Below are positions 1-33,503 of a stretch of 33,503 nucleotides of DNA, piece after piece. Each line of letters starts with the position of its first letter. The first letter of the stretch is position 1. The DNA comes from a virus, in IMG/VR virus record IMGVR_UViG_3300021952_000005, positions 1 to 33,503 of that record, one strand, 5' to 3'. Made by a program: the position numbers and the translations under genes. Under the pieces are notes generated by a model, which ran no database searches, was not told the origin of the DNA, and saw only the letters and a program-made list of their open reading frames with translations.

Positions 1-127
1 ACAGAAGCAGTAACTGTGTTAGTTGTGAAGTTACCGAAAGTTTGAGACACGATGTTTTGGTCTAACTTCCAGTTCATACCGCCTGAATCACGACCCATCA
101 AACCTTTAGTGTATTGGCTAGAGATTT
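1..127. repeat. Terminal direct repeat (assembly overlap), left copy
   Basis: These 127 bases are identical to the last 127 bases of the window. The repeat lies inside the major capsid gene and the reading frame continues across the join, so it marks a closed circle. A length of exactly 127 equals a common maximum assembler k-mer, so it is best read as an assembly overlap and not as a physical terminal repeat of the virion DNA. Confidence 0.95.
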
Positions 128-689
128 CAGCAGTCGGATTGAACAAGCCCTTCAAGCTATCAACGATAGAAGCTGAAGTAAATGGCTCAACGATACAGCT
201 TCTGCGACCATCACGAGGAGCGCCTTCAGAATCCAGGTAAGCCTGAGCATTCAAATAGGTCAATAGTGATGTTGGAGGAGTGCCTGCTGTGCCAACAATG
301 TTAGCTGTATTCAAAGCTGCGGTTGTAGTGCCATCAAAGTCAATTTTGTTGGCGATAGCTGCAACTGCTGGCTTCAAAATGCGGTCAGAGAACATATCCA
401 AAGACAGAGCCAAGTCCTGAGTTGTGAATTGGGTATCCACATGGAATTGGGTGCTGAGGGTTACAGGAACAGAAGTCTCATTCAAGTCCTCTACATTAAG
501 GGCTGGGCCTGTAGTTCCAATGAAACGACCAGGTCTGCGGACATTCACAGTAGCGCCAATTTTTGCGCCAACTACAGCGAATTGGTCATCATAATTGCGG
601 TCTACTTCAGAAGTAAAAGTTAATTCGTTTTCCAAAACCATCAACGCTTCGTTGGTGATTTTGGAGATGGTTAGCAAGGTATTTGCCAT
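1..689 (-). CDS. Major capsid protein, P22 coat type, N-terminal part (continues at 33376)
   Basis: This is the 5' part of the major capsid gene. It begins at ATG 689-687 behind a good ribosome site (GGAGA, then 8 bases) and runs off the left edge. Joined in frame to 33376-32794 it gives 423 residues, close to the 430 of P22 coat protein. The N-terminus (starting MANTLLTISKITNEAL) followed by VNVRRPGRF, GPALNVED and DLALSLDMFSDRILKPA is the pattern I know from the P22 coat family (gp5-like) in environmental podoviruses. The protein forms the icosahedral shell around the scaffold. It sits directly after the scaffold gene and ends at a strong terminator (32764-32788), which fits abundant independent expression. 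Family assignment comes from remembered motifs, not from a search. Confidence 0.9.
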   Translation of the reverse strand, partial: MANTLLTISKITNEALMVLENELTFTSEVDRNYDDQFAVVGAKIGATVNVRRPGRFIGTTGPALNVEDLNETSVPVTLSTQFHVDTQFTTQDLALSLDMFSDRILKPAVAAIANKIDFDGTTTAALNTANIVGTAGTPPTSLLTYLNAQAYLDSEGAPRDGRRSCIVEPFTSASIVDSLKGLFNPTAEISSQYTKGLMGRDSGGMNWKLDQNIVSQTFGNFTTNTVTAS

Positions 690-715
690 GATTTAATTCT
701 CCAAAAAAATTAGGT

Positions 716-1630
716 TTATCTGACCTTACCCTGCTGTCTCGCTGCTTTCCATTGAGCATAAGTCCCATGAAATTCACCATTGGTGTCCACAAGAATATCT
801 GCGCCAACTTTTCCACCGCTTAACGGCCTGATAGGTTCAGGTGCTTTACTACTCGAAACAATTTCCTTAATCTTTTCAGCTTTTGGCTTTTTTTCAGCCT
901 TAGCTTCAAATTTAGCCTCAAGCTTGCCTATTTCCTTAAGAGCTTTCACGCTATCCATCTGCGCTATCTTTGTTGCGAATTCTTCATCTGAAGCTAAAGC
1001 ATATAGAACTTGTGGCCCTACATCACTTTCAAGAATAGCTTTTTTAATCTCATCGCTAACAACCACAGTAGATGATTGAACAATGCGGTCAAAATCTTCC
1101 AATTCTTGTTTCGCTTTCTCAAGTTTTGCATTCCAGGCTTCCGCTTTTTTGGCTTCAGCTTCTTGAGCTTTGCGACTTGCTTCTTCTGCATCCCTACGCA
1201 ATAAAGCTTGTTCAGCAGACCATTCCGCTAATGCCTCTGCATATTCATAGGCATCATTGAATTGGCTTGCTTGTGGCTTTCCTTCATTAACTACAGGCTT
1301 TTGTTCCTGTTGTTCTTGGGGTCTACCATTTGCTCTTAATTCATTAAGCTCTTTTTCAAGTTGAGCAGCTTTGGCTTCAGCTTCCTGCGCCCTTTTGCTT
1401 ACCTTGTCAAATCGCTTATTAAGCTTCTCTTTCGACTTTTCAGGGTCTTGCTTCTTAGCATCTTCCTCTGCCTTTGGTTCACTCTGCTCTTGGTCTTGCG
1501 CTGGCTCTGCGGTTTTTTCCACAGCCTCAGTTGGCTCAACTTCGTCAGCTAAACCTAATCTTTCTGCATAAAAGGTTGCTGCATTATCACTAGTTACTAC
1601 ATTTTGTGCTACGACTTCTGCTTCGGCCAT
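716..1630 (-). CDS. Probable scaffolding protein
   Basis: A 304-residue protein, strongly charged and rich in Ala, Glu and Lys. Residues roughly 50-125 and 150-190 look like long coiled coils with many EAEAKAAQLEKEL-type heptads, and the C-terminus is basic. P22 scaffold is 303 residues, and the gene lies between portal and capsid, where the scaffold sits in P22-like phages. It would guide coat assembly inside the procapsid and leave before DNA is packaged. The N-terminal segment VVTSDNAATFYAERLGL resembles the start of the two small proteins encoded just upstream. A candidate promoter lies immediately before it (1658-1686). No enzymatic motif is visible. Assignment rests on position, length and composition. 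Confidence 0.75.
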   Translation of the reverse strand: MAEAEVVAQNVVTSDNAATFYAERLGLADEVEPTEAVEKTAEPAQDQEQSEPKAEEDAKKQDPEKSKEKLNKRFDKVSKRAQEAEAKAAQLEKELNELRANGRPQEQQEQKPVVNEGKPQASQFNDAYEYAEALAEWSAEQALLRRDAEEASRKAQEAEAKKAEAWNAKLEKAKQELEDFDRIVQSSTVVVSDEIKKAILESDVGPQVLYALASDEEFATKIAQMDSVKALKEIGKLEAKFEAKAEKKPKAEKIKEIVSSSKAPEPIRPLSGGKVGADILVDTNGEFHGTYAQWKAARQQGKVR

Positions 1631-1657
1631 GATTTCTCAAGCTCCCAAGTTGGATTA

Positions 1658-1686
1658 AAAATACTACTAAAAATAAATATTGTCTA
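1658..1686 (-). promoter_or_regulatory. Candidate sigma70-type promoter for scaffold and capsid
   Basis: On the minus strand TAGACA (1686-1681, five of six bases match the -35 consensus) is followed after exactly 17 bases by TATTTT (1663-1658, four of six). The start of transcription would be near 1651, about 20 bases before the scaffold ATG. It lies in the AT-rich gap after the 60-aa gene. This is a sequence match only, and in AT-rich DNA such matches arise by chance. Confidence 0.35.
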
Positions 1687-1687
1687 T

Positions 1688-1870
1688 TTATTCTTCCGAT
1701 TTTTTAGCTTCTTTTTTGGCTTCCTTGATAAGCTTATTCTGAGCTTTCAATTCTTCCTTACTCATTCCTGCAAATGGATTTTTGGTTTCAGGCTCATATT
1801 TCTTTCCTGCTTTACGAGCCATTTCCTTCATTTTCCATTCAATTACATTATCACCAGTTACTGTTGGCAT
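1688..1870 (-). CDS. Small charged protein, unknown function
   Basis: A 60-residue protein, very rich in Lys and Glu, with a clear ribosome site (GGAGG, 4 bases before ATG). It begins PTVTGDNVIEWKMKEMARK, a weaker version of the N-terminal pattern seen in the neighbouring 131-aa protein and the scaffold. The C-terminal half is a likely single helix of KEAKKEAKK type. It lies in the portal-scaffold interval and is probably a minor head or assembly protein, but I do not recognise a named family. Confidence 0.7.
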   Translation of the reverse strand: MPTVTGDNVIEWKMKEMARKAGKKYEPETKNPFAGMSKEELKAQNKLIKEAKKEAKKSEE

Positions 1871-1881
1871 ACTTCCTCCGA

Positions 1882-2277
1882 TTAAATTTTGCCCCCAAAA
1901 TAATTCTTTAATACTGAATGACCGCTATCTGTGAACATATCAGGATTTTGTGAGTCTCCTGTAGGCTTCATTACACCGCCTCCATGCATAGCATCAGCAT
2001 GAGCCATTTTAAAATATTCTCTAGCATCAAATTTTTTACCATATCCGCTAATTTGAGCTAATTTGCTTTCCAATGGCTTCATTCCTTTGCCATGATGGGA
2101 ATGAATTGCATCTGCCAATGCTTTTCCACCTTCATCGGAAACATCCTTTAAATCGCCAATTTTCTTTAAATAGGCAATATGCTCTTTAACTTTTGCTTTG
2201 GTAGTTTTATCTTTGATTCCAAGCTTTTTCTTCATGAAATCTTCACGATTTTCTGAAGTTACAATTTCTGCTGCCAT
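1882..2277 (-). CDS. Head-region protein, unknown function
   Basis: A 131-residue protein. Its ATG follows directly on the portal stop codon, with AAAGGGG inside the portal end as ribosome site, so the two are translationally linked. The N-terminus (IVTSENREDFMKKKLGI) matches the N-terminal pattern of the scaffold. The middle is basic and helical and the end is Gly/His-rich (HADAMHGGG). I do not recognise a domain. Position suggests a capsid assembly or virion component. Confidence 0.75.
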   Translation of the reverse strand: MAAEIVTSENREDFMKKKLGIKDKTTKAKVKEHIAYLKKIGDLKDVSDEGGKALADAIHSHHGKGMKPLESKLAQISGYGKKFDAREYFKMAHADAMHGGGVMKPTGDSQNPDMFTDSGHSVLKNYFGGKI

Positions 2278-4383
2278 TTAAATGCCCCTTTCAATTGCTT
2301 CGTCTAGCGCAGCTCTTTCTGTTCTCAAATCTAGTTGAGCCATAACCAAAGCCAATTGTGCCTTAATTTGCTCAACTTCAAGCTGAGTTTGAGTTTTAAT
2401 GACTGTGTCATGAGCCTGGGTATCAGTCCGCAACTCAGTATCTGCTCTGCGAGCCTCAACATCCATGCGCTTACGCTCTGTAGCAGCCTCTTCTTTTTGT
2501 TGTGCAACAGAAGCGCCATATTTCATATCCAAAGTCATCTGAGCAATTTGGTCTTGCAATTGCTGGATTGTCATTTGAGATTGCTTCAATTGCATCTGAA
2601 CTTGTGGAGGAATTTCTGCTTTTTCATCAATTTGAGCCAATGGGTTAGCAGCAGCCAAGCGGTCAGCCACAATATCAGCGCCAGGGAAATCCATATTTCT
2701 AAAGATTAAATCTCCAGCTTGTTGCATCAAATTAGGGTCAGCAGTCAATAATTGCATCATTGAGTCTACAGCCTCTTGGCGCTTAGAAGCATATCCAGGG
2801 CCTGTTTCCATAACAATGTCATATTGACCAACAGTTACATCATTGAGAACTTTATCAACACCCATATCATCTTGAATTCGCTGATTTATGGTAACTAATT
2901 CACCTTTTCCATCAGCGCCAATAATGCGGAGAACTCGCTCTTTGTCATAAATATGAGGAATTAGGTCTAAGCAAATGCGACCACTTTGACGAATTGAGCG
3001 AGTCAAATTGTCATAGTAGTGGAAATTAGTCATATCCGATTGGACTTGCATTCCATTAATTGCTTTGCCTGACATATTGCCATTAGGCAATTGGCTTGGG
3101 TCATAAATACCAACAACAGCTTTTAAGTCTGCATTTAAGCCTTCAAGAGCTGTAACCATTCCAGTTGGAGGAGGTTCAGGCTGAATACGAGTCGGAACTG
3201 GGGCCATGCGACCCTCAGAGTCAGTCTGTTTATAGCGCAATACAGGCATAGATTTGATATTTGCCTGATTCCACTCCATTTCATGACCTTCATCCTGTCC
3301 TTCAGCAAGCAAGAACTTGGCTTTAGGAGCAAGAGCAACTGACTCAGTAAGCGATGTAGACCAAAAGTTATACATTCTCTGTGGGTCTTTAGCCATGCGA
3401 GTAAGACCATATTTCTTCTTCTTACTATCCACAATAAGCTGTTGACCATATACAGGAACAACAGGAATATATTTGCCAACCCAATCCTTTTGCTCAAGAA
3501 TTTGCATTCCTGTCAGTTTGCACCACTTAATTTTTTTCTTGATTGTTTCACGCTTAGAAACTACATGAATTCCAGCTTCCATCATCATGATTTCACTAGG
3601 CTTTTCATCTTCATAGCAAGTTGTGCCATCTGACAAAAGGAGCAATTTAGCTTTAGTGCGCTCTGTGTAAAAATATTCAGCAACTCGAATATCTTCTTTT
3701 GTAATCCATTCTGACTGAGAATCGCCTGTTCCACGAGGGGTAAAGCCTGCGCCATCATCAGCGCCAGGATACATTTTGCGGAATGCTTCTTTAGAGATAA
3801 CCTCAGTAATTAAGCATTTTTCTGCATCAGAGCCATCAGGTTCATTTGAATTAGGGTCAAAATAGACCATAAATGGGTTTTCAATGCGCTTGATATAGAT
3901 TTCTTGGTCAAAGCTTTCAGGACTTGGATAGTCATGAACAATGCGCCAATATCCCCAACCCATGCGAACTGCAAAATCAAAAGCATGGTCATAGGCTGCA
4001 TCTGCATCAGATTGGTTCTCAATATGACGCAAAATTCCAGTTACTACTTGAGCTACTTTTTCATCTGATTCAGTATTCATGCCATGAGCAACCATTCTTG
4101 GTCGCTGCTGGCGCTGTTGGTTACAGATTTGTCTGCAATAAGCATCAATCTTGTTGATGGTCAAATAGGGTCTTGATTCAAGCAGTCGGCTGTTTTGAAT
4201 GTCTACAGGCCATTGGTCTCCACCAGCAAATTTGAGGTCATCTAATGCCTCAACTCGATTATTTGAATCATTATCGGAACAAAAGCGCAGAAACTGTTTA
4301 GCTTCCTCAATTACTCCTGATTCATAATCATCGCCATATTCTGTGGAATAGACTCCACCATTGCTTTGAACATTCATTACCAT
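2278..4383 (-). CDS. Portal protein, P22 gp1 family
   Basis: A 701-residue portal (P22 gp1 is 725). The N-terminal half carries the typical pattern LKFAGGDQWP, then RPYLTINKIDAYCRQICNQQ, then the stem and wing region with MGWGYWRI and NPFMVYFDPNS. The C-terminal roughly 120 residues form a long Gln/Arg-rich helix (MQLKQSQMTIQQLQDQ), like the barrel helix of P22 portals. Twelve copies would form the ring at one capsid vertex through which DNA enters and leaves, and which binds terminase and then the gp4-like protein. The gene starts 12 bases after the large terminase stop; AGGAACTC precedes the ATG. A second ATG two codons later is an alternative start. Confidence 0.92.
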   Translation of the reverse strand: MVMNVQSNGGVYSTEYGDDYESGVIEEAKQFLRFCSDNDSNNRVEALDDLKFAGGDQWPVDIQNSRLLESRPYLTINKIDAYCRQICNQQRQQRPRMVAHGMNTESDEKVAQVVTGILRHIENQSDADAAYDHAFDFAVRMGWGYWRIVHDYPSPESFDQEIYIKRIENPFMVYFDPNSNEPDGSDAEKCLITEVISKEAFRKMYPGADDGAGFTPRGTGDSQSEWITKEDIRVAEYFYTERTKAKLLLLSDGTTCYEDEKPSEIMMMEAGIHVVSKRETIKKKIKWCKLTGMQILEQKDWVGKYIPVVPVYGQQLIVDSKKKKYGLTRMAKDPQRMYNFWSTSLTESVALAPKAKFLLAEGQDEGHEMEWNQANIKSMPVLRYKQTDSEGRMAPVPTRIQPEPPPTGMVTALEGLNADLKAVVGIYDPSQLPNGNMSGKAINGMQVQSDMTNFHYYDNLTRSIRQSGRICLDLIPHIYDKERVLRIIGADGKGELVTINQRIQDDMGVDKVLNDVTVGQYDIVMETGPGYASKRQEAVDSMMQLLTADPNLMQQAGDLIFRNMDFPGADIVADRLAAANPLAQIDEKAEIPPQVQMQLKQSQMTIQQLQDQIAQMTLDMKYGASVAQQKEEAATERKRMDVEARRADTELRTDTQAHDTVIKTQTQLEVEQIKAQLALVMAQLDLRTERAALDEAIERGI

Positions 4384-4395
4384 ATTGAGTTCCTA

Positions 4396-5682
4396 TTAGC
4401 CCATCCAGCTAGACACACTATAATCCATCGGTTTTCTTTTGACTACTTTTTTCTCTTGAACTGCCAAGCCAATATATCTAAAAGCATCAGCTCCATGCGA
4501 ATAATTGTCATGAACTGGAGTCTTGCTAAATTGCTTAGTATCAGGGTCTACATCATATCGGTAATGCCTCAAGCAATCTAGACCTACAGCACAATTATTC
4601 TTATCAAAATAGCAGGCGCTAAATATGGTTCTAGCAGCATTTATTGAATCAGCAATTGGAGTTCTTTCAATTATTTTGACATTGTAACCAGCAGAGCGAA
4701 CTATTTCCTCAATGCTTTTGCCTTGAGAAGCCAAAGTTCTGTTTTGAGCATCATGAGGCAAATATAAGGTGTCATAGACATATCCAAAAGTCTGCATTCT
4801 TCCCAATATTTCGCTGATAGTAGTTTGAGTTGTCTCAAAATAGCGAATTAGCCTAGTTTCCATTCCTATAAACTGGACAAACCATACCGCAGTTGCATCA
4901 GCCCAACCCAAGTCAAATACCGCATGAACTGGCTTTATTGGGTCATAAGGGACATTAGTTATGCGACCATCCTGTTCAGCTCTTTGCATTTCTTTGGCAA
5001 ATACAGCTCCATCAATGGTTGACCTGGTAAAGCCTTCCCATACATTCTGATAAGCCTCAAAATCCCTAGTTTTTAGGTTATTTCGCTCCAAATCCAATAC
5101 TTCAGGAAACCAAGGATTGTCATTCCAGTTAATTTTTTGAACTATGGCATTGTCAGGAGGGCTAATGACAAAGCGCTTATAGGTCTCATCAGTTGGCAAC
5201 TCAGGGTTAAAAGTAATCCAAATTTCTGAGTTTTCTTTACGGATGGTAGGAATGAGAATATCCCAGGAGACCGCAGTTACATTGTTTGCTTCTTCAACCC
5301 AACAATAATCAATGCCCTCGATAGACTTTAAGCCATTAATGTTGTTTTTAATGCCTGCAAAGATGAATTCAGTCCCATTGACCCCACGAATAGTGGTTTG
5401 GGTTATCTCATAATAAGCATCAAGCTTAAGGTTGTGGATTTGGTCTACTAAGAGCTTATGAACAGAATCTTTGATTGAAGTCTGAAATTCCCTGGCACAA
5501 AGAACTCGAACTGTCCTAGTTGCTCCTATGCAAAGAAGCGCTCTAGCTACAGAATGAGACTTTCCTGCTCCTCGCCCACCATAAAGGACTCTGTATCGGC
5601 TATTTTTAGGCTCAAATAAACACCTTAATTTGGCAGGAAATTTGGGCCAAATAAAGCCATTTGCATCAAGCTCTGTCTGCAT
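4396..5682 (-). CDS. Terminase large subunit
   Basis: A 428-residue packaging motor. The ATPase part shows Walker A GGRGAGKS (35-42), Walker B ending in VEEA (129-132) with its catalytic Glu, and a coupling motif TFNP (157-160). The C-terminal RNase H-like nuclease shows FDLGWADAT (Asp257), PHD (309-311) and SHGADAFRY (Asp399). This is the Terminase_3 / PBSX-like arrangement, and the length is normal. It cuts the DNA concatemer and pumps DNA into the procapsid through the portal. It overlaps the upstream small-terminase candidate by 17 bases, with AAGG just before the ATG. Confidence 0.93.
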   Translation of the reverse strand: MQTELDANGFIWPKFPAKLRCLFEPKNSRYRVLYGGRGAGKSHSVARALLCIGATRTVRVLCAREFQTSIKDSVHKLLVDQIHNLKLDAYYEITQTTIRGVNGTEFIFAGIKNNINGLKSIEGIDYCWVEEANNVTAVSWDILIPTIRKENSEIWITFNPELPTDETYKRFVISPPDNAIVQKINWNDNPWFPEVLDLERNNLKTRDFEAYQNVWEGFTRSTIDGAVFAKEMQRAEQDGRITNVPYDPIKPVHAVFDLGWADATAVWFVQFIGMETRLIRYFETTQTTISEILGRMQTFGYVYDTLYLPHDAQNRTLASQGKSIEEIVRSAGYNVKIIERTPIADSINAARTIFSACYFDKNNCAVGLDCLRHYRYDVDPDTKQFSKTPVHDNYSHGADAFRYIGLAVQEKKVVKRKPMDYSVSSWMG

Positions 5683-5980
5683 TGCCTTCTACAAACCCAA
5701 GCATAATGCCTTTAATTTCTGTTCCTTCTGCTGCGCTAATTTCAGTAGATTGCATTGGTTTGCCCTCTACTCTATCCATAATCATGCCTAAAGCTGTCTT
5801 GTCTCCTGCTTCAGCTTCCATAAAAAGACCTTCGATAATCTTTTCCATTTTCTGAGGATTAGCAAGAATGAACCTTTTCATTTGCTCAGTAAAAGGCTTC
5901 TTACGAGCATTTTGGTTTCCCTTCATGCTTTCAGAAATCTTTTCTTCACGAGATTTATCTGATTTGCTTTCTAAGTCCAT
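5666..5980 (-). CDS. Probable terminase small subunit
   Basis: A 104-residue basic protein directly upstream of, and overlapping, the large terminase. The segment MKGNQNARKKPFTEQM followed by a helical region and IMDRVEGKP is typical of short phage proteins at the small-terminase position, which are related to DUF5681-type domains. It would recognise phage DNA for packaging. The chosen ATG at 5980 has no clear Shine-Dalgarno sequence: the leader is almost pure A/T, which may itself allow translation. An internal Met at residue 19 is possible but has worse spacing. Assigned mainly by position. Confidence 0.6.
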   Translation of the reverse strand: MDLESKSDKSREEKISESMKGNQNARKKPFTEQMKRFILANPQKMEKIIEGLFMEAEAGDKTALGMIMDRVEGKPMQSTEISAAEGTEIKGIMLGFVEGNADRA

Positions 5981-6011
5981 GATTTAATTAATAAATAAAT
6001 TTAAAAATCAG

Positions 6012-6212
6012 TTACTCATTAGCCATACTATCAGAATTTGCTTCTGCTTGGTTTAAATCGGCTTGAACAGTAGGGCTATTTTTTAGATTTGTATATTGGT
6101 CTTGGAGTTCTTGTGGAACTTCAGGCTGATAAATAATGGCATTCATATCCGCTTCTAATTCTTCTATAGATTGCGGATAAGGATAAGGAATATAAACATT
6201 AGGGGCTGTCAT
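6012..6212 (-). CDS. Small hypothetical protein
   Basis: A 66-residue acidic protein beginning with a Pro/Tyr-rich stretch (PNVYIPYPYPQS) and ending in a polar, Asn/Glu-rich tail. Its ATG overlaps the stop of the preceding gene by one base (TAATG), so translation is coupled. No family recognised. Confidence 0.65.
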   Translation of the reverse strand: MTAPNVYIPYPYPQSIEELEADMNAIIYQPEVPQELQDQYTNLKNSPTVQADLNQAEANSDSMANE

Positions 6213-6403
6213 TATTCAGCTTCTTTTTGTTCTGTTTCTTGAGCTGCTACAGTCTGAGCTGTTACTTGAGCATTAGCGCTTGCATGAAGTTTTGCATAAA
6301 GTTCCATTGCTACTTCCATAGGAAGCTTTTTAAGCCCTGCAAGGATGATTTCCATTTCTTGCACATTATGGGTAAATTCTAATTTGATGTCATTTAAATT
6401 CAT
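6212..6403 (-). CDS. Small hypothetical protein, downstream of tRNA
   Basis: A 63-residue protein starting MNLNDIKLEFTHNVQEME. The start at 6403 is chosen because AGAGGA lies just upstream; a longer frame would run into the tRNA gene. It is helical, with a central segment on hydrophobic residues at heptad-like spacing (ILAGLKKLPMEVAMELYAKL) and an Ala/Gln/Glu-rich end. The gene begins 22 bases after the tRNA 3' end, so it is probably cotranscribed with it. Function unknown. Confidence 0.7.
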   Translation of the reverse strand: MNLNDIKLEFTHNVQEMEIILAGLKKLPMEVAMELYAKLHASANAQVTAQTVAAQETEQKEAE

Positions 6404-6425
6404 TTTTTCCTCTTTCTTGGTTATT

Positions 6426-6501
6426 TGGCTGCCTCGGCTGGTCTCGAACCAGCGACCCACAGATTAACAGTCTGTTGCTCTACCTACTGAGCTACAAGGC
6501 A
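6426..6501 (-). tRNA. tRNA-Asn (anticodon GTT)
   Basis: A 76-base tRNA folds fully. The 7-bp acceptor pairs TGCCTTG with CGAGGCA, with one G-U pair. The D arm is GCTC/GAGC with loop AGTAGGTA. The anticodon stem is ACAGA/TCTGT with loop CTGTTAA, giving anticodon GTT. The T stem is GCTGG/CCAGC with loop TTCGAGA. The discriminator is G and the terminal CCA is encoded. It lies between two small protein genes in the same direction, 5 bases after the upstream stop, so it must be cut out of the operon transcript by host RNases. It reads AAC and AAT codons. Confidence 0.97.
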
Positions 6502-6506
6502 ATTAA

Positions 6507-6659
6507 TTACTTTTTGCTCTTTTTAGGAGCTTTTTTGGCTGCTTCTCGCTTTTCGCTATAGGCAATCGCTAAAGCCTGAGCTTTTGGCTTTCCAGCTTTC
6601 AGCTCCTCTTTCAGGTTAGAAACAAAGGCTTTCTTAGAAGTGCTTTTTTTAAGTGGCAT
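6507..6659 (-). CDS. Small Lys-rich protein
   Basis: A 50-residue very basic protein (begins MPLKKSTSKKAFVSNLKEEL) with the segment GKPKAQALAIAYSEKR. Short phage proteins of this pattern (a Lys-rich start, then KP..QA.AIA) are common beside head genes and are usually uncharacterised. Its ATG overlaps the stop of the next upstream gene (6659-6661). The stop lies 5 bases before the tRNA. It may bind nucleic acid because of its charge, but there is no direct evidence. Confidence 0.75.
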   Translation of the reverse strand: MPLKKSTSKKAFVSNLKEELKAGKPKAQALAIAYSEKREAAKKAPKKSKK

Positions 6660-6940
6660 TATTTGCATCCCCAGTTCTTTAATGAAGCTTTGGCTCTTTC
6701 AGCAGGGCCTTTGCTGTGTTTAACAACTCCCTCCATCCTTGCACAAAAAGACTTTTTTCGACCTTCATCGGCTTTTGTCTTAGGGTTTGGGGCTGGAGGC
6801 TTCAAATTGGCATTGTTCTTCTTGTTGTATTCAGCCCTACCTTTGGCTGTCATTCCTGCGCCTTTTTCGGTAGGATTGTAGGTTTTATCTTTCCCTGTTG
6901 TTTTATGGGGAATAGGTTTGTCATGTTTTTTAGTAGCCAT
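6659..6940 (-). CDS. Small basic phage protein (DUF6321-like pattern)
   Basis: A 93-residue basic protein with the pattern GMTAKGRAEYNKKNNANLKPP, then RKKSFCARMEGV, then a Trp-Gly-Cys end. I know this arrangement from many aquatic phages as an uncharacterised family (I believe DUF6321; the name should be checked). It contains two Cys (in FCARM and the penultimate residue), which could pair or bind metal. It belongs to the run of small Lys-rich genes between GroES and the terminase. Confidence 0.75.
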   Translation of the reverse strand: MATKKHDKPIPHKTTGKDKTYNPTEKGAGMTAKGRAEYNKKNNANLKPPAPNPKTKADEGRKKSFCARMEGVVKHSKGPAERAKASLKNWGCK

Positions 6941-6942
6941 GA

Positions 6943-7350
6943 TTATTTCTTCTTTGCTGTCTTTGCTGCTGCTTTAAAGGCTGCTGCTGTAGGAGCGCCC
7001 TTAGTGCCAGGCTTACGCATTTTCTCAACTGGCTTACCTTCAGCCTTTTCTTTTGCGATTCTTTCCTGTTTTTTATGGATATTGGCATATAGCCCAGGTT
7101 TAGTTGCCATTTCTTTGCTCCTAGTGGTTGCCTTCTTTAGAGTCGGTTTTTTAGGTAATTCGCCAGTTGTAACTACAGTTGATTCTTTATAAAGTCTAGT
7201 GCGCCTAGGCTGCTTTGCTTTGTTTTCGCAAAACTTGTCAAAGTCAGCCTTTTGCTGTTTTTCAATGGCTTTTAATACATCCTCAGCTTTAAAGTCTTTA
7301 GGCCATATAGTTTTATCTTTAAAAAAGAGGGATTTAAGCCATTTAAACAT
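6943..7350 (-). CDS. Lys-rich hypothetical protein
   Basis: A 135-residue basic protein with a strong ribosome site (GGAGG, 6 bases before ATG). The C-terminal half has GLYANIHKKQERI and EKMRKPGTKGAPTAAAFK, a motif seen as a stand-alone tail in several phage proteins of unknown role. The last residues are AKTAKKK. The N-terminal roughly 60 residues (starting MFKWLKSLFFKDK) are amphipathic and unlike the tail, so the protein looks like two parts. Function not known. Confidence 0.75.
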   Translation of the reverse strand: MFKWLKSLFFKDKTIWPKDFKAEDVLKAIEKQQKADFDKFCENKAKQPRRTRLYKESTVVTTGELPKKPTLKKATTRSKEMATKPGLYANIHKKQERIAKEKAEGKPVEKMRKPGTKGAPTAAAFKAAAKTAKKK

Positions 7351-7653
7351 TTAAGCCTCCTGGAAACAAATATCTTGCCAGCTCATGACTAGATATTTAA
7401 CCCCATCTTCATAATAAGGAAAGTATTTAAGATATTCCTCGCCTCGGTCATCATTCATAGTTCCAAAGCGAACTCTAGCCCCAACCTCAATAGGCATGGA
7501 CTCTCTGCGACCATTAGGGAGCTTTTTGCCAGGGCCAACAGCCACGACAGTTCCCATGTTTTCTACTTCTTTATTGTCAACAATGATGATTTTAGAAAGC
7601 TCACGAACATCAGGTTTGACAACGATTTTGTCTGCTAATGGCTTTAAATTCAT
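7351..7653 (-). CDS. GroES-like co-chaperonin
   Basis: A 100-residue protein with the Cpn10 fold pattern: NLKPLADKIVVKP at the start, GTVVAVGPGKK (34-44), GARVRFG (58-64) and a C-terminal strand KYLVMSWQDI. Host GroES is about 97 residues. The region matching the mobile loop (about 17-30) carries the hydrophobic group III (22-24) that would dock on GroEL, but it lacks the usual Gly-rich context. The protein would cap host GroEL and could help fold the coat protein, as T4 gp31 does. Its ATG overlaps the stop of the upstream gene (ATGA), and GAGGAAGG precedes it. No GroEL partner is encoded in the window. Confidence 0.88.
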   Translation of the reverse strand: MNLKPLADKIVVKPDVRELSKIIIVDNKEVENMGTVVAVGPGKKLPNGRRESMPIEVGARVRFGTMNDDRGEEYLKYFPYYEDGVKYLVMSWQDICFQEA

Positions 7654-7889
7654 GATTTTTTGGGCCTTCCTCTTTGTTTTTTAGGTTCAACAAATCGGAC
7701 TTCTAGAGGCTGAATGGTCTGTTCAACCATCATTTCTAGAGCTGCGCTTTCTTCTAAGCGCCACTCTCCACACCAATCATTGTGGGATTTATTAACGAAA
7801 GTGGGAAACCTTCTACAGCTTCCCATTCTTTCATTTTCAACGAAAAATAGACAGTTATTACAACTATCTTTATTCTCTGTTACAGCCAT
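7650..7889 (-). CDS. Small Cys-rich (possible zinc-binding) protein
   Basis: A 79-residue protein with CNNCLFF, GSCRRFP and WCGEW, that is four or five Cys spaced like a small metal site. A basic tail, KKQRGRPKKS, resembles an AT-hook core (RGRP). I know similar C..C-C-C phage proteins without a function. The tail suggests contact with DNA. It overlaps the GroES-like gene by 4 bases. Confidence 0.7.
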   Translation of the reverse strand: MAVTENKDSCNNCLFFVENERMGSCRRFPTFVNKSHNDWCGEWRLEESAALEMMVEQTIQPLEVRFVEPKKQRGRPKKS

Positions 7890-7919
7890 CTAGTTCTCCG
7901 ATTACTAGTTTGGTTAGAG

Positions 7920-7946
7920 AACCCCTAGACCTTCACGCTAGGGGTT
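7920..7946. terminator. Hairpin, probable terminator or processing signal
   Basis: A perfect 9-bp stem, AACCCCTAG (7920-7928) with CTAGGGGTT (7938-7946), with a 9-base loop. On the minus strand it is followed only by TCTCTAAC, a poor U tract; on the plus strand by TTCGCTTT. It lies between two minus-strand genes, so it may partly end transcription, protect an mRNA end or be a cleavage site. Direction is uncertain. Confidence 0.5.
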
Positions 7947-7952
7947 TTCGCT

Positions 7953-8201
7953 TTATTTCTGACCTTTATCTTCCATGGCATAAGAACTGCGCTTATGCTC
8001 ATAACAGATTCCTGCTGTGCGACCAGTATTAAACTCTTTATCAGAGCCAATAGCATCTTCTTTACCCATGCCAACACCGCCACGCAAAGACTCATAGCGA
8101 TTTACTTTGTCATCAACAGAAGAAGCGCCTTTTGGCACTACTACACCTTTAGCAGGCACACCCTTCATGCTGTTTGGGTCAGTTGTTTTTCCCATTTTCA
8201 T
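7953..8201 (-). CDS. Hypothetical protein
   Basis: An 82-residue polar protein with a Gly/Val-rich part (KGVVVPKGASS) and YESLRGGVGMGKEDAIG. AAGGAAATTAGT precedes the ATG at 8201; the second Met two codons later is an alternative. No membrane segment and no known motif. It is the first gene after the weak terminator at 8222-8243 and may start the head-gene transcript. Confidence 0.65.
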   Translation of the reverse strand: MKMGKTTDPNSMKGVPAKGVVVPKGASSVDDKVNRYESLRGGVGMGKEDAIGSDKEFNTGRTAGICYEHKRSSYAMEDKGQK

Positions 8202-8221
8202 ACTAATTTCCTTTTTTAGCT

Positions 8222-8243
8222 AAAAAGACTGCAAAAGCGCAGT
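8222..8243 (-). terminator. Weak candidate rho-independent terminator
   Basis: On the minus strand ACTGC (8243-8239) pairs with GCAGT (8232-8228) across a 6-base loop, followed by C and TTTTT. The stem is only 5 bp. It lies just after the VRR-NUC gene and would separate the early/accessory block from the head block. Confidence 0.4.
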
Positions 8244-8263
8244 TTCTTGATTTTAAGCCCCTG

Positions 8264-8551
8264 TTAATCTATGTCAAGCATTTTGATTAATCGAATGGCT
8301 GCATCAACTGAATCTATTCGACTAACTGCTCCACCTCGCCATTCCTGCATAAATTTAACTTGTGGTTCGGTAAATGAAACTTTGGCATCTCTTTTTATTT
8401 CAACAAGAACAGATTTACCACGATACCCAATAAGTAAATCAGGACAGCCCCTCCCAACAGTAGAAAGATTGAGAACACTTGCCCCCAATGCAATAAATGT
8501 ATGCACGATGGTCTTTTGGTTTTCATCAACTCTTTTCTTGTAATAAGTCAT
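8264..8551 (-). CDS. VRR-NUC domain nuclease
   Basis: A 95-residue single-domain protein with the PD-(D/E)XK-type core of the VRR-NUC family: GRGCPDLLIGYRGKSVLVEIKRD, where PD is about 43-44 and the E-x-K about 57-59, followed by FTEPQVKFMQEWR. Phage VRR-NUC proteins of this size are usually nucleases acting on branched or mismatched DNA. The catalytic residues look complete. It overlaps the upstream Ref-like nuclease gene by 26 bases, which suggests a shared role in recombination or packaging. Confidence 0.88.
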   Translation of the reverse strand: MTYYKKRVDENQKTIVHTFIALGASVLNLSTVGRGCPDLLIGYRGKSVLVEIKRDAKVSFTEPQVKFMQEWRGGAVSRIDSVDAAIRLIKMLDID

Positions 8552-8816
8552 TTGTTTTTTCTATTAATTCTTCAGGACTTATGCCCCAGTATTTAGTAAA
8601 GCCTTTAGCGCCTAATGAATGGTAACTATTATCTCCCAGGCGATGATGGTAAGCGCATAAGCCAATCACAGGCGAAAGCTCCCTTTTACCGCCATAGCGC
8701 CTCACATGGTGCATTTCCACAGGGGTATCAGTTGTATTTACCCCTTGCTGTTTGCATAAAATACAACCAATCCTGGCTAATTTTGAATACAGCTCTTTTT
8801 CAGCCCTAGTTGCCAT
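8526..8816 (-). CDS. Ref-like HNH nuclease
   Basis: A 96-residue protein with a Cys-x2-Cys pair (CILCKQ), MHHVRRYGG and LCAYHHRLG, followed by GAKGFTKYWG. This matches the Ref family (recombination enhancement function, RecA-dependent HNH nuclease described in phage P1), here in the short phage form. It may cut DNA at RecA filaments or act as a nicking HNH enzyme. The start at 8816 is the first ATG and lies within the end of a tiny upstream frame. The overlap with the VRR-NUC gene makes a two-nuclease unit. Confidence 0.82.
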   Translation of the reverse strand: MATRAEKELYSKLARIGCILCKQQGVNTTDTPVEMHHVRRYGGKRELSPVIGLCAYHHRLGDNSYHSLGAKGFTKYWGISPEELIEKTNDLLQEKS

Positions 8817-8898
8817 GCGCTATATCTTCAAGTTTAAGAGCCATTTCTACTAAATCTGTAGATATTTGATAAGCCAAATCTTTATCTTGCGAAATCAT
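8806..8898 (-). CDS. Tiny ORF between nuclease genes
   Basis: A 30-residue frame (begins MISQDKDLAYQISTD) that overlaps the end of the upstream gene by 17 bases and the start of the Ref-like gene by 11. It fills the only gap in this otherwise continuous cluster and has an amphipathic helix pattern, but no good ribosome site. It could be a coupling peptide or chance. Confidence 0.4.
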   Translation of the reverse strand: MISQDKDLAYQISTDLVEMALKLEDIAHGN

Positions 8899-9412
8899 CG
8901 CTTTGTAATACTGGTCTAATAGCTTTTTGAGTGTCAAGTATGGCAAGCTGAAGTCTTTCATTTTCTGTCCTTAATTTTAGATTTCGGTAAATTACCCCAT
9001 CATGCCATTGCTGGTCTACTGATTTTTCATACAACTCAATCAGTTTTTTAGGCCTGACCCAAATGGGATTGTGTTTTTCTTTAAAACAAAAAGCATAAAT
9101 CAATGGCGCTTCCTCAGAACTAAAGGCTTCCACCATACTTGGGAGCAACTCAATCTCTTTTTTCTTGATATTGTCTGTTCCCTTTACTGCTACTACAAAA
9201 GTCTTGTTTTTTGTATTAATTACATAATCAGGCAAATTTCTAAGCAAAGTGCTTAATCTCCAAAATGCAGGAACACTATTTTCATGCTCATCAAAACCAA
9301 CTCTATGAAATTGAGTGCCACTTTTATTGCAAAACTTCTCAAAAAGGTATTCACCATCATTTTTAATGGTTTTTACCCTTTGCTCATAGGATTGACCGCT
9401 ATTCCCAATCAT
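8882..9412 (-). CDS. Possible PD-(D/E)XK-like protein with altered core
   Basis: A 176-residue soluble protein. Residues 60-79 read like the core of a restriction-endonuclease fold: PD at 61-62, then after about 12 residues FVVAVKGTD, where an acidic residue would be expected two before the Lys. Here it is Ala75-Val-Lys77. The C-terminal 35 residues form a charged helix. If the fold is right, the protein may be catalytically dead or use another residue. It lies among nuclease genes and overlaps the next upstream gene (ATGA). This is a weak family guess. Confidence 0.5.
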   Translation of the reverse strand: MIGNSGQSYEQRVKTIKNDGEYLFEKFCNKSGTQFHRVGFDEHENSVPAFWRLSTLLRNLPDYVINTKNKTFVVAVKGTDNIKKKEIELLPSMVEAFSSEEAPLIYAFCFKEKHNPIWVRPKKLIELYEKSVDQQWHDGVIYRNLKLRTENERLQLAILDTQKAIRPVLQSDDFAR

Positions 9413-9747
9413 ATTGCGCCCTGCCTACGATTACTGGATAAAGTCCTCCAAATATCAATAATGCGCTGCTCATGCTGGCGCTCATTGTCTATTTTTTTAA
9501 ATTGAACATAAGCCTGCAAATGAGCATCCAGGGCATCAGCATATTTTTGGCTTGCTATGGCTTTTTGTTCTCTTTCTGATACACCGCCTTCAGCCAACAA
9601 AAAAGCATGAGCCTTGGCTTGTTTTATGCCTTCTGAAAGATAATTTACTTGCCCTCCTAGGGCAGCATGAAGCTCATTAGTTTCTGCAATCCTTGTAAGA
9701 GCCATTTCAACTCTGTTTTCATCTAATTTATCTAAGTTCATTTCCAT
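9409..9747 (-). CDS. Helical hypothetical protein
   Basis: A 112-residue protein, almost wholly helical by composition, with SEREQKAIASQKYADAL and the end IIDIWRTLSSNRR. I recognise the general pattern (about 100 residues, a SERE..A segment and a closing WR helix) from uncharacterised phage proteins near recombination genes. It overlaps both neighbours by a few bases, so it belongs to the same operon. Function unknown. Confidence 0.7.
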   Translation of the reverse strand: MEMNLDKLDENRVEMALTRIAETNELHAALGGQVNYLSEGIKQAKAHAFLLAEGGVSEREQKAIASQKYADALDAHLQAYVQFKKIDNERQHEQRIIDIWRTLSSNRRQGAI

Positions 9748-9968
9748 TCTCCATATTCATCAGCTCTATTCCCTTTCAACCATTGTTCTTCAAAATCTCG
9801 AATTAATTGCCATGGCAGCTTTTCCTTGTTTTTGTTTAAATATTCTCTAAATTGGGCCAAACCCCATTGCTTTCGCCACATAATGAGTTGGCGAACAGCG
9901 CATTGATGACGATACTTTTCCTCATCCAAATAAAAGCCCCTGTGTTTTAACAATTGAACCTGAATCAT
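9738..9968 (-). CDS. Small hypothetical protein (DUF7696-like pattern)
   Basis: A 76-residue protein from the first ATG (9968); the frame is open further upstream only from a TTG. The pattern YRHQCAVRQLIMWR, then a helix and a closing QWLKGNRADEYGEW matches a small phage family that I believe is called DUF7696 (name uncertain). It overlaps the C-terminal coding end of the Mom-like gene by 47 bases, in another frame. Confidence 0.65.
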   Translation of the reverse strand: MIQVQLLKHRGFYLDEEKYRHQCAVRQLIMWRKQWGLAQFREYLNKNKEKLPWQLIRDFEEQWLKGNRADEYGEWK

Positions 9969-10533
9969 ATTTTTTAGAATCACCTTTTGGATAAGGTTCA
10001 ACTTGATATTTCAAAAGATTTTGCATAATTTTTTTTTGAGTTTTGCTTCCATGAAAATAAACATAACGATGTTTAGCGCTTCTAAAGACCCTGATTAATG
10101 GGTTTTTTCCATGCCTAGAATGCTTTCCTTCAACCCCACCCATATCTGTTCTTTCTTTTGTTGTTCCTGTAAAAAGAAAGTTTGTTGCTTGATAGACATA
10201 ACCTACATGACCTTTGCCAGTATCAGCATAGGACACGACTATGGTTGGTTTTGGAAGTAATTTAATAGAGTTGGCAACCAAAAAACTAGCCTGATTTTTG
10301 CTGTTATCCATTAAACAAACTCGATTTAATTCCAACACTTTGTCTGAATATTCTTTGCCACAAATACCCATGCAAAGAGCTGGAGAAGCTGGTATTCCAT
10401 AAGTGCATACACCCACAAGCTGATTTTCTTCATAAAGACCAAAAGCAAACATAATTTGAGGAATGCGCTTTGCATAATGCTTTTCAAGCAACCAAGGATA
10501 AGATTCTTCATTTTTTATTGGTAAAACTTTCAA
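9922..10533 (-). CDS. Mom-like DNA modification protein (GNAT fold)
   Basis: A 203-residue protein with motifs I associate with phage Mu Mom and its relatives: HYAKRIPQ (19-26), GVCTYGIPAS (41-50), ELNRVCLMD (68-76), VVSYADTGKGHVGYVYQATN (99-118), FTGTTKE (121-127) and KHRYVYFHG (154-162). Mu Mom converts adenine in DNA to N6-(carbamoylmethyl)adenine and blocks many restriction enzymes; it is built on an acetyltransferase-like fold. All central motifs are present, so the protein looks intact. It follows the methyltransferase-like gene directly (adjacent bases), making a likely anti-restriction pair. Family placement is from memory of the motifs. Confidence 0.72.
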   Translation of the reverse strand: MKVLPIKNEESYPWLLEKHYAKRIPQIMFAFGLYEENQLVGVCTYGIPASPALCMGICGKEYSDKVLELNRVCLMDNSKNQASFLVANSIKLLPKPTIVVSYADTGKGHVGYVYQATNFLFTGTTKERTDMGGVEGKHSRHGKNPLIRVFRSAKHRYVYFHGSKTQKKIMQNLLKYQVEPYPKGDSKKYDSGSIVKTQGLLFG

Positions 10534-11086
10534 TTATTTTCCCCATTGCTGGGCCATAGCATCAGCAATTCCTTGATAAGTAATGCTTCTTAATTTCCAT
10601 CTATCTTTACTTGGAGGCATTTTATGAATCCTAGCTTCTCTGCCTTCAACAATATTTGTAGGTTTAAGTAATGGCAAACCTTTGAGCCATAAAGAAGTTG
10701 CTTTAGTTTCGCCATGACCGAACATCCATGGTTGTATTACTTGGTCAGGTTTTCGATAAAGGCTAGACATAATGCAAATAGGGTTTTCTATGGCAATTTT
10801 AGGAATATCAACTTTTGCCAGCATCATAAAAAATGAAGCGCTTGCTTGTTGTCTACCATCCATTCGCTTTGCAGAAAAATGCCTAGCTCCACTTACAGAA
10901 AGGTCTGTGCAAGGTGGATGAGCAATCATTAAATCCCAAGGATAATCAAGAACATCCCTTACATCGCCTTGATAATGAGGCCCAGGAACATCGGTAGGTA
11001 ATAAATCACAACTCATGGCTTCATGCCCCCCCAATGAAGGCATCACGAACTACACCTGAGTATTCACAAGCAATTAAAACTTTCAA
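10534..11086 (-). pseudogene. Cytosine-C5 methyltransferase-like gene, frame broken at a G7 tract
   Basis: Frame 1 starts at TTG 11086 with GGAGG 7 bases upstream and encodes KVLIACEYSGVVRDAFIGG before reaching TGA just after the G7 tract (11032-11026). The other frame continues HEAMSCDLLPTDVPGP to the stop at 10534. Removing one G fuses them into a 183-residue protein with motif I (ACEYSGVVRDAF), motif IV (AHPPC, Cys59) and motif VI (IENP, 99-102), the order of cytosine-C5 methyltransferases, though without a large target-recognition domain. The split could be an assembly or sequencing error, a phase-variable off state, or a programmed slip. An internal ATG (11046) leaves a 170-residue form that lacks motif I. 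Confidence 0.75.
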
Positions 11087-11235
11087 AACCTAGCCTCCTC
11101 GAACTTGAAAATAGGTTTATTCACCTTTTTAGCCACAATCTTCCAATCAGGTCGCAAAGAAACCAAATATTGAGCTTCTGTTTTACTTTTAACCTGGCGA
11201 ATCATTCCCAATTCGTCATAAATGTAATAAATCAT
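11083..11235 (-). CDS. Small hypothetical protein before methyltransferase gene
   Basis: A 50-residue basic protein (starts MIYYIYDELGMIRQVKSKTE; contains EAQYLVSLRPDWKIVAKK). I recognise this short SK.EA....RPDW pattern from many phages, usually near DNA-modification genes, with no known role. It overlaps the DUF1376 gene by ATGA at its start and the TTG start of the methyltransferase-like gene by TTGA at its end, so all three are coupled. Confidence 0.75.
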   Translation of the reverse strand: MIYYIYDELGMIRQVKSKTEAQYLVSLRPDWKIVAKKVNKPIFKFEEARF

Positions 11236-12002
11236 GCTGCTTTCGCTTTCTTGTCTCTAAAGTCCAAGATAAATTTCTTCATCTCAAAATAGCTGTTAAA
11301 TCGAGCTTTGGAAGGGTCTCCACCGCATTCGACCCTATATGCCTCCTCAATCTGTTTATCGCTTCCTAGAGGCATTTCTGAGGCTTTCTGAGCTGCTTGA
11401 TGAATCCAGGTAGCATCAAATGACCTCCAGCCTTTAAAAATGATTGTTTCAAGGACTTGGTCTAGTGGCATTTTGGCTAATTCAGCTTCTTTGATAAGTC
11501 TTGCAAGAACTCGGTCTGTAACTGGAGCTTTAAGCCTTTTCCTATAAACCAAAAAATCAGACCATAAATCATCACTAACTCCGACAGGAGTTGCGACTTT
11601 AGGAGCAGTAGTATTTATATGGTTCTTGGTTAATGGTTCTTGGTTCTTGGTTGGCATTGGGGAGTGTTTAGGGAGGGTAATAGGGGGGCTATCGCTACCC
11701 TTATGCCACCTTAAAGCTGCGCCTTTGCGACCCCCATCTTTCATAGCTTTGTATTTAGCTATTTCCTCATCAGCTCTTTTTAAATGCCAGGCATTGTCTT
11801 GATAAATAAAGAACTCATGCAATAAATTGCCGACAATTTCAAAGCTAGACCTGACCTTTCGAGCCAGCTTTGCTGTATCGGTAAAAGGTTCTTCAGTCTG
11901 ATAATAGAGGTCTATCATGCGCCTATAAGCCAAATCTTCCTCATCAGTCAAATGGCTGGTATGGCTCAGATAATCCCCAATATGAAATGGGTAAAAGTTC
12001 AC
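11232..12002 (-). CDS. DUF1376 (YdaU-like) replication-type protein
   Basis: A 256-residue protein. Residues 1-70 are a clear DUF1376 domain (YPFHIGDYLSHTSHLTDEED, then AYRRMIDLYY). A linker of about 110-140 is Pro/Asn/Lys-rich and carries DNA repeats. The C-terminal part (WSDFLVYRKRLKAPVT, then KGWRSFDATWI) resembles the end domain of phage replication initiator or helicase-loader proteins. It is the only replication-type gene seen, so it may recruit the host replisome. It is the second gene after the divergent control region. Confidence 0.82.
   Translation of the reverse strand: MNFYPFHIGDYLSHTSHLTDEEDLAYRRMIDLYYQTEEPFTDTAKLARKVRSSFEIVGNLLHEFFIYQDNAWHLKRADEEIAKYKAMKDGGRKGAALRWHKGSDSPPITLPKHSPMPTKNQEPLTKNHINTTAPKVATPVGVSDDLWSDFLVYRKRLKAPVTDRVLARLIKEAELAKMPLDQVLETIIFKGWRSFDATWIHQAAQKASEMPLGSDKQIEEAYRVECGGDPSKARFNSYFEMKKFILDFRDKKAKAA
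11621..11652. repeat. Three 11-bp direct repeats in the DUF1376 gene (iteron-like)
   Basis: GGTTCTTGGTT occurs at 11621-11631, 11635-11645 and 11642-11652 (the last two overlap by 4 bases), beside the A/T-rich stretch 11609-11620. The repeats code for the Asn/Lys/Glu/Pro linker of the protein. Phage lambda has its origin iterons within the replication gene O; this layout is similar, but origin function is only inferred, and linker repeats also arise by slippage. Confidence 0.45.
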
Positions 12003-12004
12003 TT

Positions 12005-12202
12005 TTAGTCCTTTTTAAATAAGTCAGGTCTAAGTTGTTCTCTAGTTAATCTGAGATTTGATAGCTCCTCAATAGCCTTTAAATACTTAAATGGGATGTT
12101 GGTCTGACCCCATAAATACACAGTATTTGGCTTTATATTCAACTTCTCAGCCAGGTCTTTGAGCGACCCAAATTCAATTTTTAATAAGTCCATCGGATTC
12201 AT
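12005..12202 (-). CDS. Cro/YdaS-like HTH regulator
   Basis: A 65-residue protein with a helix-turn-helix pattern: SLKDLAEKLNIKPNTVYLWG (13-32), then IPFKYLKAIEELS and LTREQLRPDLF. The C-terminal phrase is typical of YdaS/Cro-type proteins. The start at 12202 is chosen because AAAGGAGGG lies just upstream; a longer frame to 12250 lacks such a site. It is the first leftward gene after the divergent region and very likely binds there, repressing its own or the opposite promoter. No partner CI-type repressor is seen, so it may serve a lytic early/late switch. Confidence 0.82.
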   Translation of the reverse strand: MNPMDLLKIEFGSLKDLAEKLNIKPNTVYLWGQTNIPFKYLKAIEELSNLRLTREQLRPDLFKKD

Positions 12203-12245
12203 AAAATCCCTCCTTTCCTGCAATCTTACAGCAAATCTTTGTAAA

Positions 12246-12275
12246 AACATAGGTATTAGGGAATCCCCTAGTGAA
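12246..12275 (-). promoter_or_regulatory. Candidate leftward promoter of the Cro-like gene
   Basis: On the minus strand TTCACT (12275-12270) and TATGTT (12251-12246) are separated by 18 bases; each matches four of six consensus bases. The spacer holds a 14-bp near-palindrome, as expected for a promoter that is shut by a dimeric repressor. Transcription would start about 12239 and reach the Cro-like ATG after a leader of about 37 bases. Moderate to weak match. Confidence 0.35.
12257..12270. promoter_or_regulatory. Candidate operator (14-bp near-palindrome)
   Basis: TAGGGAATCCCCTA reads almost the same on both strands, with one mismatched pair. It stands out in very AT-rich intergenic DNA between the divergent Cro-like gene and the rightward operon, and sits between the -35 and -10 boxes proposed for the leftward promoter. 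The likely ligand is the Cro-like protein encoded at 12005-12202. Confidence 0.45.
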
Positions 12276-12292
12276 AATACTTAAAAAAACTG

Positions 12293-12319
12293 TTGCAAAG
12301 CTTAAAAATGGTCTATACT
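12293..12319 (+). promoter_or_regulatory. Candidate rightward promoter of the recombination operon
   Basis: TTGCAA (12293-12298, four of six) and TATACT (12314-12319, five of six) are 15 bases apart, shorter than the ideal 17. Transcription would start near 12326, about 28 bases before the first plus-strand ATG (12354). It is the only good -10 box ahead of the entire rightward block. Confidence 0.45.
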
Positions 12320-12353
12320 GGAGACTCTTAAACAAGTGATGAAGGGAAGTGAA

Positions 12354-12437
12354 ATGAAACACAAAATTTTAGAAGCTTTAGGTGTAATAGTTTTGGCTGT
12401 TGTATTGGCTGCTATGTTTGTTTATGGAGGCGCTTAA
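12354..12437 (+). CDS. 27-aa single-pass membrane microprotein
   Basis: A frame MKHKILEAL followed by a hydrophobic stretch GVIVLAVVLAAMFVYGG and a stop. AAGGGAAG precedes the ATG at good spacing. It is the first gene of the rightward operon, and the next gene starts 2 bases after its stop. The basic start and one 17-residue membrane helix predict an inner-membrane peptide. No family recognised. Confidence 0.65.
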   Translation: MKHKILEALGVIVLAVVLAAMFVYGGA

Positions 12438-12439
12438 TC

Positions 12440-12727
12440 ATGGGAATGTCTAGACATGATGCTTACTATGAGCCTGAAGATGACTACATGGATTCTGATG
12501 AACTTCAATCTGAAGTTGCAGACATGATGAAAGACGATGACTATAACCCTTGCAAATGGGGTAATTTCAACGAGGCTTTTGCAGCCACTCAAAACAAAGA
12601 TGACATAGCAGCTTTAGAAGAAATGCTTGAAAAGCGAGACTTTGAAGCTTTAGGTCGCAAACTGTGGAATATGTCCTATGAATATTGGGAAGATTTCGCA
12701 ACTGGCAAAGTAACTGGTCAATATTGA
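12440..12727 (+). CDS. Acidic hypothetical protein
   Basis: A 95-residue very acidic protein (DAYYEPEDDYMDSDELQ, MMKDDDYNPCKWGNF), with a Trp/Tyr-rich end (KLWNMSYEYWEDFATG). GGAGG lies 9 bases before the ATG at 12440; a second Met two codons on is possible. Its acidity suggests a DNA mimic or a partner of a basic protein, but I do not recognise it. It lies directly before the annealing protein gene. Confidence 0.7.
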   Translation: MGMSRHDAYYEPEDDYMDSDELQSEVADMMKDDDYNPCKWGNFNEAFAATQNKDDIAALEEMLEKRDFEALGRKLWNMSYEYWEDFATGKVTGQY

Positions 12728-12738
12728 AAGGGAAAGTG

Positions 12739-13287
12739 ATGAACTACAAAGAACTTAGACAAATTAATGTTAATGAATTTACAGAAAGAAAAGGCAATTT
12801 AACTTATCTTTCTTGGACTTATGCTGTGGACATTCTTCTTCAGCATGACCCTATGGCTACCTGGGAATGGGGAGACATTGTTTACTTTAATGAAACTGCA
12901 ATGGTTTCTTGCTCAGTAACAGCTTTAGGCAAAACAATGAAAATGCAGTTGCCAGTAATGGACAACCGCAACCAGGCAATCAAAAATCCTGATGCAAGAA
13001 AAGTAAGCGACTCACAGATGCGCTGCCTAGCAAAGTGCATAGCCTGTTTTGGTATTGGCTTGTATATCTATGCTGGCTCTGACCTTCCTTCTGAAGCTAT
13101 TGATGAAGAAGCACCTGACTATTCTCAAGAAGCCGATAAATGGGTTCTAGGAATTAGCGGTAGCAAAGACATTGAAGAATTAAAGGAAATCTATGGTGCA
13201 GCCTATAAAGCCCTTGCAAAAGATAAATCAGCAGTTGCTAAGATTTCAGCAGCAAAAGATGCCAAAAAAGCAGAATTGGGAGCTTAA
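12739..13287 (+). CDS. Single-strand annealing protein, DUF1071 / Sak3-like
   Basis: A 182-residue protein with the N-terminal signature ERKGNLTYLSWTYAVDIL and WEWGDIVYF, then SDSQMRCLAKCIACFGIG LYIYAG in two steps, which is the DUF1071 pattern of phage Rad52-like annealing proteins. It would pair complementary single strands made by the adjoining exonuclease. The C-terminal 45 residues are Ala/Lys-rich and helical. The start at 12739 is chosen for AAAGGGAAAG upstream; a frame extending to 12685 overlaps the previous gene. With the YqaJ exonuclease and the SSB-like protein it forms a complete recombination set. Confidence 0.82.
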   Translation: MNYKELRQINVNEFTERKGNLTYLSWTYAVDILLQHDPMATWEWGDIVYFNETAMVSCSVTALGKTMKMQLPVMDNRNQAIKNPDARKVSDSQMRCLAKCIACFGIGLYIYAGSDLPSEAIDEEAPDYSQEADKWVLGISGSKDIEELKEIYGAAYKALAKDKSAVAKISAAKDAKKAELGA

Positions 13288-13291
13288 GGCT

Positions 13292-13336
13292 ATGTTTGAT
13301 GACATTCTTAGAAAAGAAAAAGAGGCTCGGAAATGA
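13292..13336 (+). CDS. Possible 14-aa leader peptide
   Basis: MFDDILRKEKEARK, then a TGA that overlaps the ATG of the next microprotein (ATGA). GGGAG lies 9 bases upstream, within the end of the annealing protein gene. It may only carry ribosomes to the next start. Too short to judge by sequence. Confidence 0.35.
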   Translation: MFDDILRKEKEARK

Positions 13337-13431
13337 CTTGGGCCGATAAAGTAGCCATTACAGCAGTTGTCATAGCTGCTGTAATTTTGATGACAATAAT
13401 TCGACTAGCAATTAGATTGGGAGGAGTATGA
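13333..13431 (+). CDS. 32-aa single-pass membrane microprotein
   Basis: The protein begins MTWADKVAITAVVIAAVILM and ends RLAIRLGGV. It is one membrane helix of about 20 residues with a basic C-terminal side. The start overlaps the 14-aa frame (ATGA) and the stop overlaps the exonuclease start (ATGA), with GGAGGAG inside its end serving as the exonuclease ribosome site. It is therefore placed like a real coupled gene. No family recognised. Confidence 0.6.
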   Translation: MTWADKVAITAVVIAAVILMTIIRLAIRLGGV

Positions 13432-14063
13432 CAACATTTACAACTGAGGACAGAATTGCTGTGGAACAGCGCAGCTCTGAATGGCATCAGATGAGGCTTG
13501 GAAAAGTAACCGCTTCTAGGGTTGCTGACATTCTTGCAAAGACAAAGACTGGGCCTTCTGCAAGTCGGCAGAATTACCTTATTGAACTAGCCCTACAAAG
13601 AACTACAGGGGTTGTTCAGGAATCTTACTCCAATAGCGCTATGGAATGGGGAACTCAAACAGAACCCCAGGCTAGAGTTGCTTATGAGGTTGCAACTCAT
13701 AACTTTGTTGACCAAGTTGCTTTTGTAGACCATCCAACAATTCCCAACTTTGGTTGCAGTCCTGATGGTTTGGTAGGAGAAGGGCTTATTGAAATTAAAT
13801 GCCCCAACTCAGCAACTCATTGGGAATACTTCAAAGCTAAAGAACCGCCCAAGAAATACTTTATCCAAATGCAGGCTCAAATGGCTTGCACAGGGGCTAA
13901 ATGGTGCGACTTTGTAAGCTTTGACCCTAGGATGCCTGAGCGCAGCCAGCTTTTAATAGTCAATGTCCCAAGGGATGAAACCTTTATTGCAGAGATGGAA
14001 GCCGAAATTAAGCAGTTTTTGAATGAAGTAGAAATAGAAGTAAATTTAATGAAAGGGATGTAA
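13428..14063 (+). CDS. YqaJ-like exonuclease (lambda exonuclease family)
   Basis: A 211-residue nuclease. QRSSEWHQMRLGKVTASR (14-31) is the usual YqaJ opening. Next come AMEWGTQTEPQARVAYE (71-87), then GCSPDGLVGEGLIEIKCPNS, with the catalytic Asp of PDG and the E-x-K, and a final QMQAQMACTG. All expected metal-binding residues are visible and the length is normal. It would chew one strand from double-strand ends, handing it to the annealing protein upstream. GGAGGAG lies just before the ATG. Confidence 0.92.
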   Translation: MTTFTTEDRIAVEQRSSEWHQMRLGKVTASRVADILAKTKTGPSASRQNYLIELALQRTTGVVQESYSNSAMEWGTQTEPQARVAYEVATHNFVDQVAFVDHPTIPNFGCSPDGLVGEGLIEIKCPNSATHWEYFKAKEPPKKYFIQMQAQMACTGAKWCDFVSFDPRMPERSQLLIVNVPRDETFIAEMEAEIKQFLNEVEIEVNLMKGM

Positions 14064-14330
14064 ATGGGAATTAAATATTATTTAAAAACTCCTGTGTCTG
14101 AATACACAGATAAAGATGGTCAGCAAAAAAAGCGCTATCAAACCATTGGAATTGTTACAGAGACCAAAAAAGGCGATTTGATGTTTAAGCTTGAAATGCT
14201 TCCGCTTTTAGGCATGAAAGAAGGCGCTATTTGGGGTTATCTCAATGAGCCTGAAGAAAAGGGCCAAGAAGGGCAAAAAAGCGCTTCATCGCCTGATTTA
14301 GCAACTTTAGAAGATGACCCACCATTTTAA
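14064..14330 (+). CDS. Small SSB-like protein with acidic C-terminal tip
   Basis: An 88-residue protein directly after the exonuclease stop. The first 60 residues look like a compact beta fold (IKYYLKTPVSEY, RYQTIGIVTET, DLMFKLEMLPLLG). The last part is a disordered linker ending EDDPPF, which closely resembles the DDDIPF-type tip by which bacterial SSB binds its partners. This and its place beside an exonuclease and annealase suggest single-strand DNA binding. It is about half the length of ordinary SSB and I do not recognise its OB domain from sequence, so the role is inferred. Confidence 0.6.
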   Translation: MGIKYYLKTPVSEYTDKDGQQKKRYQTIGIVTETKKGDLMFKLEMLPLLGMKEGAIWGYLNEPEEKGQEGQKSASSPDLATLEDDPPF

Positions 14331-14340
14331 GGAGCAATAA

Positions 14341-14484
14341 ATGAAAAAAGTAATCGGAGCTTTACTTCTTTTAATAGCATTATCTGCTCAAGCAGACCAG
14401 GTAATTACTTGTAAAACTTGGGCTGGAGCTATTTTTGTATGGCATGGCTATCAATGCCCTCAAGGTTCAATGCAATCTTTTTAA
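14341..14484 (+). CDS. Small exported protein
   Basis: A 47-residue protein with a textbook signal peptide (MKKVIGALLLLIALSAQA, cut probable after AQA) and a mature part of about 29 residues with two Cys (ITCKTW and YQCPQG) that could form a disulfide in the periplasm. AAGGAG precedes the ATG. It could act in the cell envelope, for example in superinfection exclusion, but no family is recognised. Confidence 0.7.
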   Translation: MKKVIGALLLLIALSAQADQVITCKTWAGAIFVWHGYQCPQGSMQSF

Positions 14485-14493
14485 GGAGTCATC

Positions 14494-14697
14494 ATGAACG
14501 ACCATATATGGACTGCTTCAGGAACAGATATTACAATTCGCTGGAGGCTTAATGGCTGGATTCCACCTTCTGAACAGCAGGAATATAGAGATAAATGGAA
14601 ATATTATCAAAATCTTCCTTTGCGTAATTTGGATGACAAAGCTAAAGAGCAATATGAACAAGTAATGCGAAAAGCTAAAGTCTTAAGGATTAAATAA
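14494..14697 (+). CDS. Small hypothetical protein
   Basis: A 67-residue basic protein (begins MNDHIWTASGTDITIRWRLN), followed by a Tyr/Lys-rich helical part. AAGGAG lies 6 bases before the ATG. Its stop codon overlaps the next ATG (TAATG). Function unknown. Confidence 0.7.
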   Translation: MNDHIWTASGTDITIRWRLNGWIPPSEQQEYRDKWKYYQNLPLRNLDDKAKEQYEQVMRKAKVLRIK

Positions 14698-14981
14698 TGG
14701 CAACTAAACTATCTGTGCTTGTGCCTGCAATTAAAGAAAAATCAGGCAAGGTTATCAAAGCCCCAAGTAAAGCTTGGAGTCATGATGAGCTTAAGAAAAA
14801 AGCTGGCAAAGAGGCTAAACACGCAAAGCATGAATTTGAGCTTTCTAATGGTCGAATTGTTACTAGAAAAGTAGCAGCTAAAGTTGCTGAAAAAGCTGGA
14901 GAAGTTCCTAAATCAGTTGGCAAAAAGCTTCATAGCCATGATTTAAGGAAGGCTGAAGGCATCAAAAAGAAAAAAATGTAA
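14697..14981 (+). CDS. Small very basic protein
   Basis: A 94-residue protein with many Lys residues and no acidic clusters (KAWSHDELKKKAGKEAKHAK, KKLHSHDLRKAEGIKKKKM). The HSHDL and SHDEL parts form an internal near-repeat. It could bind DNA or RNA through charge. Overlaps both neighbours by 1 base. Confidence 0.65.
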   Translation: MATKLSVLVPAIKEKSGKVIKAPSKAWSHDELKKKAGKEAKHAKHEFELSNGRIVTRKVAAKVAEKAGEVPKSVGKKLHSHDLRKAEGIKKKKM

Positions 14982-15076
14982 TGACTAATGATGAGGCTAT
15001 GGCTTTCGCAGCAATAGTTATGATTGGCATAGCCTTTATCATTTTATTTTTAATCGGACAAGACAATGACAAATGA
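14981..15076 (+). CDS. 31-aa single-pass membrane microprotein
   Basis: It begins MTNDEAMAFAAIVMIGIAFI and continues ILFLIGQDNDK. The start overlaps the previous stop by 1 base and the stop lies within the next gene's first codons. One membrane helix with an acidic start and polar end, so its orientation may differ from the 27-aa and 32-aa microproteins. No family recognised. Confidence 0.6.
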   Translation: MTNDEAMAFAAIVMIGIAFIILFLIGQDNDK

Positions 15077-15254
15077 ACCAATCCCATTTGCAGGGAATCT
15101 TAAAACCCCATCAGATGATTGTGAAGAAGCCTTTTTTGCGCTTTACCCTGACTTCTTTTATGAAGGCTCTACAGCGCTAACTTTGTGGACTCAAGGCTGG
15201 CAGGCAGCTTTAGATAATGCTGAAAACAAAAAGCCATTAATTCAGCTTATATGA
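15066..15254 (+). CDS. Small acidic hypothetical protein
   Basis: A 62-residue acidic protein with aromatic residues (EEAFFALYPDFFYEG, LTLWTQGWQAALDNA). The WTQGWQAAL segment resembles the helix of short phage proteins of the form W..G(F/W)QA. It overlaps the microprotein before it and the PPK2 gene after it (ATGA), so its expression is tied to PPK2. Confidence 0.65.
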   Translation: MTNEPIPFAGNLKTPSDDCEEAFFALYPDFFYEGSTALTLWTQGWQAALDNAENKKPLIQLI

Positions 15255-16009
15255 GCGACAGCATTACTTGCACAGAAGAAGGCCCTCGCAACTTAATCAG
15301 CATTAAAGAGTTTGAAAAAAAGAAGCATAGCCTTCAGGTTGAGCTTTTAAAATGGCAGCATTTTGTAAAAGATGCTGGTCAAAAGCATATTATTCTTTTT
15401 GAGGGCAGGGATGCTGCTGGAAAGGGAGGAACTATTAAGCGCTTCCTGGAACACATGAACCCAAAATCAGCTAGAGTTGTAGCTTTAGACAAGCCAACAG
15501 AAACTGAGCGCCAACAATGGTATTGGCAACGCTACATCAAAGAATTCCCAAAATCAGGTGAAATTACTTTTTGGGACAGAAGTTGGTATAACAGGGCTAC
15601 AGTTGAGAAAGTAATGAGCTTTGCAACCGCCAATGAAGTCCAAGATTTTTTTAATGAATGTCCTGTTTTAGAAAATCTATGGTCTAAAAAAATAAAAATA
15701 ATTAAATTTTGGCTTGATGTAAGCAAAAAAGAACAAGCAAGGAGATTTAAAGAAAGAGAAAACAATCCATTAAAACTTGGAAAATTAAGCCCAATAGATA
15801 GGGTTAGCCAAGACAAATGGAAAGAGTATAGCCAGGCAGAGGAGTCAATATTTCTCTGCACAGATAACTGGGTAAAAGTTAAATCCGATTGCAAACGCTC
15901 TGCTAGGATAGCTTGTATGCAATATGTTTTATTGAATAATGACTATCCAGGAAAAAACTTGGATAATATTGGAGAGCTAAATCTCCATATCCTCGCTCAG
16001 GGCAGTTAA
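15251..16009 (+). CDS. ppk2: Polyphosphate kinase 2 (PPK2 family)
   Basis: A 252-residue PPK2-domain protein. Walker A GRDAAGKGG is at 52-60, FLEHMNPKSARVVALDKPTE at 65-84, the second active-site motif WDRSWYNRA at 108-116, and the lid region RRFKERENNPLK..KLSPID at about 165-183. All hallmark residues of the single-domain PPK2 family are present and the length is normal, so it should be active. PPK2 enzymes move phosphate from polyphosphate to nucleotides (or the reverse, depending on class). In a phage this would supply nucleoside triphosphates from host polyphosphate reserves. It is the last gene of the rightward operon, coupled by ATGA to the previous gene and followed by a terminator. 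Direction and class cannot be fixed from motifs alone. Confidence 0.9.
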   Translation: MSDSITCTEEGPRNLISIKEFEKKKHSLQVELLKWQHFVKDAGQKHIILFEGRDAAGKGGTIKRFLEHMNPKSARVVALDKPTETERQQWYWQRYIKEFPKSGEITFWDRSWYNRATVEKVMSFATANEVQDFFNECPVLENLWSKKIKIIKFWLDVSKKEQARRFKERENNPLKLGKLSPIDRVSQDKWKEYSQAEESIFLCTDNWVKVKSDCKRSARIACMQYVLLNNDYPGKNLDNIGELNLHILAQGS

Positions 16010-16035
16010 GCCAACATTCAAGGATGCAACAAGTA

Positions 16036-16094
16036 AGGGCTTTTTTGGCTTTCGACCTTACAGCTATCAGTTGCCAAATTGATGCCCTTTTTTT
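16036..16094 (+). terminator. Rho-independent terminator of the rightward operon
   Basis: A two-part stem: AGGGC (16036-16040) with GCCCT (16084-16088), and inside it TTTGGC (16044-16049) with GCCAAA (16073-16078). A run of seven T follows (16088-16094). It lies between the convergent PPK2 and endolysin genes and overlaps the last bases of the endolysin gene. Confidence 0.65.
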
Positions 16095-16686
16095 AAGCGC
16101 CTAATATATCCATTGCTTTGTGAATTCGGTTTATGCGGTCATCAAGACCCAAAGTGCCTCCATTGATGCGCTTAGTCATGGTTGTCCAATCTTCAGCTTC
16201 AGCAAGCGCATTTAAGCCCTTTTTATTCCAAAACCAGCCAGCAGACATACAAGCCCATTCAGGCTCTAAAAGAAGCTCAGGATTGCTTGTAAAAGGTTGT
16301 CCTAGGGCATCGCCACATACTTGATAATTTGAGCGCCCTGTGAGCTGTATAACACCTCTACCATGGAAGCGCCAACCATCCCCATCCTGATTATTTCCAA
16401 GGTCAGCTCTACCACCATAAACTTTGTTTGCAATACCTTCAGGATTATTGGCTAATTTTTCAGAAGTTGCAGCATCAAATCGAGAAGGCCATACTCGCAT
16501 CAAAGCTTGTGCGCTGTAATGGAGATTTTCTTCTAATACCTTAAAATTATTAGACTCATGACCGCATTGACCAATAAATGCAGCTTGTCTTTTTGGGGTA
16601 TCAATGCCATATTTGGAAAAAGTGTCATTTAAAGGTTTTAACCATTTAGCATCAATTCCTAATGCTTGTAATTGTTCGTTATTCAT
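16093..16686 (-). CDS. Endolysin, GH19 chitinase-like
   Basis: A 197-residue glycoside hydrolase family 19 domain. CGHESNNF (41-48) carries the first catalytic Glu (44), and LEENLHYSAQ (51-60) a second acidic site. The substrate cleft motif includes GGRADLGN, DGDGWRFHGRG and IQLTGRSNY, followed by the closing region CMSAGWFW. No signal peptide, so release needs a holin. It would cut the sugar backbone of peptidoglycan. It starts within the end of the holin-like gene (8-base overlap). Confidence 0.92.
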   Translation of the reverse strand: MNNEQLQALGIDAKWLKPLNDTFSKYGIDTPKRQAAFIGQCGHESNNFKVLEENLHYSAQALMRVWPSRFDAATSEKLANNPEGIANKVYGGRADLGNNQDGDGWRFHGRGVIQLTGRSNYQVCGDALGQPFTSNPELLLEPEWACMSAGWFWNKKGLNALAEAEDWTTMTKRINGGTLGLDDRINRIHKAMDILGA

Positions 16687-16900
16687 CTTCCGATTCGCCT
16701 AATTTGATGCCAGCCACAAGCCCCACAAATGCCCCAACAATCATTTGAAAAGCTGGTGTAACAGCCTTAAAAATCTCTGTATTATCTATTGCTGGATTAA
16801 ATAATCCTTTTAACAAAACACTAACCATTGAAAGCAAAATAATAGCCAAGGTAATAGTGGCTATAAGTGTTACCCAAAGAGCTACGCTTTTTTTATTCAT
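16679..16900 (-). CDS. Probable holin
   Basis: A 73-residue membrane protein. Segments about 8-31 (LWVTLIATITLAIILLSMVSVLL) in two pieces and 50-66 (FQMIVGAFVGLVAGI) are hydrophobic. The N-terminus is basic and the end acidic (KLGESEDE). Size, topology and place between Rz and endolysin fit a holin that opens the inner membrane. Overlaps both neighbours by a few bases. Confidence 0.72.
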   Translation of the reverse strand: MNKKSVALWVTLIATITLAIILLSMVSVLLKGLFNPAIDNTEIFKAVTPAFQMIVGAFVGLVAGIKLGESEDE

Positions 16901-17271
16901 TTGATTGAATCATATTGTTTATAACAAGCTTCTAAGCCTATTCTGATTTCGTCTGCCCTGGCAGCTTCCCTGACAAGAAACTCTGCATCCTCGGCATAAA
17001 GGGCTGCCCCAGTTCCACCTTGTCCAATTGTGGCTTCTGAGGAACGATTGGGTCGCTTACGCAACTCACTAATGGCATCAACAAGCTGAGAATTAATAGC
17101 TTTGATTTGGTCATCTTTTTCTTTCCTTATCTTGTCTGCATCAGATTGATATTGATGTTCTTTGGCTCGAATGTCTTTTTCTTGGCTTGCTTGCTGATGT
17201 TGACAGCCACTTACAAACCCACCGCAAAATAGGCTAATAGCGACCATTGCATAAATGATATAAATATTCAT
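16897..17271 (-). CDS. Rz-like inner-membrane spanin
   Basis: A 124-residue protein. The N-terminal hydrophobic segment (IYIIYAMVAISLFCGGFVSG, 3-22) is followed by a long charged helical rod (about 28-75) and the characteristic tail GGTGAALYAEDAEFLVREAA (85-104) seen in phage Rz proteins. Cys23 near the segment end raises the option of lipid attachment, but a separate Rz1 is nested in this gene, so an inner-membrane spanin is more likely. It fuses inner and outer membranes in the last step of lysis of a Gram-negative cell. Confidence 0.82.
   Translation of the reverse strand: MNIYIIYAMVAISLFCGGFVSGCQHQQASQEKDIRAKEHQYQSDADKIRKEKDDQIKAINSQLVDAISELRKRPNRSSEATIGQGGTGAALYAEDAEFLVREAARADEIRIGLEACYKQYDSIK
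16938..17114 (-). CDS. Rz1-like outer-membrane spanin lipoprotein, nested in Rz
   Basis: A 58-residue frame wholly inside the Rz gene, in the +1 frame. It starts MTKSKLLILSLLMPLVSC, a classic lipoprotein signal with lipobox LVSC and Cys18, then a Pro/Lys/Gln-rich mature part (DPIVPQKPQLDKVELGQP) without further Cys. AAGGAAAG lies upstream of the ATG. This is the arrangement of lambda Rz/Rz1. It would sit in the outer membrane and contact the Rz rod across the periplasm. Simple gene callers miss it because it is short and fully overlapped. Confidence 0.82.
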   Translation of the reverse strand: MTKSKLLILSLLMPLVSCVSDPIVPQKPQLDKVELGQPFMPRMQSFLSGKLPGQTKSE

Positions 17272-17810
17272 CTAAAACCGCTTATTCTTGGCGAAAATGC
17301 GAATGTCGCTTGATAAGCTTCCGATGGAGTCTGATGTAGAGTGCCTCGAATATTCCAACCAATATTGCAATAAAAACAACGAGAGAAGCCAATAGGAAGA
17401 ATCCAAACAAACTGAAAAAGTCCAGCACATTGAACGAAACACCAGCCAGCCACCGCATTGTCATTGTCCTTTATGTTGTCATTGCCATGCAGTTTTGGTT
17501 TGTTTTCTATTGTGTTTATATATCTTAGGCAAACAGAATAAGCAGGATTGCGCCATAACCATTTTACTTTTGACCAATATCCAATAGGATTTAAGCTTTG
17601 AAAAGTTGCATCTCCATCCAAAGTATTGTCAGGAGTCATAAACCAATTTAACCAGGTTGGCAAAACAGGGCCTATTGCTTGATAACTATGATTGTTGCAC
17701 CACCATAGTTTTTGAACTGTAAAAATTGGAAGAATAGGAGCAATGACATAAGCGATTAAAGTCATTGTTAAATTAAGAACTACATAAAATGGATAAAGAA
17801 TATAGTTCAT
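17268..17810 (-). CDS. Lysis-region membrane-associated protein (DUF7338-like)
   Basis: A 180-residue protein with an N-terminal hydrophobic segment (MNYILYPFYVVLNLTMTLIAY, first 21 residues in two parts) continued by VIAPILPIF. Next come the motif MTPDNTLDGDATFQ (58-71) and GYWSKVKWLWRNPAYS (77-92), and the end IGWNIRGTL, TFAFSPRISGF. This order matches an uncharacterised phage family often found beside spanins and holins (I believe DUF7338). Role unknown. It overlaps Rz by 4 bases and the upstream gene by 4 bases. Confidence 0.72.
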   Translation of the reverse strand: MNYILYPFYVVLNLTMTLIAYVIAPILPIFTVQKLWWCNNHSYQAIGPVLPTWLNWFMTPDNTLDGDATFQSLNPIGYWSKVKWLWRNPAYSVCLRYINTIENKPKLHGNDNIKDNDNAVAGWCFVQCAGLFQFVWILPIGFSRCFYCNIGWNIRGTLHQTPSEAYQATFAFSPRISGFR

Positions 17811-18001
17811 TTAATAGGCTCTGTAGTTATAAATCGAAGAATAGCAACAATCAAACCAATAACAACAAGAATGACACCATAATATTTAGCATCAATAACA
17901 TTTTGCAAATAAGAAAAGTTATCAAATAAAGCGCCAAATATAACTAGTGCCAAAGAAAACCACATTGTCCTAGATTTGTGCGCTTTCATTTTCCATGCCA
18001 T
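17807..18001 (-). CDS. Small two-helix membrane protein, holin-like
   Basis: A 64-residue protein with a basic start (MAWKMKAHKSRTMW) and two hydrophobic segments, SLALVIFGALFDNFSYL and YYGVILVVIGLIVAILRF. The pattern ..KS.T.WF..AL...G....LQ ...GLIV...RF.T..P is seen in small phage holin-like proteins. It may be a second holin or an antiholin to the gene at 16679-16900. It overlaps the upstream gene by 16 bases. Confidence 0.65.
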   Translation of the reverse strand: MAWKMKAHKSRTMWFSLALVIFGALFDNFSYLQNVIDAKYYGVILVVIGLIVAILRFITTEPIK

Positions 18002-18216
18002 AAGCCAGCAAAAAAACTTACTAAACCGCTAATACCTGAAACAATTGCCATTCCCATCCAAAATCCACCTCTAGACTTATTTGCAAGCGCAATCAGTTCT
18101 TCTAATTGTTCTTCCATTTTGTCTTGTTTTTTGGATATTTCTATAAATTTGGCTTCATACCCTTCTACTTTTTGCCAAAGAACTCCATATTTAACTGGGT
18201 CAAAATCAAAAGACAT
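17986..18216 (-). CDS. Coiled-coil membrane-anchored protein, lysis region
   Basis: A 76-residue protein with an N-terminal soluble part, a predicted coiled coil (about 17-46, EISKKQDKMEEQLEELIAL) and one C-terminal membrane segment (FWMGMAIVSGISGLVSFFAG). This is the layout of XhlA-type or antiholin-like lysis accessories. It is the first gene of the lysis cassette after the tail-collar gene. Confidence 0.6.
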   Translation of the reverse strand: MSFDFDPVKYGVLWQKVEGYEAKFIEISKKQDKMEEQLEELIALANKSRGGFWMGMAIVSGISGLVSFFAGLWHGK

Positions 18217-18225
18217 AATTTCACC

Positions 18226-18957
18226 TTATGATTTCATGATAAATGCTAAAGCATAATATGGAGGCATATTTGCATTAGTTCCACTTGTTCCAGCAGAATT
18301 ATTTGTAACAGAAATTCCTGTTGTTGAAGTTCCTGTAATTTGTGCAACTCCGCTAACACTAGAACCCATTAAATAGTTTCCTGAGCCAACAGAACCACTA
18401 TTACCATTGTTCGCAATAGTATGATTATGTCCTGGGTCTGAAACTGAAGCAGTATGAGTATGAGCAACAACAATTGCATCAGTAGAGCCACCAGTTTGAC
18501 CTACTGAGTAAGTATTTCCAGCGCCCAATACAAAAGAATTGCGAAGGTCAGGAGTTCCATTAGAGCCATCGCAAAGAACAAATCCGCTAGGAATAGAGCC
18601 TGTAGAACCTGACCAAATTAAAATACAACCAGTTGGCAATGTTGTTGGAGAAACAGGGATTTGACTCAATATTCCTGAAATATTGTCATAACTATCAATC
18701 AAAACATTGTTTGAATCCTGAACAATAAACTTATAAGCATATCCATATTGAAGCCACATTTCCTGTGGCAACTTTCCATCAGAACCCAAAATAATTGGAT
18801 TTGTATTGGCAATATTTCCATTTACAGTTGTATATGTTGCAAGTGGTGTAGAGCTACCAGCTTGATAACAATAGATTTGACCGCCTGCCAATGGCAAACC
18901 AGTAGGGCCAAACAAGGTTTGACCATTAAATAAAGGGGATAAATTTACTGTTGCCAT
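18226..18957 (-). CDS. Tail fibre/spike protein with tail-collar domain
   Basis: A 243-residue protein. The N-terminal roughly 100 residues (SPLFNGQTLFGPTGLPLAGG, IYCYQAGSSTP..TYT) are a common tail-fibre head that binds the virion. Residues 105-145 (PTGCILIWSGSTGSIPSG, VLCDGSNGTPDLRNSF) are a phage tail-collar domain. The C-terminal Gly/Ser/Thr-rich part has His pairs (AHTHTA, GHNHTI) as in fibre tips. It likely helps receptor binding. It starts one base after the stop of the ejection protein. Confidence 0.82.
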   Translation of the reverse strand: MATVNLSPLFNGQTLFGPTGLPLAGGQIYCYQAGSSTPLATYTTVNGNIANTNPIILGSDGKLPQEMWLQYGYAYKFIVQDSNNVLIDSYDNISGILSQIPVSPTTLPTGCILIWSGSTGSIPSGFVLCDGSNGTPDLRNSFVLGAGNTYSVGQTGGSTDAIVVAHTHTASVSDPGHNHTIANNGNSGSVGSGNYLMGSSVSGVAQITGTSTTGISVTNNSAGTSGTNANMPPYYALAFIMKS

Positions 18958-18958
18958 A

Positions 18959-21253
18959 TTACTTTCCTAGGTCTTTCAATTGAACACCGCTTGCAGGATT
19001 TAATGTTTCTTCAAGTTCCTTTTTTGCAGCTCTTTTTCTTAAAATATTTCTTCCTACAGTTCCTACAGGCAAACCTTTAAAAGCTACATTAGTTCCATGT
19101 TCAGCAGCAGATTTTGCATATTCTGCCATTGCGCCAACTAAAGTATTAGATTCATTTACAAAAGAGCCTTTTGGTCTTGCTCCAACTATCTGACTTGCAT
19201 CAGCTATTTTTTGTAATGTTGCAGCTTCTTCACCAAATAACGGAACTAATTTGCCATTTAATTTTAAATTATTAATATGTTTTGCAAATTTTCCTGTTAA
19301 GAAATTTCCACTTGCATCAGTAGAATCCCTAATGATTAAATCCAAAGTTCCTGATGCCAAATGTTGTTTTGCAATAGGGTCATCGCCAACCAAAGCCATT
19401 GTGTCTGCAAAATCTTTATTTGTGGCATTGATAACATTTTTGGAAATAAATCCTTTGGTGTCAGCTTTACCATTGACTACATCAGAATAAATCTTGTTCT
19501 GTCTTTCTAAGTCAAAGTCTGCTTTTGCCAATCCACGAGCTTTATCAGCCAAAGCTTTAACTTCAGCAGTTTCCCCTGTCATTGGCAATTTTTCCAATTC
19601 GCTACGAACTTGACCCAATACATAAGCCTGGTTTCCATCACCAGCTCTTTGTGCTTTGCGAATTTCTGTTGCTAAATCGGTTCTTAAATTTTCAAAAAGG
19701 TTAAAGTTCATTTCCCTTTTGCCAGTTTGATAATCAATAAGTTTTCTTTGGAAATTAGCTGGCAAATAATCAAGTCTATCTTCAGACTTTAAAAGATTAA
19801 TAGCATTATTTGCAAATTGTTGACCATCAATAGGAAATTTACCGCCACCAGCTTCTTTTAATGCCAAATAAGCATCTTCAGTAGCTTTAGCATTGGCTTT
19901 GGCTTTTGCTTCAATATTAGAAATAAGACCTTGTGCATCTGCAACATGGCTTTCAGTAAATACATCAGGAGCAACCCTGTCTTTCATGACAGTTGCATTT
20001 TCTTGCAAAATCTTATTTTGCTGATTAAACATTTCAGCAAGTTTTGGCTCTTTGCCTCTAGCATTTAATTCTTGAGAAATTAAAACAGGGTCTCCAGTTG
20101 CTTGCCCTTTTGTATATTGCAATGGAACTGGCAAACTATCTGCATCAACCCTTCTTTGTAGAATATTCAAATCTACATTTTTAGGGTCTAATTTTTGCAA
20201 AGCTGCGCTAAGTTCAGGGCTTGCTGTTTCAATAGCTTGTTTTAACGCTGTAGCTTTCTGTGTTTCAGCAGCTCCAACTCCAGCCATAGCAGGAGTTTCA
20301 GGTTCAATTTTTGGAAATGCTTTATTAAATTGCTCTTTAAGCTGTGGAACTGCACCTTTAGCTTTTCCTGCCAACTCAGGAACAGCAAAGCTTAAAGTTT
20401 GCATCATATTCTCAACATCGGCTTTAGGAATGCCAGTTTTTTGAGAAATAGCATCAGCGCCTTCTCCCATATACTGACCAATTTTATTCATAGCCTGGCG
20501 AACCGCTTCATTTTGATAAGCTGGCTCTTGAGTAACTCCTAAAGCTTTACCAATAGGACTTTCTAATGGAGCTGCAACTTTTTGCGCCAATGCTTGAGCT
20601 TCTTCAGGGCTTTTTTGAAATGCCCTTGCTCCTGCATAAGTAGCCCCACCAGCAATTGCAGAAACTGGTGCTAATGCTATATCACCCAAAGAAGCCAATC
20701 CTGCTGTCAATGGTTTATAAGTTTCTTGTGCAGAAGCCATTGCTTCTTTTAAAGTTTTTGGTTTTGCTTTAGTTTCTTTTGATTCTGAAGGTGCAGAAGT
20801 GCCACTTAAAAAACTGTCAAATGAATCAGTAGCTGGTTTTGAACTTTGTTGAGTTTGACCAAAAATGTTTTTATTGCCTTTTTCCATCAATATCATAGGG
20901 CCACTAATTACATGGCGAACTACTGGATTAGAAAGGTCAATCTCTTGGTCAGGCTTTAAACCAGTTCTTTGTGCAACAAAATTAATATAGCTTTCTGTAT
21001 CATTTTCAGATGAAGGGGCATATCTAGAAATAATGCCTCTTAAAGTATTAATTTTATGTTTTTGACCATAAATACCAAGTTGAGTATCCATGGCTTTAAT
21101 GCCTTCTTCATAGCTAGAAGGTTGCTGAAAGCCTGTGGATTGCCCTGCTGGTCTTAAATTTCCAACATTAAATTGATTTGGAGAGTTAGCAGGATTAGCT
21201 TGTGGATTAGCCTTTTGTTGACCACCCATCAAAAATTGACCGAAATCTTCCAT
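18959..21253 (-). CDS. Large ejection (internal virion) protein candidate
   Basis: A 764-residue protein. The N-terminal 40 residues are Gln/Pro/Asn-rich. Residues 45-130 (MDTQLGIYGQKHKINTLRG, INFVAQRTGLKPDQEIDLSN) resemble a small domain found in phage injection or virion-lysin proteins. Residues 180-260 are Ala/Gly-rich and partly hydrophobic (GLASLGDIALAPVSAIAGG), and the rest is a long helical region. It occupies the place of P22 gp16, the last of three ejection genes, and would enter the host envelope with the DNA. No lytic enzyme motif was seen. Confidence 0.65.
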   Translation of the reverse strand: MEDFGQFLMGGQQKANPQANPANSPNQFNVGNLRPAGQSTGFQQPSSYEEGIKAMDTQLGIYGQKHKINTLRGIISRYAPSSENDTESYINFVAQRTGLKPDQEIDLSNPVVRHVISGPMILMEKGNKNIFGQTQQSSKPATDSFDSFLSGTSAPSESKETKAKPKTLKEAMASAQETYKPLTAGLASLGDIALAPVSAIAGGATYAGARAFQKSPEEAQALAQKVAAPLESPIGKALGVTQEPAYQNEAVRQAMNKIGQYMGEGADAISQKTGIPKADVENMMQTLSFAVPELAGKAKGAVPQLKEQFNKAFPKIEPETPAMAGVGAAETQKATALKQAIETASPELSAALQKLDPKNVDLNILQRRVDADSLPVPLQYTKGQATGDPVLISQELNARGKEPKLAEMFNQQNKILQENATVMKDRVAPDVFTESHVADAQGLISNIEAKAKANAKATEDAYLALKEAGGGKFPIDGQQFANNAINLLKSEDRLDYLPANFQRKLIDYQTGKREMNFNLFENLRTDLATEIRKAQRAGDGNQAYVLGQVRSELEKLPMTGETAEVKALADKARGLAKADFDLERQNKIYSDVVNGKADTKGFISKNVINATNKDFADTMALVGDDPIAKQHLASGTLDLIIRDSTDASGNFLTGKFAKHINNLKLNGKLVPLFGEEAATLQKIADASQIVGARPKGSFVNESNTLVGAMAEYAKSAAEHGTNVAFKGLPVGTVGRNILRKRAAKKELEETLNPASGVQLKDLGK

Positions 21254-22575
21254 TACAGAGTTCCTGTTTGCTCTAACTTCTGAATATTATTCCATTTTTC
21301 CCTAAATAATTTAGCTTTTTCAGGGTCATTACCAATAATTTTATTTCTTGCAGCTTCTTTTTCTTGCTTAGACATATTAGATTCAAATATGTTTTTAAGC
21401 TGAAAAATATCAGGGTCAGCATTTTTAGACCACATTTGATTAAATGCGCTAATGTTTTGGTCTCCAAACTTATCTGCAAATTTTTTGACAGCAGTTGCTT
21501 TGGAATTAATTGCAGACATATCCGCTTTAGTTCTTTGTGCAATTTCAATGAGAACTTTAGGAGGGAATGTCTCATCACCATTCGCCATTCTAGTTAATTG
21601 CTGACCTTGAACAGTATCTAAAGAACCACCTTGCGCTTTAATATTTGCAATAGCAGCATTAGCCAAATCTTTAGACAGCTCTTTATAAGCAATTCCTTGC
21701 TCAGTTCCCAAAAATGTAGAAAGGTTTCTACCAGCAGAACCAAGAACACCAGCGCCACCACCCCATTCTGTTTTTCCTAATTCATTAGCTTTTTCAATAA
21801 CTCTATTAATAGTTCTTTCAGATTGAGGAATTTCTGCTTGACGAGCAATTAAAGCTGTTTTTGTAGCTGTTCCAATTTTTCTTTCATCTTCTTCTTGAGG
21901 CAAAGCAGAATAAGGTTGTCCTGCTTGTCTTACTGGATAAGAAAGCTTTACAGGAGCGCTTACTTCTGTTTTTGGAGGCAAGTTCATATCTTGAGCAGAA
22001 ACTCCTTGTGGAGCTTGTTGTGCGCCAGGAACTTGTTGACCGCTAGGCTGTTGATAGCCACCAGCAGGCAATTGACCAGGTAATACCCCTTGAGGATATA
22101 GTTTTTCTAATTGACTTAATGCTCCTGTAGAAGCAGCTAATTTTTGTGCCAACCAAGCACGAAGGTCTGCTTGAGAACCATTTGCAGGCAATCCTGTCAA
22201 AGCTTGTTTTACTGATTGTTCATTTCCACCATGAGTATCAGCAGTCTGCTTAACCATATCAATAATGTCCTGAGAAGATAAATCTTTTTTGGTCATTAAT
22301 TGCTGAATATTTTGAGTGGCTACAGTAGCGTGCTTAATATTGTTTTCTAATTGAGCTGTATTGGCTTGCAAAGCTGCTGTTTTAGCTTGCGCTTGACCTT
22401 GCTCAATAGCTGATGGCAATAATGCTTTTTCTTTTTGCAATGCAATACTTCCACGACTAACATTAAGCAAATCACCTAATGTCATGCCTTGTTGCGCTTG
22501 CTGATTTCCATAAATGCTAGGGTCAATATTTTGACCTATTTGTGGAACAGAAACAGAACCAGTAGAGATTGGCAT
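21253..22575 (-). CDS. Ejection protein candidate (P22 gp20-like position)
   Basis: A 440-residue protein with a polar start, a long helical region (about 45-120, Gln/Ala/Lys-rich), a Gln/Pro/Gly linker (165-205) and a helical C-terminal half. Its composition and position between the gp7-like and largest ejection genes suggest the second ejection protein. Its stop overlaps the next start (1 base). No catalytic motif visible. Confidence 0.6.
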   Translation of the reverse strand: MPISTGSVSVPQIGQNIDPSIYGNQQAQQGMTLGDLLNVSRGSIALQKEKALLPSAIEQGQAQAKTAALQANTAQLENNIKHATVATQNIQQLMTKKDLSSQDIIDMVKQTADTHGGNEQSVKQALTGLPANGSQADLRAWLAQKLAASTGALSQLEKLYPQGVLPGQLPAGGYQQPSGQQVPGAQQAPQGVSAQDMNLPPKTEVSAPVKLSYPVRQAGQPYSALPQEEDERKIGTATKTALIARQAEIPQSERTINRVIEKANELGKTEWGGGAGVLGSAGRNLSTFLGTEQGIAYKELSKDLANAAIANIKAQGGSLDTVQGQQLTRMANGDETFPPKVLIEIAQRTKADMSAINSKATAVKKFADKFGDQNISAFNQMWSKNADPDIFQLKNIFESNMSKQEKEAARNKIIGNDPEKAKLFREKWNNIQKLEQTGTL

Positions 22576-22584
22576 ATTAATTCC

Positions 22585-23340
22585 TTAAGCTGTCTGAAAT
22601 GGGCCAACACTACTAGGATTTGAGTAAGTATAGCCAGTTGATTGATTTCCGCTTATTCCCATGCTTGAATAAGGATTTGCAGCATTTTGAGCAGCTTGAT
22701 TTTGAGAATACATATAACCAATATTGCCTAAAGTATTGGCAGCTCCACCATAAATGTTGCCTTGTGCTATTTGAGAAGCGGCTTGAGCATTTGCTGCGCC
22801 TATTCCTAAGTTAGCCACATTAGTTGCAGTTCCTAATTGAGCATTTGCAGAACCAGTAGCCCCACCAAGACCCAAATTAGCCAAGTTCATATTCATGGCA
22901 TTAATATTGCCACGCTGAGTTTGATAGTTGTTAAATGCTTGTTGATAAGCATTACCAGCATATCCTTGGGTATAGTCTTGTAAAGACTTTAGGGCATTAC
23001 CGCCTACAGCTCCACCAGTAACATTAGAAGCCATTAAATTAGCTTGCTGACCTTGACCTAACTGAAAAGCATAATTAGGCGCTAATTGTGCATTCAAATC
23101 AGCATTGCTAAATTGATTATTAAAGTAAGCATTATTAGCTGCTAAATTAGCCAAAGCTGTAGTTCCAGCCTGAGCATAAGGGTCAAATTGTTTAGAAGCT
23201 TGTTGACCAGCAGCTAATAAATTAGTTTGCTGTTGTCTAGCTGCATCTGCTTGTGTATTAGCTGCACTTTGTTGTGCATCTGCGGAAATTACTGAGCCAA
23301 CTATGGCTGCTCCTGCTACTGCTGCTGCTCCCCATGGCAT
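22585..23340 (-). CDS. DNA transfer/ejection protein, P22 gp7-like
   Basis: A 251-residue protein starting MPWGAAAVAGAAIVGSVISA, with AAGGAG 7 bases before the ATG at 23340; a longer frame to 23373 lacks this support and overlaps the oxygenase gene. The Gly/Ala-rich hydrophobic start, the Ala/Gln coiled coil (SADAQQSAANTQADAARQQQ), FDPYAQAGTTAL and YAFQLGQGQQANLMASNVT match the family of P22 gp7-type DNA transfer proteins. It is ejected into the host to help DNA cross the envelope. Confidence 0.82.
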   Translation of the reverse strand: MPWGAAAVAGAAIVGSVISADAQQSAANTQADAARQQQTNLLAAGQQASKQFDPYAQAGTTALANLAANNAYFNNQFSNADLNAQLAPNYAFQLGQGQQANLMASNVTGGAVGGNALKSLQDYTQGYAGNAYQQAFNNYQTQRGNINAMNMNLANLGLGGATGSANAQLGTATNVANLGIGAANAQAASQIAQGNIYGGAANTLGNIGYMYSQNQAAQNAANPYSSMGISGNQSTGYTYSNPSSVGPFQTA

Positions 23341-23341
23341 A

Positions 23342-23890
23342 TTATTGCTCCTTATCTCTGCGAATACACACAATCATGGTGATTCGCTCATAATTAGTTG
23401 GATTAATTACCCAATGATTAAACTGATTATCAAACCAAAATACATCGCCTGGTTTAGTTTCTAACTGAACTTCATCAAAACAGAACTTTTGACCTGGTGC
23501 GCTAGTAATCTGAATTCCAAACTTTTCATAGCGCCTTGCGTGCCATCCTGGGTCAATATGAGGCTTGCATTCTTTTCCAGCAGGTATTCTAGTAATCAAA
23601 ACACCTCCAAGCTCAACTCCTTCTACCGCCCTAAAAAGGTCATATACCAAGGGTTTGATGCCTAAAATATCAGCAGATGGATACCATTTTGAATCATGAG
23701 GTTCACCATTTTCGGCATATTCAACCTCACCAAATCGAGGCCAAATGTCATCTAAACCATAATGAGGGCTTGATTCATCCTTTGTTCTAGCATTATGTTG
23801 ATTCCATAGCTCAGGATTTTGCAAAATAGCCCAATAAATAGGGGCTACATTTGCTCCTTGAGAAATCAATTTAATAGGACTATTTTCCAA
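23342..23890 (-). CDS. 2OG-Fe(II) oxygenase-like, Asp/Asn beta-hydroxylase type
   Basis: A 182-residue protein with the double-stranded beta-helix motif H111-x-D113 (KPHIDPGWH), distal His159 (FNHWVIN) and Arg169 (NYERIT), the iron and 2-oxoglutarate ligands of aspartyl/asparaginyl beta-hydroxylase-like enzymes. All are present, so it may be active. Its place within the virion gene cluster, coupled to a cupin gene (11-base overlap), is unusual. The substrate may be a virion or host protein, or a small molecule; nothing in the sequence decides. Confidence 0.8.
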   Translation of the reverse strand: MENSPIKLISQGANVAPIYWAILQNPELWNQHNARTKDESSPHYGLDDIWPRFGEVEYAENGEPHDSKWYPSADILGIKPLVYDLFRAVEGVELGGVLITRIPAGKECKPHIDPGWHARRYEKFGIQITSAPGQKFCFDEVQLETKPGDVFWFDNQFNHWVINPTNYERITMIVCIRRDKEQ

Positions 23891-24230
23891 TCAAAACCTC
23901 ATCTATTTTTTCAATATCTGTTTCATCAGTCGCATGAATACAGAACCAAACACAGTCCTCTAAAGACTCAATTTGATGGTAGGTATTAGCCTCTATATTG
24001 ATGCAAGCAGGAGCAACATACTCTTTATTATAAGCCTCGGTCTTAAGAATTACACGACCTTTTGCAAGAATACTTAAGTGAGAATAAGGATGAGAATGAG
24101 AATAAGCAACATAGCCAGCAGGCATAATCATTTCTTTGGCATATAAACCATCAGAAAAGTTGTGCTTAGTCTGTGGGTCAAAATCCCATTTACCCTCAAC
24201 TTCTTTAAATTGTTCTTCAAAATTAGACAT
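23880..24230 (-). CDS. Small cupin protein
   Basis: A 116-residue single-cupin domain from ATG 24230. The motif YSHSHPYSHLSILAKGRVIL (43-62) gives His45, His47 and His51, and YHQIES gives His85 in the second half, a metal-binding set. The longer frame to 24263 uses a weak start inside the previous gene. It overlaps the previous stop by 8 bases and the oxygenase start by 11. It could serve with the oxygenase as an enzyme or ligand-binding pair. Confidence 0.75.
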   Translation of the reverse strand: MSNFEEQFKEVEGKWDFDPQTKHNFSDGLYAKEMIMPAGYVAYSHSHPYSHLSILAKGRVILKTEAYNKEYVAPACINIEANTYHQIESLEDCVWFCIHATDETDIEKIDEVLIGK

Positions 24231-24462
24231 TGTAATAAGGCACTTTATATATTTTTCCGTCAACTGTCATTTCAATAAAACCAACAGGATTTGATGGCAA
24301 AACAGCTCCTCCTTTGCTTGCAGAAGGAGAAGTTTTTGTAAAATTTAAAAGGTTCAAAAACCATACTTGCCATGCCCTTGTAGGCATTTTAGTGTTTTCA
24401 TCAAGCAAAGGGGTTTGCGGATAAGGATTATCCTGACTTGGCCCCCATATCTGATTTGCCAT
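24223..24462 (-). CDS. Small virion-region protein
   Basis: A 79-residue protein with PTRAWQVWFLNLLNF (27-41) and an end TVDGKIYKVPYYNV. Short proteins with a TRAW.....L segment and a final G..YK.PYY strand are frequent next to tail accessory genes in P22-like phages; their role is unknown. Its ATG overlaps the stop of the gp10-like gene by one base. Confidence 0.68.
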   Translation of the reverse strand: MANQIWGPSQDNPYPQTPLLDENTKMPTRAWQVWFLNLLNFTKTSPSASKGGAVLPSNPVGFIEMTVDGKIYKVPYYNV

Positions 24463-26654
24463 TAATTTTCCCCTACCGATGCTTTAAGGTTAGCAGAAAC
24501 AATTACAGCTTTTACAGGGTCTGTAACTACCACTTCAAAAATTCTATCTCTAGACCATCCCAATCTGCGCCAAATAATACGATTTTGGTATTTACCTTGA
24601 GCGCCTATGGAAGCCCAATGCTCACTAGACCATGTAGAACCGCCATCATTTGACCATCTAAGCATAGCTTGAGGATTTGCTCCTACTGTCTCAATTGTTG
24701 CATTTCCACAAATAGCAAGACCTGATACACCAACACCAGCTACACCATTTGTGGGGGCATAGGAGCTTTGAGTTAATCCTGATAAACCTACTCCAGGCTG
24801 AAATTGTATTTGCATTTCCTCAAAATATTGCCTTTGAAGGTCTGAAACCAAATGAGGCGCTCTGCGAAGTCTTTTTACAATACTCCCATTATCTGTGTAA
24901 TTGTTTGGGTCTAATTGATAAATTTGACCATTTTCCCAATCTCCAACCAACATAACATTTTGAAAGAAAGCAGAACAATTTGAGCGATGGCGATGGTAAA
25001 CATCATTAGTATCTAACCATAACCATTTATGCCATAAATTAGTGGTTGAGTCATAAGCCCATGTTAAATCAAGGGTTGGGAATGAAATAACATAGACTTC
25101 ATGCCCTTCTAATTGATAGGTGTAAGCAACAGCATCCGCTACATATTGGTCAACAAGGGTATTTTCAACTGCATGAGTGGATATTCTTTGTGGAAAATAA
25201 CCATTCATCATCACAATTTCAGATTGACCACGATTGTTTTTAGATAAATAAGCAAAAGAATTGCCAACACGAGCTACAGAAAATGGTGCTGCAATACCAT
25301 GCTGGCTGGATGAACCAGGAATTCTTTGGAATGGAAATGGGAAAGTTCCTGTATCAGCCCAAACCTCAGAAGTTTGTTCTCCCAATAAATATACTTGTCC
25401 ATGGTCGCAAATCAAAGAAACAAGGTCATCAGGCCCTGTAAATTTGCTGGCAAAGCTTAATCCATAAGTAATTGGACTTAAAACATTAGAAGCAGCCCAT
25501 TGCTGAGTATTTGGGTCATTGTAGACAAAATAATTATCAACAATATCTACTACAGTTGCCCCTTGGAAAGCGCCATCAGAGCTAGGCAATACGCTCCAAT
25601 TGAGCGCATACATAGTTCTTGAGCCTACTGTTTGACTATTGTTAATTACATAATTTCCAGTTGTTCCTTGACCATTTCCAAAAGTCAAAGTAAGGGTTAA
25701 CCCTGTGCCTGAACCTGAAGTTGTAGTAGAAACATTATTTATTGGCTCAGAAGTATAAGCTCCTGAAAATGTCGGTGTAAGGGTAGAAACAGCCCCTGAG
25801 CCACCAATTGAAGCAACAGTATAAGTGGCAGGACTTGACCCATAAACACCGCCTGAGACTGTTATAGTGTCATTTACAGCATATCCTGTTCCAGCAGTAG
25901 CAATAACTGTGCTTAATACAGTTCCTTGACCTAAAGCAGTAATAATTGTATTTGCTGCTACTCCTGCTCCTGTAATGGTTTGCCCTGGATATAAAACTTG
26001 ACTAGTTCCAATAGCGCTTACAGTAAGAGTTGTTCCTGACATTGATGCGGTTAAAACAGCAGCTACATTTGCTGTATTCATTTGTTCTGCTGTGGCTACT
26101 GAAGCACTTTGACTTAAAGTCCAAACACTTCCTGCTCCTGAAACAATTACAGTTTCTTGAGGAATTCCAACACCAAAAATGGCTTGATTTGCAGCAATTG
26201 TTCCACTAATTACACGAGTAACAGTTAATGTAGTTCCTGAAATTGTGCCTTGAAATACAGCAGAATTAGGGTTAGAAATGCGCCATGTATATCTGTAAGA
26301 GCCATCTACGATATAAACATTTAAACCATTATCAGTAATCCCAACATATCCTGAGCTGGTATTTAATTGACCAACAATAGTAGGTGTAAAGCTGGAATTT
26401 AAAACATATACATAAGAACCACAAACAGCGACCATATATTGACCGCCTGATACAGTTCGCATTCCACGAACTTCTGCTTGAGGAGATAGGGCAACTACAG
26501 AAGTTAGACCTGGGGTTGGATAAAGCGCAACAACTCCTCTAGCTCCTTGTGGCTTAGTAGGGTCTACTTCAGGAAACCAATTAATGCATTCCTGAGCATC
26601 TTGGTAAATAGAAGGAGCTTCATAAGAAGCGCCAACAAAGCCAAAATCAGCCAT
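24462..26654 (-). CDS. Tail accessory factor / packaged-DNA stabilisation protein, P22 gp10-like
   Basis: A 730-residue protein, against 472 for P22 gp10. N-terminal CINWFPEVDPT and ALYPTPGLT, then a beta-propeller-type core with VADAVAYTYQLEGHEVYVIS, TLDLTWAYDSTTNLWHKW and a final RIIWRRLGWSRDRIFEV, match gp10-like proteins. Extra length comes from an insertion at about 133-345 with two beta repeats of the form SGTTLTVT..(S)G...(G)Q.I.G.G(I/V), the second split by another module. It seals the portal channel after packaging and joins the gp4 ring to the tail tip. Confidence 0.82.
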   Translation of the reverse strand: MADFGFVGASYEAPSIYQDAQECINWFPEVDPTKPQGARGVVALYPTPGLTSVVALSPQAEVRGMRTVSGGQYMVAVCGSYVYVLNSSFTPTIVGQLNTSSGYVGITDNGLNVYIVDGSYRYTWRISNPNSAVFQGTISGTTLTVTRVISGTIAANQAIFGVGIPQETVIVSGAGSVWTLSQSASVATAEQMNTANVAAVLTASMSGTTLTVSAIGTSQVLYPGQTITGAGVAANTIITALGQGTVLSTVIATAGTGYAVNDTITVSGGVYGSSPATYTVASIGGSGAVSTLTPTFSGAYTSEPINNVSTTTSGSGTGLTLTLTFGNGQGTTGNYVINNSQTVGSRTMYALNWSVLPSSDGAFQGATVVDIVDNYFVYNDPNTQQWAASNVLSPITYGLSFASKFTGPDDLVSLICDHGQVYLLGEQTSEVWADTGTFPFPFQRIPGSSSQHGIAAPFSVARVGNSFAYLSKNNRGQSEIVMMNGYFPQRISTHAVENTLVDQYVADAVAYTYQLEGHEVYVISFPTLDLTWAYDSTTNLWHKWLWLDTNDVYHRHRSNCSAFFQNVMLVGDWENGQIYQLDPNNYTDNGSIVKRLRRAPHLVSDLQRQYFEEMQIQFQPGVGLSGLTQSSYAPTNGVAGVGVSGLAICGNATIETVGANPQAMLRWSNDGGSTWSSEHWASIGAQGKYQNRIIWRRLGWSRDRIFEVVVTDPVKAVIVSANLKASVGEN
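25663..25931. repeat. 11-bp direct repeats flanking an in-frame domain insertion
   Basis: GTTCCTTGACC occurs at 25663-25673 and 25921-25931. Spacing between copies is exactly 258 bases (86 codons). The segment between codes for residues about 245-330 of the gp10-like protein, a Gly/Thr-rich module that interrupts a beta repeat. The repeats encode the same Gly-Gln-Gly-Thr on both sides. Confidence 0.7.
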
Positions 26655-26667
26655 TTTTAACCTTTAA

Positions 26668-27372
26668 TTAAAAAGCAAATATTGCCACGCAATTTGTGGA
26701 ATAAGTGCTTAAAGCATCTGTGCTTGGTGCTACTGTATATACATCAACATAACCAGTAGTTTGACCGCCACCGCCATTAGTATAAATTCCCAAAACACCA
26801 GCATGGCTTGAATTGTTAGAGCAAGTTCCTAATACTGCATACAAATTATTAGACATTGCAGTAGTAAAATTAACCCTATACCAGCCTGTTCCTAAAACAG
26901 TTACGCTGCTTACATTTAAGGCATTTCTAATAGTGCCATCGCTACCAAAATTAACCCAAGCTTTTGATGCTCCATTTACAATAGTTGAAGCTGGAGGAGC
27001 ATAAGTTCCATCGCTTACAGTTCCGCTTAAAACAATATTGCTAATTGTTGGCGCAGTTCCAAAAACATTAGAACCAGTTCCTGTTGATGAAGTTGTTCCA
27101 GTTCCACCATAAGCTTTAGCTAGTGGATTAGATAAAGATAAAGTTGTAAAAGCTCCTGTATTAGGAGTTGTAGAACCAATAGGGCCAGGAGTCAATAAAT
27201 TTGCATTTACAACAGTTGTAAATCCAGCGCCTGTTACTGTTCCGCTTACATTTAAATTTGTAACTGAAATGCTTCCATTAGGAAAAGTTCCGTTATAAAC
27301 AGCAGCATTTACATCATTTAACCATGAAGCATAAATAACCGACTGACCATCTACGAATACTGTTGTAGTCAT
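26668..27372 (-). CDS. Tail fibre-like protein
   Basis: A 234-residue protein with an N-terminal virion-binding part (VFVDGQSVIYASWLNDVNAA), a Gly/Thr/Ser-rich beta shaft (GTVTGAG, KAYGGTGTTSSTG) and a C-terminal head domain with an aromatic/Gly pattern (LGTGWYRVNFTTAM, TNGGGGQTTGYVDVYTV). It lies between gp10-like and gp4-like genes. Probably a second receptor-binding or shaft protein. No enzyme motif. Confidence 0.72.
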   Translation of the reverse strand: MTTTVFVDGQSVIYASWLNDVNAAVYNGTFPNGSISVTNLNVSGTVTGAGFTTVVNANLLTPGPIGSTTPNTGAFTTLSLSNPLAKAYGGTGTTSSTGTGSNVFGTAPTISNIVLSGTVSDGTYAPPASTIVNGASKAWVNFGSDGTIRNALNVSSVTVLGTGWYRVNFTTAMSNNLYAVLGTCSNNSSHAGVLGIYTNGGGGQTTGYVDVYTVAPSTDALSTYSTNCVAIFAF

Positions 27373-27381
27373 TTTTAACCT

Positions 27382-28371
27382 TTATCTAAAGAAACCGCCA
27401 CTCAAAATCCATCCAGCATCTTTTGAGCGACCTACTAATAATGAATCAGGGAAGCTTGCAGCAGCAATTGGTCGCATATTATTGCGCTTGACTGTTGATT
27501 TTGATTGAGCTGCATAAGCATTAATCATGCTAATTTGAGTTGCAGAAGCTTTGCCATACATAGGCATTAATCTTTCTGCTAAATTCCATCTAAGAGCCAT
27601 AGAATAGCCTTGTGGCAATACTATATTGTCATAAATTGTTTCATAGCGACTAAAAATTGTCGAAGTGAATAAATGCATTTCACCTTGAGCTGGATTAGGC
27701 CATACAAACAAATTTCCTGTTTCAGCATTTGGGTTGTAATAAATTGCTTTTGGCCATGGCCCATTTAAGGTTTTTAAGCCAATCATGTTGTAATTATCTA
27801 AATTCAACACAGAAACAGGATAATCAAGACCACCATTAACAATAGGCTGACCATTGCTATTGGTATTGATTCGGACATAAGCTTGGTCAATAAATAAAGG
27901 TCTTTGATAGTAAGCGGTTAATAGCTGTGAGGCTACTAATGATGGATAGCTAATATTTAGCTCATAAGTTCCAACTTCATTAATATTACCGCCTGCGCCT
28001 GTCAAAAACTGAACAATTTTTGTTCCAGGCAATATTCCTGCTCCACTTAAAGTTTGCCCTTGAGCTACAGCTCCACTACTAATTCCAGTAACAGTAAGTA
28101 TTTTTCCGCTAATTGAGCCTGTAAAAGTTGCTCCAACAAAGTTAGCTGTTGTGGGAGTTGGGCCAATTGTGTATTGGGTTTGCCCTGCAATTAAGGGAAA
28201 TATAATTTCTGTGGTATTAAATACCATCATATCCTCATTTGACCATTGGTCTATGAGGTCATTAAGCATATCAAAAGCATCTTGAGCAGCTTCAGGACTA
28301 GGAGTTTCACCAGCTTCTAAAGCGCCAATATCCTTTAAAGCTCGGCTAATAATGTCAATTGGCTGTGTCAT
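27382..28371 (-). CDS. Tail accessory factor, P22 gp4-like
   Basis: A 329-residue protein (P22 gp4 is 166). The N-terminal 50 residues (IISRALKDIGALEAGE, AFDMLNDLIDQWSNED) match the gp4-like head completion family. Residues 82-149 are an inserted beta repeat of the same type as in the gp10-like protein (SISGKILTVTGISSG, GQTLSGAGILPGTKI). The C-terminal part (GYSMALRWNLAERLMPMYG) completes the gp4 pattern. It binds the portal and forms the first tail ring. Confidence 0.82.
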   Translation of the reverse strand: MTQPIDIISRALKDIGALEAGETPSPEAAQDAFDMLNDLIDQWSNEDMMVFNTTEIIFPLIAGQTQYTIGPTPTTANFVGATFTGSISGKILTVTGISSGAVAQGQTLSGAGILPGTKIVQFLTGAGGNINEVGTYELNISYPSLVASQLLTAYYQRPLFIDQAYVRINTNSNGQPIVNGGLDYPVSVLNLDNYNMIGLKTLNGPWPKAIYYNPNAETGNLFVWPNPAQGEMHLFTSTIFSRYETIYDNIVLPQGYSMALRWNLAERLMPMYGKASATQISMINAYAAQSKSTVKRNNMRPIAAASFPDSLLVGRSKDAGWILSGGFFR

Positions 28372-28372
28372 T

Positions 28373-28660
28373 TTATTGTCCTGGTGTAAAAGTATCAGCT
28401 AACCAAGGAAACTCGACTTTTTTATCGCTATCCATAGCTTTTAATTGAGCTTGCAAATTAGATTCTACAGGCTGTTTATCAATCCAATCAATTAAATTTT
28501 GTTCTTTAATTTGCTCAAAAGGAAGGTTAACAACTCCTTCAGAAAATTCATAATTGCCCTCCGTTTCTACTGTATTTTTATCATCACTAGCTGATGCAAA
28601 GTATTTGACCCCTTTGCAATCAGCAAACAACTCTAGTATTTTCCAGTTGTATGTAATCAT
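28373..28660 (-). CDS. Small tail-associated protein (DUF7936-like pattern)
   Basis: A 95-residue acidic protein starting MITYNWKILELFADCKGV, followed by a Gln/Leu helix (IDWIDKQPVESNLQAQLKAM) and PWLADTF. The ATG at 28660 is supported by GGAAG upstream and a 4-base overlap with the fibre gene. Short proteins of this pattern follow tail fibre genes in many phages, perhaps as assembly helpers. The family name is from memory. Confidence 0.68.
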   Translation of the reverse strand: MITYNWKILELFADCKGVKYFASASDDKNTVETEGNYEFSEGVVNLPFEQIKEQNLIDWIDKQPVESNLQAQLKAMDSDKKVEFPWLADTFTPGQ

Positions 28661-31263
28661 TTTGCTTCCAATACAGTAATTTTGGCTTCCAAATCTTGTA
28701 TTTTTTGATACAACTCTTGAACGCATTTGATCAAAATTGGCTGGAAAACGCTACCTAAAACTACTTTATGAGTTTCACCTTTTGTGCCATCTTCATTTAA
28801 AGTTGTTGAATCTTTTACAAGCCCTGGGAATACTTCTGCTACTTCTTGTGCAATAACACCCAATTCCATAGGTGAATCATCGCTATTTATTTTCCATTGA
28901 TATTTAACAATTCTTAATTTTGCTAAATCATCAATATACCCATCACGAGTTGTAACGATATTTTTCTTTAAATTCTCATCAGAAACATAAGATGTTGTGC
29001 CATTTCCATAAAGAAGCCAAGTATTTGTTCCAGCGGTTTGACCAGCAAAATGCGCTGAATTTGTATTAAATGCTTGACTAGGTATTACAGAATAAAGATT
29101 ATTAACAGAAGAATGGCTTGAAGTATTTTGGAAATAAGCGGTTACATCAGTAGTTGAGCCTGAATTTAAGACTGTTAAAGGCCAAGATGGGCCATTTGTT
29201 CCAACCCCCAATCTTCCATTGGTTGAATCCCAAAATAAATTTGCGCTAGAACCAAAAGCGCTTGTTCCATTTCCAAAGGGAATATATCCAGCAGTTAATG
29301 AATTTAATCCAGTTCCACCATAAGAAACAGCTAAAGTGCCAGCATTGATATTGCTTGCACTTAATGATGTTAATGAAGCGCCTGAACCGCTAAATCCAGT
29401 AGCACTTAAAAGCCCGGTTGATGGATTGAAGCTAAATTTAGTAGATGCAGTTTTAGCCGGTAAATTGCCAGTTGTTGTTGTTACCCACAATGGATAAACA
29501 GTTGCATTTGTTGTTGTATTGTCAGTAATGCCAATATTTGTTGCATTTGTTGCATTTGTTGCATTTGTAACAGCAGTAGTGCCAATTACTGAAACAACTT
29601 GAGCAGCAGTTGCTGCTGTAAATGCGCTTGTGCCATTGCCATAAGCAAGACCGCTTAAAGTTGCCACTCCTGTTCCACCATTTCCGACTACTAAAGTGCC
29701 AGCGACAGTAATTGCGCCTGTAGTTCCTGTAGATGGTGTTAATCCAGTAGTTCCAAAAGATAAACTAGTTACAGCCGAGCTAGATAAAGTAGCCCAAGAA
29801 GGAGCTGCGCCTGTATTTCCAATTAAAAATTGACCAGTTGTTCCAGCAGCAGTAGCTACTGGAGAACCGCCTGCGCCACCGCCATAAACTAAACCATATT
29901 GAGTTAAAGCGCCTGAAGAAGCCCAGGCAGATGAACTAGAGAAATATGGAATACCGCCTGAAGTTCCAGCAACAGTTAAAGCCAAAGTTCCTGAATTAGT
30001 AATTGGAGAACCTGAAACAGAAATTAAGCCACCAGTAAATGTTTGAGCAACAGAAGTAACTGTTCCTGTGTAATCTGTATCCCATGCTGGTAAACCGCCA
30101 ACAACTCGCAAAACTTGACCAGTTGTGCCAATAGCCAATCTAGAATTGGTATTTGTGCCACTTCCATAGATTAAATCACCAGTTGTGGTAATTGGACTTA
30201 AAGCATTAAATGCAGCAGAAGCTGTAATTTGTCCTGTGCCACCATTAGCAATTGGCAGAGTTCCTGTAATACCAGTAGATAAAGGAAGCCCTGTGCAATT
30301 GGTTAAAACACCGCTTGCAGGAGTTCCAAGAGCAGGAGTTACCAATGTAGGGCTAGTAGCAAAAACAAGCGCTCCTGAGCCTGTTTCATCGGTTACTGTG
30401 GCAGCTAAATTAGCAGAGCTTGGAGTCTGCAAGAAAGCCAACATATTTGCGCCAAGACCAGTTACATTTCCGATAGCAGGAGTAATAGTGGTATTGGTAA
30501 CGGAAGTAATCTGACCTTGAGCATTTACTGCAAATACTGGAGTTGCAGTTGCAGAACCATAAGTAGATGCTGGAACTCCTGTATTAGTAATGCTGAACTG
30601 GAATCCTGTTAGGGTTAACCCTGTGCCTGCTGTGTAAGTGGCAGAAGTAGTAAATTGAGACCAATTATTAGCTGTTACATCAATTGTTCCACCATCTTGT
30701 GCTGTGCAAAACCATGCTCCACCAGCTTGAGTTCCATACTCAATAAATGTAATAGCGCAAATTAATTCATTCCAAGTATCGGCATCAGTAGCTCTAGTCC
30801 AAGCGCTTGCTGAGGCAATATAGATTCCATTTTGAGAAGCTGTTCCTTGATTTTTAACAAGAACTCGATTGCCAGCAACAACAGCATGACCATCAATAGT
30901 CTGCAATCCTGACAAAGTGATGTTTGTCAAAGTGGCAACTACACAAGGTTGCTTCCAGCTAATTCCAGCAGCATAAGACTGCAAAGCCAACAAGTTGACA
31001 ATATCAGTTGCGCCTGATGGTTGTGTAGCAATTGTTCCAGTATTAGTGCTAAAGCTTGTAAAAGCTCCAGTAGAAGGGACAGTTGCTCCAATTGTTGTTG
31101 AATCAATTGTGCTATCGGTTATATGCAAACCTGATTGATAAGGATAAACAGATGCATAAAATGGCTTACCCTGACCAATAAAAGTCTGAAAATTGCCCTG
31201 AGCATCAAAATATGCCTGAACTGGCAGTAAATTCTGAACTTGAGAACTAGCTGGATTAGCCAT
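28657..31263 (-). CDS. Long tail fibre with C-terminal S74 intramolecular chaperone
   Basis: An 868-residue fibre. The N-terminal segment LLPVQAYFDAQGNFQTFIG (13-31) is shared with the gene upstream and probably anchors it to the virion. Residues 110-200 hold a domain with RVLVKNQGTASQNGIYIASA. A long Gly/Thr/Ser-rich shaft follows with repeated GGTG modules. The C-terminal about 110 residues are a Peptidase_S74 domain (SDENLKKNIVTTRDG, IAQEVAEVFP, final coiled coil), which trims itself after trimer folding at the Ser of SDEN. It is the likely main receptor-binding protein. Confidence 0.9.
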   Translation of the reverse strand: MANPASSQVQNLLPVQAYFDAQGNFQTFIGQGKPFYASVYPYQSGLHITDSTIDSTTIGATVPSTGAFTSFSTNTGTIATQPSGATDIVNLLALQSYAAGISWKQPCVVATLTNITLSGLQTIDGHAVVAGNRVLVKNQGTASQNGIYIASASAWTRATDADTWNELICAITFIEYGTQAGGAWFCTAQDGGTIDVTANNWSQFTTSATYTAGTGLTLTGFQFSITNTGVPASTYGSATATPVFAVNAQGQITSVTNTTITPAIGNVTGLGANMLAFLQTPSSANLAATVTDETGSGALVFATSPTLVTPALGTPASGVLTNCTGLPLSTGITGTLPIANGGTGQITASAAFNALSPITTTGDLIYGSGTNTNSRLAIGTTGQVLRVVGGLPAWDTDYTGTVTSVAQTFTGGLISVSGSPITNSGTLALTVAGTSGGIPYFSSSSAWASSGALTQYGLVYGGGAGGSPVATAAGTTGQFLIGNTGAAPSWATLSSSAVTSLSFGTTGLTPSTGTTGAITVAGTLVVGNGGTGVATLSGLAYGNGTSAFTAATAAQVVSVIGTTAVTNATNATNATNIGITDNTTTNATVYPLWVTTTTGNLPAKTASTKFSFNPSTGLLSATGFSGSGASLTSLSASNINAGTLAVSYGGTGLNSLTAGYIPFGNGTSAFGSSANLFWDSTNGRLGVGTNGPSWPLTVLNSGSTTDVTAYFQNTSSHSSVNNLYSVIPSQAFNTNSAHFAGQTAGTNTWLLYGNGTTSYVSDENLKKNIVTTRDGYIDDLAKLRIVKYQWKINSDDSPMELGVIAQEVAEVFPGLVKDSTTLNEDGTKGETHKVVLGSVFQPILIKCVQELYQKIQDLEAKITVLEAK
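29541..29567. repeat. Tandem 9-bp repeat in the tail fibre gene
   Basis: Three perfect copies of TTGCATTTG, preceded by a partial copy. They encode a Thr-Asn-Ala repeat in the fibre shaft on the minus strand. A unit of three codons keeps the frame when the copy number changes. Confidence 0.85.
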
Positions 31264-31275
31264 AAAAATCCTTAA

Positions 31276-31869
31276 TTACGAATATTGGATACGGATTGCA
31301 GGGACATAAACAGTTGAAGTGCCAGGTAAAGTTGCTGTTTGCAATGTTACCTTTCCATCATTTGAATAAATCCAATAACGAGTTTGCTCACCAGCTTGTC
31401 TATAAATAGCATTGGCATACACAATTTGAGTTAGCTGATTATTAACAAGCTGAAAAGCTTTTCCTGAATTAGCATTTAAAACCCATCCTGAGCCAGTATT
31501 TTTCTCTGCATAAATATAAACAAATTGAGCTGTTGCTGAAGCAATAGCATTTACATTTAAAGCAAGACTGTAACTGCCTTCACTAGCAAAAGTAAAAATA
31601 CCAGTTGCAGGGTCATAAGTAATGCCATTAGCACCAGCCAAAGTGCTTGCAGGAGCTAATAAAGCAGGAGTTGCTGTTAAAGCTATATTTGCGCTTCTGT
31701 CATAAACCTCAATATGAGGCTGATTTTGAACATCAGAAAAATTAACAGGAGGATAAAATATCTCTCCTCCAGGGCCAACAAGACCTTGGCAATTACCAAA
31801 TGAATCAAATAGCCCCTGAACAGGAACGATATTTGTCGAAACTGTGGATGCTACTTGATTGGATGACAT
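31276..31869 (-). CDS. Virion accessory protein with fibre-type anchor and C1q-like head
   Basis: A 197-residue protein. The N-terminus (NIVPVQGLFDSFGNCQGLVG) closely follows the anchor of the long tail fibre. Residues 60-197 form a jelly-roll-like beta domain (GITYDPATGIFTFASEGSYS, NANSGKAFQL, VPAIRIQYS) resembling C1q/TNF-type heads of short phage fibres. It may be a second short fibre attached at the same site. It overlaps the upstream stop by one base. Confidence 0.7.
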   Translation of the reverse strand: MSSNQVASTVSTNIVPVQGLFDSFGNCQGLVGPGGEIFYPPVNFSDVQNQPHIEVYDRSANIALTATPALLAPASTLAGANGITYDPATGIFTFASEGSYSLALNVNAIASATAQFVYIYAEKNTGSGWVLNANSGKAFQLVNNQLTQIVYANAIYRQAGEQTRYWIYSNDGKVTLQTATLPGTSTVYVPAIRIQYS

Positions 31870-32198
31870 TAGCTAATTCCTTCGCCTGGGGTAATTTCAA
31901 CTGATGCAGCGCTTGCAATAAACCAAGCATTAGGAGGAATACCACCAATAACAGCAACACCATTAGCAGGAATTGCAAAAGTATTAGCAGAAGGAGCGCC
32001 AGCAGAAGGGGCTGTAACTACAGGAGTTACTGTTGCATCATTTGGCTCTTGAGGTTGGTAAGCAACTCGAACTAAGCTAGAAGTCAAATTCACAATGCGA
32101 TAGCTTGTTGGGTAGCCATTATTTGATGTTTTAACTTGAACCGCAGAGACACCAACTAAATAGGTCGGCCCAAAGGGAGTAAATGGGGAGTTATACAT
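31869..32198 (-). CDS. Hypothetical virion protein, beta-rich
   Basis: A 109-residue protein, mostly beta by composition (SYRIVNLTSSLVRVAYQPQE, VAVIGGIPPNAWFIASAA). Small proteins of this form lie near the capsid gene in related phages and may be decoration or head-tail proteins; this is inferred from position. AAGGAAAAC precedes the ATG. It is the first gene after a terminator and a consensus -10 box. Confidence 0.6.
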   Translation of the reverse strand: MYNSPFTPFGPTYLVGVSAVQVKTSNNGYPTSYRIVNLTSSLVRVAYQPQEPNDATVTPVVTAPSAGAPSANTFAIPANGVAVIGGIPPNAWFIASAASVEITPGEGIS

Positions 32199-32227
32199 TT
32201 CTGTTTTCCTTGTAAAAAGGTCAATTC

Positions 32228-32233
32228 ATTATA
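32228..32233 (-). promoter_or_regulatory. Candidate promoter (-10 TATAAT) for the tail block
   Basis: A perfect minus-strand TATAAT lies 30 bases before the ATG at 32198, just past a rho-independent terminator. No good -35 box is seen at 16-18 bases (the site falls in the terminator stem and T run), so it may depend on an activator or an extended element. Confidence 0.35.
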
Positions 32234-32244
32234 TTTCAATATAG

Positions 32245-32276
32245 AAAAAAAGCCACACCTTTTGAGTATGGCTTTT
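32245..32276 (-). terminator. Rho-independent terminator after the 147-aa virion gene
   Basis: On the minus strand AAAAGCCA (32276-32269) pairs with TGGCTTTT (32255-32248) over a 13-base loop, with the T run continuing to 32245. It lies 20 bases past the stop at 32297 and would separate the capsid unit from the tail transcript. Confidence 0.75.
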
Positions 32277-32296
32277 CCCTATTACATCACTTTGTT

Positions 32297-32740
32297 TTAG
32301 TTAGAAACGCTAAAGTCATAACCATAAACATATACATCAAAAGTAGCGCCAGCTACAGCAGTTGTCAGAGGAGCTGTTACATTTAAGTAAACATTCTGAA
32401 CTGTCTGAGCAGTTGTAGAAGCACTAGGAGCAACTAAAGAAACACCTTGAGGAGTGCTTAATTGTGAAGCTGTAATAGCGCCATACAAGCTAGAACCGCC
32501 TGATGTTGAAGCTACACCAAGAGCTAAACCAGTAGGAGTTACAGAAGCTCCTGCATTATTTAGGTTGGTAACAATTAAAGATTGTGGAAGAAATACTGAG
32601 CTATTGTTAACTTGCATTGCATAACTAGCGATAGCATTAGCATTCACATTCTTCAAAGTAGCGATAACACGCAACGATTGGTTGGTTGTTACATTTGAGG
32701 GATGGGCTGAGTTTGTTACTGCTGGGCCTGGATTTGCCAT
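32297..32740 (-). CDS. Probable capsid decoration or head-associated protein
   Basis: A 147-residue protein directly after the major capsid gene, rich in Ser, Thr, Val and Asn, with a beta-sandwich look (SLRVIATLKNVNANAIASY, TVQNVYLNVTAPLTT, ATFDVYVYGYDF). TAAGGAA precedes the ATG. Position and composition suggest a decoration or minor head protein. It is flanked by terminators on both sides, so its transcript may come from partial readthrough of the capsid terminator. No family recognised. Confidence 0.6.
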   Translation of the reverse strand: MANPGPAVTNSAHPSNVTTNQSLRVIATLKNVNANAIASYAMQVNNSSVFLPQSLIVTNLNNAGASVTPTGLALGVASTSGGSSLYGAITASQLSTPQGVSLVAPSASTTAQTVQNVYLNVTAPLTTAVAGATFDVYVYGYDFSVSN

Positions 32741-32763
32741 GATTTTATTCCTTAAAAATAGTT

Positions 32764-32788
32764 AAAAAGGAAGGGTTTTACCCCTTCC
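32764..32788 (-). terminator. Strong rho-independent terminator after the major capsid gene
   Basis: On the minus strand GGAAGGG (32788-32782) pairs perfectly with CCCTTCC (32775-32769) across a 6-base loop, followed by TTTTT (32768-32764). It starts 6 bases after the capsid stop codon. Confidence 0.85.
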
Positions 32789-32793
32789 GATTA

Positions 32794-33503
32794 TTACGCT
32801 GCTACTCGGCAAGCCAACTCAGGGTAGAGTGGGGCCCAACCATACAGCACATCAACACGAGTAGGAATAGAGTCATTGTTAATGGTGTATTGACGAACTA
32901 CACGCATTGACAGACCGATTTCCTTGTCTGATGCACGACCAGCGAAATGAACACCTTCAGGCAACTCAAGGTCAGCCATAGCCATTGTGTAAGCATTGCG
33001 ATGCATAACAATGTTCTGTGGAGAAACAACACCATTACCGCTTGCATTGTATTGTGATGCAAAGAAAGTAACAGCAGAAGCGCCTGCGCTAGGAATGCTC
33101 ACATTTTGGAACTGACCAGCAGAAATAATCGCTGGAGAAACAGTTACAGAAACAGAGCTACCTGAAGCAACAGAAACAGCTTGCTTAACTACGAATGAAC
33201 GCAGTTTGTTTGTGCCATAAGCTTGACGATTTTGTGGGTTAACTGCATAAACACCAGCAATAGTGAAAGTATCACCAGCATTCAAATTGATTGTGCCAGT
33301 ATTAGCAGCAGTCAAAGTGATAGTAGAGCTAGAAGCCCAACCGCTAGTCAAAATGCCACCAGTTGTAGAGGTGTTAACAGAAGCAGTAACTGTGTTAGTT
33401 GTGAAGTTACCGAAAGTTTGAGACACGATGTTTTGGTCTAACTTCCAGTTCATACCGCCTGAATCACGACCCATCAAACCTTTAGTGTATTGGCTAGAGA
33501 TTT
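32794..33503 (-). CDS. Major capsid protein, P22 coat type, C-terminal part
   Basis: This is the 3' part of the gene that begins at 689. The last 127 bases duplicate positions 1-127, so the unique coding part ends at 33376. Residues include LDQNIVSQTFGN, a beta-rich insertion-type region (TLTAANTGTINLNAGDTFTI, AVNPQNRQAYGTNKLRSFVV) and the end VLYGWAPLYPELACRVAA. The NAGDTFTIAG.YAVNP segment is typical of P22-type coat proteins in related phages. A strong terminator follows 6 bases after the stop. Confidence 0.9.
   Translation of the reverse strand, partial: ISSQYTKGLMGRDSGGMNWKLDQNIVSQTFGNFTTNTVTASVNTSTTGGILTSGWASSSTITLTAANTGTINLNAGDTFTIAGVYAVNPQNRQAYGTNKLRSFVVKQAVSVASGSSVSVTVSPAIISAGQFQNVSIPSAGASAVTFFASQYNASGNGVVSPQNIVMHRNAYTMAMADLELPEGVHFAGRASDKEIGLSMRVVRQYTINNDSIPTRVDVLYGWAPLYPELACRVAA
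33377..33503. repeat. Terminal direct repeat (assembly overlap), right copy
   Basis: Identical to bases 1-127. Together the two copies show that the sequence closes into a circle of 33,376 unique bases. Confidence 0.95.

What the first reader, a model, noticed from the sequence alone, without database searches (positions are those of the whole stretch)
15251..16009. Intact PPK2 polyphosphate kinase in a small phage
All PPK2 hallmark motifs are present (GRDAAGKGG, WDRSWYNRA, the RRFKEREN lid) and the gene is coupled to the recombination operon, which lacks any other nucleotide metabolism gene. It implies the phage draws on host polyphosphate to refill NTP/dNTP pools, or changes polyphosphate stress signalling. 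A 759-base metabolic gene in a 33-kb genome must carry real benefit.
Basis: partly seen in the sequence, partly recalled or inferred. Interest (0 to 1): 0.72.

Follow-up and report, generated by a model that had tools for sequence, protein, structure and literature searches.

The report
Phage-borne class I polyphosphate kinase
This small complete bacteriophage genome carries an intact gene for an enzyme that probably recharges nucleotides using the host's stored polyphosphate; the gene belongs to a virus-only branch of a known enzyme family, shared by phages of at least two unrelated kinds.

Summary
Window 15251-16009 (+) encodes a full-length PPK2 (Pfam E 6e-74). Catalytic residues checked against the solved Francisella enzyme are kept, as is the class I signature Asn; the AlphaFold2 model matches FtPPK2 (TM 0.91/0.95). 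The window is a complete phage genome (127-bp terminal repeat, coat gene open across the join). The gene overlaps the stop of a 62-aa ORF by ATGA, at the end of a Sak/YqaJ recombination gene run.

Added here: (1) it belongs to a virus-only class I clade (100/99-100), not found in a pattern scan of 84,980 prokaryote species, under purifying selection (dN/dS 0.03-0.13); (2) the clade replaces a lid Trp, present in 54 of 54 non-clade class I and related sequences compared, with Gly; (3) it occurs in two unrelated phage kinds, both times among replication/recombination genes and near a Lys-rich 94-aa gene, although the two genes have different histories; (4) it is accessory: 7 of 51 relatives have it at this slot.

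Most likely it uses host polyphosphate to turn NDPs into NTPs; activity, direction and benefit are untested. Virus-encoded ppk2 is already reported, so this is a new member of a known kind.

The parts
15251..16009 (+). PPK2 class I (polyphosphate:NDP phosphotransferase), 252 aa; Walker A D54/K58, Walker B D109/R110, class I signature N114, lid R165/R169/K175, polyP pocket H68/K215/R219; lid position 177 is Gly where non-clade class I enzymes have Trp
   Evidence: Pfam, NCBIfam, PDB sequence and fold matches, residue check, tree
15066..15254 (+). 62-aa ORF (g62); its stop overlaps the PPK2 start by 4 bases (ATGA); core gene of the phage lineage, no family match
14697..14981 (+). 94-aa Lys-rich protein (g94K), found near every PPK2 of the virus clade whose flank is visible; unknown function
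14494..14697 (+). 67-aa ORF, conserved in the lineage
14064..14330 (+). 88-aa ORF, weak match to phrog_18187 (unknown function)
13428..14063 (+). YqaJ/RecE-like recombination exonuclease
12685..13287 (+). Sak-type single-strand annealing protein (start codon of the listed ORF uncertain)
12440..12727 (+). 95-aa ORF at the head of the + strand run, conserved in the lineage
16093..16686 (-). GH19-type endolysin, convergent with PPK2; right border of the variable slot

Best explanation
The gene makes a catalytically intact class I PPK2. Most likely it is expressed with the phage recombination/replication genes and transfers the terminal phosphate of host polyphosphate to nucleoside diphosphates (ADP, GDP, possibly other NDPs/dNDPs), so that energy and DNA/RNA precursor pools hold up while the phage replicates. 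Shown: the family, the class I signature, intact active-site residues, fold by prediction, gene neighbourhood, purifying selection, virus-only clade. Inferred: expression, activity, direction towards NTP, and benefit through nucleotide supply.
For: Best NCBIfam model is TIGR03707 PPK2_P_aer (288 bits, just under its 301.8 cut-off). The residues reported for FtPPK2 (D62, K66, H76, D117, R118, R174, R178, K184, K228, R232; PMC4748334) are all identical; only K229 is changed, to Arg. The class I signature Asn after Walker B (PMC8776046) is present as N114. Predicted fold: pLDDT 88, TM 0.91/0.95 to 5llb, rmsd 1.2 A. Characterised class I enzymes favour NDP phosphorylation, and some also take CDP, UDP and dTDP (PMC8776046). 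The gene lies among recombination genes here and next to DNA polymerase, exonuclease, helicase and primase genes in the second phage kind. dN/dS 0.03-0.13. 299 of 398 Pseudomonadota genomes sampled encode a PPK2 relative, so a polyphosphate-bearing host is plausible.
Against: No assay. One class I enzyme (C. glutamicum) prefers polyphosphate synthesis and PA2428 makes polyphosphate with ATP regeneration (PMC8776046), so sequence does not fix direction. The virus clade has a fixed lid Trp-to-Gly change, and most window-lineage members also lack four residues before W207, which could alter specificity. The gene is absent from 44 of 51 relatives. The host is unknown.
Confidence: 0.6

Rival explanations
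1. Same reaction direction, different benefit: consuming polyphosphate removes a host stress effector or phosphate/Mg2+ store (for example relieving polyphosphate-dependent stress responses), and the NTP gain is incidental.
For: Consistent with the same intact active site. The gene is accessory, as expected for a host-state-dependent benefit.
Against: Position among replication and recombination genes in two unrelated phage kinds fits nucleotide supply more directly. No stress-related partner was recognised.
Confidence: 0.18
2. The enzyme runs mainly towards polyphosphate synthesis from ATP/GTP, raising polyphosphate or lowering NTP to change host physiology.
For: PPK2 is reversible, and some class I enzymes synthesise polyphosphate strongly (PMC8776046). 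The lid change in the virus clade could shift preference.
Against: Most characterised class I enzymes favour NDP phosphorylation (same source). Draining NTPs early in infection is hard to reconcile with a place in the replication gene block.
Confidence: 0.12
3. The protein works mainly with its companion g94K (Lys-rich, basic), for example as a polyphosphate- or nucleic-acid-associated complex, and pool refill is secondary.
For: g94K lies near PPK2 in 32 of 33 virus-clade loci, in two different arrangements; the exception is cut off by its contig end. PPK2 and g94K have different histories yet stay neighbours.
Against: g94K is common without PPK2: 73 of the 80 best g94K loci lack it. A shared insertion hotspot explains the adjacency equally well.
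Confidence: 0.07
4. Passenger gene or host contamination without function in the phage.
For: Some other IMG/VR PPK2 loci (L054-L057) fall among bacterial sequences in the tree and may be host DNA.
Against: Complete phage genome; same slot in several independent contigs; virus-only clade; dN/dS 0.03-0.13; no active-site loss in any clade member.
Confidence: 0.03

Closest known systems
Francisella tularensis PPK2 (class I, PDB 4YEG/5LL0/5LLB)
   Same: 51% structure-aligned identity, TM 0.91/0.95, rmsd 1.2 A; catalytic and polyP-pocket residues kept
   Different: Bacterial and chromosomal; lid KQWK instead of KLGK; four extra residues before the conserved Trp (W207 in the window); K229 instead of Arg
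Sinorhizobium meliloti PPK2 SMc02148 (class I, PDB 3CZQ/6DZG)
   Same: Same class I signature Asn and fold, TM 0.91
   Different: 41% identity; has an N-terminal extension over the lid (PMC4748334) that the phage protein lacks
PPK2 genes of 635-735 kb uncultured phages (LR745206, LR756501, LR756502)
   Same: Phage-borne class I-like PPK2 with the Asn signature
   Different: 38-45% identity, keep the lid Trp (KYWKFSP), 20-fold larger genomes; probably separate acquisitions
Virus-encoded ppk1/ppk2 reported as auxiliary metabolic genes (PMC13188868 and the works it cites, e.g. Li et al. 2025 Water Res 268:122678)
   Same: Same idea: viral contigs carrying ppk2, some transcribed
   Different: Those reports list genes from contigs; the parts read here describe no virus-only clade, lid change or slot. 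The Water Research paper and the supplements could not be read

Membership tests
PPK2 (PF03976) | Match to the family profile over its length | tested here: met
   E 6.1e-74, residues 19-232 to profile 5-223 of 229
PPK2 (PF03976) | Walker A with catalytic Asp and Lys, Walker B DRS, lid R-x2-3-R | tested here: met
   D54, K58, D109, R110, R165, R169; invariant in the virus clade
PPK2 class I | Asn as the class signature after Walker B (class II Gly, class III Glu) | tested here: met
   N114; all virus-clade rows have Asn; rule from PMC8776046
PPK2 class I | Groups with characterised class I enzymes in a tree | tested here: met
   Falls with FtPPK2 and Pseudomonadota class I, apart from class II-like Gly-signature rows; class III sequences were not in the tree, but class III structures are much further away in fold search
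PPK2 class I | NCBIfam TIGR03707 score at or above the curated cut-off | tested here: not met
   288.4 bits against 301.8: clearly best model, just under the equivalog threshold, so equivalence to the P. aeruginosa enzyme is not asserted
PPK2 class I | Polyphosphate-dependent phosphorylation of NDP, little or none of AMP | not testable with these tools
   Needs an enzyme assay
Thymidylate kinase (same superfamily, used as a name for a similar viral protein) | Closer to dTMP kinases than to PPK2 | tested here: not met
   The only strong viral fold match is a protein named 'thymidylate kinase' that is itself PPK2-like (TMq 0.91, 39%); other viral hits have TMq below 0.5; top PDB matches listed are all PPK2
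Auxiliary metabolic gene of a phage | Lies in a genuine phage genome, not in host flank | tested here: met
   Complete genome with portal, terminase, scaffold, coat, tail and lysis genes

The most novel reading that the evidence does not exclude
A phage-specific PPK2 subfamily, adapted by a fixed lid Trp-to-Gly change, that works in the phage replication gene block together with a small basic partner (g94K) and is passed between unrelated phages; its specificity or direction may differ from bacterial class I enzymes (for example towards dNDPs).
Probability: 0.25. Interest if true: 0.68.

Novelty: new member of a known kind. Interest (0 to 1): 0.45.

Why it matters
If active, a phage would be drawing on the host's inorganic polyphosphate store to charge nucleotides, a route not covered by the usual phage nucleotide genes (ribonucleotide reductase, thymidylate synthase, nucleotide kinases). 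Because the gene sits in one variable slot and relatives with and without it exist, the effect of a single acquired gene on burst size in polyphosphate-rich and polyphosphate-free hosts could be measured. The fixed lid change gives a specific residue for biochemists to examine.

Tried and rejected
An obligatory PPK2-g94K pair was considered when g94K appeared beside PPK2 in phages that share few other genes, then rejected: g94K is common without PPK2 and the two genes have different histories. Host identification from the portal, terminase, endolysin and exonuclease failed: matches were to phages of many hosts or to unassigned spring-water phages, and a portal search in one small bacterial family found nothing, which shows nothing. 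A defence-system reading was not supported (PADLOC: no match for PPK2, g94K or g62; one weak Cas8f hit for ORF 9409-9747, E 0.008, taken as chance). Moraxella phage Mcat6 has a 52% PPK2 in an unannotated stretch; it groups with bacterial rows in the tree, so it may be host flank. A promoter/terminator scan around the operon was no better than shuffled sequence. PMC12106651 (LucaPCycle) was not held; PMC10987575 lists phage ppx and ppa but no ppk.

Full report
Check of the observation. The ORF 15251-16009 (+) is present, 252 aa, with an ATG start. Pfam gives PPK2 at E 6.1e-74. NCBIfam's best model is TIGR03707 at 288 bits, just under its 301.8 cut-off. Among solved structures the best sequence match is Francisella tularensis PPK2, E 4e-75. 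PHROGs has no family for it.

Is it a real phage gene? The window has an exact 127-bp direct terminal repeat, and the coat gene stays open when the ends are joined, so the genome is complete at about 33,376 bp with 39% GC. It has portal, terminase, scaffold, head-closure, tail fibre and lysis genes. The nearest deposited phages are two genomes from Manatee Spring, at 65-70% identity in terminase and portal, and these lack a detectable PPK2.

Residues. Aligned with FtPPK2, the reported active-site and polyphosphate-pocket residues are kept: D54, K58, H68, D109, R110, R165, R169, K175, K215, R219; only K229 is replaced, by Arg (roles from PMC4748334). The residue that marks class I, Asn after Walker B, is N114 (rule from PMC8776046). 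The AlphaFold2 model from 25 sequences has mean pLDDT 88 and aligns to FtPPK2 with substrate analogue at TM 0.91/0.95 and rmsd 1.2 A; class II and III structures follow at lower scores.

A virus-only clade. Scans of viral contigs gave 37 loci. In a maximum-likelihood tree, the window's sequence groups with viral sequences only, at 100/100, on a stem of 0.8 changes per site beside Pseudomonadota class I enzymes. Without the long-branch rows the 20 remaining viral rows are one clade at 100/99. A pattern scan of 84,980 prokaryote species found no member; the best was 52% identical. This scan relied on two short exact patterns, so members such as L027 or L053 would have been missed. The best hit among 398 Pseudomonadota genomes is 59% and falls with bacteria. 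All 22 distinct clade sequences, and the long-branch viral row L058, have Gly at a lid position that is Trp in 54 of 54 class I and related sequences and Phe in five class II-like ones. Large phages of 635-735 kb also carry PPK2 but keep the Trp. Most window-lineage members also lack four residues before W207.

Selection. Pairwise dN/dS in the clade is 0.03-0.13 where dS is not saturated; several pairs have dS above 1, so those values are rough.

Neighbourhood. In the window lineage the gene lies between a 62-aa ORF (g62), whose stop it overlaps by ATGA, and a convergent endolysin. The same junction in relatives holds a 55-63-aa ORF or an HNH-like ORF, mostly with the same 4-base overlap. In the set fetched by the neighbouring gene g94K, 7 of 51 contigs with both borders have PPK2 there. 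That set is the best 80 of 149 g94K matches and includes contig duplicates, so the fraction is approximate. One lineage member, L044, has a PPK2 of the other subclade (80% to L035, 64% to the window) while its other genes match the window lineage: the slot has been refilled or exchanged.

Second phage kind. In L027, L032, L037, L042, L047, L059 and others PPK2 lies among DNA polymerase, exonuclease, helicase or primase genes, immediately upstream of g94K. In 32 of 33 clade loci g94K is within about 0.8 kb; in the exception, L051, PPK2 is at the contig edge. PPK2 and g94K histories differ. The repeated adjacency suggests either a working partnership or a shared insertion hotspot; these data do not decide. 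Five of 14 g94K members match phrog_839, a family of unknown function.

How it most likely works. Class I PPK2 enzymes move the terminal phosphate of polyphosphate onto NDPs; some accept pyrimidine NDPs and dTDP, and some make polyphosphate instead (PMC8776046). Given the intact site and the place in replication and recombination gene blocks in two phage kinds, recharging NDPs during phage replication is the best-supported reading. Activity, direction and benefit are inferred.

Novelty. Virus-encoded ppk1 and ppk2, some transcribed, were reported before (PMC13188868, citing Li et al. 2025 Water Research among others), so the kind is known. The virus-only clade, its lid change and the two gene contexts were not found described in the papers that could be read; absence from the searches made here is weak evidence, since most subscription papers are not held.

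Noticed in passing
window 9922-10533 (-): Mom-like DNA modification protein (Pfam Mom E 8e-37; phrog_1384), next to a DNA methyltransferase-like ORF at 10534-11046: the phage probably modifies its DNA.
   Followed up: partly
window 14697-14981 (+): g94K, a Lys-rich 94-aa protein with at least 149 relatives in viral contigs and no hit in the deposited phage collection; some members match phrog_839 (unknown).
   Followed up: partly
window 7351-7653 (-): GroES-like co-chaperonin in a 33-kb phage (Cpn10 E 2e-11).
   Followed up: no
window 23342-24263 (-): An Asp/Asn beta-hydroxylase-like ORF and a cupin-like ORF inside the tail gene block.
   Followed up: no
window 6426-6501 (-): Single tRNA-Asn(GTT) gene.
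   Followed up: no
window 1-127 and 33377-33503: Exact 127-bp direct terminal repeat; the coat gene runs across the join, so the record is a complete genome.
   Followed up: yes
L129 and L133, downstream of g94K: g94K next to structural genes and followed by a Dps-like ORF (judged by eye), with no PPK2.
   Followed up: no
L014-L019 and L025 (Bacteroidota), second ORF after PPK2: A tandem PPK2 paralogue with an altered Walker A (HGGDxSEKS), which may be inactive.
   Followed up: no
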